Source of the DNA: Herbaspirillum seropedicae
GTDB taxonomy: Bacteria > Pseudomonadota > Gammaproteobacteria > Burkholderiales > Burkholderiaceae_D
Assembly: GCF_001040945.1 (NCBI RefSeq)
Contig: NZ_CP011930.1
Coordinates: forward strand, 4,955,021 to 5,019,020
Length of the DNA: 64,000 nucleotides
Direction: 5' to 3'
Made by a program: the position numbers and the translations under genes. Position 1 is the first letter of the stretch. Every line of letters starts with the position of its first letter. Below are positions 1 to 64,000 of this stretch, in pieces. The notes below the pieces were generated by a model. It had not been told where the DNA came from, searched no databases, and worked only from the letters and a program-made list of their open reading frames with translations.

Positions 1-237
1 GGCAACGTGATGGGCGATCTGTCGTCACGGCGCGGGATGGTGCAGGGCATGGAAGACATGGTGGGCGGCGGCAAGCTGGTGCGTGCTGAAGTCCCGTTGT
101 CGGAAATGTTCGGCTATTCGACCACGCTGCGCTCGCTGTCACAGGGGCGCGCGACCTACTCGATGGAGTTCAAGCACTATGCCGAGGCGCCGCGGCAGGT
201 GGTGGAGCAGTTGTCGGGGGGTAAGGGCAAAGGGTGA
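1..237 (+). CDS. fusA: Elongation factor G, C-terminal end (partial)
   Basis: Only the last 78 codons are present; the gene enters from the left edge in frame 1. The protein end carries the EF-G domain IV/V signature GDLSSRRG followed by [17 protein letters not shown], which is nearly invariant in bacterial EF-G, the GTPase that drives ribosomal translocation. The gene is not followed by tuf, as it would be in the str operon (rpsL-rpsG-fusA-tuf). It may therefore be the standalone second EF-G copy found in many Burkholderiales, but that is inference because the upstream side is missing. Confidence 0.95.
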
Positions 238-275
238 TTGATTGCCCTTGCTGAAAAAGGGCCGATATCTTGCTC

Positions 276-389
276 GCCTACTCAATCGGACCCCGTTCGG
301 ACTGAGTAGGCCCTTTAGGGCCGTATCGAAGACGCGCTGACGGTATGCGCGCCTTCGATACGCGGCGCTGCCGCTACTCAGGACGAACG
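276..389. repeat. REP-like palindromic element, copy 1
   Basis: This is a nested inverted repeat in the gap between convergent fusA and tRNA-Asp. The left arm CGTTCGGACTGAGTAG (294-309) is matched with two mismatches by the right arm at 374-389. Inside lies CGTATCGAAG (322-331) with its exact complement at 353-362. A further hairpin pairs GCCTACTCA (276-284) with TGAGTAGGC (303-311). The same arms recur at 12486-12584, so this is a dispersed family and not a private terminator. It may form a hairpin in RNA from either side. Confidence 0.8.
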
Positions 390-407
390 CAAGCCAAAGC
401 GCAAAAA

Positions 408-443
408 CAAAAACGCCCCATTCTTGCGAATGAGGCGTTTTAT
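408..443 (-). terminator. Intrinsic terminator after tRNA-Asp
   Basis: The stem pairs AAAACGCC with GGCGTTTT and contains an inner CATTC/GAATG hairpin around TTGC. On the minus strand it is followed by a T-rich run, directly downstream of the tRNA 3' end. Confidence 0.8.
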
Positions 444-444
444 T

Positions 445-521
445 TGGCGGAGCGGACGGGGCTCGAACCCGCGACCCCCGGCGTGACAGGCCGGTATTCT
501 AACCAACTGAACTACCACTCC
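445..521 (-). tRNA. tRNA-Asp (GTC)
   Basis: On the minus strand the sequence folds as a 77-nt cloverleaf. The acceptor stem GGAGTGG pairs with CCGCTCC, with discriminator G and an encoded CCA. The D-arm begins TAGTTCAG, the anticodon loop reads CTGTCAC with anticodon GTC, and the T-loop is GTTCGAG. It is a single gene with its own terminator. Confidence 0.98.
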
Positions 522-631
522 TAAAACCGCTTCAGCTGTCGTTGCTTGCTGAAAGAACGCTATTATAGGAGAGCCTTTTTCAAAAAGCTAGGCCTTTTTT
601 ATAAAACTGCGAAATATTTTACGGCCAGCCG

Positions 632-1225
632 TCACGCCTTGAATTTGCCTTCGAAGGCCAGCTTGGACAGCGGCTCGCGCGGGCTCGGTACTTCGCGGGC
701 TTGCAGGCCTTCCGGCAGGATGGACTTGTCACCCAGCTTGCCAATGACGACCATGGCTTCCACCGAAAACTCGGCCGGCACATTCAGTTCAGTGCGCGCC
801 TTGTCCTTGTCAAAACCGGCCATGCCGTGGGCGTGCCAGCCCGACAGCGAAGCCTGCAGGGCCAGGTAGCCCCAGGCCGAACCGGTGTCGAAGGAGTGCG
901 TCGGCGCAGGAACGACTTCGGTCGCGCCCGGCGGCAGCATCACCGTGCGCGACAGCACGACGATCAGTACCGATGCGTTAGCGCACCAGCTGCGGTTGAA
1001 TTCGTTCAACAGGCCCAGCAGGCTGTCCCACGCCGGCGTGCCGCGACGGGCGTAGACGAAGCGCCAGGGCTGGGCATTGTAGGCCGACGGCGCCCAGCGC
1101 GCGGCTTCCAGGAAGGTCAGCACGGTTTCTTCGGAAATCTCGGCGCCATTGTAGGCGCGCGGGGACCAGCGGTTCAGGAATTGCGGATCGATGGGATAGT
1201 CGGCGTTACGCGGATTGGCGGACAT
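632..1225 (-). CDS. Nitroreductase family protein
   Basis: The 197-aa product is a probable FMN-dependent, NAD(P)H-using reductase of the nitroreductase superfamily, acting on nitro compounds, quinones or a related substrate. Early residues WSPRAYN and the segment AARWAPSAYNAQPWRF match the N-terminal FMN-binding block, and the AMVVIGK strand near the C-terminus is typical. The length is normal for the short family members. An AGGAA-type ribosome site precedes the ATG. It lies downstream of mnmE but is separated from it by a terminator, so it is probably its own unit. The physiological substrate cannot be read from sequence. Confidence 0.88.
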   Translation of the reverse strand: MSANPRNADYPIDPQFLNRWSPRAYNGAEISEETVLTFLEAARWAPSAYNAQPWRFVYARRGTPAWDSLLGLLNEFNRSWCANASVLIVVLSRTVMLPPGATEVVPAPTHSFDTGSAWGYLALQASLSGWHAHGMAGFDKDKARTELNVPAEFSVEAMVVIGKLGDKSILPEGLQAREVPSPREPLSKLAFEGKFKA

Positions 1226-1329
1226 GCTCTTTTTCCTGTGAAATAAGTGAAAGGACAGATTCAGGCAGCAGGCATATTAGCAGCGCAGCATGTTTCCTGC
1301 AGAGCAGGCCGGAGCCACGCTACCGGCAT

Positions 1330-1362
1330 AAAAAAACCCGCGCACCTTGCGGCGGCGGGTTA
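1330..1362 (-). terminator. Intrinsic terminator downstream of mnmE
   Basis: The minus-strand stem AACCCGC/GCGGGTT has a GC-rich interior and is followed by seven T residues. It lies about 150 bases past the mnmE stop and separates mnmE from the nitroreductase gene. The gap 1226-1515 holds nothing else convincing. Confidence 0.75.
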
Positions 1363-1515
1363 AATCCAATTCTCAGGGGTGATGAATTGGAGGGGGAGGA
1401 CCTTCAGAATAACCATCCCCCGCCGCCACCTCCAAGCTTTTTACACGCTGTAACATCCGTTGCCAATTTGTCGCTTAGTGACGACTTCTTGTCAGGATGC
1501 CCCGCGAACTGACGC

Positions 1516-2916
1516 TTACTTGCCGATACAGAAGCGCGAGAAGATCACGCCCAGCAGGTCATCCGGCGTGAACTTGCCGGTGATGCTGGAGAGGCGCTCT
1601 TGTGCCAGCCGCAGCTCTTCGGCAAACAGGTCCAGCGCGTGTTCGCCGGCCTCGTTGTCCAGCGCCGCATGGGCGGCGGCGTGGGCCAGGTGTTCATCGG
1701 CCGCCTTGAGCGCCAGCAGATGGCGTTCACGCGCCAGGTAGCGCGACTCCACCGTCTGTTGCCAGCCGGCGATGCGCAGCAGTTCGGCGCGCAGCAGGTC
1801 CACGCCCTGCCCTTCGGAGGCCGACAGGTAGACGTGGGTGGCGTCGGGCATCTTGTCCACCGCCGCCTTGTGACCGGAGCGGTCGATCTTGTTCCAGATG
1901 CGGATGATGGGCACGCCGTCGGGGAAACGGGAGGTGATCTTTTCATCTTCCAGGGTCGGACCACGGTCGGCGTCGAGCATGTGCAGGATGACGTCGGCCT
2001 TGGCCACTTCGGCCCAGGTGCGCTCGATGCCGATGCGCTCGACTTCGTCCGGACCGCTGCCATCGTCACCCGCCTCACGGATGCCGGCAGTGTCGATGAT
2101 GTTCAGCGGCATGCCTTCGATCTGGATGGTCTGGGTGACCTTGTCGCGGGTAGTGCCGGCGATCGGGGTGACGATGGCGACATCGGAGCCGGCCAGTACG
2201 TTCAACAGCGATGACTTGCCCACGTTGGGCTTGCCCGCCAGCACGGCATTGAGGCCGTCACGCAGCAGGGCGCCCTGGGCGGCGTGCTTGAAGACCTCTT
2301 CCAGCGTGCTGCGGATGGTGGCCAACTGGCCACGGGCATCGCTTTGCTTGAGGAAGTCGATCTCTTCCTCGGGGAAGTCCAGGGTCGCTTCCACCAGCAT
2401 GCGCAGCCGCGTGACCTGGTCCACCAGCTCGTGGATGACCTTGGAGAATGCGCCGGAGAGCGACTCCGAGGCCGACTTGGCCGCTGCCTCGGTGGTGGCT
2501 TCGATCAGGTCGGCCACGGCCTCGGCCTGGGCCAGGTCGATCTTGTCGTTGAGGAAGGCGCGCTGGGTGAATTCACCCGGCTCGGCCAGGCGCAGGCCGA
2601 TCTCGCTGCCGGCCTGCACGCAGCGCGCCAGCAGCATCTGCATCACCACCGGGCCGCCGTGGCCCTGCAGTTCCAGTACGTCTTCGCCAGTGTAGGAATG
2701 CGGCGCCGGGAAGTGGATCGCAAGGCCCTGGTCGATGGCGCTGCCGTCTTCGTTCAGGAAGGGCAAGTAGGTGGCATGGCGCGGCGCCAGGCTGGCGCGG
2801 CCGCACACGGCCTGGATCACCGGCGCCAGGTTCTTGCCGGAAAGGCGGACCACGCCGATGCCGCCGCGTCCCGGGGCGGTGGCGATGGCGGCGATGGGGG
2901 AAGAATCGAAAGTCAT
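1516..2916 (-). CDS. mnmE: tRNA modification GTPase MnmE
   Basis: The protein has 466 aa. With MnmG it installs the carboxymethylaminomethyl group on U34 of tRNAs reading NNA/NNG codons. The N-terminal tetrahydrofolate-binding domain begins [15 protein letters not shown]; the G domain has GKPNVGKSS (228-236), the TPIAGTTRD switch, DTAG (about 275) and NKID. The chain ends in CIGK, whose cysteine is conserved in the family. The open frame extends 64 codons upstream, but homology begins at the ATG at 2916, and the extra part would run through the yidC terminator. It is the last member of the rpmH-rnpA-yidD-yidC-mnmE series. Confidence 0.98.
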
Positions 2917-3011
2917 CTGCGTCTGCTTTTTTGTTGTGATGGAAGCTCGCCGCATCCCCCTTCGGGATGGGCCAGCCTGACAATGGTAAACCTGCCTGCC
3001 CGCTACGACCG

Positions 3012-3042
3012 AAAAAAAACCCGTGGATTCCACGGGTTTTTC
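3012..3042 (-). terminator. Terminator between yidC and mnmE
   Basis: A perfect nine-base stem, AACCCGTGG/CCACGGGTT, with a three-base loop sits between A and T runs and so could work in both directions. It lies just after yidC, so full read-through into mnmE is not certain and mnmE may have its own promoter near 2920-3010. Confidence 0.8.
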
Positions 3043-3065
3043 CTTTGATGGCAGACCTGTGGGTC

Positions 3066-4763
3066 TTACTTGGTCTTGCCGCTCTCGATGTTGCGGGTGA
3101 TCACCCACTGCTGCGCGATCGAGAGGATGTTGTTGGTCACCCAGTACAGCACCAGGCCGGACGGGAAGAAGAAGAACATGAACGAGAACACCAGCGGCAT
3201 GAACATCATCACCTTGGCCTGCACCGGATCCGGCGGGGTCGGGTTGAGCTTGGTCTGCAGGAACATCGAAGCAGCCATGATGATGGGCAACAGACCGATG
3301 GGCATGTTGAAGTACGGGATGGTGCCGAACAGGCGGTCAGGCGCGGTCAGGTCATGCACCCAGCCCAGCCAGGGCGCGCCGCGCATTTCCACCGACGCCA
3401 GCAGCACCGAGTACAGCGCGATGAACACCGGGATCTGGATCGCGATGGGCAGGCAGCCGCCCAGCGGATTGATCTTCTCGGTCTTGTAGAGCGTCATCAT
3501 CTCGCGGTTCATGGCCTGCGGATCGCCCTTGTGGCGCTCGCGGATGGCTTGCATCTTGGGCGAGACCGCCTTCATCTTGGCCATGCTCCGATAGCTGGCC
3601 GCCGACAGCGGGAAGAAGATCAGCTTGATCAGCACGGTCAGCAGGATGATGGTCCAGCCCCAGTTGCCGACGATGTTGTGGATATGGGTCATCAGCCAGA
3701 AGATGGGCTCGGCGATCACGGTCAGGTGACCATAGTCGCGCACCAGGTCCAGGCCCGGGGCGATCGCCTGCAGGGTCTTGGAGACGGTGGGGCCGGAATA
3801 CAGCTGGCTGTCCATGGTCACGCTGGCGTTGGGCGCGACCGTGCCCAGCGGCAGGATGGAGCCCACGGCGTACAGGTTGTCGCCCACCTTCTTGCTGAAG
3901 ACGTCGCGCTGCGCGTTCTGCGGCGGGATGAAGGCCGACACGAAGTAGTGCTGCACCATGGCGATCCAGCCATTGTCGGTCTTGTTGACGTGCTGCTGCT
4001 TGCCGTTGGCGATCTTCTCGAAGTCCAGCTTCTCGAAGTGCTCGCTGTTGCTGTAGACGGCCGGACCGGTGAAGGTGCTGTAGAAATGCGATTCGCCGCC
4101 CGGCTTGTTGCCGTCGCGCACCAGCTGCAGGTACAGCGAAGGATTGATGGCCGCACCGGTGGTGTTGGTCACGGTGTGCTTGACGTCGATCAGGTAGCTG
4201 TCGCGCTTGAAGGTATAGGTCTTGGTCAGCTTCACGCCACCCTGGTCGGCCACCAGCACAAGCTGGATCTCATTGCCATTGTCCAGCGTGCGCGGGCCGG
4301 CCTGGGCAGTGAAGATGGTCTTGTGGTTGGGGAAGGGACCGCCGATCAGGCCCGATTCGGCCAGGTACATGTGACCCGGTTCGGAATCGAACAGCACGAC
4401 GTTCTTGGTCGGATCGACCACGTCGGGTTGCTTGAGCAGCTCCAGGCGCTTCAATTCACCGCCCACGGTATCGATGCTGGCCTTGACCAGATCGGTGGTG
4501 ATGACGATGGTTTCGCCCTTGGTGGCGGTGGCGGCGACGTCAGCCCCCGGCACGGCGCCCGGCGCCGGCGTGCCTGCCTGCGGAACCGGGGAGCCCGTCG
4601 GGCTGGCAGTGGGCGCGGCCGGATTGGCGGCGGCTTGCTCCTGAGTCGGGTTGGCCGACGGGAAGAACATCGACTGATGTCCGTTATGGCGCATCCAGCC
4701 ATCCCAGAGCAGCAGCAGGGAGAAGGAGAATACAACCCACAGGACGGTACGTTTGATATCCAT
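3066..4763 (-). CDS. yidC: Membrane protein insertase YidC
   Basis: The 565-aa inner-membrane insertase/foldase works alone or with SecYEG to place membrane proteins such as F0 subunit c. The N-terminus [20 protein letters not shown] is the first membrane segment. A large periplasmic domain follows (about residues 90-340), with a proline/alanine-rich linker before it. The C-terminal five-helix core includes [16 protein letters not shown] and the NPLGGCLP motif. The start at 4763 matches the family; the longer open frame would run into yidD. Order and direction with yidD, rnpA and rpmH are the classic bacterial arrangement. Confidence 0.98.
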
Positions 4764-4779
4764 ATGCGTATTGATGAGT

Positions 4780-5142
4780 TCAGGAGTGGCTGCAACCGTC
4801 AGCGGCCACAGGGGGAGAAACCCGCGCAGCAACAGGCTGCGACGAAGGAAGCGGGGATTTGGACGAACCAGACGAATCGGACGAGGAAGCGCCGCCAGAC
4901 TGGGCCATCGCATGCGCACGCGCCTCCGGCGAACCAGGCACCAGGTCCAGCCCGCCGGGATGCCAGGGATGACACTTGCACAGGCGCTTGCCCGCCAACA
5001 GGCTGCCCTTGAGGGCGCCATGCACGCGCACCGCCTCGGCGGCGTAATCGGAACAGCTGGGATAGAAACGGCAATTCTGCCCCAGGAACGGGCTCACTCC
5101 CAGCTTGTAGGCACGTAACAGCAGGAGCAAAGGCGTCTTCAT
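4780..5142 (-). CDS. yidD: Membrane protein insertion efficiency factor YidD
   Basis: The protein has 120 aa from the ATG at 5142; an in-frame GTG directly before it (5145) is an alternative start. YidD is a small peripheral membrane protein that assists YidC-dependent insertion. The signature [15 protein letters not shown] and the later CHPWHPGG are intact. After about residue 85 the chain becomes a serine- and proline-rich tail longer than in E. coli (85 aa), with no visible domain. It sits 17 bases after rnpA and 16 before yidC, so it is surely co-transcribed with them. Confidence 0.95.
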
Positions 5143-5159
5143 CACTTCCTATTTCCTGG

Positions 5160-5573
5160 CTATTTCCTGGCGAACGCGGGGGCGTTCGGCAAGAAAGCGA
5201 ACAACTGCCTCAGTTCGGCATGCAACATCGCCTTGAGGGCGGCGCTGCGGGCCGGGTCGCGCCTGGCATTGACCGGCCGCGACAGGCGCACGATGCAGTC
5301 CACGGCGGGCAGCTCGGCCTGGCGGAACAGCTCGCGGGTGGCGCGCTTGATCGTGTTGCGGGTCACCGCACGCGGCGCCAGCCGCTTGGCGGCGACCACG
5401 CCCAGGCGAGCCTGGGTCAGGCTGTTGCGGCGCGCATACAACACGAAATGCTCGGTACGATGCACCGGGCGCAAACGAAAAACGGATGAAAACTCATCCG
5501 TTTTAACGATTCGCCGATCGCGTGGGAAGTCGCCTGCTTGACGTGCTGGAAGCGGTAAACGGACGTCCGTCAC
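5160..5573 (-). CDS. rnpA: Ribonuclease P protein component
   Basis: The 137-aa product is the protein subunit of RNase P, which helps the catalytic RNA remove 5' leaders of tRNA precursors. The RNR-type signature is seen as AVTRNTIKRATRELFR, with the basic LGVVAAKRLAPRAV strand before it. The start is a GTG at 5573. The first 18 or so residues are variable in the family, so a slightly later start cannot be excluded. It follows rpmH by 27 bases. Confidence 0.96.
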   Translation of the reverse strand: MTDVRLPLPARQAGDFPRDRRIVKTDEFSSVFRLRPVHRTEHFVLYARRNSLTQARLGVVAAKRLAPRAVTRNTIKRATRELFRQAELPAVDCIVRLSRPVNARRDPARSAALKAMLHAELRQLFAFLPNAPAFARK

Positions 5574-5600
5574 ACGAAACGGCAGCGCAGATGCGCTGGC

Positions 5601-5738
5601 TTAAACTGCAGCCAGACGCTTGCGGCCCTTGGCGCGACGGGCGTTGATCACGGCACGGCCGCCACGGGTTGCCATACGGGCGCGGAAACCATGGGTACGC
5701 TTGCGACGCACGACGGAAGGTTGGTAAGTACGTTTCAT
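5601..5738 (-). CDS. rpmH: 50S ribosomal protein L34
   Basis: The 45-aa basic protein starts [18 protein letters not shown] and contains [20 protein letters not shown], nearly invariant in L34 of the large ribosomal subunit. It heads the minus-strand group rpmH-rnpA-yidD-yidC-mnmE. In most bacteria dnaA lies divergently just upstream; here the upstream 1.15 kb has no gene and is followed by prkA, so the locus has been rearranged or dnaA moved elsewhere. Confidence 0.98.
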
Positions 5739-6888
5739 GTTGGACTCGCTAAGTTGGGCTGCCTTGGAGCAAACAGCAAAAATAAATCGGAATTCTGGAA
5801 CCGCTTTCGGTGTGCCTGTTCCGCATCACCGATGCCCTGCCGCCCAATAAGCCGGCAGCCCCTGCATCGCTGACACCATTTGTTGGCCTCTGCCGCCTCC
5901 CGGTGGGATACCTGGGTAATCGACCGGTGAGCAACTGAAACAGCACTGCGTCGGCACCGCGCGCAATTCTTCAGATGGTGAACCCTGAATTAGACTGCAT
6001 TTTCTACTTAGCTGTCAATGACTTATGCGCTTTACCGGGGCGGCACGGCAGCCCATGGCGGCATTTGAGGCGAGAGCGTGGCGGAATTGCCATGCCGGCC
6101 CAAAGGCTGGGCCCGAAAATTGCCATCCAGACATCTTCCGTCCCACCTCTCATCCTGCCCTCACCCGGCACTGCGGCACGACAGGAACAGGCGGCCACGG
6201 AAAAGCAAATGCGTAAATCATCTAAAGCATTTTTTCAGCGGCGCTGCACGTTGTTGCGCAAGCAGCCGGCAAGGCAGAGGGATGAGGCAGATCAGCAACA
6301 CCGCCGCCATCCATAGCGCGCCGTTACAAAATAATTGCGCCATCCCCACGGCGCGAGCAAAGAAGTCATACCGGCCTGGCACGATTCCAGCTATAAGGAC
6401 ATCAGGGCTTGTCCTGCAAGGACGCCGTGCACTGCGCAAGGGACGCCGGGTGCACAGGCCGCAGGACCGGCAGAGAATGGGGGCGCACAGTGTCTGCGGG
6501 TTTCAGGGCGGTGTGCATCAGGTTTTTCATGATAGCGCTCTGCGCGAAAATGGCGCACCGTGACGTCAACCGCAACCAGCACCTGCACATTGAACGATCA
6601 GGAGGAGGATCAGCTTGTCCCGCTGCGCTGTCTCGAAATGCAGGGTCGGAATGAACCATACTGCAGTTAGGGGCTCACTAAGGTGAAGCAAAGCGGAAGA
6701 GAAAAAAGGAATAGAATAAAAACACGATCTGCAAAGATCTCTGCATCGCGCTGTTGATGCTACGGCTTTCAAAGAACACACCGGCAATGACGCAACCCAG
6801 AGTCACCGACGCGTTCTTTGATAACCGCAGATGGCAAGTCCAGACATATGAATCTGTTTCGTACTTTTTTGAGAGCGACGGAGGTGGT
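5739..6888. other. 1.15 kb gene-free region between rpmH and prkA
   Basis: No reading frame here looks like a protein: the short open frames on both strands lack ribosome sites and recognisable sequence. It must hold the divergent promoters of rpmH and prkA. Visible details are a hairpin GGCCC/GGGCC near 6100, a small inverted repeat GATCT-GCAA-AGATC at 6726-6739 some 150 bases before prkA, and an A-rich stretch at 6695-6722. No TTATNCACA DnaA box was found, although this is where dnaA and an origin would often lie. Confidence 0.6.
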
Positions 6889-8811
6889 ATGGATATCTAC
6901 AGCAGCTTTGCAAGCCGGTTCGACAAGACCAGAGAAGAAGAATTATCGCTTGAAGAGTATCTGAATCTTTGCAAGAACGACCCGGCGGTCTACGCATCGG
7001 CTGCCGAACGGATGCTGATGGCCATCGGCGAGCCGGAAAAGGTCGATACCCGGGAAGATCCGCGCCTCTCGCGCATCTTCGCCAACAAGGTCATCAAGGT
7101 CTATCCCGCCTTCAAGGAATTCTATGGCGCGGAAGAAGTGATCGAACAAGTGGTCTCCTACTTCCGTCACGCCGCCCAGGGCCTGGAAGAGAAGAAGCAG
7201 ATCCTCTACCTGCTGGGCCCGGTCGGCGGCGGCAAGTCTTCCATTGCCGAGCGGCTCAAGCAGCTCATGGAACAGGTGCCCTTCTATTCCATCAAGGGCT
7301 CACCGGTCAACGAATCCCCGCTGGGCCTGTTCGACTACGACGAAGACGGCCCCATCCTGGAAGAGCAGTACGGCATCCCGCGTCGCTATCTCAAACCCAT
7401 CCTCAGCCCCTGGGCCGTCAAGCGCCTGCACGAGTACAACGGCGACATCCGCCAGTTCCGCGTGGTCAAGCGCTATCCGTCCATCCTGCGCCAGATCGGC
7501 ATTTCCAAGACCGAGCCGGGCGATGAAAACAATCAGGACATCTCCACCCTGGTGGGCAAGGTCGACATCCGCAAGCTGGAGCAGTATTCCCAGGACGATG
7601 CCGACGCCTACAGCTATTCGGGCGGCCTGTGCCTGTCCAACCAGGGCCTGCTGGAATTCGTGGAAATGTTCAAGGCGCCCATCAAGGTGCTGCACCCGCT
7701 GTTGACGGCCACGCAGGAAGGCAACTTCAAGGGCACTGAAGGTTTCGGCGCGATCCCCTTCGATGGCGTCATCCTGGCCCACTCCAACGAATCGGAATGG
7801 AAGGCCTTCCGCAACAACAAGAACAACGAGGCGCTGCTGGACCGTATCTTCATCGTCAAGGTGCCGTATTGCCTGCGCGTGTCCGAAGAAATCAAGATCT
7901 ACGAAAAGCTGATCCGCAGTTCGTCGCTGGGCAAGGCCACTTGCGCACCCGGCACGCTGAAGATGATGGCGCAGTTCTCGGTGCTGACGCGCCTGAAGGA
8001 GCCGGAAAACTCCAGCCTCTTCTCCAAGATGCAGGTCTATGACGGCGAGAACCTGAAGGATACCGACCCCAAGGCCAAGTCCTATCAGGAATACCGCGAC
8101 TATGCCGGTGTCGATGAAGGCATGAACGGCATCTCCACGCGCTTCGCCTTCAAGATCCTCTCGCGCGTGTTCAACTTCGACACCACCGAAGTGGCGGCCA
8201 ATCCGGTGCACCTGATGTATGTGCTGGAACAGCAGATCGAGCGCGAACAGTTCCCGCAGGAGACCGAGCAGAAATACCTCTCCTTCGTGAAGGACACGCT
8301 GGCCTCGCGCTACGCCGAGTTCATCGGCAAGGAAATCCAGACGGCCTATCTGGAGTCGTATTCGGAATATGGCCAGAACGTCTTCGACCGTTACGTCACC
8401 TACGCCGACTTCTGGATCCAGGATCAGGAGTATCGCGATCACGACACCGGCGAGAGCTTCGACCGCGCGGCCCTGAATGCGGAACTGGAAAAGATCGAGA
8501 AGCCGGCCGGCATCAGCAATCCCAAGGACTTCCGCAACGAGATCGTCAACTTCGTGCTGCGCGCACGGGTCAACAACGGAGGCAAGAATCCGCTGTGGAC
8601 CAGCTATGAAAAACTGCGCGTGGTGATCGAGAAGAAGATGTTCTCCAACACCGAAGACCTGTTGCCGGTGATTTCCTTCAACGCCAAGGGCTCCACCGAG
8701 GAAATGCAGAAACACGAAGACTTCGTCAATCGCATGGTCAGCAAGGGATACACGCCCAAGCAGGTGCGCCTGCTGTGCGAGTGGTACCTGCGCGTGCGCA
8801 AGTCCTCGTAA
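6889..8811 (+). CDS. prkA: PrkA/YeaG family serine protein kinase
   Basis: The 640-aa cytoplasmic AAA-type protein kinase has the same length class as E. coli YeaG (644). It begins MDIYSSFASRFDKTREEE, has the AAA P-loop GPVGGGKSS at 110-118, the long conserved block GDENNQDIS...GKVDIRKLE, and ends LCEWYLRVRKSS exactly as in the family. A GGAGG site lies six bases before the ATG at 6889; the frame is open further upstream but without homology. It forms an operon with yeaH and ycgB, linked in enterics to stationary-phase and nitrogen-stress adaptation. The targets are not readable here. Confidence 0.97.
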   Translation: MDIYSSFASRFDKTREEELSLEEYLNLCKNDPAVYASAAERMLMAIGEPEKVDTREDPRLSRIFANKVIKVYPAFKEFYGAEEVIEQVVSYFRHAAQGLEEKKQILYLLGPVGGGKSSIAERLKQLMEQVPFYSIKGSPVNESPLGLFDYDEDGPILEEQYGIPRRYLKPILSPWAVKRLHEYNGDIRQFRVVKRYPSILRQIGISKTEPGDENNQDISTLVGKVDIRKLEQYSQDDADAYSYSGGLCLSNQGLLEFVEMFKAPIKVLHPLLTATQEGNFKGTEGFGAIPFDGVILAHSNESEWKAFRNNKNNEALLDRIFIVKVPYCLRVSEEIKIYEKLIRSSSLGKATCAPGTLKMMAQFSVLTRLKEPENSSLFSKMQVYDGENLKDTDPKAKSYQEYRDYAGVDEGMNGISTRFAFKILSRVFNFDTTEVAANPVHLMYVLEQQIEREQFPQETEQKYLSFVKDTLASRYAEFIGKEIQTAYLESYSEYGQNVFDRYVTYADFWIQDQEYRDHDTGESFDRAALNAELEKIEKPAGISNPKDFRNEIVNFVLRARVNNGGKNPLWTSYEKLRVVIEKKMFSNTEDLLPVISFNAKGSTEEMQKHEDFVNRMVSKGYTPKQVRLLCEWYLRVRKSS

Positions 8812-8913
8812 GCGCCGTTGTTGCGCATCGCCCGCCGCTGGCGCGGCGATGCGTGCAGCGACCCTTCGGCGCCGTGCGCCTGGCGCACCGCCGACCACTA
8901 GCAGGAGAACCGA

Positions 8914-10182
8914 GTGCTGCATCAGATCATCGACCGCAGGCTGGCTGGCAAGAACAAGAGCATCGCCAATCGGGAGCGCTTCCTGCGGCGCTTCAAAGGG
9001 CATATCCAACGTTCGGTGGCGGACGCGGTGCGCGACCGCAGCATCACCGACCTGGAAAAATCGAAGAGCATCAGCATCCCGCGCAAGGATGTCTCGGAGC
9101 CCTTCTTCCATCACGGCAAGGGCGGCAAGCGCGAAGCCGTGCATCCGGGCAACCAGGACTATCTGCAGGGTGACCGCATCCCGCGCCAGAACGGCGGCAG
9201 CGGCGGGGGCGGCGGCAGCAGCGCCAGCAACGATGGTGAAGGCCAGGACGATTTCACCTTCGAACTGACCCGCGAAGAATTCATGCATTACTTCTTCGAG
9301 GACCTGGAACTGCCGCGCCTGGTGGAAACCAATCTGCTGCAGGTCCCCAACTGGAAGAACCAGCGCGCCGGTTACTCGGTCGATGGTTCGCCCAACAATA
9401 TCGACGTGGTGCGCTCGCTGCGTTCCTCCCTGGGTCGCCGCATCGCCCTGGGGGGACCGCTGCAGCGGCAGCTCGATGCCGCCGAGGAAGCGCTGACCGA
9501 GATGAAGCGCAAGCCGGATGAACATCGCGCCGACATCAAGTTGCTGGAAGAAGAGATCCGGCAATTGCGCGCCCGCATCCTGCGCATTCCGTTCATCGAT
9601 CCTTTCGACCTGCGCTATGTGAACCGCGTGCGCCAGCCGCAGCCATCCAGCCGCGCCGTGATGTTCTGCGTCATGGACGTGTCGGGCTCCATGGATGAGC
9701 AGCGCAAGGACTTGTCCAAGCGTTTCTTCATCCTGCTCTACCTCTTCCTCACGCGTAACTACGAACACATCGAAGTGGTCTTCATCCGCCACCACACGCG
9801 CGCCGACGAGGTCGATGAAAACACCTTCTTCCATTCGCAGGAAAGCGGCGGCACCGTGGTCTCCAGCGCCCTGGAGCTGATGCACGACATCATCACCAAG
9901 CGCTACTCGCCCAGCGAGTGGAACATCTATGGCGCGCAAGCCTCGGACGGCGACAACTGGAACGACGATTCGCCCAAGTGCCGCGAACTGCTGGAGTCGG
10001 CCATCCTGCCGCTGACGCGCTACTTCGCCTACATCCAGGTAGCCGAGCCGGAACAGAATTTGTGGACCGAATACATGCAGCTCATCGAATCGCACCCGCA
10101 CTTCGCCATGAAGAAGGTGCAATCGGCCGCCGAGATCTACCCGGTCTTCCGCGAACTCTTTGAAAAGCAGGTGCACGCATGA
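8914..10182 (+). CDS. yeaH: UPF0229 (YeaH-like) von Willebrand A protein
   Basis: The 422-aa protein partners PrkA. A basic N-terminal part (1-85) is followed by a glycine/serine linker (93-103) and a predicted coiled stretch near 185-222. A VWA-like domain starts about 245, where DVSGSM (255-260) is the metal-ion-dependent adhesion motif. The GTG start at 8914 has a strong AGGAG. The stop overlaps the next ATG (ATGA), implying translational coupling. The family is conserved with prkA and ycgB; its molecular role is unknown, perhaps a metal-dependent scaffold for the kinase. Confidence 0.95.
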   Translation: MLHQIIDRRLAGKNKSIANRERFLRRFKGHIQRSVADAVRDRSITDLEKSKSISIPRKDVSEPFFHHGKGGKREAVHPGNQDYLQGDRIPRQNGGSGGGGGSSASNDGEGQDDFTFELTREEFMHYFFEDLELPRLVETNLLQVPNWKNQRAGYSVDGSPNNIDVVRSLRSSLGRRIALGGPLQRQLDAAEEALTEMKRKPDEHRADIKLLEEEIRQLRARILRIPFIDPFDLRYVNRVRQPQPSSRAVMFCVMDVSGSMDEQRKDLSKRFFILLYLFLTRNYEHIEVVFIRHHTRADEVDENTFFHSQESGGTVVSSALELMHDIITKRYSPSEWNIYGAQASDGDNWNDDSPKCRELLESAILPLTRYFAYIQVAEPEQNLWTEYMQLIESHPHFAMKKVQSAAEIYPVFRELFEKQVHA

Positions 10183-11708
10183 ACAGCCGCTTCAAGCATG
10201 ACCCGCTGCCTTGCCCCTCGGACTGGAGCTTCGAGCTCATCGAGCGCTACAACGAGGAAATCGCACGCGTGGCCAAGGGTTACGAACTGGACATCTACCC
10301 CATCCAGCTGGAGATCATCTCGGCCGAGCAGATGATGGATGCCTATGCCTCGCACGGCATGCCGGTCAATTACCGGCACTGGTCCTATGGCAAGCATTTC
10401 ATGCTCACCGAGCGTGACTACAAACGCGGCCAGATGGGCCTGGCCTACGAGATCGTGATCAATTCCGATCCCTGCATCGCCTACCTGATGGAAGAGAACA
10501 CAATGACCATGCAGGCGCTGGTCATCGCGCACGCGGCCTATGGTCACAACTCCTTCTTCAAGGGCAACTACCTGTTCCAGTTGTGGACCGATGCCAGCGC
10601 CATCATCGATTACCTGGTGTATGCGCGCAATTACATCGCCGAGTGCGAAGAGCGCCATGGCTTCGAGCGGGTGGAAGAATTGCTCGACTCCTGCCATGCG
10701 CTGATGAACTATGGCGTGGACCGCTACAAGCGTCCGCAACGCCTCTCGCTGGCGCAGGAAAAAGCGCGCCAGCGCGAGCGCGAGGCCTACATGCAATCGC
10801 AGGTGAACGAACTGTGGCGCACCCTGCCAGCGAAAAAGGAAATGACGGCCGCCGCCGTGGAGGGCCGCTTCCCCTCCGAACCGCAGGAAAACCTGCTCTA
10901 TTTCGCCGAGAAGAACGCGCCCCTCCTGGAGCCCTGGGAACGCGAGGTCATCCGCATCGTGCGCAAGGTCGGCCAGTATTTCTATCCGCAGCGCCAGACC
11001 CAGGTGATGAACGAAGGCTGGGCCACCTTCTGGCATTACACGCTGTTGAACACCCTCTACGATCAAGGCCGCCTGACCGATGGCTTCATGATGGAATTCC
11101 TGCATTCGCACAGCAATGTGGTATTCCAGCCGCCCATCACCAAACCCTATTACAACGGCATCAATCCGTATGCGCTGGGCTTCTCGATGATGAGCGACAT
11201 CCGCCGCATCTGTGAAAATCCTACCGACGAAGACCGCGAGTGGTTCCCCGACATCGCCGGACGCAACTGGCTCGATACCCTGCAATACGTGATGCGCAAC
11301 TACAAGGACGAGAGCTTCATCGCGCAATACCTCTCGCCCAAGCTCATGCGCGACATGCGCATGTTCGCCGTGCTGGACGACGAGTCGCGCAGCGAGATCG
11401 AGGTCTCGGCCATCCACAACGAGCGCGGCTTCCAGTACGTGCGCCAGGCGCTGTCGCGGCAGTACGACATCAACCACCGCGAGCCCAACATCCAGGTCTG
11501 GTCGGTCAACACGCGCGGCAATCGCAGTTTGACCCTGCGTCACTTCCGCAGCGATGGCCGCTCGCTGGGCGACAGTACCAATGAAGTGCTGCGCCACATG
11601 GCGCGGCTGTGGCAGTTCGACGTCTATCTCGAAAGCGTGGACGACAATGGCTACATCGTGCAGCGCTATGAATGCGTGGCCGAGAACCGGTATGCTCTGC
11701 GTTCATGA
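10179..11708 (+). CDS. SpoVR/YcgB family protein
   Basis: The 509-aa product matches the SpoVR family, named from Bacillus cortex formation but widespread in non-sporing proteobacteria. Visible conserved segments include MPVNYRHWSYGKHF, YEIVINSDPCIAYLMEENT, HAAYGHNSFFKGN and VMNEGWATFWHY. The latter has histidine and glutamate residues suggestive of a metal site. It is translationally coupled to yeaH and closes the prkA-yeaH-ycgB operon. Conserved adjacency suggests a shared stress function, but no reaction is established. Confidence 0.95.
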   Translation: MNSRFKHDPLPCPSDWSFELIERYNEEIARVAKGYELDIYPIQLEIISAEQMMDAYASHGMPVNYRHWSYGKHFMLTERDYKRGQMGLAYEIVINSDPCIAYLMEENTMTMQALVIAHAAYGHNSFFKGNYLFQLWTDASAIIDYLVYARNYIAECEERHGFERVEELLDSCHALMNYGVDRYKRPQRLSLAQEKARQREREAYMQSQVNELWRTLPAKKEMTAAAVEGRFPSEPQENLLYFAEKNAPLLEPWEREVIRIVRKVGQYFYPQRQTQVMNEGWATFWHYTLLNTLYDQGRLTDGFMMEFLHSHSNVVFQPPITKPYYNGINPYALGFSMMSDIRRICENPTDEDREWFPDIAGRNWLDTLQYVMRNYKDESFIAQYLSPKLMRDMRMFAVLDDESRSEIEVSAIHNERGFQYVRQALSRQYDINHREPNIQVWSVNTRGNRSLTLRHFRSDGRSLGDSTNEVLRHMARLWQFDVYLESVDDNGYIVQRYECVAENRYALRS

Positions 11709-11730
11709 CTGAGCGCTTCCAGGAGTGACC

Positions 11731-12384
11731 ATGCCCGCCGCCCCCGCCACCCCGCGCCCGCCGATCTCGGCCCAGACCATCCCGCTGTTCCCGCTGGCCA
11801 GCACGCTCTTTCCCGAAGGGCGGCTGCCGCTGCAGATCTTCGAAGTACGCTATCTGGACATGATAGGCAAGTGTATCGCCGAAGGCAGCAGCTTTGGCGT
11901 GGTTGCGCTCACGCAAGGCGCGGAAGTGCGCCGCCCCGGGCAGAGCGAGCGCTTCGTTGGCGTGGGCACGCTGGCGCACATCCAGGAATGGAGCACGCCC
12001 TCACCCGGCCTCATGCGCATTGCCTGCCTGGGCGGCGAGCGTTTTCGCATCGTCCAGGCCGAGCAGCAGAAGCATGGGCTATGGACTGCCCAGGTGGACA
12101 TGATGGAAGGCGACCGTGTGGTGAGCATCCCGGAAGAACTGGGCAACACGGCCCAGGCGCTGGAGAACCTGCTGCAATCGGTGCTGCGCCAGGGTCTGCC
12201 GGACAGCGAGGTGCCCATCGCCGCGCCTTACCGGCTCGATGATTGCGGCTGGGTGGCCAACCGCTGGGCCGAGATGATGCCCATCAGCGTGGAACTCAAG
12301 CAGAGCCTGCTGGCGCTGGACAATCCGGTGCTCAGGCTGGAGTTGGTGCAGGATGCGCTGGATGAGCTGGGCTGGTTGAAATAG
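11731..12384 (+). CDS. LON substrate-binding domain protein
   Basis: The protein has 217 aa from the ATG at 11731, which follows AGGAG by five bases. The whole chain resembles the N-terminal substrate-binding domain of Lon protease (PLFPLASTLFPEGRLPLQIFEVRYLDMI), without the AAA and protease domains. Such stand-alone proteins are common in proteobacteria and have no settled function; they may bind misfolded proteins or modulate Lon. It starts 22 bases after ycgB and could be co-transcribed with the prkA operon. It ends facing marC. Confidence 0.9.
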   Translation: MPAAPATPRPPISAQTIPLFPLASTLFPEGRLPLQIFEVRYLDMIGKCIAEGSSFGVVALTQGAEVRRPGQSERFVGVGTLAHIQEWSTPSPGLMRIACLGGERFRIVQAEQQKHGLWTAQVDMMEGDRVVSIPEELGNTAQALENLLQSVLRQGLPDSEVPIAAPYRLDDCGWVANRWAEMMPISVELKQSLLALDNPVLRLELVQDALDELGWLK

Positions 12385-12424
12385 TTAGTGTTTGCTGTGG
12401 AAAAACTTAGTTTCCGTTTTTCTA

Positions 12425-12450
12425 TTCTTAATTCTTCGTTCTTAATTCTT
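12425..12450. repeat. Short AT-rich tandem repeat
   Basis: The 12-mer TTCTTAATTCTT occurs at 12425-12436 and again at 12439-12450, in an AT-rich patch just after the LON-domain gene. The function is unknown; it may only be the low-complexity end of the transcript. Confidence 0.5.
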
Positions 12451-12485
12451 AATCATTGAGATAATCGACTGCTGGTTCATCTCCG

Positions 12486-12584
12486 CCCGTTCGGACTGAG
12501 TAGCGGCGCAGCCGCGTATCGAAGGCGCACCGCCTGCAGTGCGCCTTCGATACGGCCCTGGCGGGCCTACTCAGTCCGAACGGG
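12486..12584. repeat. REP-like palindromic element, copy 2
   Basis: This is a near-perfect cruciform. The outer arms CCCGTTCGGACTGAGTAG (12486-12503) and their exact complement (12567-12584) enclose inner arms CGTATCGAAGGCGCAC (12515-12530) and their exact complement (12539-12554). It lies between the convergent LON-domain gene and marC, as copy 1 (276-389) lies between convergent fusA and tRNA-Asp. The near identity of arms at two unlinked sites marks a mobile or selected family; it may also serve as a two-way terminator. Confidence 0.9.
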
Positions 12585-12611
12585 AGTCTGAAATCCCGAC
12601 CTCTTCAATCT

Positions 12612-13301
12612 TCACGGCGCCACCCCACTGATCCCCGCCTCGGCCAGCAAGGCCGACATGCCCGACCAGAAGATCTGGATGCCGATACACAGCAGGATGA
12701 AGGCCGACAGCCGCAGCACCACCATGGTGCCCAGGCGGCCCATCAGATGGACCAGCTTGTGCGCATAGTTGTAGCAGAGGAAGATCACCAGCGCCGTCAG
12801 GGCCGCGCCCAGCGCGGCGCTACCGACCGAAATCACCCAGTCCAGCAGGCGCGTGGGGGTATTGGCGCCCAGCGTGATGGAGGCGGCGATGGTCCCCGGC
12901 CCCACCGTCAGCGGAAAACTCATCGGATAGAAGCTGCGCGCCTTGATCTCATCATCGGGCAGGTCTTCGTCATAGGTCTTGGCGACCTGGGTCGGGATGG
13001 AACTGTCCTGGCTGTTGTCATTGAGCAGCTTCCACCCCGATACCGCCACCAGCAGCCCGCCGCCTACCCGCACGATGGGCAGCGAGATGCCGAAGAAGGT
13101 CAGCACGTGCGAGCCGATGAAGATGGCCGCCACCAGCATGAACCAGCAATTGATGGCGACCTGGCGCGCAATGCGCTTTTCGGTGCTGCGGCTGACATTG
13201 CCCAGCAGGTTGGCGAACACCGGTGCGATGCCCAGGGGATTGAGGATGGGCAAGAGCGTGACCGGGATCAGGACGACGGCCTTGAGAAAGAGGATGAACA
13301 T
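12612..13301 (-). CDS. MarC family integral membrane protein
   Basis: The 229-aa protein has about six hydrophobic segments, starting MFILFLKAVVLIPVTLLPILNPLGIAP, the typical MarC opening, and containing FPLTVGPGTIAASI. MarC/UPF0056 proteins are inner-membrane proteins of unproven function; despite the name, the link to multiple antibiotic resistance was not upheld. A charged cytoplasmic loop lies around residues 110-130. It has no obvious operon partner. Confidence 0.92.
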   Translation of the reverse strand: MFILFLKAVVLIPVTLLPILNPLGIAPVFANLLGNVSRSTEKRIARQVAINCWFMLVAAIFIGSHVLTFFGISLPIVRVGGGLLVAVSGWKLLNDNSQDSSIPTQVAKTYDEDLPDDEIKARSFYPMSFPLTVGPGTIAASITLGANTPTRLLDWVISVGSAALGAALTALVIFLCYNYAHKLVHLMGRLGTMVVLRLSAFILLCIGIQIFWSGMSALLAEAGISGVAP

Positions 13302-13393
13302 GGCGGTTGAGCGCGGGTAGCAAGCATTGATCGGTTGAGCCGGCAGCGTAGCCGAAAGCCGCTACGCTGCCAACCACGACCGCACGCGCCAGC

Positions 13394-14644
13394 TCAGGCA
13401 GCGCGCAGATGCAGGCTGCGCACGCGGGTGAGCAAGAACAGGGCAATGGCCAGGTTGAGCAGGTTCCAGGCGATGCCATTGGCAAAGGCTGCGTGGTAGG
13501 AGCCGGTCATGTCGAAGATCTTGCCCGACACCCAGCCACCCAGCGCCATGCCGAACATGGTGGCCATGATGACCGCACCCACGCGCTGGCCAGCCTCGGC
13601 GGCGGGGAAGTACTCGCGCACGATGATGGCATAGGAAGGCACGATGCCGCCCTGGAACAGGCCGAACAGGGCCGAGATCAGGTACAGCGAGGCCAGGCTG
13701 TCGAAGGGGATGAACAGCAGCAGCGACAAGCCTTGCAGCATGGAGCCCAGCAACAGCGTGCGCAGGCCGCCGATACGGTCGCAGATGGCGCCCGAGACCA
13801 GGCGGCTGACCACGCCGCAGGCCAGCATCAACGACAGCATCTGCGCGCCGCGCGCCGGGCCGTAGCCGAGGTCGCCGCAATAGGCCACGATATGCACCTG
13901 GGGCATGGCCATGGCCACGCAACAGGCCACGCCAGCCACGCACAGCAGCAGCTGCGCGGAGCCCGGTGCCAGTCCGAAGGGACGCGGACCGCCGCCCGGA
14001 CGGGCGCTGGCAGCGCTGCTGTCCTGGGCCGGCGGACGCGCGCGCATCAGCAGGGCCAGGCTGCACATGATGAGGCTGCAGGCAATGCCCATGCCGATAT
14101 AGGTCTGCTGCCAGCCCACGCTATCGACGAAGTGCTGGACGATGGGCGGCCAGATTGCACCGCCGAGATAATTGCCACTGGCGCAGACCGCCACGGCGAT
14201 GCCGCGCCGCTTGCGGAACCACAGCGAGGTATCGGCCACCAGCGGCGAAAAGGTGGCCGAGGTGCCCAAGAGGCCGATGAAGAGGCAATGCACGGCCATG
14301 AAGGTCCAGATATCGGGCGCGTAGGAGGCGGCAATGAAGCCGCCGCCCAGGCACAGCCCGCCCAGGAACAGCGGGCGGGTGATGCCGGCGCGGTCGGCCA
14401 TGCGGCCCATGAGCAGGCCGCCGACGCCTACCCCCAGCATGGTCAGGGTATAGGGCATCGAAGCCAGGCCGCGGTCGACGTAGTAATGTGCCTGCACGTA
14501 GGGCAGTACCACGGCGATCACGTACATGCCGCTGGCCCCCACCACCATCAAGACCATGGTGATGCACAGGCGCATTACGGCGTAGGGGGAGTCGATCTGG
14601 TGGCGGTCGGCGGGAGGGGACTGCGGGGGTGAGGTAGGGGGCAT
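13394..14644 (-). CDS. MFS transporter, 12 membrane segments
   Basis: The 416-aa major facilitator superfamily protein has motif A-like GRMADRAGITRP between segments 2 and 3 and an FRKRRGIAVAVCASGNYLGG region as in monocarboxylate/oxalate-formate-type carriers. A central loop (about residues 200-215) is rich in Ala, Pro and Ser. GGAG lies before the ATG. It ends about 90 bases from marC and starts just downstream of a LysR gene on the same strand. The substrate is unknown; a small organic acid is a reasonable guess by subfamily resemblance. Confidence 0.88.
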   Translation of the reverse strand: MPPTSPPQSPPADRHQIDSPYAVMRLCITMVLMVVGASGMYVIAVVLPYVQAHYYVDRGLASMPYTLTMLGVGVGGLLMGRMADRAGITRPLFLGGLCLGGGFIAASYAPDIWTFMAVHCLFIGLLGTSATFSPLVADTSLWFRKRRGIAVAVCASGNYLGGAIWPPIVQHFVDSVGWQQTYIGMGIACSLIMCSLALLMRARPPAQDSSAASARPGGGPRPFGLAPGSAQLLLCVAGVACCVAMAMPQVHIVAYCGDLGYGPARGAQMLSLMLACGVVSRLVSGAICDRIGGLRTLLLGSMLQGLSLLLFIPFDSLASLYLISALFGLFQGGIVPSYAIIVREYFPAAEAGQRVGAVIMATMFGMALGGWVSGKIFDMTGSYHAAFANGIAWNLLNLAIALFLLTRVRSLHLRAA

Positions 14645-14760
14645 GGGGGTCTCCGGATTAATTTTATTGGGGCATCACTGTCTTCTCAGTGCTCATCGCG
14701 GTGACAACGCAAAAAGTCTAAGACATTCTGCCCTGTCAAACTTCCTTTGCACTCATTTCA

Positions 14761-15693
14761 TCAATGGGCATGAGATGCGTTCTCGGGTTGATCGACCAGC
14801 TTTCGGTCTAACAGACAATCGATGAACGCCCCGAGAAGGGCTGGCCGATGCTGCCTGTTAGGATAGTAGAGGAACAAGCCTGGGCGCGAAATCGACCAGT
14901 CCGCCAAGACCTGAACCAGTCGTCCCTGGCTCAACAGTTCACTCACGCCATCGCGTTCGAAGTGATAAGCAATGCCAAGCCCACCAAGTGCTGCAGCGAT
15001 GCCGATGTCAGCATGATTCGTGATGATGGGACCGTCCACCGCAACCTCGAGTTGCTGACCTCGTTTCTTGAACTCCCAGCGATAGTGCCTGCCGTCCATC
15101 TGCAGACGCCAGTTGATGCATGTATGGTCATGCAAATCTTTAGGGGACCGCGGTACCCCTCGACGGGCGAGATAGTCTGGCGATGCCACGGCAACCATGT
15201 TCAGGTCCGGCGTGAGGCGGATAGCTACCATGTCTTTCTCGACTCTGTTACCCACGCGAATACCCGCATCGAAGCGGCCAGCCACAATATCCGTCAGCGT
15301 ATCGTCCACCACGATGTCGAGAACCACGTCAGGGTGCGCTTGATGGAAGCGCGCAAGCCGAGGCGCGATGATGGTTCTCGCAGCAATTCCCAGGGTGTTG
15401 ATGCGTAGCCTGCCGCTCATCTGCCCTGTGGCCTCACTTGCTTGAGCAACAGCCGCAGCCATTTCCCGAAATAGCGGAGCCACACGCCTGTAGAGCAGTT
15501 CTCCATTGGCCGATGGCGCGACGCTTCGCGTCGTGCGATTCAGAAGGCGTGCGCCGATACGGTCTTCGAGCTGCCGGATTGTCTGGCTGAGCGCCGAGGG
15601 CGACAGACCCAGATGCTCTGCCGCCCGGACAAAGCTCTGGCGCTCCACAACGGCCACGAATGCTTTGAGTTCGTTAAATTCGGATCCACGCAT
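14761..15693 (-). CDS. LysR family transcriptional regulator
   Basis: The 310-aa regulator has an N-terminal winged helix-turn-helix with VRAAEHLGLSPSALSQTIRQLEDRIGARLLNRTTRSV (residues 22-58) and a C-terminal effector domain of type 2 periplasmic fold. It is divergent from a SnoaL-like gene and an SDR gene, its likely targets. Base composition in this stretch (14.8-16.9 kb) looks somewhat lower in GC than the flanks, suggesting acquisition. It probably binds the inverted repeat just upstream of its start. Confidence 0.92.
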   Translation of the reverse strand: MRGSEFNELKAFVAVVERQSFVRAAEHLGLSPSALSQTIRQLEDRIGARLLNRTTRSVAPSANGELLYRRVAPLFREMAAAVAQASEATGQMSGRLRINTLGIAARTIIAPRLARFHQAHPDVVLDIVVDDTLTDIVAGRFDAGIRVGNRVEKDMVAIRLTPDLNMVAVASPDYLARRGVPRSPKDLHDHTCINWRLQMDGRHYRWEFKKRGQQLEVAVDGPIITNHADIGIAAALGGLGIAYHFERDGVSELLSQGRLVQVLADWSISRPGLFLYYPNRQHRPALLGAFIDCLLDRKLVDQPENASHAH

Positions 15694-15713
15694 TATGTAT
15701 TTCCTGCTACATA
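15694..15713. promoter_or_regulatory. Inverted repeat in LysR/SnoaL divergent promoter
   Basis: TATGTA and TACATA are separated by eight bases directly before the LysR ATG, in an AT-rich divergent intergenic region (15694-15795). The placement fits an autoregulatory LysR site, but the arms are short. Confidence 0.4.
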
Positions 15714-15795
15714 GACCATGACGATTATATGATATTCACTAAATTCAGCCTGACGCGCATCCTAATGCCTTTACTGATCGCATGGAGCCAACAAC

Positions 15796-16122
15796 GTGAA
15801 CACCTTGCCTCTACCTGAACCCATCGCCGCGTACTTCGCGGCCGAACATGAGCCTGCAGCCCTGGCACAGTGCTTCACGGCGCACGCTGTCATGAAGGAT
15901 GACGGTCACACCTATACGGGAGTCGACGCTATCACGACCTTCTTGGCCAAGGCATGGGCCAAGTACCGTGCGACGAGCTTGCCGTTCGCCATCGAGCGGG
16001 AGGACAGCGTCCAACTCGTGCGCGCCAACGTCACCGGCAACTTCCCTGGCAGCCCGATTGTCATGTCTTATCGCTTTCGCCTGGAACGTGGCCTGATCGC
16101 ATCGTTGGAGATCACGACATGA
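15796..16122 (+). CDS. SnoaL-like / nuclear transport factor 2 fold protein
   Basis: The small 108-aa protein has the opening IAAYFAAEHEPAALAQCFTAHAVMKDDGHTYTGVDAI, typical of SnoaL-like proteins, a cone-shaped fold used by polyketide cyclases and many small isomerase or binding proteins. The GTG start at 15796 has GGAG nine bases upstream. Its stop overlaps the ATG of the SDR gene (ATGA), so the two are translated together. The ligand is unknown. Confidence 0.85.
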   Translation: MNTLPLPEPIAAYFAAEHEPAALAQCFTAHAVMKDDGHTYTGVDAITTFLAKAWAKYRATSLPFAIEREDSVQLVRANVTGNFPGSPIVMSYRFRLERGLIASLEITT

Positions 16123-16901
16123 GCTTTGACCTTCACCTCAACGGCCTGCGGGCTGTGGTTACCGGCGGCACGCAGGGCCTTGGCGCAGCAGTCGTGAAAA
16201 CCCTTGCGCAAGCAGGCGCAAGGGTGGCGACATCGGCTCGTAGCTTGCCTCTGCAGTCTGTCGAGGGCGTCACCTACGTCGCTGCTGACCTGTCCACAGC
16301 GGAGGGCACGCGTCACTTTTCCCAGACAGTCTTGAAGGATTGGGGCGGCGTCGACATCCTGATCAACGCGCTCGGCGGATCAAAGACACCCGGCGGTGGC
16401 TTCGCTGCAATCAGTGATGAGCACTGGTTCGCCGAATTCAATCTGAACCTGATGCCTGCCGTACGCATGGATCGTGCACTGCTGCCCAACATGCTGGCCC
16501 AAGGGTCGGGGGTCATCATTCACGTCAGCTCTATCCAGCGTGTGCTGCCTTTGCCCGAATCAACGACCGCCTACGCCGCTGCAAAAGCCGCCCTCACGAC
16601 CTACAGCAAGTCACTGGCAAGAGAGGTGACATCCAAGGGTGTTCGCGTCCTCAGCGTTGCACCTGGCTGGATCGAGACCGAGGCTTCGGTCGCATTTACG
16701 CAGCGCACGGCTGCACACGCCGGAACAGACTACGAGGGCGGCAAGAAGATCATCATGGATTGGCTGGGAGGAATTCCCGTGGGTCGCCCCGCAAAGCCAC
16801 AAGAGGTCGCCGATTTGATCGCTTTCCTGGCGTCCCCGCGATCCGCGTCGATCACCGGGACCGAATATCGAATAGACGGCGGTACTGTTCCTACCGTGTA
16901 A
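16119..16901 (+). CDS. Short-chain dehydrogenase/reductase (SDR)
   Basis: The 260-aa classical SDR has the cofactor motif TGGTQGLG (about 14-21), the NALGG strand, catalytic Ser in HVSSIQ and the YAAAK catalytic pair, and ends IDGGTVPTV as is usual. The start at 16119 is coupled to the preceding SnoaL-like gene; an earlier in-frame start would overlap that gene entirely and lacks homology. It probably forms an NAD(P)-dependent oxidoreductase unit with the SnoaL protein under the divergent LysR regulator. The substrate is not evident. Confidence 0.93.
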   Translation: MSFDLHLNGLRAVVTGGTQGLGAAVVKTLAQAGARVATSARSLPLQSVEGVTYVAADLSTAEGTRHFSQTVLKDWGGVDILINALGGSKTPGGGFAAISDEHWFAEFNLNLMPAVRMDRALLPNMLAQGSGVIIHVSSIQRVLPLPESTTAYAAAKAALTTYSKSLAREVTSKGVRVLSVAPGWIETEASVAFTQRTAAHAGTDYEGGKKIIMDWLGGIPVGRPAKPQEVADLIAFLASPRSASITGTEYRIDGGTVPTV

Positions 16902-16942
16902 GCAGGCGCAGCGAGCGGCGTTCTATAGAAAGCCGGGCAGCC

Positions 16943-17227
16943 TCAGCCCACGTGATAAAGATGCACCGGCCGAAAACCCAATCGCTCCTTGTGACGGGCA
17001 ATCTTCTGCAGCATCAGCAAACCCTCTTCATGCCCGGCCACCACCACGCGGCGTACCGCGCTGCGGCCTTCGGCGCCGTCCCAGGCCTGGGTCAGCACCC
17101 AGTCGCCCAGCAGGTCCTGCACCAGGTCCACGGTGAAGATGGCGCGCGTCTTGCCGTCGGAGAAGTGCAGGCGCGTGGCCACGGTCACGGGCAGTGCATG
17201 GGTGACGTGGTCAGCGGAATCGATCAT
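16943..17227 (-). CDS. Small WGR-like domain protein
   Basis: The 94-aa protein is unassigned at family level. Its central part, IFTVDLVQDLLGDWVLTQAW followed by a variable loop and LQKIARHKERLGF, resembles a WGR domain, which elsewhere occurs in poly(ADP-ribose) polymerases and a few bacterial nucleic-acid proteins. The canonical W-G-R triplet is replaced (AWDGAEGRS), so the match is structural rather than exact. It sits alone downstream of metH, beyond the metH terminator. No strong ribosome site is visible. Confidence 0.6.
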   Translation of the reverse strand: MIDSADHVTHALPVTVATRLHFSDGKTRAIFTVDLVQDLLGDWVLTQAWDGAEGRSAVRRVVVAGHEEGLLMLQKIARHKERLGFRPVHLYHVG

Positions 17228-17320
17228 GGCTAAAGCAAGGCTACGGAACGGCGGGCGTGGATGATAGCAGGACGGCGGCGGAATTCAAGAACAAGCGGCA
17301 ACAGGCACACGATTCAAACT

Positions 17321-17347
17321 GACCGTCCGGCCCCAGGCCGGACGGTC
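17321..17347 (-). terminator. Terminator of metH
   Basis: A 12-bp perfect stem, GACCGTCCGGCC with its complement and a three-base loop, lies 15 bases after the metH stop. The minus-strand tail AGTTT is only weakly T-rich. Confidence 0.75.
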
Positions 17348-17361
17348 ATTGCGTAAATCAT

Positions 17362-21105
<3,744 letters not shown>

Positions 21106-21171
21106 CTGGCGTTTTTCTCTGGTTACGGCAACAATGCAGAGCCTGCCACCGCGAGCAACGCAGTTGCGGAT

Positions 21172-21200
21172 AAAAAAACCGGCCAGACATGGACCGGTTT
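21172..21200 (-). terminator. Terminator-like hairpin in the metH leader
   Basis: The minus-strand stem AAACCGG/CCGGTTT is followed by seven T residues. It lies between a likely -10 element and metH, about 70 bases before the ATG, with no gene upstream on that strand that would need terminating. This position is typical of attenuators or leader-controlled termination. The leader before it is only some 45 nt, too short for known cobalamin riboswitches. Confidence 0.65.
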
Positions 21201-21220
21201 GACAGGCGAAAAGTGAGCCC

Positions 21221-21226
21221 GATTAT
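21221..21226 (-). promoter_or_regulatory. Likely -10 element for metH
   Basis: TATAAT is seen on the minus strand in the metH/nucleosidase divergent region. No good -35 hexamer lies 17 bases upstream, so an activator may be needed. Transcription from here would enter the leader hairpin. Confidence 0.45.
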
Positions 21227-21305
21227 ACGCCAAAGCACCGCTCTCCCGCCCCCGGGCAGCCTTTGCGGACCGTGCTTCGTTGCAAACCGTTAACTATTTA
21301 TACAG

Positions 21306-21890
21306 ATGCCAGATCAGCAACCCATTCTCATCCTGACCGCCCTGGAAAGCGAACTCAACGCCGCCGCCGCCCCGGCCGATGTGAAGGTGGTCTATTGCGG
21401 CGTCGGCAAGGTCAATGCCGCCCTGCATACCACGGCGGCGATCCTGGCCCATCGGCCGCGCGCGGTCATCAATTTCGGTACGGCCGGCAAGATCGATCCC
21501 TCGCATGATGGACTGCTGGAAGTGGCCGCCGTGATCCAGCGCGACATGGCGGCCATGCCGCTGGCGCCGCGCGGGGTGACGCCACTGGTGAACCAGGAAC
21601 AGCAGCCGGCCCGGCTGGAATCGGGCTATTCCGGCGTGCTCTGCGGCACCGGCGACAGCTTCGTGACGGCTGCCGACGAGTGGCTCCTGGAGCAGAAGGT
21701 GGATCTGGTGGATATGGAACTGTTTGCCATCGCCCGCGTGTGCAAGCACTTCGGCGTGCCGTGGCGCGCCTTCAAGTTCATCACCGACGGCGCCAATGAT
21801 GACGCCGCCGATGATTGGCAGGCGCGCGTGCATCTGGGTGAGGAACTGTTCTGGCGGCATCTGCCGCATGTGCTCAAGCCCTACGCCTGA
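21306..21890 (+). CDS. 5'-methylthioadenosine/S-adenosylhomocysteine nucleosidase-like protein
   Basis: The 194-aa nucleoside phosphorylase superfamily protein is shorter than E. coli MtnN (232). It shows the CGVGKVNAA strand, INFGTAG, the substrate motif VDMELFAIA and the catalytic region TDGANDDA with the expected Asp. It would cleave adenine from MTA or SAH and so remove the product of methylation reactions. It is divergent from metH, which remakes methionine from homocysteine, so the pair belongs to one methyl cycle. No clear ribosome site precedes the ATG; AT-rich sequence lies next to it, so the message may have a very short leader. Confidence 0.85.
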   Translation: MPDQQPILILTALESELNAAAAPADVKVVYCGVGKVNAALHTTAAILAHRPRAVINFGTAGKIDPSHDGLLEVAAVIQRDMAAMPLAPRGVTPLVNQEQQPARLESGYSGVLCGTGDSFVTAADEWLLEQKVDLVDMELFAIARVCKHFGVPWRAFKFITDGANDDAADDWQARVHLGEELFWRHLPHVLKPYA

Positions 21891-21910
21891 GGCGAACGGA
21901 TCAGCGCAGC

Positions 21911-22864
21911 TCAGGCCAGGCGGCCGCCTTCCATCGGGAAACCCTTGAGGAATTCCGCCGCCGGCAGGCGCTTGCCGCCGGGCTTCTGCAATTCGGTCAG
22001 CAGCAGCGCGCCTTCGCCGCAGGCCACCACGATGCCGCCCTGGGCATCGGCCGACAGCACCTGGCCGGGTTCACCCTGCTGCGCCACGGTGACTGCGCGC
22101 GCCTTCCAGAGCTTGACCACGGTGTCGCCGAAACGGCCGGTCGCGCCCGGGAAGGGATTGAAGGCGCGGATGCGGCGCGCCAGCTGCTCGGCGCTCTGGC
22201 TGAAGTCCAGCGCGGCTTCTTCCTTGGCGATCTTGGCGGCGTAGTTGGCGCCCTGTTCCGGCTGCGGCGTGGCTGGCAGCGTACCCTGCTCCAGCTTCTC
22301 CATGGCTTCCACGATCATCTTGGCGCCCAGCGCGGCCAGCTTGTCATGCAGGCTGCCGGTGGTGTCCTCGTCACTGATGGGCAGGCTTTCGATGAGCATC
22401 ATGGGACCGGTGTCGAGGCCCTCTTCCATCTGCATGATGGTGATGCCGGTCTCGGCATCGCCGGCCTCGATGGCGCGATGGATGGGGGCGGCGCCACGCC
22501 AGCGCGGCAACAGCGAGCCGTGGATGTTGATGCAGCCGTAACGCGGAATGTCGAGCACGCTGCGCGGCAGAATCAGGCCATAGGCCGCCACGATCATCAC
22601 GTCATGCGGCGTCGATCGCAGCAGCGCATGCGCCTCCTGCGCCACCTCGGGATACTTGCCATCCAGGCGCAGCGAGACCGGCTGCGCCACCGGCGTGCCA
22701 TGCTTGAGCGCGCACTGCTTCACCGGCGACGCCTGCAACTGCATGCCGCGCCCGGCGGGACGGTCGGGCTGGGTCAGCACCAGCGTGATCTCGTGGCCGG
22801 CGGCATACAGGGCTTCGAGGGCGACGGCGGCGAACTCCGGGGTACCGGCAAAAATGATCTTCAT
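21911..22864 (-). CDS. fmt: Methionyl-tRNA formyltransferase
   Basis: The 317-aa enzyme formylates Met-tRNAfMet with 10-formyl-tetrahydrofolate. The N-terminus [19 protein letters not shown], the catalytic segment [20 protein letters not shown] (Asn, His) and the DTG motif are intact, with the C-terminal tRNA-binding OB domain from about residue 205. In most bacteria def is directly upstream; here fmt stands alone, next to an SDR gene. Confidence 0.98.
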
Positions 22865-22897
22865 GAAAAACTCCAGGTGCGGCGCGGGCCGCGACGG

Positions 22898-23704
22898 TTA
22901 GGGCTTGCGTTGCTTGTGCGGGGCGCGGGCGAAGGCCATATCGTAGAGCCAGTTGGGCAGCATGCGCAGCAGCTTGGCCACTACCCCCATCTGCCAGGGA
23001 ATGACGCGATAGCTCACGCCCTCGTCAATGGTCTGCACGGCGCGCGCGGCAAAGCGCTCCACCGGCATCAGGAAGGGCATGCGATAGGTGTTCACGCGGG
23101 TCATCGGGGTATCGATGTAGCCGGGCGCGATGGTCACGACCTTGATGCCGGAGGCGCGCAATTCCACCCGCAGCGATTCGCAGTAGCTGATGACGGCTGA
23201 CTTGGAGGCACTGTAGGCGCCTGCTCCGGGCAGGCCGCGTATACCGGCCACGCTGCCGATGCCGACCAGGCGACAGCGGCGACGCTGGGCTTCAGGCGAG
23301 GCCTTCATGCGCGCCACGAAGGGCGTAAAGGTGGCGAAGGTGGCCGTGACGTTGACCGCCAGGATACGCTCGAAGGCCGCCAGGTCTTCCTGGAATTCGG
23401 TCAGCGTGCCCTGCGAGATGCCGGCATTGGCGATGACCACATCAGCGCCGCCAAACTCATCCATGAAGGAGGTGGCCGCCGCGGCCAGCGCGGCGTGATC
23501 GGTGACGTCGAGCGCATAGACGCGATGGCGCTCAGCATGCGGCAGGGCCGCGCGCAAGGCCTCGAGCTCGGCAGTGCGCCGCGCCACCAGCCCCAGCACT
23601 GCGCCCTGGCTGGCATAGGCGCGCGCCAGGGCCATGCCCAGGCCGCTGGAAGCGCCGGTCAGGAAGACCCGCAGCGAAGCGCCGACGATGGGAAGGGATG
23701 TCAT
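22898..23704 (-). CDS. SDR family oxidoreductase
   Basis: The 268-aa SDR has GASSGLG, the NAGIS strand and YSASKSAV (catalytic Tyr/Lys). A basic tail with KLLRMLPNWLYDMAFARAPHK suggests membrane association, as in DHRS-type reductases. The ATG at 23704 has AGGAG six to nine bases upstream; the earlier in-frame start lacks both homology and a ribosome site. It sits upstream of fmt with a 33-base gap and may share its transcript. The substrate is unknown. Confidence 0.92.
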   Translation of the reverse strand: MTSLPIVGASLRVFLTGASSGLGMALARAYASQGAVLGLVARRTAELEALRAALPHAERHRVYALDVTDHAALAAAATSFMDEFGGADVVIANAGISQGTLTEFQEDLAAFERILAVNVTATFATFTPFVARMKASPEAQRRRCRLVGIGSVAGIRGLPGAGAYSASKSAVISYCESLRVELRASGIKVVTIAPGYIDTPMTRVNTYRMPFLMPVERFAARAVQTIDEGVSYRVIPWQMGVVAKLLRMLPNWLYDMAFARAPHKQRKP

Positions 23705-23755
23705 GCCAACTCCTTTAGCTTGCCAGCAGAGCACACCGGCGCCGTGCAAATGAAA

Positions 23756-23785
23756 ACGGTCCGCGACCTCGCGGACGCGGACCGT
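23756..23785 (-). terminator. Terminator after dsbA
   Basis: The stem ACGGTCCGCG/CGCGGACCGT (10 bp) has a T-rich tail on the minus strand, 16 bases past the dsbA stop. It separates the argS-SPOR-dsbA group from the SDR-fmt pair. Confidence 0.75.
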
Positions 23786-23801
23786 CGACGAAGGGTCCTG
23801 C

Positions 23802-24491
23802 TTACTTCTTCTTGGCCTTCTCGGCGGCGGCCTTGGCCACCAGGTGATCCATCACCTGCAGGGCAGCGGCCTGCTGCATGGACTCAGGCTGGTTGGCCAG
23901 CGCCACGCCGACCACGGCCGGCGAGGTCACGTAGCGGCCATCGATGGCGATCATCGGCACGCCGTCGACCTTGTAGGCTTCCTGCAGCTGGGCTGCGCGG
24001 CGGGCCTTGGTCTGGATGCCGAAGGAATTGTAGAGGTCGAGGAATTTCTGCTTGTCGATGCCGGCCTTCTCGATATAGGCGAGGATGGTCTTGTCGGTAT
24101 TGATGCGCTGGTTCTCGACGTGGATGGCGTGGAAGATCTTGGGGGTCAGCTCGTCAGCGCGGCCCATGGCTTCCAGGGTGTAGTAGAGCTTCTGCTGCGG
24201 CACGAAGCTGTCGCGGAAAGCGACCGGCACCTTCTTGAAGCTGATCTTGTCGCCCTGCTTCTTGACCCAGGCCGTCAGCGAGGGATCCCAGGCGGCGCAG
24301 TGCGGGCAGTCGAACCAGAAGAATTCGGTGACCTCGACCTTGTTGCCGGAATCGGTGGGCTGGGCCTGCTCCAGCACACGGTAGTCGGTGCCTGCCTGCG
24401 GATTGGCCGGGGAGGCCGAGGCGCCAACGCTGGCGGTGAAGGCCAGCACGCCGAAACTGACGGCAGCCAGCAGCTTTTGATGGAAACGCAT
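23802..24491 (-). CDS. dsbA: Periplasmic thiol:disulfide oxidoreductase DsbA
   Basis: The 229-aa protein has a signal peptide (residues 1 to about 26, ending SVGASA) and a thioredoxin fold interrupted by a helical domain. The active site is CPHC at 62-65, the DsbA dipeptide, and the cis-proline loop is GVPMI. It oxidises cysteine pairs in exported proteins and is recharged by DsbB. The C-terminus is a lysine/alanine-rich tail. It follows the SPOR-domain gene by about 107 bases, with GC-rich hairpins in the gap that could tune expression. Confidence 0.97.
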   Translation of the reverse strand: MRFHQKLLAAVSFGVLAFTASVGASASPANPQAGTDYRVLEQAQPTDSGNKVEVTEFFWFDCPHCAAWDPSLTAWVKKQGDKISFKKVPVAFRDSFVPQQKLYYTLEAMGRADELTPKIFHAIHVENQRINTDKTILAYIEKAGIDKQKFLDLYNSFGIQTKARRAAQLQEAYKVDGVPMIAIDGRYVTSPAVVGVALANQPESMQQAAALQVMDHLVAKAAAEKAKKK

Positions 24492-24598
24492 GGTATTACC
24501 CTCTCTGATGGATAGTCGGTCGGGCCGGCCTCTGCCGGCCTGCACACCGTCGTGCCGGCCGGCCATCCCCAGCCGCCGGCATCCACGGTGAAATCGGA

Positions 24599-25258
24599 TT
24601 ACTTGGGAATGCGCACGATGGCGGCATCGACCCCGTTGTCGGACAGCTTGCTGCGCGTACGGTTCATTGCCTCGGCATGGGCGAAGGGACCGATACGGAC
24701 CCGGTACAGCACGCCGCTGTCAGCGGTGCGTTCGGTGACCTTGGCCTCGAAGCCCAGCAGGGCCAGCTTGGCGCGGGCGCTTTCAGCATCGGCCTGGTCG
24801 CGGAAGGCGCCGGTCTGCAGGAAGTAGGTCCACTTGTCGTCGTTGGTGTCGTTCTTGGACGCGGTGGCCGGTGGCGTGCTGGCCGAGGGCTTGGCGTCCG
24901 CCGCCTTGCTGTCGGGCTTGGCGGCCGGCGCAGTAGCCTGCGGCGTCGGCGCCACGGGCGGGACCGGCTGGGCGGCGGCGGTATTGGGCGGCACCGGCGT
25001 CTGCGACTGCTGCTGGTCGCGCGCGGCCTCGCGGGCGATGTCGCGATTGCCGTAGAGCGGACGGTTGGGATCGGCCGCCTGGGCCGGCGTCGGATCGGCG
25101 CGTTCGGGACGCGCCACCTTGTTGACGAAGGGGATGGGCGACTTGGTGATCATCAGCGCCACACCCACGGCGATGCCCAGGCCGACGATCAAACCCAGGA
25201 TCAGACCGAGCAGCGTGCCGCCGGCCTGCTTGTGATATTTCGCGTTCAACGGTTTCAC
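24599..25258 (-). CDS. SPOR domain, FtsN-like membrane protein
   Basis: The 219-aa protein is a bitopic inner-membrane protein: a short basic cytoplasmic part, one membrane segment (about 12-38), a proline/alanine/glutamine-rich periplasmic linker (50-135) and a C-terminal SPOR domain (about 140-219) with WTYFLQTGAFRDQADAE and YRVRIGPF. SPOR domains bind denuded peptidoglycan at the septum. The layout fits FtsN, but so would other SPOR proteins. It begins 21 bases after argS, as in many Burkholderiales. Confidence 0.88.
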   Translation of the reverse strand: MKPLNAKYHKQAGGTLLGLILGLIVGLGIAVGVALMITKSPIPFVNKVARPERADPTPAQAADPNRPLYGNRDIAREAARDQQQSQTPVPPNTAAAQPVPPVAPTPQATAPAAKPDSKAADAKPSASTPPATASKNDTNDDKWTYFLQTGAFRDQADAESARAKLALLGFEAKVTERTADSGVLYRVRIGPFAHAEAMNRTRSKLSDNGVDAAIVRIPK

Positions 25259-25279
25259 GTTTCTCTTTAGCTGCTTGTT

Positions 25280-27013
25280 TTACATTCTGGCCGGAGCCGA
25301 TACGCCCAACAGCGCCAGGCCGTTGCGCAGCACCTGGCGGGTGGCGGACAACAGCGCCAGACGCGCGGACCTGGTTGGGACATCGTCGACCAGCACGCGT
25401 TCCGCATTGTAGTAGCTATGCAGTTCGCCTGCCAGATCGCGCAGGTAGAAGGCGACCTGGTGTGGTCCCAGTTCCTGCAGGGCATGGGCCAGCATGTCCG
25501 GGTACTCGGCCAGCTTGGCCAAGAGCGTTGCTTCGCGCGGAGCGGTCAAGAGCGACAGGTCGGCGCTGCTCTTGAGCGCCTCTTCGTCCACGCCCGACTT
25601 GCCCAGCACGGTGCAGATGCGGGCATGCGCATACTGCACGTAGTAGACCGGATTTTCATCGGACTGCGCCAGCGCCAAGTCGACATCGAAGACGAACTCG
25701 GTATCGGCCTTGCGCGAGATGAGGAAGAAGCGCACCGCATCGCGGCCGCGCGTGAGGTCACGTTCCTGACCCTCGACCGGCTCGCCGGCCGACCATTCGA
25801 TCAGGTCGCGCAGGGTCACGTAGGAACCGGCGCGCTTGGAGATCTTGACCTCTTCTCCATTGCGCATGACGGTGACCATCTTGTGCAGCACGTAGTCGGG
25901 ATAGCCCTGCGGAATGCCCACGCCAGCGGCCTGCAGGCCGGCGCGCACGCGCGCGATGGTGCCGTGGTGGTCGCTGCCCTGGATATTGATGACCTTGCCG
26001 TAGCCGCGTTGCCACTTGTTGATGTGATAGGCGACGTCGGGCACGAAGTAGGTATAGGTGCCGTCGGTCTTCTTCATGACGCGATCCTTGTCGTCGCCAT
26101 AGTCGGTGGTGCGCAGCCACAGCGCGCCATCCTGCTCATAGGTCTTGCCGGCGGCAATGAGCGCATCCACGGCGGCGGCGACCTTGCCGTCGGCGTAGAG
26201 CGAAGATTCGAGATAGTAATTGTCGAACTTCACGCCGAAGGCCTGCAGGTCGAGGTCTTGCTCGTGGCGCAGGTAGGCCACGGCGAAGCGGCGGATCGAT
26301 TCGATGTCGTCGACCTCGCCGCTGCCGGTGACGGGTTCGCCATCGCTGGCCGAGACGGTCTTCTTGTCGAGGAAGTCGCGGGCGATGTCGGCGATGTAGT
26401 CGCCGTTGTAGGCCGACTCGGGCCATTCAGCGTCACCCGGCTTGAAGCCGCGCGCGCGCGCCTGCACCGAGGTGGCCAGCGTGGCGATCTGTACGCCGGC
26501 GTCGTTGTAGTAGAACTCGCGCAGCACGTCATAGCCCTGCGCTTCCAGGAGCGACGACAGCGCATCGCCCAGCGCGCCCTGGCGGCCATGGCCCACATGC
26601 AGCGGACCGGTGGGATTGGCCGAGACGAACTCGACCAGCACCTTCTTGCCAGCACCGGCGCTGCCACGGCCGTAAGCCTCGCCCTGTTCATGGATCACCT
26701 TGACCACGGCCTGCTTGGCGGCGGCGGCCACGCGCAGGTTGATGAAGCCGGGACCGGCGATCTCGACGGACTCCACCAGGTCTTCGCGGGCCGGGTCGGC
26801 CATGACGGCGGCCACGATGGCCTGGGCCAGCTCGCGCGGATTCTTCTTCAGCGGCTTGGCCAGCTGCATGGCGATGTTGCAGGCGACGTCGCCGTGCGAG
26901 GCATCGCGCGGACGCTCCAAGGTGATGGTCGGCGTCAGGCCGCTCTCAGCCAGCAGCGGCTGCAAGGCGGACGAGAACAGGTCGGAGATGCGTTGTTTCT
27001 GTTGTGCGAGCAT
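25280..27013 (-). CDS. argS: Arginyl-tRNA synthetase
   Basis: The 577-aa class I synthetase has the class I HIGH motif as HVGH (139-142) in the strand [14 protein letters not shown], and the KMSK-like loop as KISKR, a common ArgS variant. An N-terminal additional domain (1-110) recognises the tRNA D-loop, and a C-terminal DALR domain ends the chain. The start at 27013 matches family N-termini; the frame is open 25 codons further up without homology. It heads the argS-SPOR-dsbA group. Confidence 0.98.
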
Positions 27014-27224
27014 GGGAATGAGGGGTAAAGCGGAAGCGGCCGGGGCGCTGGTCTGGCGTGCCGCGCCGCGCGGAGGGATCGCTTGCAATTGGTTGAGCAG
27101 CCGAGATTATACCGGCTAGGCGCACCATGTTGGCTGCCCCGGCAAGCAGCTTGCGTCGGAGCAAGCCCGCCCTCAGGATAAAGATGCCGGAATCACAACA
27201 AAATCGAGGCCTGGTCCGCACCGG

Positions 27225-29351
<2,127 letters not shown>

Positions 29352-29411
29352 GAACTTAATGTAAATCCTGAATAAGCGGGCTAAGCCTCGGTTTAATCGC
29401 CATTTTTCGAA

Positions 29412-29988
29412 CTATCCACACCGCCTGTGGATAACTTTGGGGACAAGTGCCTCTTGACATGCCCTCATGCAGTCTGGATGCGGCTTCCAGCAAGATGCCC
29501 AAATCCGGGTCAAAAAATTAGCCCTTTAAAATCAATGACTTGCAAGCGCGCCTCGATCATCGGAAAAAAAATTTGCTCATGCGGATTGCGCAGACTTCAA
29601 ACGCTTTTCATGTGTATAAGTCACGTTCCGATTCCGGTCGGCTATCGATTTGTCAAGAGCTCGCCGACAAAAAATGATCGGCTTTTCTGGCCGGAAATGT
29701 CGCCGCTTGTCCTACAAACTTAAAGTAAACCTTCAAACACGCCGGTAAACAACGGTTTTGTAAACGGTTTTACGTCTTATGCACACGCCCTGTGGATAAC
29801 TTTGTTGACAAGTGGGGCTTGACAAGTCCGAGAGTCACGGCAGCCGCGGCTTTCAGCTCATCCGCCCCCTGCCGGCGGTAAAATTACCCTAATAAAATCA
29901 ATGACTTAGAACATCATTTCGGCTGCAGTTTTCCAATGCCAATAAATTTTATTCTCAATTGGAAAACTGGCCGGTATGTGCATAAGTC
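29412..29988. other. Candidate replication origin: duplicated DnaA-box module
   Basis: The 716-bp priA-hemE gap contains five exact TTATNCACA boxes: 29426-29434, 29611-29619, 29777-29785, 29791-29799 and 29977-29985. A one-mismatch box lies at 29412-29420. Ordered elements occur twice at an offset of 365-366 bases: TGTGGATAACTTTG (29426, 29791), GACAAGTG (29442, 29807), CTTGACA (29453, 29818), AAAATCAATGACTT (29528, 29894) and ATGTGNATAAGTC (29610, 29976). The AT-rich stretches could be unwinding sites. This looks like an oriC or a related DnaA-regulated locus. Against it, hemE and the atp operon on the right would be transcribed toward it. Confidence 0.6.
29926..29969. repeat. Inverted repeat around an AT-rich core
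   Basis: CAGTTTTCCAAT (29926-29937) and its exact complement (29958-29969) flank a 20-base AT-rich segment. It lies inside the second DnaA-box module, next to the box at 29977-29985. It could be a DNA-unwinding or protein-binding element of the candidate origin. Confidence 0.6.
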
Positions 29989-30067
29989 GGGCCAGGTATG
30001 CAAGAACGTTCACATTGTTTTGACGTCGCGCACAAATGCGAACAGATAACGACAGATACGCGCAAAC

Positions 30068-31162
30068 TCAGGCGCGCAAGGCGCGGCTGAATTCATGCAC
30101 AGCCTGGACCAAGGTCGTGACCGCCTCCGGCGGGGTGTGCTGGGAGATGCCGTGCCCGAGGTTGAACACATGGCCGCTGCCCGCGCCCGGACGCCCGAAG
30201 GACTCAAGCAGCTTGCGCACCTCGGCGCGGATAGCGTCGTCGCCGGCGAAGAGCACGTTGGGATCGAGGTTGCCCTGCAAGGCCACCTTGTCGCCCACGC
30301 GCTGGCGCGCCTGGCCGAGGTTGACGGTCCAGTCCAGCCCCACGGCGTCGGCGCCGATGGCGGCGATCTGTTCCAGCCACAGCCCGCCGCCCTTGGTGAA
30401 GACGATCACCGGCACCTGCTGGCCACCCTGCTCGCGCTTGAGCTGGCTGACCACCTGCTGCATATAGGACAGCGAGAATTGCTGGTAGACGCCATCGGCC
30501 AGCGCCCCACCCCAGGTATCGAAGATCATCACCGCTTGCGCACCCGCATCGATCTGGGCGTTGAGATAGGCGGCGACGGCGTCGGCATTGGTCCTGAGGA
30601 TGTGGTGCATCAGGTCGGGGCGGCTGTAGAGCATGCTCTTGACCAGGCGGAAGTCATCCGAACCACCGCCTTCGACCATGTAGCAGGCCAGCGTCCAGGG
30701 ACTGCCGGAAAAGCCGATCAACGGCACCCGGCCATCGAGCTCGCGGCGGATCTGGGTGACCGCCTTGAAGACATAGTCGAGCTTGCCCAGGTCGGGCGCG
30801 CGCAGCGCCTTGACGGCGGCCTCGTCACGCAAGGGACGCTGGAACTTGGGCCCCTCGCCCTCGGCGAAGTACAGGCCCAGGCCCATGGCGTCGGGCACGG
30901 TCAGGATGTCGGAGAAGAGGATGGCGGCGTCCAGCGGATAACGTTCCAGCGGCTGCAGCGTCACTTCGGTGGCGTAATCCGGGTTGGTGGCCAGGCCCAT
31001 GAAGGAACCGGCGCGCGCGCGCGTGGCGCGGTACTCGGGCAGATAGCGGCCGGCCTGGCGCATCAGCCACATCGGGGTGTAGTCGGTGGGCTGGCGCAAC
31101 AGGGCGCGCAGGAAGGTATCGTTTTTGAGCGGAGCGAAGGTGGACATAGAAGAGGAAGACAT
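30068..31162 (-). CDS. hemE: Uroporphyrinogen III decarboxylase
   Basis: The 364-aa cytoplasmic enzyme decarboxylates four acetate side chains of uroporphyrinogen III to give coproporphyrinogen III in heme synthesis. The signatures [16 protein letters not shown] (first conserved arginine loop), [14 protein letters not shown] and [13 protein letters not shown] are complete. An ATG five codons later (31147) is an equally possible start; neither has a strong ribosome site. It stands alone between the DnaA-box region and a divergent pheC-like gene. Confidence 0.97.
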
Positions 31163-31405
31163 GGTCGGCCTGCAATACGATCTGACGGCAATGCGGCATT
31201 ATCGCATCCTGCGACCTCGGCTTTCCGGCTAATTGTCGCTGTTGGCCTGCGCGGACATTGACGCAAGTCGTGGCAAGGCAAAACGGCGGCGGCCGGCGCG
31301 GCTTTTGCTATGATCTGCGCACTGCATGAATGTCCATGCAGCCGGCTTTCCCCATCTTCAGATCAACAAGAAAACCGCCGCCCCACCCATCCACGAGGAG
31401 ATTGC

Positions 31406-32209
31406 ATGACTCGCTTCATCCGCGCCGCCCTGCTGGCCGGCCTGACCGCCCTTTCATTGTCCCTGTCACTGTCGCCGGCCCTGGCCGATGACGCCGCCGC
31501 AGCGCCAGCCTCCCGCCTGGACCAGGTCATCAAGGCGGGCAAGCTGCGCATCTGCATGACGGGCGACTACAAGCCCTTCACCTACTACCGGCCCGACCAG
31601 AGCTTCGAGGGCATGGACGTGGAGCTGGGCCAGGCCCTGGCCAAGTCGCTGGGCGTGGAAGCGCAATTCATCAAGACCACCTGGAGCAACCTGATGAATG
31701 ACTTCATCGCCCAGTGCGACATCGCCATGGGCGGGGTCTCCATCACCCTGGACCGCGCACGCAAGGCGGCCTTTTCCGAACCGACCATGGTCGACGGCAA
31801 GGCGCCCATCATCCGCTGCGCCGACAAGGACAAATTCCGCAACTTCGACATGATCGACCAGCCCGGCACGCGCGCCATCGTCAATCCGGGCGGCACCAAT
31901 GAACGCTTCGCCCGGGCCCGCTACAAGCGCGCCACGCTGACGCTGCATCCGGACAACGTGACCATCTTCCAGCAGATCGTCGATGGCAAGGCCGACGTGA
32001 TGGTGACCGACGCCAGCGAGACCCTGTGGCAATCCAAGCTGCATCCCGAACTGTGCCCGGTCACGCCGGACCAGCCGCTGCAATTTGCCGAGAAGGCCTA
32101 TCTGCTGCCGCGCGGCGATGTCGCCTTCAAGGCCTATGTCGATACCTGGCTGCACCTGGCCAAGGCCACTGGCGAGTATCAGCAGATCTTCGACAAGTGG
32201 CTCAAGTAA
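31406..32209 (+). CDS. Periplasmic solute-binding family 3 / cyclohexadienyl dehydratase-like protein
   Basis: The 267-aa protein has a signal peptide (about 1-27, ending ALA) and a two-lobed periplasmic binding fold: DQVIKAGKLRICMTGDYKPFTYY opens the first lobe. The segment IVNPGGTNERFAR and the later DVMVTDASETLWQ match PheC, the exported cyclohexadienyl (prephenate/arogenate) dehydratase, more closely than ordinary amino-acid receptors. No ABC permease genes lie nearby, which favours an enzyme or orphan binder. GAGGAG precedes the ATG at 31406. Confidence 0.78.
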   Translation: MTRFIRAALLAGLTALSLSLSLSPALADDAAAAPASRLDQVIKAGKLRICMTGDYKPFTYYRPDQSFEGMDVELGQALAKSLGVEAQFIKTTWSNLMNDFIAQCDIAMGGVSITLDRARKAAFSEPTMVDGKAPIIRCADKDKFRNFDMIDQPGTRAIVNPGGTNERFARARYKRATLTLHPDNVTIFQQIVDGKADVMVTDASETLWQSKLHPELCPVTPDQPLQFAEKAYLLPRGDVAFKAYVDTWLHLAKATGEYQQIFDKWLK

Positions 32210-32237
32210 GCTGAGCCTGGCTGGCCCGGTCCCGGCT

Positions 32238-33050
32238 TCAGTCGAACTTGAGATTCTTGAGTTCGGGCTTGGGATCGGGGAACTTGAGCTTGAGCTTTTG
32301 CAGTGTCTCCAGGACCACATTGGCCACCACCAGGTTGCGATGGGTCTTGGAGTCCGCCGGCACCACGTACCAGGGCGCATGCAGCGTGCTGGTGGCGCGC
32401 AGGACTTCCTGGTAGCGCGTCTGGTAGGCATCCCAGAACTTGCGCTCGGCCAGGTCCTGGGGATCGAATTTCCAATGCTTGTTGGGGTCGTCGATGCGCG
32501 ATTGCAGGCGCGACTTCTGCTCGGCCTTGGAAATGTGCAGGAAGAACTTCAACACCACCGTCCCGGTTTCCCACAGCATGCGTTCGAAGTCGTTGATCTG
32601 GCGATAGCGGCGCTGGCATTCCTTGTCGTCGATCCAGTCGTGCACGCGGGTGATCAGCACATCCTCGTAATGGCTGCGGTTGAATACGGCGATCTCTCCC
32701 GCCACCGGCACCTGTGCATGCACGCGCCAGAGGTAGTCGTGCGCCAGCTCGATGGCCGTGGGTCCCTTGAAGTTGCTGATGCGGATCCCCTGCGGATTGA
32801 CGGCGGCAAACACGTCATTGACGGTGCCATCCTTGCCGCTGGTATCCATGCCCTGCAGCACCACCAGCACCTTGTGCTTGTGGCCGGCGTAGAGCATCTG
32901 CTGCTGCACTCCGATCAAACCGGACAGGCGCTGCACGTTGGCGCGATCCTTTTCCTTGTCGCCGCTGGAGAGCGGCTTGGTGCTGGCTTCGGTTTCCTTG
33001 AGAACGAATTTGGGATGGACGATGAATTGCGGGCCGATCTTTTTTGCCAT
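32238..33050 (-). CDS. Polyphosphate kinase 2 family protein
   Basis: The 270-aa PPK2 transfers phosphate between polyphosphate and nucleotides. Walker A is GMDTSGKDGT (67-76), the Walker B/lid region has FNRSHYEDVLITRVH, and the C-terminus FWDAYQTRYQEVL...APWYVVPADSK is typical. The length suits single-domain class I or III enzymes, which phosphorylate NDPs or NMPs; the class cannot be fixed by eye. It converges on the pheC-like gene and has its own promoter region. Confidence 0.93.
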   Translation of the reverse strand: MAKKIGPQFIVHPKFVLKETEASTKPLSSGDKEKDRANVQRLSGLIGVQQQMLYAGHKHKVLVVLQGMDTSGKDGTVNDVFAAVNPQGIRISNFKGPTAIELAHDYLWRVHAQVPVAGEIAVFNRSHYEDVLITRVHDWIDDKECQRRYRQINDFERMLWETGTVVLKFFLHISKAEQKSRLQSRIDDPNKHWKFDPQDLAERKFWDAYQTRYQEVLRATSTLHAPWYVVPADSKTHRNLVVANVVLETLQKLKLKFPDPKPELKNLKFD

Positions 33051-33103
33051 GTTGTCTCGCTTTATCGTTATGGGAAAGGACCGGCCTGCGCCAGTCCCGG
33101 AGG

Positions 33104-33565
33104 TTACAACACGCCGTGGGACTGCCCCATGGCGTGTTCGATCTTGATGCACTTGTCCATGATCACCTTCAGGCCGGCCGCGCGTGCGCGCGCAGCGGCT
33201 TCTTCATGGACGATGTCGAGCTGCATCCACACGCAATCAGCACCGATGGCAATGGCCTCCTCGACCACCGGCGGAATGTCGGCCGACTTGCGGAAGCAGT
33301 CCACGATGGCAATGCGCAAGCCCTCGCCAGCCAGCGCGGCACTGGCCTGCACCAGCGAGGCGTGGCAATGCTCGCCCAAGATGGTCTGTCCGGCATACAT
33401 GGGATTGACGGCGACGATGCGATAGCCGGCCGCCTGCATGTACGCCGCCACATCGAAGCTGGCGCGCTCGGGCCGATTGGACAGGCCGACCACGGCAATG
33501 ATGGGCTTGCCGTGAACGTGCGAAGGAAGGGAGGAAGTGGACGAGGGCGCAACGGCTGAAGACAT
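33104..33565 (-). CDS. CoA-binding domain protein (YccU-like)
   Basis: The 153-aa protein has a Rossmann fold related to the CoA-binding domain of succinyl-CoA synthetase: IAVVGLSNRPERASFDVAAYMQAAGYRIVAVNP, then the strand DCVWMQLDIVHEEAAARARAAGLKVIMDKCIKIEH near the end. CAGGAG lies before the ATG at 33565. Such stand-alone proteins are widespread and of unknown function. It is 53 bases upstream of the ppk2 gene on the same strand and probably co-transcribed with it. Confidence 0.9.
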   Translation of the reverse strand: MSSAVAPSSTSSLPSHVHGKPIIAVVGLSNRPERASFDVAAYMQAAGYRIVAVNPMYAGQTILGEHCHASLVQASAALAGEGLRIAIVDCFRKSADIPPVVEEAIAIGADCVWMQLDIVHEEAAARARAAGLKVIMDKCIKIEHAMGQSHGVL

Positions 33566-33850
33566 GTCTGCTCCTGCTGTGATGGGCAAATGCACTAAAT
33601 GATTTACACCAGCGGATGAACCTCGCACTGGCGTGTCGAAGGATGCACTTTACCCGATCAGCGCGAAGGCGGCAGGCGCGCACGCAGTTCGGTTGATGCA
33701 GATTAATGATGAGCTGCGCCGCAGCTTGGCCTTGGTCGTGCGCGGGTCAGCCTTTGTCATCAGATGCGTGGCCAGCCAGTGATGCGCGGACTGCACTGCT
33801 GCTCCATCACCGCTTCATCGCTGCCGCTGCGACCCGCACGGACAAGAAAA
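33566..33850. other. Intergenic gap, no gene seen
   Basis: This stretch between the CoA-binding gene and the atp terminator shows no plausible reading frame, repeat or RNA gene. It should contain the promoter of the CoA-binding/ppk2 pair. Confidence 0.5.
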
Positions 33851-33870
33851 AAGGCAGCCGAGGCTGCCTT
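33851..33870 (-). terminator. Terminator of the atp operon
   Basis: The perfect stem AAGGCAGCC/GGCTGCCTT has a two-base loop and six T residues after it on the minus strand, 47 bases past atpC. Confidence 0.9.
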
Positions 33871-33917
33871 TTGATTTACTGCTATCGTCCCTGCCGAGGC
33901 AAGGACACGCCGAGCGA

Positions 33918-34340
33918 TCAGCGCTTCTGACGCAACTTCTGGATCGCTGCCAGCTGTGCCACGGCGGCGGCCAGTTCGGCCTGGGCTGCGGCGTGGTCGA
34001 TCTTGGAGTCGCGGTTGACCAGCGCTTCCTCGGCCAGACGCTTGGCTTCAGCAGCCTTGGCTTCGTCCAGGTCGGCACCACGGATGGCGGTGTCGGCCAG
34101 CACGGTCACGGCGTCGGGCTGCACTTCCAAGAGGCCGCCGGCCACGAACACGAATTCCTCGTGCGCCTGACCCGGGACCTTGATACGGACAGCACCTGGC
34201 TTGATGCGCGTGATCAGCGGGGTGTGACGGGGATAGATACCCAGTTCACCCGCTTCGCCCGGCAACGCGACGAATTCAGCCTCGCCGGAGAAGATTTCCT
34301 CTTCCGCCGAGACCACGTCCACGTGAATAGTATGTGCCAT
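33918..34340 (-). CDS. atpC: ATP synthase epsilon subunit
   Basis: The 140-aa F1 central-stalk subunit couples rotation and can inhibit ATP hydrolysis. It has an N-terminal beta-sandwich ([39 protein letters not shown] cut across the typical LPG-GELGI block) and a two-helix C-terminal domain. The ATG at 34340 fits the family; the frame is open 16 codons more without homology. It is the last gene of the atp operon, followed by a strong terminator. Confidence 0.98.
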
Positions 34341-34461
34341 GTCGTTTCCTAGTCGATTGACCGCCCCTGCGAACAGGGGCGGCGCCAATGAATCAATGAT
34401 TACTTACCTGCCATGGTCAGCTCCGGTGCTGCACCGGATATCGACCACGGCGTGGTCAGTC

Positions 34462-35886
<1,425 letters not shown>

Positions 35887-35919
35887 TTAAATTCTGTTTC
35901 GCTGCGCTACGCCAGCTGA

Positions 35920-36792
35920 TCAGCCGACCGCAGCCGCACCGGCGACGATTTCCGACAGCTCTTTGGTAATCGCGGCCTGACGAGTCTTGTTGTAGACCAA
36001 CTTCAACTCGCCGATCACGCTACCTGCGTTGTCGCTGGCGGCCTTCATCGCGACCATGCGCGCCGATTGCTCGGAGGCCATGTTCTCGGCGACGGCTTGA
36101 TAGATCAGCGCTTCGACGTAACGCACCAGCAGTTCGTCCACCACGGATTGCACATCGGGCTCATAGATGTAGTCCCAGGAGTGCGCACCCTCGTCAGCCT
36201 TGAGCTTGTCGCTGGTCAGCGGCAGCAGCTGCTGCAGGGTGGCTTCCTGCTTCATCGTGTTGATGAACTTGGTGTACACCAGGTACACCGCGTCCAGCTT
36301 GCCTTCCTGGTAAGCGTCGAGCAGCACCTTGACGGGGCCGATCAGCTTTTCCAGGTGCGGCGTATCACCCAGTTGCGTCACGTTGGCGGCCACACGGGCG
36401 CCGATGCGATTCAGAAAACCCAGACCCTTGTTGCCAATGGCGACGGTCTCGATAGCCTTGCCCTCGCCTTCCAGTTCACGGAACTTGTTGGTCAACAGGC
36501 GCAGCGAGTTGGTGTTCATGCCGCCGCACAGACCCTTGTCGGTCGTGACGACGATGAAACCAACGCGCTTGGCCGTATCCTGCTGGACCATGAACGGGTG
36601 CACGTACTCCGGATTGGCCTGCGACAGGTTGGCCGCAATGTTGCGGATCTTGTCGCTGTACGGGCGGGCTGCGTGCATCCGGTCCTGCGCCTTGCGCATT
36701 TTGGATGCCGCGACCATTTCCATCGCCTTGGTGATCTTCTTCGTATTTTCTACGCTCTTGATCTTGCCACGTATCTCTTTACCTGTAGCCAT
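35920..36792 (-). CDS. atpG: ATP synthase gamma subunit
   Basis: The 290-aa rotating central shaft of F1 begins [36 protein letters not shown] and ends with the second long helix [15 protein letters not shown], both near invariant. The middle [11 protein letters not shown] is the Rossmann-like part. It lies 30 bases after atpA. Confidence 0.99.
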
Positions 36793-36822
36793 GAGTAAGA
36801 CTCCTTATAGCTTCAGTAAGAA

Positions 36823-38364
36823 TTAGTACGCGCCGGATTTCTTGAAGTCAGCGATGGCGGCTGCCAGGGCTGCCTCAGCATCCTTATCCAGTTGCTTGGT
36901 GTCTTCGATCTTCTTGAGCAGCTCAGCGTGGCTGGTCTTCATGAAGTTGTGCAGAGCCGACTCGAAGGCCAGGATCTTCTTCACTTCGACGTCGTCCATG
37001 TAGCCCTTGTTGACGGCGAACAGGGTCACGGCCATGATCGAGATCGATTGCGGGGTGTACTGAGCCTGCTTCAGCAGTTCGGTCACGCGCGCACCGCGGT
37101 CCAGCTGCTTGCGGGTGGCTTCGTCCAGGTCGGAAGCGAACTGCGCGAAGGCAGCCAGTTCACGGTACTGCGCCAGGTCGGTACGGATACCGCCGGACAG
37201 GCCCTTGATGACCTTGGTCTGGGCAGCGCCACCGACGCGCGACACCGAGATACCGGCGTTGATCGCAGGACGGATACCGGCGTTGAACAGCGAAGTTTCC
37301 AGGAAGATCTGACCGTCGGTGATCGAGATCACGTTGGTCGGAACGAAGGCCGACACGTCACCCGCCTGGGTTTCGATGATCGGCAGTGCGGTCAGGGAAC
37401 CGGTCTGGCCCTTGACTTCGCCGTTGGTGAACTTCTCGACGTAGTCGGCGTTCACGCGGGCAGCACGTTCCAGCAGACGGCTGTGCAGGTAGAACACGTC
37501 GCCAGGATAGGCTTCACGGCCCGGCGGACGGCGCAGCAGCAGCGAGACCTGACGGTAGGCCACGGCTTGCTTGGACAGGTCGTCATAGACGATCAGGGCG
37601 TCTTGACCGCGATCGCGGAAGTATTCACCCATGGCGCAACCCGAGTAGGCCGACACGTATTGCATCGCGGCCGATTCGGAGGCGGTCGCGGCCACGACGA
37701 TGGTGTATTCCATCGCGCCGTGCGCTTCCAGTGCGCGCACCACGTTCTTGACCGACGACGCCTTCTGGCCGATCGCAACGTAGATGCAGGTCATGTTCTG
37801 ACCCTTTTGATTGATGATGGCGTCGATCGCAACAGCGGTCTTGCCGGTCTGGCGGTCACCGATGATCAGCTCGCGCTGGCCACGGCCGACGGGCACCATG
37901 GAGTCGATCGACTTCAGGCCAGTCTGCATCGGTTGCGACACGGACTGACGGGCGATCACGCCCGGGGCGATCTTTTCGATCGGGGCGGTCAGCTTGGCGT
38001 TGATCGGACCCTTGCCGTCGATCGGCTGGCCCAGTGCGTTGACGACACGACCCTTCAGTTCAGGACCGATCGGCACTTCCAGGATACGGCCGGTGCACTT
38101 GACGACGTCGCCTTCGGAAATGTGTTCGTATTCGCCCAGGATAACGGCGCCCACCGAGTCACGCTCCAGGTTCAGCGCCAGGCCGAAGGTGTTGCCCGGG
38201 AATTCCAGCATCTCACCTTGCATCACGTCGGACAGACCATGGATACGGCAGATACCGTCGGACACGGAAATGACCGTGCCCTGATTGCGAATCTCAGCGG
38301 TATCGCCAAGGCCTTGGATCCGGCTCTTGATCAGCTCGCTGATTTCAGATGCGTTGAGTTGCAT
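36823..38364 (-). CDS. atpA: ATP synthase alpha subunit
   Basis: The 513-aa non-catalytic F1 subunit alternates with beta. It begins [17 protein letters not shown], has P-loop [15 protein letters not shown] and the arginine-finger region [11 protein letters not shown]. The length equals that of E. coli (513). It lies 45 bases after atpH. Confidence 0.99.
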
Positions 38365-38409
38365 ACTAACTCCTAAAAATTGTTCTTTCGCTTAGCCAGC
38401 CAGAGGCAC

Positions 38410-38943
38410 TTACGCGGCCAGAGCAGCTTGCAGCTGCTGCAGCTTCGCGCGCACGGAGGTATCGAACACTTCGTCGCCGACCACGACGCGCACACCGCCA
38501 ATCAAGCTGCTGTCGACCGTCACGGAGGGGTTCAGCTTGCGGCCGAACTTCTTCTCCAGTGCCGAGACCACATCCTTGACCTGGGCGTCGCTGAGCTCGA
38601 AGGCGCTGACGATGTTGGCATCGGCCGAACCTTCCGACGTGTTCTTGAGCACGTGGAATTGTTGGGCGATTTCCGGCAGCAGCACCAGACGGCCATTGTC
38701 GACCAGCGTCTTGACGAAATTGGTCGCCTCGATGGACAGCGGGGTCTTCACGGCGGCGGCAAACACTTCTGCCAGCTTGTCATGCGATACGGAAGGATTC
38801 TGCGCCAGCGCCTGCACCTCGGGATGCGCCGCCACCTGGGCCATCTCGTCGACGAGATCGGACCAGGCTGCCAGGCTGCCTGCCTTGGCCACACGGAACA
38901 AGGCTTCGGCGTAAGGACGAGCGATCGTTGCGAGTTCGGCCAT
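38410..38943 (-). CDS. atpH: ATP synthase delta subunit
   Basis: The 177-aa peripheral-stalk cap links b subunits to the top of F1. It begins [20 protein letters not shown] and ends with the [24 protein letters not shown] motif. It starts one base after the atpF stop, so it is coupled. Confidence 0.98.
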
Positions 38944-38944
38944 A

Positions 38945-39415
38945 TTACAGCTCTGTCTTCAGTTGATTCAGCAAGTCGGCGTGGGCAGCCGCATTCACTT
39001 CGCGCTTGAGGATCTGTTCCGCGCCCTTGACGGCGAGCGTTGCGACCTGGCCGCGCAGTTCTTCACGCGCCTGGTTCACTTGCTGTTGGGCGTCAGCACG
39101 GGCGTTGGCGACGATGCGGGCCGCTTCTTCAGCAGCCGTCTTCTTCGCTTCTTCGATGATCAGCTGAGCGCGCTTCTCGGCTTCGCCGATGCGCTTCTGG
39201 CCTTCATCACGCGCCGATGCCAGTTCGCCCTGGATGCGCTTTTCGGCGGCGGCCAGATCGGCCTTGCCACGGTCGGCCGCTGCCAGCCCGTCCGCAATCT
39301 TCTTGGCGCGTTCGTCGAGCGCCTTGATCAACGGCGGCCACACGAATTTCATCGTGAAGCCGGCGAGGATGAAGAAGACCACGAACTGTGCAATCAATGT
39401 TGCATTTAAGTTCAC
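38945..39415 (-). CDS. atpF: ATP synthase b subunit
   Basis: The 156-aa peripheral stalk subunit is one N-terminal membrane helix ([20 protein letters not shown]) followed by a long charged, alanine-rich helix that dimerises and reaches F1. It has the same length as E. coli b (156). It lies 74 bases after atpE. Confidence 0.98.
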
Positions 39416-39489
39416 GGTAATTTCCTTCTCAGAATAACGAGTGCCGGAACCAATCGTCCGGCAGATGAGAATCGGCTATGAAGCGCGAA

Positions 39490-40973
<1,484 letters not shown>

Positions 40974-41037
40974 ATCTATCCAATATCGTGCATGCGCCGC
41001 ACTCTTTACGAGCAGACGGCAGCTTAAAAGCCCGGCG

Positions 41038-41067
41038 ATTATAAAGGTTCGTTTTCTGGTAAGTCAA
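41038..41067 (-). promoter_or_regulatory. Sigma-70 promoter of the atp operon
   Basis: On the minus strand, -35 TTGACT (41062-41067) and -10 TATAAT (41038-41043) are separated by 18 bases. Transcription would begin near 41031, about 58 bases before atpI. This is one of the best promoter matches in the window. Confidence 0.85.
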
Positions 41068-41532
41068 ACCTTTTGCAGCCAGATCAAGGCCTTATCTCAG
41101 GCACTTGCGGGGCATTTGTGGCAAATAAGCCGCCAGTTTGATTTTTTGCAGTGCAGCAGAAAATGGGGCTGCTACGCGCCTGACCTGCACCGCTTTCATC
41201 CGCTCATCCGATGAGACAGGCGCAGGCCAACCCGGGACGGAGATGAAAAAATACTCAGTTGGAGTAAACGTTTTCTGAACAGGCGCCAATTTAATCAAAA
41301 AGAGTCGCAAGCGCCAGAAAAATATCCCGCAAATTCAAGGATTTACGCCCGCCGCTGCGGCGCTCGCAATCCAACCGAGGACGAACTGACATTTTGTCAG
41401 GAAAGCGCCTGTCGTCTGACAACTAGACTCGCTTTTGGAAAGAATTGCTGCAGCACAGCGAAACCGGATCAAAAATGAGCCGCCCATCTGGGCAGGTCCT
41501 GCGCAGGCTCGCCCTGCCGTAGAACTACGGCG
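41068..41532. other. Gene-free gap upstream of atp promoter
   Basis: No convincing gene is seen between the atp promoter and the end of the LuxR-type gene. A small inverted repeat, CTGACATTTTGTCAG, lies at 41386-41400, and the region is less GC-rich than its flanks around 41230-41340. A terminator with a clear T-run for the LuxR-type gene was not found. Confidence 0.5.
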
Positions 41533-42990
41533 TCAGATCAGCCCCAGGCTCAAGCCCTTCAGGGTGGCCGCTGCGCGGGTGGAACACTGGAGCTTGCGGA
41601 AGATGCTCTCGACATGGGTGCGCACGGTGGACGGGCTGATCTGCATGGCGCGGGCAGCTTCCTTGTTGCTCTCGCCCAGGCTGATGCGGCGCAATACCTC
41701 GGCCTCGCGTTCGGAGAGCAAGCGCCTGGGCAGCGACGGCATCGCCCCACCCTGTCCGGCCGCAGCCGCCACGACCCACTGGACCGCCTGGGGGTCGAAC
41801 AGCCCGGCCTGGGCGTCGGCCTGCAATTGCTGGCATGCATCGGGCTCGCTCATGGCGCCGCGCCAGGGCCGCGGCGCGCACAAGGCGGCCAGGGCCGCCG
41901 CTGCTGCGAGCAGGCGCGCGGGCATCGCCAGGCTGTCACGGTCGAGATTGCGGAAATAACCACTGCCGTCGAGACGCTCATAGAGGCGGGAGGCGAGCTC
42001 GGCCTCATCGCGCAGGGCCGGAATCAGTGCGCCGGCGCGGGCGGTCCAATAGGGCGCCAGGCGGATACGTTCCCAGTCGGCGGCACTGGGCCGTCCCGGC
42101 CGCTCCCAGATGGTGTTGGAGACCGAGGCGCGACCAATGCCGTGCAACAGCGCGGCCCGTTCCAGCCGCTGCCCTTGTTCTGGGTCCAGGCCGGCCAGGG
42201 CGGCTGCGCGCACTGCCAGCTCGGCGACACGGCGCGAGTAGCCGGTCAACCAGGGCAGCTTCAATTCAATCAGTTCGGCCACGATGCTCAGCGCCACCGG
42301 ATGCGCCGGCAGGTCTGCATCGATATCGCCGCCCTGCTCCAGCGCGGCCAGCAGCGCTGGCGCATGCGCCACGGCCAGCTGGGCCATGGCGTTGGGATAC
42401 TTGACCCCGCCCAGTTGCAAGATCATCTGACAAGCCGCCGCAACGGGATGGGTGCGCGAGAGGATTTCCAGGTCGCCGGCCAGGCTGGTGAGATAGACCA
42501 CCGGCGGAATCGCTTCGTGCGTGAGCTGGCGCGGCGCACCACTGCCGTCGTAGTGTTCCCAGACATGGCGCAGGCCGATCTCCACCGGGCCGGGCAGCCC
42601 CAGCAGGGCGGCCACCTCGCCGGCCACTTCGCAATGGATATGCGCCAGCGGCGCGATATTGGCGAAGTTCAACGGATGCCCCTCCGGCAAACCCTGGCGC
42701 AACATGGCCTCGCGCCCACCGACATCGTCTCCCAGGAGCGTGGCGAAACCGGCGGCGTTGGCCGTGCATCCCGACCAGCGCAGCAAGGACACCAGCGCCG
42801 CATGCCTGGCGGTGGATTCGTCGGCGCCCTGCAGTTGCGCCAGCCGCACCGCCAGACGCGCCGCTCGCACGGACTGGTCGGGCGGCTGCCCCATGCTCAG
42901 GTCGCCAGCCAGCGCCAGCGCGCGCACGGCCACCTGGGCGGGAACAGTGGGCGAGGAAACAGGGGCGGCAGGGTGAATGGCGTCGGGCAT
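41533..42990 (-). CDS. LuxR-type regulator with degenerate HD-GYP-like domains
   Basis: The 485-aa protein ends in a LuxR/NarL helix-turn-helix (423-485: LSEREAEVLRRISLGESNKEAARAMQISPSTVRTHVESIFRKL). The rest holds two HD-GYP-like segments: YDGSGAP at 147-153 and LDGSGYF at 340-346, each in the place of the HD-GYP 'DGSGYP' block. The expected HD dyad reads HG (LLHGIG, 281-286), so metal-dependent phosphodiesterase activity is doubtful and the region may be a ligand sensor. It is divergent from a secreted hydrolase gene, with a palindrome between them. Confidence 0.82.
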   Translation of the reverse strand: MPDAIHPAAPVSSPTVPAQVAVRALALAGDLSMGQPPDQSVRAARLAVRLAQLQGADESTARHAALVSLLRWSGCTANAAGFATLLGDDVGGREAMLRQGLPEGHPLNFANIAPLAHIHCEVAGEVAALLGLPGPVEIGLRHVWEHYDGSGAPRQLTHEAIPPVVYLTSLAGDLEILSRTHPVAAACQMILQLGGVKYPNAMAQLAVAHAPALLAALEQGGDIDADLPAHPVALSIVAELIELKLPWLTGYSRRVAELAVRAAALAGLDPEQGQRLERAALLHGIGRASVSNTIWERPGRPSAADWERIRLAPYWTARAGALIPALRDEAELASRLYERLDGSGYFRNLDRDSLAMPARLLAAAAALAALCAPRPWRGAMSEPDACQQLQADAQAGLFDPQAVQWVVAAAAGQGGAMPSLPRRLLSEREAEVLRRISLGESNKEAARAMQISPSTVRTHVESIFRKLQCSTRAAATLKGLSLGLI

Positions 42991-43101
42991 CCCGACACTT
43001 TAGCGGTAAGCGGCACGCACGGGCAATCAACCATTCGTGTAACTGGGCGGGCCCGGTGCGCTCGACCACAATGCGCGCACATCCAGCCCGCCACAAGCGG
43101 G

Positions 43102-43117
43102 TCGGTCAATTGACCGA
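43102..43117. promoter_or_regulatory. Perfect 16-bp palindrome, candidate LuxR-type operator
   Basis: TCGGTCAATTGACCGA lies between the LuxR-type regulator and the hydrolase. A -10-like TATACT at 43141-43146 puts the hydrolase start near 43153, so the palindrome is centred about 43 bases upstream. That is where class II activators such as LuxR bind, replacing a poor -35. Confidence 0.6.
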
Positions 43118-43208
43118 TACCGGGGCCGGATGCCCATTCCTATACTGGCCTGGCTGACATCAACAAGGTCACAGGACACCCCCTCATCACTTCCAACAGG
43201 AGCACATC

Positions 43209-43994
43209 ATGCAAGCATCGTCCCGCCTCTTCAACCTCAAGACCGCCCTGGGCGCACTGGCCGTCGCGGCCGCCTTCAGCGCCGCCGGCCCCGCCAGCGC
43301 AGCACCGGCCGAGCAAGCCTCGGTGGTGATCGTGCACGGCGCCTTCGCCGATGGCTCCGACTGGGCCAAGGTGATCCCCCTGCTGCAAGCCAAGGGCGTC
43401 AAGGTCACCGCCGTCCAGAATCCGCTGACCTCGCTGGCCGATGATGTGGCCGCCGCGCGTCGCGCCATCGACAACCAGCCCGGCAAGGTCGTGCTGGTCG
43501 GCCACTCCTGGGGCGGCACGGTAATTACCGAAGCTGGCAACCATGACAAGGTCGCCAGCCTGGTCTACGTGGCCGCCTTCGCTCCGGATGCGGGCCAGGC
43601 CACTGGCGACCTGGGCAAGGATCTGCCGGTGCCGCCGGGCATCGCCAAGCTGTCGGTGGACAAGGCCGGTTTCGCCAGCCTGCCGCCGGCTGCGCTGGCC
43701 GCCGATTTCGCCCAGGACGTGCCGGCCAAGCAGGCCGCCGTGATGGCGGCCACGCAAGGTCCGATCGCCATGAAGGCCTTTGGCGACAAGGTGGAAACGG
43801 CGGCCTGGAAGACCCGTCCGAGCTGGTACATCGTCAGCACCAAGGACCGCATGATCCAGCCCGCGCTGGAGCGCGCCTTCGCCAAGCAGATCAACGCCAA
43901 GACCACCGAACTGCCGGCCAGCCACGTGCCGCAGCAATCGCGTCCGGCTGACGTGGCCAAGGTGATCCTGGAAGCCGTGGCGGCGAGCAAGTAA
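43209..43994 (+). CDS. Secreted alpha/beta hydrolase
   Basis: The 261-aa protein has a signal peptide (1 to about 31, ending PASAAPA) followed by an alpha/beta hydrolase: oxyanion region VHGAFADGSDW, nucleophile elbow GHSWGG, and a late His in the segment PASHVPQQSRP. The family includes esterases and so-called non-heme haloperoxidases; the substrate is unknown. CAGGAG precedes the ATG. It is probably controlled by the divergent LuxR-type protein. Periplasmic export is unusual for this subfamily, whose members are often cytoplasmic. Confidence 0.88.
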   Translation: MQASSRLFNLKTALGALAVAAAFSAAGPASAAPAEQASVVIVHGAFADGSDWAKVIPLLQAKGVKVTAVQNPLTSLADDVAAARRAIDNQPGKVVLVGHSWGGTVITEAGNHDKVASLVYVAAFAPDAGQATGDLGKDLPVPPGIAKLSVDKAGFASLPPAALAADFAQDVPAKQAAVMAATQGPIAMKAFGDKVETAAWKTRPSWYIVSTKDRMIQPALERAFAKQINAKTTELPASHVPQQSRPADVAKVILEAVAASK

Positions 43995-44038
43995 GCCTGC
44001 TCGCAGGCTCTGCGGACGCTACCGCGTCCCTGTCCTGT

Positions 44039-44977
44039 CTAGAGGCCAGGCGTCGGCGTGCCCGACGCCTGGCCCGGCCCATCCCGCAGCGATGGCGCGT
44101 GCAGGCAGCGCTCCAAGGCTTCTTCCCAGGTCGGCAGTGAAAGGGAAAACGTCCGCCTCAGCAGCCCGGTATCGAGGCGCGAATTGCGCGGCCGCTGCGC
44201 GATGGCGGGATAGGCATCGCTGGCGATGGGCCGCACCAGGGCCGGGTCCAGCAGCGCGGTCTCGCCCTGCGCGCGCAGCAATTGCAGGATGCGTTGCGCG
44301 AATCCGTGCCAGGAGGTGGCGCCGCCGGCGCTCAGATGATAAAGACCGGTGGTATCACGCACGCTCTGCTGTGCATCCGCGCCATGCGCCAGCATGCGCG
44401 CCAGGGTATCGGCAATGGTATGCGTCCAGGTAGGCGCGCCGATCTGGTCGTCCACCACGGTCAGATATTCCCGCTCACCGGCGAGACGCCACATCGTCTT
44501 GAGGAAGTTGCTACCGTAGCATCCATACACCCAACTGGTACGCAAGATCCAGTAGGCATCACAATGCGCGGCGATGCCCTGTTCGCCCGCCAGCTTCGTG
44601 CGGCCATAGACGTTGAGCGGGCCGGTGGGATCGGTCTCGACGTAGGGCCGCGCCGACTTTCCGTCGAAGACATAATCCGTTGAAAAATGCACCAGCGGCG
44701 CGCCCAGCATCTGCGCTTGCTGCGCCAGGATCATGGGGGCAAGGGCGTTGACCGCCTCCGCCCGCGCCACATCGGACTCGGCCTTGTCCACCGCAGTATA
44801 GGCGGCGGCATTGACGATCAACCCCGGACGCGCCTGCTGGAGAAAAGACTGCAGCGCCTGCCGGTCGGCAAGATCGAGTTCACGACTGGAAGGGGCCAGC
44901 AGCTCGCCATGACGCGCCAGCATGGGCTGCAATACCTGCCCCAGCTGTCCCGACGCCCCCGTAAGTAGAATCCTCAT
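44039..44977 (-). CDS. rmlD: dTDP-4-dehydrorhamnose reductase
   Basis: The 312-aa extended SDR has TGASGQLGQVL at the N-terminus, STDYVFDGK and YGRTKLAGE (catalytic Tyr/Lys). It reduces dTDP-4-keto-L-rhamnose to dTDP-L-rhamnose. The other rhamnose genes (rmlA, B, C) are not in the window, so this is either a displaced member or a second copy. AGAGGG precedes the ATG at 44977. Its 3' end carries a GC-rich hairpin (44046-44071) facing the hydrolase gene. Confidence 0.9.
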   Translation of the reverse strand: MRILLTGASGQLGQVLQPMLARHGELLAPSSRELDLADRQALQSFLQQARPGLIVNAAAYTAVDKAESDVARAEAVNALAPMILAQQAQMLGAPLVHFSTDYVFDGKSARPYVETDPTGPLNVYGRTKLAGEQGIAAHCDAYWILRTSWVYGCYGSNFLKTMWRLAGEREYLTVVDDQIGAPTWTHTIADTLARMLAHGADAQQSVRDTTGLYHLSAGGATSWHGFAQRILQLLRAQGETALLDPALVRPIASDAYPAIAQRPRNSRLDTGLLRRTFSLSLPTWEEALERCLHAPSLRDGPGQASGTPTPGL

Positions 44978-45155
44978 GCGAAACCCTCTGCCGCACAGCG
45001 CAGCCGTTCTTTGAATGAATGGTCGACAGGGATGGATCCGTCCTTGCACGGACCAGGGATCACCCGAGCCATGACGCTATCACAAGCGCCCATGCCGACA
45101 CCCCAGGCTGGCTCGATAGTGCGCCACAAAGTAACGCGCCGACGTGTCCGTCCCA

Positions 45156-46076
45156 TCAATGCCGTCCGGCTGCCCGCGCAATGAGGGCGTTGAGAAAGGC
45201 CCTTGCTGCATCGGGCAAGGTGCGTCCCGCCAGGGACTGGATTTCCAGTTGCAGCGTATTCATGTCCTTGTCGCGGATGGGCAGCGCCGCCAGCTTCCCC
45301 TCGCGCACCAGCTTGCGGATCGGCAAGGCTGCAGAAAAACCGATGCCCTGGCCGGCCATCACGAAACATAGCAATGCGCTGATGGAGTCGGCCGCCAGCG
45401 TGGGTTCCAGCAAGACATTGCGGCGGCTGCAGCACGCATCGATGAGGCGGCGCATGGTGATGGTCTTCTTGGGCATCGCCAGAGGATAGGGCGCCAGTTC
45501 GGACAGGCTGACCTGCTTGCGATGGGCCAGTTCATGCGCTGGATGCATGACGGCCAGGATGGGTGCGCGCTGGGCAAACTCGACCTTGATGTCGGCGTCA
45601 GGCGCCATCGTGAAGGTCAGTCCCAGATCGACCGCGCCTTCGCGTATCTGCTGGGCCACGTGCATCGCATTGCCCACCGAGAGCTGAAAGCGGATGCCTT
45701 TGTGCTGACGGCAGAACTGCTCAATGGTGGCTGGCACGAATTCCAGCGCGAAGCCCTCGGTGCAGGCCAGCTTGACCTCGCCGCGCCGCAATCCCTTGAG
45801 CGCCGCCAGTTCATTGCCGATGCGCTCGGCCTCGAGCTGCATGCGCAAGGCATGCGCGGCCAGCAGCTCGCCAGCGGCATTGGGCCGCATGCCGCGCGCC
45901 ACGCGTTCGAACAGGGGCGTGTCCAGTTCCGCTTCGAGCCGCGCGATCTGGCGACTGATGGCCGACGAGGCCACATTGAGCGTATTGGCCGCCTCGGTGA
46001 TGGAACCGCGCCGCACCACCTCGAGGAAGTAACGCACCGCAGTCTCCTGCAGCACGCGGGTGTGAATGGTAGACAT
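45156..46076 (-). CDS. LysR family regulator of the amidase operon
   Basis: The protein has 306 aa from the ATG at 46076 (MSTIHTRVLQETAVRYFLEVV). The helix-turn-helix is SITEAANTLNVASSAISRQIARLEAELDTPLFERV. An upstream TTG at 46157 would overlap the operator palindrome and is less likely. It is divergent from the MFS/amidase/RidA/oxidase operon, the classic LysR arrangement, with a T-N11-A palindrome between them. The inducer is probably the transported amide or the derived amino acid. Confidence 0.9.
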   Translation of the reverse strand: MSTIHTRVLQETAVRYFLEVVRRGSITEAANTLNVASSAISRQIARLEAELDTPLFERVARGMRPNAAGELLAAHALRMQLEAERIGNELAALKGLRRGEVKLACTEGFALEFVPATIEQFCRQHKGIRFQLSVGNAMHVAQQIREGAVDLGLTFTMAPDADIKVEFAQRAPILAVMHPAHELAHRKQVSLSELAPYPLAMPKKTITMRRLIDACCSRRNVLLEPTLAADSISALLCFVMAGQGIGFSAALPIRKLVREGKLAALPIRDKDMNTLQLEIQSLAGRTLPDAARAFLNALIARAAGRH

Positions 46077-46142
46077 GGCGGCATTGTAGAACTCATCGCC
46101 GCTCTCGGCATAGCTGCGCAGCGGGATGAGGCGCGGAACGGT

Positions 46143-46157
46143 TTGCCGATTCGGCAA
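46143..46157. promoter_or_regulatory. LysR-type T-N11-A palindrome
   Basis: TTGCCGATTCGGCAA is a perfect 15-base palindrome with a central T and fits the T-N11-A rule for LysR binding sites. It lies 67 bases before the regulator start and 105 before the transporter start. Confidence 0.7.
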
Positions 46158-46261
46158 TGACTTATTCGAAAACTTCTACTTGCTGCAAACCTCATGCAGG
46201 CTTAGGATCGGTCAACGAATCGGCGGGGCAGGCCCGTCGTCGCACCGGAAGGAATCGCTTC

Positions 46262-47476
46262 ATGGATGCTGCGGTAAGGAAGGGCAAGTACAAATACCTG
46301 GTGCTGGTCTTGCTGTATCTGGGCTGGTGTGTCTCCTACATCGATCGCGCCGCGATCACCTTCGCGGCCACGCAGATCGCCAGCGAATTCCATCTGAAGC
46401 CCTCAGATCTGGGCATCCTGCTGTCGAGCTTCTTCCTCGGCTATTCGCTGCTGCAACTGCCCGGCGGCTGGCTGGCCGACCGCTACGGATCGCGGCCGGT
46501 GATCGTCATCTCCATCCTGCTCTGGTCGCTCTTCACCGGCGTCACCGGCATGGCCTGGTCGGTCACCAGCCTGGTGATGATCCGCTTCATCTTCGGCGTG
46601 GGCGAAGGCGCGTTTCCGGCGGCCAGTGTCAAGGGCGTGGCCGAGAACTTCAGCCGTGACGAGCGCCCCAAGATGTCCTCGCTGCTCATGTCGTCCAACT
46701 ATATCGGCAGCATGCTGGCGCCGCTGTTGATCGCCCCGCTGATCCTGCATTACGGCTGGCGCGCGGTATTCCACTACATCGGCATTGCCGGCGTCGTGTT
46801 CGCCCTGGTCTACTGGTTCTGCGTGCGACCGGTGCGCCCCGGCGTGGGTGGTGCAGGCGCCATCAACAAGCAGGCCTTCATGGCGCTGATGAAGATGCCG
46901 CTGATGTGGCAGATCGTGGCGGTGTGGTTCGGCCTGTCCATCATCAACAAGGGACTCGATACCTGGATGCCGACCTACCTGATGACGGTGCGCGGACTGA
47001 ACCTGAAGGCGGTCGGCCTGCTGCTGCCGCTGCCCTACATCATGGCCGGACTGTCCACCGCCATCGGCGGCTGGGTGATGGTGCGCTTCTTCGATGGCCG
47101 CGAGAAACTGCTGCTCATCGGCAGCTCCCTGCTGACGGCTGTGTTCGTCTACTGCATGTACAGCGCGGCCAGCGTCGAAGGCGTCATCGCCTGGCAATGC
47201 CTGGCCTATTTCTTCAAGTCCTTCGTGCTGGCCACCTGCATTGCCCTGCCCACCAAGATGCTGCAAGCGCAGCTGGTGGGTAGCGGCGTGGGCATGGTCA
47301 ACCTGGGCGGCCAACTGGCGGGCTTCATCTCGCCGCTGGTGATCGGTTTCCTGGTCAGCGCCTTCGCCAACTATGACTACGCGTTCAGCTTCCTCATCGG
47401 CGCGGCCTTCTTCTCGGTGCTGGTGAGCCTGTTCATCCGCACCCACAAGAGCGACAGCCAGATGCAGCCCGCCTGA
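46262..47476 (+). CDS. MFS transporter, anion:cation symporter type
   Basis: The 404-aa carrier has 12 membrane segments. YLGWCVSYIDRAAITFAATQI, GWLADRYGSRPV (motif A) and GVGEGAFPAASVKGVAENF match the ACS family, which imports hexuronates, tartrate and other carboxylates. The ATG at 46262 follows GGAAGGA. It is the first gene of the operon with amidase, ridA and the FAD oxidase, so it should import an amide- or amine-bearing organic acid. Confidence 0.9.
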   Translation: MDAAVRKGKYKYLVLVLLYLGWCVSYIDRAAITFAATQIASEFHLKPSDLGILLSSFFLGYSLLQLPGGWLADRYGSRPVIVISILLWSLFTGVTGMAWSVTSLVMIRFIFGVGEGAFPAASVKGVAENFSRDERPKMSSLLMSSNYIGSMLAPLLIAPLILHYGWRAVFHYIGIAGVVFALVYWFCVRPVRPGVGGAGAINKQAFMALMKMPLMWQIVAVWFGLSIINKGLDTWMPTYLMTVRGLNLKAVGLLLPLPYIMAGLSTAIGGWVMVRFFDGREKLLLIGSSLLTAVFVYCMYSAASVEGVIAWQCLAYFFKSFVLATCIALPTKMLQAQLVGSGVGMVNLGGQLAGFISPLVIGFLVSAFANYDYAFSFLIGAAFFSVLVSLFIRTHKSDSQMQPA

Positions 47477-47495
47477 TCCACCACAAGGACCATCC

Positions 47496-49016
47496 ATGCA
47501 AGACAAGCTCGTTGAAAAAAGCGCAGTCGAACTGCGGCAGCTGATCGGCAGCAAACAACTGTCACCGGTCGAACTGCTGGAGGCCTGCATCGCCCGCATC
47601 GAAGACATCAACCCCCACATCAACGCCGTGACCGCCACCTGCTTCGAGCGCGCGCGCGGCGAGGCGCGCGCAGCCGAGCAGGCCGTCATCGATGGCAAGC
47701 CGCTGGGCCTGCTGCACGGCCTGCCCATCGGCATCAAGGACCTGGAAGAAACCGAAGGCCTGCTCACCACCTATGGCTCGCCGCTCTATCGCGGCAATAT
47801 CCCGGCCCGGGATAACGCCCTGGTGGCGCGGCTGCGCGCCGCCGGCGCCATCGTCGCCGGCAAGACCAATGTGCCGGAGATGGGCGCCGGGGCCAACAGC
47901 CGCAACGCCGTCTGGGGCGCGACCGGCAATCCCTTCAATCCGCTGCTCAATGCCGGCGGCTCCTCGGGCGGCTCGGCGGCGGCCCTGGCGACCGATCTGT
48001 TGCCGCTGTGTTCGGGTTCCGATACCGGCGGCTCCTTACGCATCCCCGCCGCCAAGTGCGGCGTGGTGGGTTTCCGCCCTTCCCCGGGGCTGGTGCCCAG
48101 CGAGCGCAAGCTGCTGGGCTGGACACCGATTTCAGTGGTCGGCCCGATGGGACGCGACGTGGCCGACACCGTGCTGCAATTGCGCGCCACCCTGGGTCTG
48201 CATGCCAGCGACCCGCTGGGCTATGCGGTCAGTGACAGCGAGTTCGCCAGCCTGCCGCAGGTGGATCTGTCGCAGTTACGTATCGGTTACACGGAGGATT
48301 TCGGTGTCTGCGACGTCGATAACGGCATCCGCCAGGTGTTCCGCGACAAGATGGCCGCCATCGCCCCTTACGTGAAGCTGTGCGAGCCGGTCGACGTCGA
48401 CATGGGCGAAGCCCACCGCGCCTTCGATGTCATCCGCGCCGAAGCCTTCGTGGCCGGCTTCGATGCCGCCTACCGCCGCGATCCCGCTTCGCTGGGACCG
48501 AACACGCGCGCCAACTATGAGATGGGCGCGGCCATGAGCCTGCTCGACTGCGCCTGGGCGCAGAGTGAACAGACCCGCATCTTCCGCCGCTTCCAGCAAC
48601 TCTACGAACGCTACGACCTGATCCTCTCGCCCACCACACCGGTGTCGCCCTTCCCCTGGAGCGAGCTGTACCTGAAGGAAGTCAATGGCGTGGCGCTGGA
48701 GAACTACTATCGCTGGCTGGCCCTGACCTACGTGGTCACGCTGGCGACCAATCCGGCCATTTCGCTGCCCTGCGGACGCGATCATCGCGGCATGCCGTTC
48801 GGTCTGCAAGTCACCGGACCATTCCGTGGCGACGCCCGCGTGCTGGCCTGCGCCGCCGCGCTGGAACAGGCCTTTGCCGGCAACGAGACGCTGCGCCGGC
48901 CAAGACCCGACCTGACCAAACTCAAGACGGTACATGCCCCGCTCACTTCCATCGTCACCGATCCGCCGCTATTGCAGGGCCAGGGGACGGAGCAGTCGGG
49001 CGGACCAGCCGTCTGA
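47496..49016 (+). CDS. Amidase-signature family hydrolase
   Basis: The 506-aa enzyme has the Ser-cisSer-Lys triad: the lysine in GIKDLEET, the glycine/serine stretch NAGGSSGGSAAALA and DTGGSLRIPA with the nucleophile. It would hydrolyse an amide to acid plus ammonia or amine. The C-terminal 30 residues are a low-complexity extension. It starts 19 bases after the transporter. It resembles GatA-like and indoleacetamide-type amidases; the substrate is not determined. Confidence 0.92.
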   Translation: MQDKLVEKSAVELRQLIGSKQLSPVELLEACIARIEDINPHINAVTATCFERARGEARAAEQAVIDGKPLGLLHGLPIGIKDLEETEGLLTTYGSPLYRGNIPARDNALVARLRAAGAIVAGKTNVPEMGAGANSRNAVWGATGNPFNPLLNAGGSSGGSAAALATDLLPLCSGSDTGGSLRIPAAKCGVVGFRPSPGLVPSERKLLGWTPISVVGPMGRDVADTVLQLRATLGLHASDPLGYAVSDSEFASLPQVDLSQLRIGYTEDFGVCDVDNGIRQVFRDKMAAIAPYVKLCEPVDVDMGEAHRAFDVIRAEAFVAGFDAAYRRDPASLGPNTRANYEMGAAMSLLDCAWAQSEQTRIFRRFQQLYERYDLILSPTTPVSPFPWSELYLKEVNGVALENYYRWLALTYVVTLATNPAISLPCGRDHRGMPFGLQVTGPFRGDARVLACAAALEQAFAGNETLRRPRPDLTKLKTVHAPLTSIVTDPPLLQGQGTEQSGGPAV

Positions 49017-49030
49017 CCGCACTGCGTCGC

Positions 49031-49060
49031 TTTATATTATCCATATTATTTATATTGTTT
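49031..49060 (+). promoter_or_regulatory. AT-rich patch between amidase and ridA
   Basis: A 30-base AT-rich run with repeated TATT/ATAT words interrupts the otherwise GC-rich operon. It could be an internal promoter for ridA and the oxidase or an RNA processing site; no clear -35/-10 pair was assigned. Confidence 0.35.
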
Positions 49061-49086
49061 AACCTCAAGAATCCTTGCCGCTCACG

Positions 49087-49437
49087 ATGAACAAGATCGA
49101 ACGTTTCAACACCAATGCCCGCATGAGCCAGCTGGTCATCGCCAATGGTTTTGCCTTTGTTTCCGGCCAGGTGCCGGACCATGCCGGCGCGCCCATTGCC
49201 CAGCAGGCCGCCGAGGTGCTGGCCAAGATCGACGCACAGCTGCAGGCCCAGGGCATCGGGCGTGAGCGGATCGTGTCGGCCAATGTCTGGCTCTCGAGTC
49301 CCGAGCACTTCGCTGCCTTCAATGCAGTGTGGGAAGCCTGGCTGCCCGCCGGCCATGCACCCACCCGCGCCTGCGTCCAGGCGCTGCTGATGCTGCCGGG
49401 GCTGGATGTGGAAGTGGCCGTCGTGGCGGCCGTCTAA
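49087..49437 (+). CDS. RidA (YjgF/YER057c/UK114) family protein
   Basis: The 116-aa protein matches the RidA family, which hydrolyses reactive enamines/imines to keto acids and ammonia. FAFVSGQVPDHAGAPIAQQAAEVLAKIDAQL and the ending RACVQALLMLPGLDVEVAVVAAV are typical; the arginine that binds the carboxylate is present in the HAPTRACVQ segment. Its place before a FAD amine/amino-acid oxidase gene fits clean-up of the imine that oxidase makes. Confidence 0.93.
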   Translation: MNKIERFNTNARMSQLVIANGFAFVSGQVPDHAGAPIAQQAAEVLAKIDAQLQAQGIGRERIVSANVWLSSPEHFAAFNAVWEAWLPAGHAPTRACVQALLMLPGLDVEVAVVAAV

Positions 49438-49458
49438 GTCAACATCGGGAGCTAGCAC

Positions 49459-50598
49459 ATGAGTGACCAGGCGCGCGTCGACTACCTCATCATCGGCGCT
49501 GGCATTGCCGGCGCCTCCATCGCCTACTGGCTGGCCCGGCATGGCAGCGTGCTGCTGGTGGAGCGCGAATCGCAGCCGGGCTATCACAGCACCGGCCGCT
49601 CGGCCGCGCTCTACATGGAGAGCTATGGTCCGCCGCAGGTGCGGGCGCTGACCTGCGCCAGCCGCGCCTTCTTCGATCATCCCCCCGAGGGTTTCGCCGA
49701 ACATCCGCTGCTCACCCCGCGCGGGGCGCTGTTCTTTGCCAACTCGGCGCAGCGCGCGCAACTGGATGAGCATGAAGCCCTGGTGCGCTCGGTCTCGGAC
49801 AAGGTGCAGCGCCTGGATGCACAGCAGACCCGCGCGATGGTGCCAGTGCTGCGCGATGAAGACCTGATCGGCGCGGTCTACGAAGAGGATGCCAGCGATA
49901 TCGACGTGCATGCCCTGCATCAGGGTTTCCTGCGCGGCGCACGTGCGGCTGGCGCACGCGTGCTGTGCCATGCAGAAGTGCAAGCCATCACACGCGACGA
50001 GGACAGCCAGACCTGGCGGGTACACACCAGCCAGGGCGAATTGCTGGGCGGCGTGATCGTCAACGCCGCCGGTGCGTGGGCCGACGAGATCGGCCGCTTG
50101 GCGGGCGCGGCACCGATCGGGCTGCAACCCAAGCGCCGCTCGGCGTTCACGTTTGCAGCACCGGCTGGCAGCGAGCACTGGCCGATGTTCATGCCGGTCG
50201 ATGAGTCCTTCTACATCAAGCCCGACGCCGGGTTGCTGCTGGGGTCGCCGGCCAACGCCGATCCGGTGCCGCCGCAGGATGTGCAGGCGGAGGAACTGGA
50301 CATCGCCATTGCCATCGACCACATCCAGAACGCCACCACACTGGAGATCCGCCGCCCGGCGCATGTCTGGGCGGGCTTGCGTTCCTTCGTGGCCGACGGG
50401 AGTTTCGTGGGCGGGTATGACCGCGAATTGCCGGGATTCTTCTGGGCCGCCGGCCAGGGTGGTTATGGCATCCAGTCTGCGCCTGCCGCTGGTGAGACGT
50501 ATGCGGCGCTGGTGCGCGGCGAACCGGTGCCGGCGCATATTGCGCGGTTTGGGGTGGAGGCTGGGGCGTTGAGCCCGGGACGCACAGACGTCAGTTGA
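49459..50598 (+). CDS. FAD-dependent amino acid/amine oxidoreductase (DAO family)
   Basis: The 379-aa protein has the dinucleotide motif GAGIAGASIAYWLA (about 13-26), the ATG-type VERESQPGYHSTGRSAAL segment and a C-terminal GFFWAAGQGGYGIQ, as in glycine oxidase and D-amino-acid dehydrogenase. It would oxidise a C-N bond to an imine. It lies 21 bases after ridA; the two form a producer/remover pair. The last residues beyond about 370 are variable. The exact substrate is unknown. Confidence 0.92.
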   Translation: MSDQARVDYLIIGAGIAGASIAYWLARHGSVLLVERESQPGYHSTGRSAALYMESYGPPQVRALTCASRAFFDHPPEGFAEHPLLTPRGALFFANSAQRAQLDEHEALVRSVSDKVQRLDAQQTRAMVPVLRDEDLIGAVYEEDASDIDVHALHQGFLRGARAAGARVLCHAEVQAITRDEDSQTWRVHTSQGELLGGVIVNAAGAWADEIGRLAGAAPIGLQPKRRSAFTFAAPAGSEHWPMFMPVDESFYIKPDAGLLLGSPANADPVPPQDVQAEELDIAIAIDHIQNATTLEIRRPAHVWAGLRSFVADGSFVGGYDRELPGFFWAAGQGGYGIQSAPAAGETYAALVRGEPVPAHIARFGVEAGALSPGRTDVS

Positions 50599-50772
50599 CC
50601 TGCTCGACGCGGTCGGCGACAAATTGACTCTTGAGCACGTGGCCTCAATCGCACCGGCCGCCTCGGGGAGCGACTGGCGCCCGAACCCGTTGAGGAAAGG
50701 ATCGGCGCGCAGATCTGCACACGGACCTCTCCACGTAGCGGCCGACGCATGGAAAAACCAGCGGGGCGATAC

Positions 50773-51456
50773 TCATCCACACGTCCACATCCGCAGCAGA
50801 TTATGATAGGTGGCGGACAGGCCCACCACGGCGGCATCATCAGCCGCCAGGCGGCTGCGCAAGGACATGAGCTGGCAGTCCATATCAAACAGCAGTTGTC
50901 GGCGCTCCCCTTCCCTGACCATGCTTTCGGTCCAGAAGAAGCTGGCATAGCGTATCCCGGTACGCACCGGTTCGACGCGGTGGATGGTGGTGGCCGGGTA
51001 GAGCAGCATGTCGCCAGCCGGCAGCTTGATGTGGCGATCTTCCCAGTGGTCAGCGACCACCAACTCCCCGCCCTCGTATTCTTCCGGCTCGCTCAAGAAC
51101 AAGGTGCAGGACACGTCGGTTCTCACCCGGCGCCCGTCGGGCATGAAGCGCATGGCCACGTCCACATGGTCGCCCAGGTGATCGCCGCCCGCACCATAGC
51201 GATTGAACATGGGCGTGACGATCTGGCGCGGCAAGGCCGCCGAGAAAAACAAGGTATTGCGCCGCAGGGCCGCCAGCACCATCTGCTGCAAGGGGACAGC
51301 GCTGGCCGACTGCTCGGGCAACTGGCGGTTCTGCTTGAGTGTATCTGGCAGGCTGCCCGAGGTGACGCGTCCGTCTATCCATTGCGCCTGTTCCAGCAAC
51401 GCCCGCGCGCGGGTCACTTCATCGGTGCTCAATACCTGTTTCAGATGCAGCATCAT
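50773..51456 (-). CDS. piuC: Fe(II)/2-oxoglutarate PKHD-type hydroxylase (PiuC/YbiX)
   Basis: The 227-aa oxygenase begins MLHLKQVLSTDEV. The iron ligands are seen as HLGDHVDVAM (His-x-Asp) and a later HRVEPV; the 2-oxoglutarate-binding Arg follows in VRTGIRYASFFW. It is coupled to the upstream Sel1 gene by an ATGA overlap. PiuC/YbiX genes sit with Fiu/PiuA-type receptors in many proteobacteria and aid catechol-siderophore or siderophore-drug use; the hydroxylated substrate is not known. Confidence 0.93.
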   Translation of the reverse strand: MMLHLKQVLSTDEVTRARALLEQAQWIDGRVTSGSLPDTLKQNRQLPEQSASAVPLQQMVLAALRRNTLFFSAALPRQIVTPMFNRYGAGGDHLGDHVDVAMRFMPDGRRVRTDVSCTLFLSEPEEYEGGELVVADHWEDRHIKLPAGDMLLYPATTIHRVEPVRTGIRYASFFWTESMVREGERRQLLFDMDCQLMSLRSRLAADDAAVVGLSATYHNLLRMWTCG

Positions 51457-52214
51457 TGGCCAGCCTCCTGCCAGACAGTCTCATCGGCCAACGCACGCAA
51501 GGTGACGTCACTGGAGCGTTGCAGCCAAGCTCGTACGTTGTGGCGGAACGCCGGCGTCGCGGTATCGGGAATGCGCCGCAACCACTCCAGTGCAAGCGCC
51601 CGCTGACCCCGCGCCAATAGCAGCCGGGAGTAATTGAACTGGCCGCGAAAATCGCCGCCCAGCGCTGCCTGGCGGTAGAGAGCGAAGGCTCGTTCGAGAT
51701 CCGTCGCGACTTCCCAGCCTTCCTCGAAGAAGCGGCCCAGCACATTGATGGACTTGGCGTGACCCATGTCCGCTGCGCGCCGGTACCAGGACAGCGCAGT
51801 AGCACGATCCACGTCGACGCCAGCGCCGCTCATCATCAAGTTGGCCAGGTTGTACATGCCCCAGTCCAGCCCCCGCGAGGCTGCCAACCGATACCAATAC
51901 ACCGCCATCGTCGTGTCGCGCTGCCGGCCCCATCCATGCTCGCAACAGCGCCCCATGAGATTGATGGCATGCAGGTCGTCGGCCTGGGCGGCCAGTTCCA
52001 GCCAGTGCACGGCCTCGCCGGCATCGGCCGCGCAGCCCTCGCCGAAGAGCAGACGTTGGCCCAGGATAGCCTGGGCGCGCGGCACGCTTTGCGAGGCCGC
52101 CGCCCGCAACCAGGCGATCGCCTCGGGTGAGTGCGCGGCCACGATGGCGGCCAGCCGAGCGGGCTCCACCTGCGCCAGCTGGCGCACGCTGACGGTGTGC
52201 GACATGGCCAGCAT
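51453..52214 (-). CDS. Sel1-repeat (TPR-like) protein
   Basis: The 253-aa protein has at least five Sel1-like repeats (roughly 45-215) such as AINLMGRCCEHGWGRQRDTTMAVYWYRLAASRG and SINVLGRFFEEGWEVATDLERAFALYRQAA. No signal peptide is evident, so it is cytoplasmic. Its start overlaps the receptor stop (ATGA); a second ATG lies three codons later. A Sel1 gene near piuA-piuC is also known in Pseudomonas, which suggests a conserved accessory role in iron uptake. Confidence 0.88.
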   Translation of the reverse strand: MLAMSHTVSVRQLAQVEPARLAAIVAAHSPEAIAWLRAAASQSVPRAQAILGQRLLFGEGCAADAGEAVHWLELAAQADDLHAINLMGRCCEHGWGRQRDTTMAVYWYRLAASRGLDWGMYNLANLMMSGAGVDVDRATALSWYRRAADMGHAKSINVLGRFFEEGWEVATDLERAFALYRQAALGGDFRGQFNYSRLLLARGQRALALEWLRRIPDTATPAFRHNVRAWLQRSSDVTLRALADETVWQEAGQ

Positions 52215-54610
52215 CAGAAGCTGATGTCAGCGCTGAGGGTATAGGTGCGCCCCGCCCCCGGCACGCCGTAGAGCTGGAAGCCGTCCAGCGAAGAGCCGAT
52301 ACGCGACCAGTAGAACTTGTTGAACAGGTTATCGACATTGAAATTGAGCGCCAGACGGCGGTCCACACGCCAGCGTGCGGCCAGGCTATGCAGCCAGTAG
52401 GCGGGGGCCTTCTCCTGGTCGAGCACATACACCGGACGGGTTCCGGAGGGGCCGGACACGGTACTGCTGGAGTTGTTCAGGCCGCCGACATACTTGTTGT
52501 CGCTGTAGCGGCGCTTGCCGACGTACTGCGCACCGTAGCTGAAGAACAGGCCTGGCTTGGCTTCGTAGGAAGTCCACAGGTTGAGCGTCCAGTCAGGCAC
52601 GTTCTTGGCTTCGCTGCCGGCATTGGCGCCCTTGGTCTGCTTGCTCTTCAGGCGCGTGAGGCCGCCAAAGACCGACCATGCATCGGTCAGGTTACCCTGC
52701 ACTCCCAGCTCGACGCCATCGACCCGCTTGGCCGGCAAGGCGCGCACGGGGGAGGTCTCGTCATCGCCGTATTCCCACGAGTCGGTCACCTCGGTGCGGA
52801 ACACCGCGCCGGTCAACGCCAGGCGCTTGTTCAGGACATCCCACTTGCCGCCCAGCTCACGCGTCTTGGCCACGGCCGGTGAATAGGCCGAAGCACTGGC
52901 GCTGCCGTAGATGGCGTTATTGGTCGTCGCCCCCAGAGCGGAGGGCTGTGCCGCGCGCGCATAGGTGAGGTACAGGCTGGCGTTCTCCAGGGGCTTGTAC
53001 ACCAGTCCCAGCCGCCCGCTCAACGCGCCGGCGCTGCTGCTGGCGGTGGTCGCGCCCCGGGTCGAGGTGACCGCCTTCCAACGGTCATACCGCAGCGCCG
53101 TGAGGAATTGCCACTGCGGGGAAAACTTCATGGTGTCGGCCACGTACAGTCCCGCATTGGTCACGCGCGACTCCAGGCCTGCACCACCTTTCAAGGTGGC
53201 CACCGATGCGGAGGAAACGGTCGGATTGCTCATGTCGAACCCTAACGCGCCACTGGGTGTTGCCACCGTGCGCGGCAGGTCGCCATAAGTTTCCCGATAC
53301 AGATCCACACCGGTGGACAGCTCGTGCCGGATCGCGCCGGTATCGAACTTCAAGGAGAGGTCGCTCTGGTTGTCGAGGATGGTGTAGCGCTTGGATGTAC
53401 CAAAGTCATTGCCGCGCAAGACGCCGTAGCGGTTGGCGGTATTGGTGAAGTCGCTGTAGGACAGGATGCCGCTGGCCGCGGTGAGCGAACCGCTGCCCGC
53501 ATAGCCGAGCGAAGTGCCCAACGATGCGCCGGCGGAATTGGCTGCATTGAAGCGCGCCGGCGACAGGACCGATAGATTGTCCGCGCGTTCCCAGCGCGTC
53601 TGGTTGCGGATCTTCACGGCATCGCTGAAGTCATGCTCCACTCGCGCCGTCAGCGCATCGGTCGTGGTCTGCTGTGTGTAGGTAGTAGAACCGTACCAGG
53701 CATTGCGGCTGACGTAAGGCATCACGCTGCCGCCAGTGCCGCGCTGTATCGGCAAACCGGTGTCGGGGATGTTGTCGTCATCCTGATGAAAGACGTCGAA
53801 GAATATCCGCGTGCGCGTCCCCAATCCGAGTCCCAGCGAGGCGGCGATGCCCTGGCGGTCGTACTTCACCACGTCGCGCTCGGCAACGTGGTTCTGCTGC
53901 TTCATCAGATTGAGGCGCAGCGCGCTGGTGGCGTCGAGCTGGTGGTTAAGATCAGCTGTGAAGCGCGTGTAGCCGGCGCTGCCCACGCCAAAGGAAGTGT
54001 TATAGAAGTCATCCAGGCGCGCTTCCTTGCTGACCAGGTTGACCGAGCCGCCAATGGCCGAGACACCGGACTCGATCGAACCGGTTCCCTTGAACACTTC
54101 CACCTGCTCCAGATTGAAGGTGTCATTGCGACTGGACATGCCGGCATCGCGCACACCGTCTACCGTCAGGCTCTGCTCCGAGGAAAAACCCCGGATGGTG
54201 AACATGTCGCCCCAACCCAGGTTGCCCTCGCCGGAGGTGAAGGTGATGCCCGGTACATTCTTCAGGATGTCCTGGAGATTCTGCGCGTTCTGCTGAGTCA
54301 GCACTTCCTTGGGCACTACCGTGATGCTTTGCGGCAGGTCCAGCAGCGGTTGGGTGAACTTGGGCGAGGATACTGCCTGCGCCTTGTATTCGGGCGCTTC
54401 GCGCGGTGCGGTCACGACCACTTCCTTGAGTCCCGATTTGTCTTCAGGCGGCGCTACTGCCATGTCTTCGGCCTGCGCCGGCGCGGCCGAAGCCAATGCG
54501 CCAAAGCTCAGGCCGACCGCGGCGGAGAGCTTGCCGTAAATGGAAAACAGCGTTTCGATATCCAGCGCACCGTGACGCGCGCGCGTTTCATGCTGACTGC
54601 CTTGCTTCAT
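52214..54610 (-). CDS. fiu: TonB-dependent catecholate siderophore receptor (Fiu/PiuA type)
   Basis: The 798-aa outer-membrane receptor has a long signal region ending APAQA (about residue 47) and a plug domain (about 75-200) with LLDLPQSITVVPKEVLTQQNAQ and GAG-like repeats. A 22-strand barrel follows, ending in the aromatic residue Phe (TYTLSADISF) as outer-membrane proteins do. It imports ferric catecholates with TonB energy. It heads the operon with the Sel1 and piuC genes; a Fur-like box lies 70 bases upstream. Divergent from a two-component system. Confidence 0.95.
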   Translation of the reverse strand: MKQGSQHETRARHGALDIETLFSIYGKLSAAVGLSFGALASAAPAQAEDMAVAPPEDKSGLKEVVVTAPREAPEYKAQAVSSPKFTQPLLDLPQSITVVPKEVLTQQNAQNLQDILKNVPGITFTSGEGNLGWGDMFTIRGFSSEQSLTVDGVRDAGMSSRNDTFNLEQVEVFKGTGSIESGVSAIGGSVNLVSKEARLDDFYNTSFGVGSAGYTRFTADLNHQLDATSALRLNLMKQQNHVAERDVVKYDRQGIAASLGLGLGTRTRIFFDVFHQDDDNIPDTGLPIQRGTGGSVMPYVSRNAWYGSTTYTQQTTTDALTARVEHDFSDAVKIRNQTRWERADNLSVLSPARFNAANSAGASLGTSLGYAGSGSLTAASGILSYSDFTNTANRYGVLRGNDFGTSKRYTILDNQSDLSLKFDTGAIRHELSTGVDLYRETYGDLPRTVATPSGALGFDMSNPTVSSASVATLKGGAGLESRVTNAGLYVADTMKFSPQWQFLTALRYDRWKAVTSTRGATTASSSAGALSGRLGLVYKPLENASLYLTYARAAQPSALGATTNNAIYGSASASAYSPAVAKTRELGGKWDVLNKRLALTGAVFRTEVTDSWEYGDDETSPVRALPAKRVDGVELGVQGNLTDAWSVFGGLTRLKSKQTKGANAGSEAKNVPDWTLNLWTSYEAKPGLFFSYGAQYVGKRRYSDNKYVGGLNNSSSTVSGPSGTRPVYVLDQEKAPAYWLHSLAARWRVDRRLALNFNVDNLFNKFYWSRIGSSLDGFQLYGVPGAGRTYTLSADISF

Positions 54611-54679
54611 GTTTCAGTATTCCCCGATAGGAAAAGCCGCCGCACGCAGTGACGATCACGGCGCGAAGGCAGCTCAAGT

Positions 54680-54698
54680 TATAATGATTCTCATTTGT
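54680..54698 (-). promoter_or_regulatory. Fur box upstream of the Fiu-type receptor
   Basis: The 19 bases TATAATGATTCTCATTTGT match 13 of 19 positions of the classical Fur consensus, including the AATGAT and TCATT cores. It lies between the receptor and the divergent response regulator and could repress both when iron is plentiful. Confidence 0.75.
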
Positions 54699-54840
54699 AT
54701 AAAGAATATATATCGGGCAACGCAGCGCCAATGTGTTGAAAGCCGAAGCAAATGTAATGCAATGTAATGGCGCGCACTTACGTTGCCTGGCATTACAAAT
54801 ACGTGCCGGTTGCCGGGAGACGGACCGGGAAAATGGCAAC

Positions 54841-55581
54841 ATGCAAGAACTCATGCTCATGGGAAAACAAGATCACGTGTTGATCGTCGACGACGATCCC
54901 GACATCCGCCATCTGCTGGCCGATTACCTTGAGGCCGCCAGCTACCGCCCCTTCACCGCCGCCGGCGGACAGGAGATGTGGCGCATCCTGGGCAGCGAAC
55001 GCATTGACATCATCATCCTCGATCTCATGATGCCCGGCGAAGACGGCCTGGAGCTGTGCCGCGAGCTGCGCAAGAAGCGCAATACGCCGCTGGTCATGCT
55101 CACTGCGCGCGGCACCCTGATCGACCGCATCGTCGGTCTGGAAGTGGGCGCGGATGACTACCTGCCCAAGCCCTTCGACCCGCGCGAACTGCTGGCGCGT
55201 ATCAAGGTGATCCTGCGCCGCGCGCGCAGCTTCCCCGAAAAGCTGGAGGCCGATCGGGTGTCCCACATCCACTTTGCCGGATGGAAACTGGATACCCAGG
55301 CGCGCCAGGCCATTTCGCCGTCCGGCGTGACCATCACCCTGGGCGGCTCCGATTACCAGGTCCTGCGCGCCCTGCTGGAACATCCCCGGCGGGCGCTGTC
55401 GCGCGACTTCCTGCTCAACACGGTGTACGGCAAGGAAGCCATGCCCTTTGATCGCTCCATCGATGTGTGCATCAGCCGGCTGCGCCAGCAGCTCGGGGAC
55501 AATCCGCGCGAGCCTGCGCTGATCCGCACGGTACGCAACACCGGCTATATGCTGATGGCCGACGTGCTCTACGACACATGA
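54841..55581 (+). CDS. OmpR-family response regulator
   Basis: The 246-aa protein has a receiver domain (about 12-125) with acidic pocket DDD at 17-19, phosphorylated Asp61 in LDLMMPGEDG and Lys110 in LPKPFD. A C-terminal winged helix (about 145-240) has RRALSRDFLLNTVYG and RSIDVCISRLRQQL. The ATG at 54841 is chosen for family fit. The stop overlaps the kinase start (ATGA). Position between the Fiu receptor and a siderophore ABC system suggests control of iron uptake, but this is inference. Confidence 0.94.
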   Translation: MQELMLMGKQDHVLIVDDDPDIRHLLADYLEAASYRPFTAAGGQEMWRILGSERIDIIILDLMMPGEDGLELCRELRKKRNTPLVMLTARGTLIDRIVGLEVGADDYLPKPFDPRELLARIKVILRRARSFPEKLEADRVSHIHFAGWKLDTQARQAISPSGVTITLGGSDYQVLRALLEHPRRALSRDFLLNTVYGKEAMPFDRSIDVCISRLRQQLGDNPREPALIRTVRNTGYMLMADVLYDT

Positions 55582-57017
55582 ACCATGCCACACGCCGCCC
55601 CCGCGCCTGGCGGCCCTGGCCGCAAACCCTGTCAGGCCGGCTGGCCCTGATCCTGGTGGCGGGAATGCTGGCAGCGCAGATGCTGACCGGCACCATCTGG
55701 TACGACATGCGCTATGGCACCGCCATGGAAATGCCGACCCGACTGGCAGCGGCGCACCTGGCCGATGCCGTGCTGATTCTCGATGATGCTCCGGCGACCC
55801 AGCGCCAGGCACTGGCGCACTCATTGACGCGGGCGCAGTTCGTGCTATCCCTGCCGGACGTGGTCGACCGCGCCGACCTGGCTGTGCCTGGGCTGGCTCC
55901 AGCGTCATCGCCAACAACCCACGCCGACCAGGGTGTAGTCGATCTGTTTGGCACAGTGCTGCAACAGCATGCCGGGCCGCGCCCGTGGAAGATGCTTCAG
56001 TTGGGGCTGGACGACCAGCATGCCAACGCTGAGAGTTCCTGGTGGACGCTGCTGCGAGATGAATTCCCCCATGGCCGTTTTCGCGTACTGGTGACGCTCA
56101 AGGACGGGAGCTGGCTGCAAGCCGACATCGAGGAAGGCCAGGCTGGCATGAGCACCGCCCCGCATAGCGCCGCGTTCGATTACTTCATGCGCATCTATGC
56201 CCTGCGCATCTTTGCCGTGGTGTTGATCGCGTGGATGGCCGTGCGGCTTGCCATGAAACCCTTGCAGGTGATGGCCGAGGCGGCCGAGAAGCTGGGCGGC
56301 AACATCCGCAGCGCGCCGCTGGCCACTGACGGCCCGCTGGAAGTAAGCACCGCCGCCCAAGCCTTCAATGCCATGCAACGCCGCATCATCGACAATATTG
56401 CCGAACGCACGCGCTTTCTCGCAGCGGTATCGCACGACCTGCGCTCACCGATCACGCGCATGAAACTGCGAACGGAAATGCTGCCCGACGAACGGGGCAA
56501 GGAAAAATTCCGCAAGGACCTGGACGAAATGGATGCCCTGATCTCGGCCACCCTGAACGTGGTGCAAGACATCGATGTCCAGGAGCGCCCGCAATTGATT
56601 GACCTGGACAGCCTGCTCGAAAGCCTGCGCACCGACCAGGCCGAGGTCGGCGGGGAGGTCACGCTCAGCGGTCACGCCGCTCCGTTGCAAGGCTATCCAC
56701 GTAGTCTGAGACGCTGTCTGCAGAACCTGGTCGAAAACGCCGTGCGCTATGGGCAGCGCGCCCGTGTACAACTACAGGATGATGCCGATCAGGTGTGCAT
56801 CCGTGTCGACGACGACGGCCCCGGCATCCCGGAAGCCTTGCTGGAAAGGGTGCAGGAACCCTTCTATCGCCTGGAGCGTTCACGCAATGCGGGCACGGGT
56901 GGATTCGGCCTGGGCCTGTCGATCGCCGCCACGGTAGTGCAAGCCCACCGTGGCGTGATGAAACTGGTCAATCGACCAGGTGGAGGCCTGCGCGTGGAGA
57001 TTCTTATTCCACGCTGA
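55578..57017 (+). CDS. Sensor histidine kinase
   Basis: The 479-aa inner-membrane kinase has two membrane segments (about 20-40 and 207-225) bounding a 165-residue periplasmic sensor, then HAMP (about 225-275). The phospho-acceptor is His286 in AVSHDLRSPITRM. The catalytic domain has N-box NLVENAVRYGQ, DDDGPGIPE and GTGGFGLGLSI. It is coupled to the response regulator. Its 3' end overlaps the convergent ABC ATPase gene by 14 bases. Confidence 0.94.
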   Translation: MNHATRRPRAWRPWPQTLSGRLALILVAGMLAAQMLTGTIWYDMRYGTAMEMPTRLAAAHLADAVLILDDAPATQRQALAHSLTRAQFVLSLPDVVDRADLAVPGLAPASSPTTHADQGVVDLFGTVLQQHAGPRPWKMLQLGLDDQHANAESSWWTLLRDEFPHGRFRVLVTLKDGSWLQADIEEGQAGMSTAPHSAAFDYFMRIYALRIFAVVLIAWMAVRLAMKPLQVMAEAAEKLGGNIRSAPLATDGPLEVSTAAQAFNAMQRRIIDNIAERTRFLAAVSHDLRSPITRMKLRTEMLPDERGKEKFRKDLDEMDALISATLNVVQDIDVQERPQLIDLDSLLESLRTDQAEVGGEVTLSGHAAPLQGYPRSLRRCLQNLVENAVRYGQRARVQLQDDADQVCIRVDDDGPGIPEALLERVQEPFYRLERSRNAGTGGFGLGLSIAATVVQAHRGVMKLVNRPGGGLRVEILIPR

Positions 57018-57879
57018 GCAAGCCATCGATCTGCACCTGCCCATACCCCTGTGAACAGAACTCGATTCGTCCGTCGACCCCATAGGCCTGCGCCAGGGTG
57101 GCTGGAGTGATCACCTCCCGCGCTGCTCCGGCGCACAATAAACGGCCCTGGTGCAACAGCAAGGCGCGGTCCACGTGGCGGAAGGCGGTATTGAGATCAT
57201 GCAGCACCACCAGCGTCACCAGGCCGTGCAGGCGGGTTTCCTGCCGCAGCAGATCCATCACCAGATACTGGTAGTTCAGGTCCAGGGCAGAGAGCGGTTC
57301 ATCCAGCAACAGCACACGGGGACGCCGCACCAGCGCCTGGGCCAGCGCCGCCAGCTGACGCTGGCCACCGGATAGTTCATCCAGGTGACGTTGTGCCAGA
57401 TGGCCAATACCAAGATGCTGCAGCAGCGCTTGCACACGCTCCAGCTCCTGCGTATCCGGGCGCGTACGCTGCAGCGCCTGGGCCGCTACCAGCACCGATT
57501 CAAACACGGAAAGATGCACCGGCCGCGGCAGCGACTGCGGCATATAGACCACGTGCTGCGCCCGCGCAGCGGCATCCGCCTGCGCCAGTTCGGTCGGACC
57601 TAGGCGTACGCTACCCGCCTGCGCCCGCGTGAGCCCGCCGAGCGTACGCAGCAGCGTGGACTTGCCGCTGCCATTGGGGCCCAGCAAGGCGGTCACCGAG
57701 CCAGCCGTCAACTCCGGCAGATCCAGTCCCTGGATAACGCTGTGGCGGCCGTAGGCAACCTTCAGGCCAGCCACGCACAGTGATGCGGTATTCATGGCTG
57801 TGGCTGGCCGCTCTTGGACGGCGCATTCGGGGGAAACAACAGATTCTTCATGAAGCCCATCGCTCAGGGTGATATTCAT
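57004..57879 (-). CDS. Iron-siderophore ABC transporter ATPase (FecE/FhuC-like)
   Basis: The 291-aa ATPase has Walker A GPNGSGKST (67-75), signature LSGGQRQL, Walker B VLLLDEPLSALD and the switch His in VVLHDLN. The start at 57879 overlaps the permease stop (ATGA); an ATG 28 codons later (57795) matches the usual N-terminus, so the first 28 residues may be an extension or untranslated. Last gene of the binding protein-permease-ATPase operon. Confidence 0.93.
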   Translation of the reverse strand: MNITLSDGLHEESVVSPECAVQERPATAMNTASLCVAGLKVAYGRHSVIQGLDLPELTAGSVTALLGPNGSGKSTLLRTLGGLTRAQAGSVRLGPTELAQADAAARAQHVVYMPQSLPRPVHLSVFESVLVAAQALQRTRPDTQELERVQALLQHLGIGHLAQRHLDELSGGQRQLAALAQALVRRPRVLLLDEPLSALDLNYQYLVMDLLRQETRLHGLVTLVVLHDLNTAFRHVDRALLLHQGRLLCAGAAREVITPATLAQAYGVDGRIEFCSQGYGQVQIDGLLSVE

Positions 57880-58970
57880 TCGCGCCGCAGGCGGCGCAGC
57901 ACGATGATGAGAAACAGCGGGATACCGACCAGCGACGTAACGATGCCCACCGGAATGAGCACGCCCGGCAGCAGCGTCTTGGAGGCCACCGACGCCAACG
58001 AGATGATCAGCCCGCCGGCCATGGCGCTGCCCGGCAGGTAGTAGCGATGGTCCTCACCCAGCAGCAGGCGCGCGATGTGCGGCGCGACCAGGCCGACGAA
58101 ACCGATGGTGCCGACAAAGGACACCGACAGCGCTGCCAGCACGCTGATGCGCAAGAGGCTGAGCATGCGCAGGCGCGGCATGTCGATGCCGAAGCTGGCG
58201 GCACGTTCTTCACCTAAGCGCAGCGCCGTGAGCTTCCAGGCGTCGCGCAGCGAGAAGGGCGCCACCAGCGCAAACGCCAGCCCCAGGATCGCCACCGTGG
58301 TCCAGCTGGCGCGCGCCAAGCTCCCCATCGTCCAGAAAACGATCCCCTGCAGGGCCTCTTCGCTGGCTACGAATTGCAGCAGCATGATCAGCGCCTGAAA
58401 GGAATAGACCAAGGCGATGCCGAACAGGATCACACCCAATGTGGAGCCGCCACGCCAGCGCGCCACCCGCTCCAGCACCAGCACCGAAGCGAGTGCGGCG
58501 GCGCAGGCGCATGCCGAGACGGTCATGCCGGCAGGCAGCGCCGGGAAACGCCAGTTGAAAGTGATCGCCAGCGCGGCTCCGAAAGCTGCTGCGGCTGAAA
58601 TGCCGAGGGTATAGGGGCTGGCCAGCGGATTGTCCAGCACCGTCTGCATCTCCCCGCCGCCCAAGCCTAGGCACATGCCGACCAGCAACGCCATCACCGC
58701 AGTGGGCAGGCGGAATTCCCAGACCACCACCCGCAGTCCGGCCGGCGCAGCATCGGCGTGCAACAGCGTGGCCAACAGGTCCTGCACGGCAATACCGGCC
58801 GGACCTGTCGCGATATCCAGCACCACCGCCCCGATGATCAGCACCAGCAACGCGACCGTGAAGAGCAGGCGGCGGCGCATGCTACGCCGGTAGGCGCGCA
58901 CCGGATCGACCTGGGTGGCGTCAGCCTGTGCCCGCCCGGCCTTGGCTATCTCGAGACTGGCGAGGCTCAT
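57876..58970 (-). CDS. FecCD/BtuC-type ABC permease
   Basis: The 364-aa inner-membrane permease has about ten membrane segments. It has the family marks RLPTAVMALLVGMCLGLGGGEMQTVLDNPLASPYTLGIS and GTIGFVGLVAPHIARLLLGEDHRYYLP. It has a longer cytoplasmic N-terminus (about 32 residues) than E. coli FecC. The ATG at 58970 overlaps the stop of the binding protein. A single permease gene is consistent with a homodimer. Confidence 0.93.
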   Translation of the reverse strand: MSLASLEIAKAGRAQADATQVDPVRAYRRSMRRRLLFTVALLVLIIGAVVLDIATGPAGIAVQDLLATLLHADAAPAGLRVVVWEFRLPTAVMALLVGMCLGLGGGEMQTVLDNPLASPYTLGISAAAAFGAALAITFNWRFPALPAGMTVSACACAAALASVLVLERVARWRGGSTLGVILFGIALVYSFQALIMLLQFVASEEALQGIVFWTMGSLARASWTTVAILGLAFALVAPFSLRDAWKLTALRLGEERAASFGIDMPRLRMLSLLRISVLAALSVSFVGTIGFVGLVAPHIARLLLGEDHRYYLPGSAMAGGLIISLASVASKTLLPGVLIPVGIVTSLVGIPLFLIIVLRRLRRE

Positions 58971-60082
58971 TTGGCAGGCGCCGTCCAGTAGGTCCCCTGG
59001 CCATCCACGCTCAGGAAGCGCCGATACAGCTCGGCCTGCGTCGCTTCCGGATGGAGGGCCGCAGCGCGCTGGGGATAGAACCATTTAGCCAGGGCCTCCA
59101 CCGCCAACACGTTATAGGGCGAATTGTAGAAGGCATGCCAGATGCCGAAGGCGCGCTGCGATTTCACGGCCTCCAGTTCGCGGATGCCGGGGCGCGCCAG
59201 CAATGCCGACAAGCTCGATGCCGACAGCGCCGCAGTCGCGCCCGGCCCGATGAGCAGCCCGTCGCGGCCCGGCTCGGAGCGGCTGCCGGTGGCGATATAG
59301 ATGTCCGGCTGATGCGATAGCAGATACTCCATGCTGACATCGCCCAGCGCGCCCGGCACCAGGCCCGCTACGATGTTCACGCCCCCTGCCGCCTGCACCA
59401 TGTCGCCATAGCTGCCGTTGCCCGTGGTATGGCAGCAGGCCGGCCAGACGCCTGCCAGCATCTCGACGAAGACGCGCGGACGCTCAGCCTGCGGGACCGG
59501 CGCTACGATCTGTCGCACCTGTTCCAGATGCGACTGGTAGAACTCGATGTATTGCTCGGCTTCCTTTTCGCGGCCTAGTGCCTGGCCCAGCAGCTTCATG
59601 CTCGGCACCGTATGCAGCAGAGGCTTGTCGCGGAAGTCGATGAAGATGACCGGAATGCCCGCCTCATGCAACGCCCGCAACATGGGGGTGTTGCGGGTAG
59701 GACCATGGCCGGTCAGGCCGAAGATGGCCAGATCGGGCCGCAGCGAGACAATCTTCTCGGGACTGACGCTGGCCTCGGAACTCTTGCCGATCAGCGGCAC
59801 CTGGCCAGCTTGCGGAAAACGCTTGAGCAACTGGCCCCAGGCATACGGATCCTGGGCCTTCAGTTCGCCTTGCCAACCGATGATGCGCTGGATGGGGTTC
59901 TCCCGATCTAGCAAGGCCATGGCGAAGACGAAGCGCCCTTCACCCAGCAACACACGTTGCGGATGATCGGGCAGCTCGACCTGGCGGCCAGCCAGGTCGG
60001 TCACCACGCGGGCCGAGGCATGCGCACACAACAACAGGGCTGACACTATCGCCAGCCCGGAAACAAAACGCCTGAAAGTCAC
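58967..60082 (-). CDS. Iron-siderophore ABC transporter substrate-binding protein
   Basis: The 371-aa class III binding protein has a signal peptide (1 to about 24, ending ASA) and two lobes joined by a helix. ARVVTDLAGRQVELPDHPQRVLLGEGRF is the usual opening, and the mid-chain CCHTTGNGSYGDMVQAAGGVNIVAG is typical of the family. The GTG start at 60082 has GGGAG upstream. Heads the ABC operon and is preceded by a long inverted repeat with a Fur-like core. The ligand could be a ferric siderophore or heme; the family also includes vitamin B12 binders. Confidence 0.9.
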   Translation of the reverse strand: MTFRRFVSGLAIVSALLLCAHASARVVTDLAGRQVELPDHPQRVLLGEGRFVFAMALLDRENPIQRIIGWQGELKAQDPYAWGQLLKRFPQAGQVPLIGKSSEASVSPEKIVSLRPDLAIFGLTGHGPTRNTPMLRALHEAGIPVIFIDFRDKPLLHTVPSMKLLGQALGREKEAEQYIEFYQSHLEQVRQIVAPVPQAERPRVFVEMLAGVWPACCHTTGNGSYGDMVQAAGGVNIVAGLVPGALGDVSMEYLLSHQPDIYIATGSRSEPGRDGLLIGPGATAALSASSLSALLARPGIRELEAVKSQRAFGIWHAFYNSPYNVLAVEALAKWFYPQRAAALHPEATQAELYRRFLSVDGQGTYWTAPAK

Positions 60083-60107
60083 AATGCTCCCTCGCAGATT
60101 CTTCGAA

Positions 60108-60138
60108 GCGACTCATTTCCTCAATAGAAATGAGTCGC
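60108..60138. promoter_or_regulatory. 12-bp inverted repeat upstream of the ABC operon
   Basis: GCGACTCATTTC (60108-60119) and its exact complement (60127-60138) are separated by seven bases, 26 bases before the binding-protein start. The adjacent sequence 60126-60144 contains AATG-N4-TCATT on the minus strand, the core spacing of a Fur box (about 10 of 19 positions). It could be an iron-dependent operator or a binding site of the linked response regulator. Confidence 0.5.
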
Positions 60139-60144
60139 ATTTGG

Positions 60145-60564
60145 AGCAGCAACTATAGGCCGGTCATGCCGTCTCAATATTTCACTGGCGCTCTAAAAAG
60201 TAATGAAATGTACGGTAACAACGATTACTCAACTTTCTATTACATTTCAGCGCAGCGGAAGTTACGGCCGGGCATCCAGAGAACAGGCAAGACCCATGGT
60301 GAGGAATTGATATCGCGCAAGGTATCTATCGTCCAACACCTGCATACTGTTTCCCAGCAGAATACGTTGCTGTTTTTGCAATTTTGTATCGAGCCTGGCA
60401 CTTGGTTGATAGAGAAGACCGGCTCGCGCCTTGCACCTGCATTGAAGGTGGACGCCCATTTATGCCACAGTGAATTGGAAGCATAAGGCTGCCAAACGGC
60501 GGACTTATCCTTCCGTTTTGACGTTGAGTCGGACGACGACGTGATGGAGTGGGACGGGATGAAA
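60145..60564. other. Low-GC gap between ABC operon and tRNA-Arg
   Basis: No gene is supported in this 420-base stretch. A 118-codon open frame starting at 60130 has no ribosome site or family resemblance. Base composition is clearly lower in GC than the surroundings. It abuts the 3' end of tRNA-Arg, a common integration site, but no repeated tRNA end was found. Confidence 0.45.
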
Positions 60565-60640
60565 TGGCGCGGCTGGCGGGGATCGAACCCACGACCCTTG
60601 GCTTCGGAGGCCAATACTCTATCCACTGAGCTACAGCCGC
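60565..60640 (-). tRNA. tRNA-Arg (CCG)
   Basis: The 76-nt minus-strand cloverleaf has acceptor GCGGCTG paired with CAGCCGC, discriminator G and encoded CCA. The D-arm is TAGCTCAG, the anticodon loop CTCCGAA with anticodon CCG, and the T-loop GTTCGAT. No terminator with a clear T-run follows. Confidence 0.97.
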
Positions 60641-60873
60641 GCTGATGGGGCGAACCCCGAGAAGGCCTGAAGGATACCGTCTTTCCATCGGCACGTCCAT
60701 GGCACTGGCGGTTTTTCCGTGTCAAACGGAAAGCATTGTGACTATAATCAAGAGTTCGGCGAGAGAGCGCAATGAAAGCCCTGCCTGATCCTAGTTCCAC
60801 GCAATGCCAGGCGATACAAAGGGAAGCGACGTTTTCCGCCCCAATTTCGAGGAACCATTACGGAGGGACGCCA

Positions 60874-61443
60874 ATGAGGTCAGCTCAGCATGAACACGAG
60901 TCAGCAATCAAGACTCCCAAACAATTGATCGCAGCCGTGGTCGCAGGTTTTATGGTCCCCATCGTGTGCATCGTGCTGCTGGTGCAGTACGTGACCAATG
61001 GCCCCAAGACCGGCGCCGGTTCCGACAGCCAGACCCCTGACATGATCGCCGCGCGCATCAAGCCGGTCTCCGACGACGGCTTCACCTTCCGCGACGCCAA
61101 CGGTCCCAAGCAACTGCTCTCCGGCGAAGAAGTCTACAAGACCACCTGCGCCGCCTGCCATAGCGCCGGCGTGGCCGGTGCGCCCAAGGTGGGCGATGCC
61201 GCTTCCTGGCAAGCCCGCATCGCCCAGGGCTACGACACCCTGGTCTCGCATGCCATCAACGGCCTGCGCGCCATGCCGGCCAAGGGCGGCAACCCCGACC
61301 TGGATGACGTGGAAATCCAGCGTACCGTCGTCTACATGGCCAACCAGTCCGGCGCCAAGTTCAAGGAACCCGAGGTGAAAGCACCGGCTGCCGCACCCGC
61401 CGAGGGCGCAGCCCCCGCCGCTGACGCCGCCGCAGCCAAGTAA
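60874..61443 (+). CDS. Membrane-anchored cytochrome c (c5-type)
   Basis: The 189-aa protein has one N-terminal membrane anchor (about 19-40) followed by a periplasmic monoheme cytochrome c domain with CAACH at 92-96 and a later Met ligand in the LRAMPAKGG loop. The C-terminal tail is Ala/Pro/Glu-rich. GGAGGG precedes the ATG at 60874. It probably carries electrons from the bc1 complex to a terminal oxidase. A strong terminator follows. Confidence 0.92.
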   Translation: MRSAQHEHESAIKTPKQLIAAVVAGFMVPIVCIVLLVQYVTNGPKTGAGSDSQTPDMIAARIKPVSDDGFTFRDANGPKQLLSGEEVYKTTCAACHSAGVAGAPKVGDAASWQARIAQGYDTLVSHAINGLRAMPAKGGNPDLDDVEIQRTVVYMANQSGAKFKEPEVKAPAAAPAEGAAPAADAAAAK

Positions 61444-61473
61444 TTCGTACCCGGCCAATCCGGCCGGCCCATG

Positions 61474-61507
61474 AAAAAGCCCCGATGGCGTCGCCTCGGG
61501 GCTTTTT
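61474..61507 (+). terminator. Terminator after the cytochrome c gene
   Basis: A 12-bp stem AAAAAGCCCCGA/TCGGGGCTTTTT, extended by GGCG/CGCC inside, is followed by T residues. It could also serve the convergent OmpA-like gene. Confidence 0.9.
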
Positions 61508-61546
61508 CATTGCTCGTTGCTAGCGCTCCCGCGCCGTATCACTGCC

Positions 61547-62272
61547 TCAGTAACGTTGGGGCGGAGGCGGCGGTGGGTAGTTGCCGGGGGCGTAGCCAGC
61601 CGGAGCCTGCTGCGGTGCTGCAGCCTGCTGCTCGGCCACGAAGATTTCCACGCGGCGGTTGCGGGCGCGGTTGGCGTCCGAGGTATTGGCCACCAGCGGC
61701 TCATGCGATCCGCGTCCCTGGATGCTGAAGCGATTGGCCGCCACGCCGCGCGAGCTCAGGTAGTCGCGGGTACGGCTGGCGCGTTGCAGCGAGAGCGGGT
61801 CGTTGATGGCGTCGCTGCCGGTGTTGTCGGTGTGGCCCACGATGGTGACCGTGGTGGCCGGGTTCTCGACCAGCGTGGCGGCAAAGCGGTCCAGCACCGG
61901 GCGCATCTCGGGCTTGATGTCGGCACGACCGGTGTCGAAGGAGATGTCGCTGGGGATTTCCAGCTTCAGGCGATTGTCTGCGGTCTGCGAGACCTGCACG
62001 CCAGTGCCTTGGGTGGCCTCTTCCATGGCGCGCTTCTGGTTTTCCATGCGATTGGACCAGATGTTGCCCGCCACCGCGCCGATCGCGCCGCCGATGGCCG
62101 CACCGCCCAGGGCGCGTCCGCCGCCCCCGCCGCCAGTGGCGGCGCCAATGATGCCGCCCAGGCCTGCACCAATGCCCGCGCCGGTCGCGGTGCCGCGCTG
62201 GGTGGGGCTCATATCGGCGCAGCCCGACAGGGCCAGTACGCCGGCAATGGCTGCAATGGAAAGTTTCTTCAT
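61547..62272 (-). CDS. OmpA-family lipoprotein with glycine zipper
   Basis: The 241-aa protein has a lipoprotein signal (lipobox LSGC, Cys18), then a glycine-zipper segment (about 30-72, GAGIGAGLGGIIGAATGG) like YMGG/YiaD proteins. A C-terminal OmpA-like peptidoglycan-binding domain (about 105-215) has HTDNTGSDAIN, LSLQRASRTRDYL and NRRVEIFV. It ends in a Pro/Gln tail. Probably an outer-membrane lipoprotein tied to the cell wall. Confidence 0.93.
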   Translation of the reverse strand: MKKLSIAAIAGVLALSGCADMSPTQRGTATGAGIGAGLGGIIGAATGGGGGGRALGGAAIGGAIGAVAGNIWSNRMENQKRAMEEATQGTGVQVSQTADNRLKLEIPSDISFDTGRADIKPEMRPVLDRFAATLVENPATTVTIVGHTDNTGSDAINDPLSLQRASRTRDYLSSRGVAANRFSIQGRGSHEPLVANTSDANRARNRRVEIFVAEQQAAAPQQAPAGYAPGNYPPPPPPQRY

Positions 62273-62374
62273 GTCACGTCCTTTCTGCCTTCTCATGTTG
62301 TTGTCCAGGCCCTGGGCCGGTGTTCTTCAGAGCGACTTGCGGCGAATATGTTCCTGATGGGCTTGTCCAAATGA

Positions 62375-62403
62375 CAAAGGCATCCGGAAAACGGATGCCT
62401 TTG
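62375..62403 (-). terminator. Terminator of the YqjD/YqjE-like operon
   Basis: The perfect 12-bp stem CAAAGGCATCCG/CGGATGCCTTTG has a five-base loop and lies 29 bases past the stop of the 62432-62863 gene. The minus-strand tail TCATTTGG is only moderately T-rich. Confidence 0.75.
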
Positions 62404-62431
62404 TGTCTATCCTGCCCGCCACGCCATGGCC

Positions 62432-62863
62432 TTACGGTTCAGGCGGTCCTTCCAGCGGCAGCTGCTCTTGCTCCGCCGCTGCGCCGCGCTGGCTGAAGTA
62501 ATAGGCCAGCCCGCCCACCATGGCCACTACGCCGCCCAGCATCAGGGGCTTGCGCAGCCAGCGTCGCGACAGCAGGGAAGCGCCCGTCATCAGCAAGGGC
62601 GTCACTGTCTGCAGGTTCAGGTTGCCCAGACCGCCCGCGGTGAGGGACTTGATGGATTGCACCGTCCTGCCGCCGCCGAAGAGGGAAACGGCAAAATGGC
62701 CCACGCGGCTCAGCGCACCCTTGGCCAGCGATTCGGCGCTGAGGTTCTCGCGCACGACTTCACGCGCCTCCATCACGCCCAGCCGGTACAGCGCGCCCTG
62801 CGCCAATACCTTGCGCTTGCGCTCCTCGTGGGTCATGCCGTGATCCTGGTCTGTTGTCTGCAT
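62432..62863 (-). CDS. Conserved hypothetical membrane protein (YqjK-position)
   Basis: The 143-aa protein is not confidently assigned. It starts with a charged region (MTHEERKRKVLAQGALYRLGVMEAREVV) and has one or two hydrophobic segments (about 85-125), then an acidic Gln/Pro tail. It is third in a short operon after a DUF883 gene and a holin-like gene. That is the place of YqjK in the E. coli yqjDEK set, though similarity to YqjK is weak. GAGGAT precedes the ATG. Confidence 0.75.
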   Translation of the reverse strand: MQTTDQDHGMTHEERKRKVLAQGALYRLGVMEAREVVRENLSAESLAKGALSRVGHFAVSLFGGGRTVQSIKSLTAGGLGNLNLQTVTPLLMTGASLLSRRWLRKPLMLGGVVAMVGGLAYYFSQRGAAAEQEQLPLEGPPEP

Positions 62864-62884
62864 GGCTATCCTCGAAAAATACGC

Positions 62885-63292
62885 TTACAGCAAGGCATCA
62901 CGGTCCTTGCGCAGCTCGGCCATGGTCTGCGGCAGCGACAGCTTGCCCTGCAACAGCACCGAACGCGCATACCAGACTAGGCCGACCGTGGCCACGGTAA
63001 ACACCATGCCCAGGAGAGCCAGGATCTTCCAGCCCCAGGTATCCCAGGCGAGCATGACGATCAATACCGACCAGAAGGCGATGGCGAACCACAGCCCCAC
63101 TGCCGCCAAGACGAAGATGACGGCGAAACGCACCAGGTTGGCGCCGATCTCCGACATCTCCAGAGAGGCCAGCTCAATACGGCTGATGATCAGGCCGAGC
63201 AGGTTCTTGGCCAGGCCCAGCAGGCCTGCCGTCAGCCCGGGATGGGCGGCCGGGGCGGGTGCGCCCTGGCCTTCCTTGTGGGGATTGGGCAT
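62885..63292 (-). CDS. YqjE / phage holin-like superfamily membrane protein
   Basis: The 135-aa protein has two predicted membrane helices (about 55-78 and 85-110) after an amphipathic segment (LLGLAKNLLGLIISRIELASLEMSEIGANLVRF). This resembles the YqjE/holin-X superfamily, which is chromosomal and not a lysis gene. It lies between the DUF883 gene and the third operon gene with gaps of 11 and 21 bases. Confidence 0.85.
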   Translation of the reverse strand: MPNPHKEGQGAPAPAAHPGLTAGLLGLAKNLLGLIISRIELASLEMSEIGANLVRFAVIFVLAAVGLWFAIAFWSVLIVMLAWDTWGWKILALLGMVFTVATVGLVWYARSVLLQGKLSLPQTMAELRKDRDALL

Positions 63293-63303
63293 CGCTGCAG
63301 CGC

Positions 63304-63612
63304 TTACTTGCTACGACCGATGACCAGGCCCACCAGCAGGCCCAGGCCGGCCGAGATGGCCACCGCGCGCCACGGATTCTCGTGCACGTAGTCATCGGTC
63401 TTGGCGGCGACTTCCTTGCCCTTCTCGATGGCGGCGGCCTGGGCGCTCTGGGCGGCTTCGGCAGCGGCTTCCAGCAGGGTCAGGCCGCGTGCGCGCAGCT
63501 CGTCGGCCTTTTCACCGGTCGCGGCAGCCGCCTCGGCGAACAGGGCCTGGGCGTCCTTGACCAGCGTCTTCATGTCGTTGCGGACGGTCTTCAGTGCGGG
63601 GGATTGAGGCAT
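63304..63612 (-). CDS. DUF883 (YqjD/ElaB-like) membrane protein
   Basis: The 102-aa protein is a long alanine-rich amphipathic helix (1-75) followed by the conserved VHENPWRAVAISAGLGLLVGLVIGR tail anchor (cut here for length), typical of YqjD/ElaB/YgaM. In E. coli these are stationary-phase inner-membrane proteins that can bind ribosomes. AGGAG precedes the ATG at 63612. First gene of the three-gene operon. Confidence 0.93.
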   Translation of the reverse strand: MPQSPALKTVRNDMKTLVKDAQALFAEAAAATGEKADELRARGLTLLEAAAEAAQSAQAAAIEKGKEVAAKTDDYVHENPWRAVAISAGLGLLVGLVIGRSK

Positions 63613-63833
63613 TCAAATTCTCCTTTTTAGCCGGTTCAGGGAAAAGACAGGCAGTGCTGTCAGTGCAGGCTGTCCACAGATGCTGCAATGCGGACATGAA
63701 TGATTCTACCTAGGCTGCAGCACTGCGGATAGCTGCCTGCAGCTGGCTTGCGCCAGCGCAAACCAGTTCGATGGCGCATGCAGGCATTAGTTTCAGGCAA
63801 TTTTCCGCGCGATGGCCGGCGGCTTGCCGCCCC
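63613..63833. other. Intergenic gap, no gene seen
   Basis: It holds the promoter region of the DUF883 operon. No repeat, RNA gene or reading frame could be supported. Confidence 0.5.
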
Positions 63834-64000
63834 TCAGAAGCGGGTCTCGCGCGCCGCCCGCAGGAAACTGTCGAGCACTGGCGTGCAATCGAGCAGTTCG
63901 GGACTGCCGGCGCGGTGGAATTCCGGGTGCCATTGCAAGCCCATCACGAAGGGCGCCTTGCGGTAGCGGATCGCTTCGACGATCTGGTCGGGACCGGATA
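63834..64000 (-). CDS. Class I glutamine amidotransferase-like hydrolase, C-terminal part
   Basis: Only the last 55 codons are in the window; the gene continues past the right edge. The peptide ends with VMGLQWHPEF, the catalytic His-x-Glu of peptidase C26 / class I amidotransferases, and matches the C-terminus of gamma-glutamyl-GABA hydrolase (PuuD) type proteins. It could belong to a putrescine or polyamine catabolic locus lying outside. Confidence 0.85.
   Translation of the reverse strand, partial: SGPDQIVEAIRYRKAPFVMGLQWHPEFHRAGSPELLDCTPVLDSFLRAARETRF

What the first reader, a model, noticed from the sequence alone, without database searches (positions are those of the whole stretch)
29412..29988. 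Duplicated DnaA-box module between priA and hemE: candidate chromosomal origin
Five exact TTATNCACA boxes lie within 560 bases. At least five sequence words recur in the same order at an offset of 365-366 bases, and an AT-rich core is flanked by a 12-bp inverted repeat. Such order and spacing conservation is unlikely by chance and is typical of replication origins or DnaA-titration loci. The neighbourhood (atp operon 4 kb away, priA, rpmH set 24 kb away) is also the kind found near oriC. Against it, hemE and atp would be transcribed head-on to a rightward fork, and mnmG, rsmG, parAB and dnaA are not nearby.
Basis: partly seen in the sequence, partly recalled or inferred. Interest (0 to 1): 0.8.

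Follow-up and report, generated by a model that had tools for sequence, protein, structure and literature searches.

The report
Twin datA-like replication brake, not origin
Between the genes priA and hemE this bacterium carries two tandem copies of a DNA module (DnaA box, IHF-type site, DnaA boxes at fixed spacing) that recurs between the same two genes in nearly all relatives examined, lies half a million bases from the likely replication origin, and is predicted to bind DnaA and IHF and so, like E. coli's datA, probably restrains new rounds of chromosome replication.

Summary
Five exact DnaA boxes (0.46 expected) form two copies of one module 365-366 bp apart. dnaA is about 525 kb away on a 5.51 Mb contig, cumulative GC skew still falls past the site, and the antipode of the only dif-like match is 5.458 Mb. 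Each module reads: DnaA box, 78 bp, IHF consensus, 107-108 bp, DnaA box II, with a weak box 12 bp before II and an inverted box 14 bp after. It recurs in 75 of 77 hemE-priA spacers. A pattern from it hits 39 of 396 phylum genomes, none outside the class, with no reversed-control hits. It matches E. coli datA, but not the DARS1, DARS2 or oriC regions, and 3 of 3 fetched datA-length hits lie beside queG, the datA neighbour. Box-to-IHF distances differ by about one helical turn between families. Best reading: a doubled datA-type element that predictably binds DnaA and IHF and lowers ATP-DnaA. The box triad equals the DARS core, so a reactivating role remains possible. No binding was tested.

The parts
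29412..29420 (+). module A, inverted box I (CTATCCACA, 1 mismatch)
   Evidence: DnaA-box score peak at +14 of box II
29426..29434 (-). module A, DnaA box II (TTATCCACA, exact)
29438..29446 (-). module A, weak box III (TTGTCCCCA), 12 bp before box II
   Evidence: sequence; score peak at -12 of box II
29530..29542 (+). module A, IHF consensus AATCAATGACTTG (WATCAANNNNTTR)
   Evidence: sequence
29611..29619 (-). module A, distal DnaA box b1 (TTATACACA, exact)
29777..29785 (+). module B, inverted box I (TTATGCACA, exact)
29791..29799 (-). module B, DnaA box II (TTATCCACA, exact)
29803..29811 (-). module B, weak box III (TTGTCAACA), 12 bp before box II
   Evidence: sequence
29896..29908 (+). module B, IHF consensus AATCAATGACTTA
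   Evidence: sequence
29926..29969 (.). 12-bp inverted repeat (arms 29926-29937, 29958-29969) inside module B; role unknown
29977..29985 (-). module B, distal DnaA box b1 (TTATGCACA, exact)
27225..29351 (-). priA, downstream neighbour
   Evidence: NCBIfam hit
30068..31162 (-). hemE, upstream neighbour
   Evidence: NCBIfam hit

Best explanation
The priA-hemE spacer carries two tandem copies of a conserved module with datA-type architecture that is predicted to bind DnaA and IHF and likely lowers ATP-DnaA after initiation, so that it would act as a brake on replication rather than as the origin. Shown by sequence: box b1, a single IHF consensus, weak box III and box II, in fixed order, direction and near-fixed spacing; conservation across families; the same box-IHF-box arrangement in E. 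coli datA; the distance from dnaA. Inferred: IHF binds the site and bends it, bringing DnaA on b1 next to DnaA on III/II; [quoted passage not shown] The locus lies about 10% of the chromosome from dnaA and would be doubled early in the round, raising the brake soon after initiation. The tandem copy would raise the dose or cooperativity.
For: (1) 75 of 77 hemE-priA spacers (76 relatives plus own; 4 of the 80 loci showed no priA and were dropped) hold an IHF core (at least 6 of 7 letters) and a box II (at least 7/8) 104-113 bp apart; in the best module of each spacer, b1 scores at least 7/8 in 74 of 75 (chance 0.013 per spacer) and III at least 6/8 in 72 of 75. (2) Module pattern: 49 of 160 order genomes and 39 of 396 phylum genomes, none outside the class, 0 hits of the reversed control in both. 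(3) Among 330 held loci the pattern matches E. coli datA from box to box (L288 2745-2915) but not the fetched DARS1, DARS2, oriC or priA regions; 5 of 19 genomes of family f193 gave datA-length matches, and the 3 I fetched all lie beside queG, two of them also beside tRNA-Gly genes. (4) In the 28 families with a fetched locus, b1-to-IHF medians are 66-70 or 78-82, never 71-77, and IHF-to-II medians are 106-110 in 27 and 95 in the datA family; phase concentration R 0.81, reached by 0 of 20,000 random sets. (5) IHF alpha and beta genes are present. (6) The window's two copies are the only pattern matches in the own genome. (7) The locus is 525 kb from dnaA; in 11 of 11 single-contig genomes (own included) whose match was confirmed beside priA it lies within about 10% of the chromosome from dnaA. 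Per PMC5742627 (passages) datA is at 4.39 Mb and oriC at 3.92 Mb, its essential boxes share one direction, the IHF site lies between boxes 2 and 3, and box 4 is not essential in vivo.
Against: No binding, hydrolysis or initiation data. The triad III-II-I has the spacing (12, 14) and orientations of E. coli DARS1 and DARS2, not of datA (inverted box at +12). IHF-to-II is 107-108 here, 95-96 in datA (at the lower edge of the pattern's gap range) and 98 to what I take as IBS2 of DARS2. The weak box sits beside II, whereas in my reading of datA the weak box sits beside the other high-affinity box. Synteny differs from datA (priA, not tRNA-Gly/queG). Most class genomes lack an exact match (20 of 281 matched the stricter pattern), and 14 of 19 f193 genomes were missed too. 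Two of 77 spacers lack the IHF site plus box II (L179, L191). E. coli has no such module upstream of priA.
Confidence: 0.55

Rival explanations
1. It is a DARS2-type DnaA-reactivating element: head-to-head DnaA on boxes I and II releases ADP, helped by IHF bending, and raises ATP-DnaA.
For: The III-II-I triad has the same offsets (12, 14) and orientations as E. coli DARS1 and DARS2; score peaks at exactly -12 and +14 over 135 modules; box I scores at least 6/8 in the best locus of 22 of 28 families; the site I take as DARS2's IBS2 has the same orientation about one helical turn nearer the core.
Against: Box I, needed for head-to-head contact, scores at least 6/8 in only 37 of 75 Burkholderiales spacers while b1 is kept in 74 of 75; E. 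coli DARS2 boxes IV-VI are reported dispensable (PMC4245941, passages); the locus is near the origin, unlike DARS1/2 (positions in PMC5742627); the pattern does not match DARS2.
Confidence: 0.25
2. It only titrates DnaA, without catalysing a nucleotide change.
For: Five exact boxes in 560 bp; DnaA boxes gathered near the origin are proposed to titrate DnaA in E. coli (PMC12371093, abstract and passages).
Against: Titration needs neither one IHF site nor helically phased spacing, both of which are conserved.
Confidence: 0.1
3. It is a DnaA/IHF-controlled promoter region of priA.
For: It lies upstream of priA in 10 of 21 non-own class loci and beside priA and/or hemE in 25 of 27 order loci.
Against: 11 of 21 non-own class loci show no PriA next to it, and it sits on different sides of nth (named by eye) in L278 and L282; the distance from box II to the inferred priA start varies from 49 to over 400 bp.
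Confidence: 0.06
4. It is the chromosomal origin.
For: Box cluster, AT-rich spacer, atp/priA/rpmH neighbours; the skew floor is broad and its lowest bins (5.10-5.24 Mb) are nearer the site than dnaA.
Against: The skew still falls by about 0.1 after the site; dif antipode and distance to dnaA/mnmG; the same arrangement is the non-origin datA in E. coli; another cluster of five exact boxes in about 1 kb lies 6 kb from dnaA.
Confidence: 0.04

Closest known systems
E. coli datA (DDAH element)
   Same: Two DnaA boxes in one direction flanking a single IHF site in the same orientation, an inverted box just after the second, intergenic, about 10% of the chromosome from the origin; matched by the pattern.
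   Different: Longer arms (78 and 107-108 bp against 66 and 96), inverted box at +14 not +12, weak box beside the second box, locus priA-hemE not tRNA-Gly/queG, two tandem copies.
E. coli DARS2 / DARS1
   Same: Triad of boxes III-II-I with identical offsets and orientations; IHF site in the same orientation about one turn further from box II than the site I take as DARS2's IBS2.
   Different: The exact box beyond the IHF sites of DARS2 points the other way, and boxes IV-VI are reported dispensable; box I is lost in about half of the Burkholderiales spacers; near the origin; Fis sites not tested.
DnaA-box clusters of Bacillus subtilis and Streptomyces (described as datA analogues in PMC5742627, passages)
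   Same: Non-origin DnaA-box clusters reported to restrain initiation.
   Different: The passage names no IHF-centred phased architecture for them; sequences were not compared here.

Membership tests
datA (DDAH) | Two high-affinity DnaA boxes in one direction flanking one IHF site | tested here: met
   Both modules; 74 of 75 spacers keep b1 once anchored on IHF site and II
datA (DDAH) | Spacing of box 2, IHF site and box 3 | tested here: inconclusive
   78 + 107/108 bp here, 66-67 + 95-96 in datA and its fetched orthologues; same pattern, not the same lengths
datA (DDAH) | Essential low-affinity box 7, same direction | tested here: inconclusive
   A weak same-direction box lies 12 bp before box II; E. 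coli box 7 coordinates were not in the passages read
datA (DDAH) | Early-replicated, origin-proximal position | tested here: met
   525 kb from dnaA on 5.51 Mb
datA (DDAH) | datA gene neighbourhood (tRNA-Gly, queG) | tested here: not met
   priA and hemE instead; so not a positional orthologue, only datA-type
datA (DDAH) | IHF-dependent hydrolysis of DnaA-bound ATP | not testable with these tools
   IHF alpha and beta genes present; activity unknown
DARS | Boxes I, II, III at conserved offsets, box I inverted | tested here: met
   Both own modules; but box I scores 6/8 or more in only 37 of 75 spacers
DARS2 | IHF and Fis sites required for activity | tested here: inconclusive
   IHF consensus present; Fis sites not tested
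DARS | ADP release from DnaA | not testable with these tools
oriC | At the skew minimum, opposite dif | tested here: not met
   the minimum is broad, but the skew falls on after the site
oriC | Near dnaA or mnmG | tested here: not met
   525 kb and 505 kb

The most novel reading that the evidence does not exclude
The module is the ancestral DnaA-state switch of Gammaproteobacteria (including the former Betaproteobacteria): one IHF-bent element with a datA half (b1-IHF-II) and a DARS half (III-II-I) that could both hydrolyse and recharge DnaA, from which the separate datA and DARS2 loci of enterobacteria were split; Oxalobacteraceae doubled it.
Probability: 0.2. Interest if true: 0.85.

Novelty: new variant of a known kind. 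Interest (0 to 1): 0.68.

Why it matters
datA and DARS are described in E. coli; the passages read call DARS2 conserved in gamma-proteobacteria related to E. coli (PMC4245941, PMC8682772). A datA-type element kept beside priA through Burkholderiales would mean that locus-based control of DnaA is far older and wider, and it gives exact sites to delete in tractable beta-proteobacteria. The phased spacing over many families is a natural mutagenesis series for how IHF bending positions DnaA. The half-datA, half-DARS layout makes the question of how these opposing loci arose testable. In my searches no held paper has DARS2 with betaproteobacteria and none has the phrase datA locus with DnaA and betaproteobacteria; the top rows listed showed no title on this element. 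Only the top rows of those lists were seen, and most subscription papers are not held.

Tried and rejected
Origin: rejected. The sampled skew alone (80 x 20 kb) first left room for a minimum near 5.03 Mb, just right of the window; denser cover moved the lowest bins to 5.12-5.24 Mb in raw skew and 5.10-5.16 Mb in gene-strand-corrected third-position skew, neither at the site nor at dnaA. On re-checking this I raised the origin rival from 0.03 to 0.04 and lowered the priA-promoter rival from 0.07 to 0.06.

A symmetric partner at about +525 kb (two boxes at C1:525156 and 525326) looked like an inversion scar, but the module does not recur there: taken as coincidence.

A structured RNA: only a sub-threshold isrK match, 17.7 bits against 50.

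DARS2-type as first choice: held for some time because of the triad, then lowered when box I proved optional and b1 nearly universal.

Not searched for: Fis sites, parAB, rsmG, SeqA-type control. A planned pattern search of the whole E. coli chromosome could not be run, so 'only datA matches' is shown for the five fetched E. coli regions alone.

Full report
Setting. The window is C1:4955021-5019020 of a single-contig genome of 5,509,723 bp. The closest named HemE relatives are Oxalobacteraceae (Herbaspirillum, Noviherbaspirillum, Collimonas). priA (27225-29351) and hemE (30068-31162) are both on the minus strand, leaving a 716-bp spacer.

Observation. The sequence elements that the finding names are present. 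The five exact boxes exceed the shuffle mean of 0.46. The genome has 63 such boxes. Read in the hemE-to-priA direction, the spacer is two copies of: b1 (TTATGCACA or TTATACACA), 78 bp start to start, AAGTCATTGAT (the reverse of an IHF consensus), 107-108 bp, TTATCCACA (box II). A weak box III begins 12 bp before II, and an inverted box I begins 14 bp after II.

Not the origin. dnaA starts the contig and mnmG is at 5.490 Mb, 525 and 505 kb from the site. A single dif-like match (3 mismatches, motif recalled) lies at 2,702,865, so its antipode is 5.458 Mb. In the densely covered 4.64-5.51 and 0-0.56 Mb, cumulative skew is -0.076 at the site's bin, falls to about -0.17 at 5.12-5.24 Mb, stays between about -0.12 and -0.16 until 0.28 Mb, and then rises. 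Third-position skew corrected for gene strand is lowest at 5.10-5.16 Mb and then nearly flat. So the floor is broad, its lowest bins lie between the site and dnaA, and neither method puts it at the site; scrambling of the origin region is my inference. Another box cluster (five exact boxes in about 1 kb, with TAG repeats) lies at 5,502.6-5,503.7 kb, 6 kb from dnaA, and is the likelier origin (inferred).

Conservation at the locus. HemE was used to fetch 80 relatives. 76 have priA downstream; 4 do not and were dropped (L129, L134 and L154 end within 530 bp of hemE; L175 has other sequence). Adding the own spacer makes 77. An IHF core plus box II at 104-113 bp occur in 75 of 77; the two without are L179 and L191. 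Taking the best module of each of the 75, b1 scores at least 7/8 in 74, III at least 6/8 in 72, and box I at least 6/8 in 37. In an earlier count on exact boxes only (74 box pairs in 53 of the 77 spacers) an exact IHF consensus in the right orientation was in 59 of 74, against 0.55 expected. Tandem doubling is seen in most Oxalobacteraceae spacers; Undibacterium and Keguizhuia have one copy and Roseateles L184 has three. Related species are not independent.

Conservation beyond the locus. A strict pattern with variable gaps hit 20 of 281 class genomes. A relaxed one hit 49 of 160 order genomes and 39 of 396 phylum genomes, with no hit outside the class. The reversed-pattern control gave 0 in all three. 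Of 21 non-own class loci, 10 have PriA alongside and 11 do not. Of 27 newly fetched order loci, 25 have HemE and/or PriA alongside. Because patterns require exact boxes, these prevalences are lower bounds.

Geometry. Over 135 modules selected on an IHF core and an exact box II, the mean DnaA-box score (of 8) is 6.36 at -12 on the same strand and 5.3 at +14 on the opposite strand, against background means of about 2. The own modules are in that set twice, and part of the loci had been fetched with a pattern that required AAG before box II. By family (the 28 families with a fetched pattern match), b1-to-IHF medians fall at 66-70 or 78-82 and nowhere between, though 54-84 was allowed; where two IHF cores fitted (L278: 62 or 81) the script took the larger. 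In many Oxalobacteraceae second copies 57-58 occurs. Steps of about 10.5 bp suggest selection for helical phase. E. coli DARS2 loses more activity on 5-bp than on 10-bp shifts of its IHF sites in one direction (PMC4245941, passages).

Link to datA. In E. coli K-12, datA reads TTATCCACA, 66 bp, AACCTATTGAT, 96 bp, TTATTCACA, then an inverted box 12 bp on. Scanning all 330 held loci, the pattern hits datA from box to box, and none of the fetched DARS1, DARS2, oriC or priA regions, nor any other sampled stretch of the own genome. In the phylum panel, 5 of 19 genomes of family f193 gave datA-length matches (170-172 bp); I fetched 3 of the 5, and all lie beside queG (77-85% identical to E. coli's), two with tRNA-Gly genes and one with orn. 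So a pattern whose gap ranges came from Burkholderiales retrieves the true datA, at the lower edge of its second gap.

Link to DARS. The III-II-I triad equals the core of E. coli DARS1 and DARS2 in offsets and orientation (the rule is stated in PMC5742627, passages). This is the strongest evidence against a pure datA reading. It is outweighed, in my judgement, by box I being optional in Burkholderiales while b1 is nearly universal, and by origin proximity. Which 9-mers are E. coli datA boxes 2, 3, 4 and 7, and which IHF-like match is DARS2's IBS2 (98 bp from box II; the other, 82 bp, would be out of phase), is my inference from the sequence and the papers' description.

Position. One search located dnaA in 21 genomes that I picked because their match lay on contig 1. 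Of these and the own genome, 14 are single-contig. In the 11 whose match was confirmed beside priA (own, G414, G285, G343, G307, G334, G390, G313, G179, G102, G027) the module is within about 10% of the chromosome from dnaA (sizes of all but the own are rounded to 0.1 Mb, circles assumed). The other three, with unchecked neighbours, lie at about 10% (G338), 37% (G400) and 41% (G382).

Conclusion. A doubled datA-type control module, very likely a DnaA/IHF binding complex, probably a replication brake; direction of its effect on DnaA untested.

Literature seen: passages of PMC4245941, PMC5742627, PMC10950094, PMC4585315, PMC8682772; outline, abstract and passages of PMC12371093; the top rows of the listings, and the empty answers. 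None reports this element in what I saw.

Noticed in passing
G000 C1:5502633-5503660 (L033 6380-7920): Likely true oriC: two copies of a minus/plus box pair 158 bp apart, 861 bp between copies, with TAGTAGTAG-type repeats, 6 kb from dnaA.
   Followed up: partly
window 1516-5732: rpmH, yidC and mnmE, often next to dnaA (recalled), lie about 0.55 Mb from dnaA here, in one block with atp/priA/hemE, suggesting a rearrangement near the origin.
   Followed up: partly
G000 C1:2222352-2222374 (L319): A lone inverted DnaA-box pair with the box II/I geometry (1 mismatch) without an evident IHF partner; possible DARS1-like site.
   Followed up: partly
G000 C1:4438479-4438657 and C1:5423501-5423588: Two other clusters of three exact DnaA boxes each.
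   Followed up: no
G635 (three matches) and G066 (L271, L284, L285): Genomes with three copies of the module, in G066 at three separate loci.
   Followed up: no
L278 and L282: In two different families the module lies next to nth (endonuclease III, named by eye), on different sides of the gene.
   Followed up: no
L328, L329, L330: In family f132 the module lies between an FKBP-type protein frame and a small membrane-protein frame (named by eye), near tRNA-Asp and tRNA-Val genes, with an inverted box I (7/8).
   Followed up: partly
window 29926-29969: Perfect 12-bp inverted repeat between b1 and the IHF site of module B only; purpose unknown.
   Followed up: no
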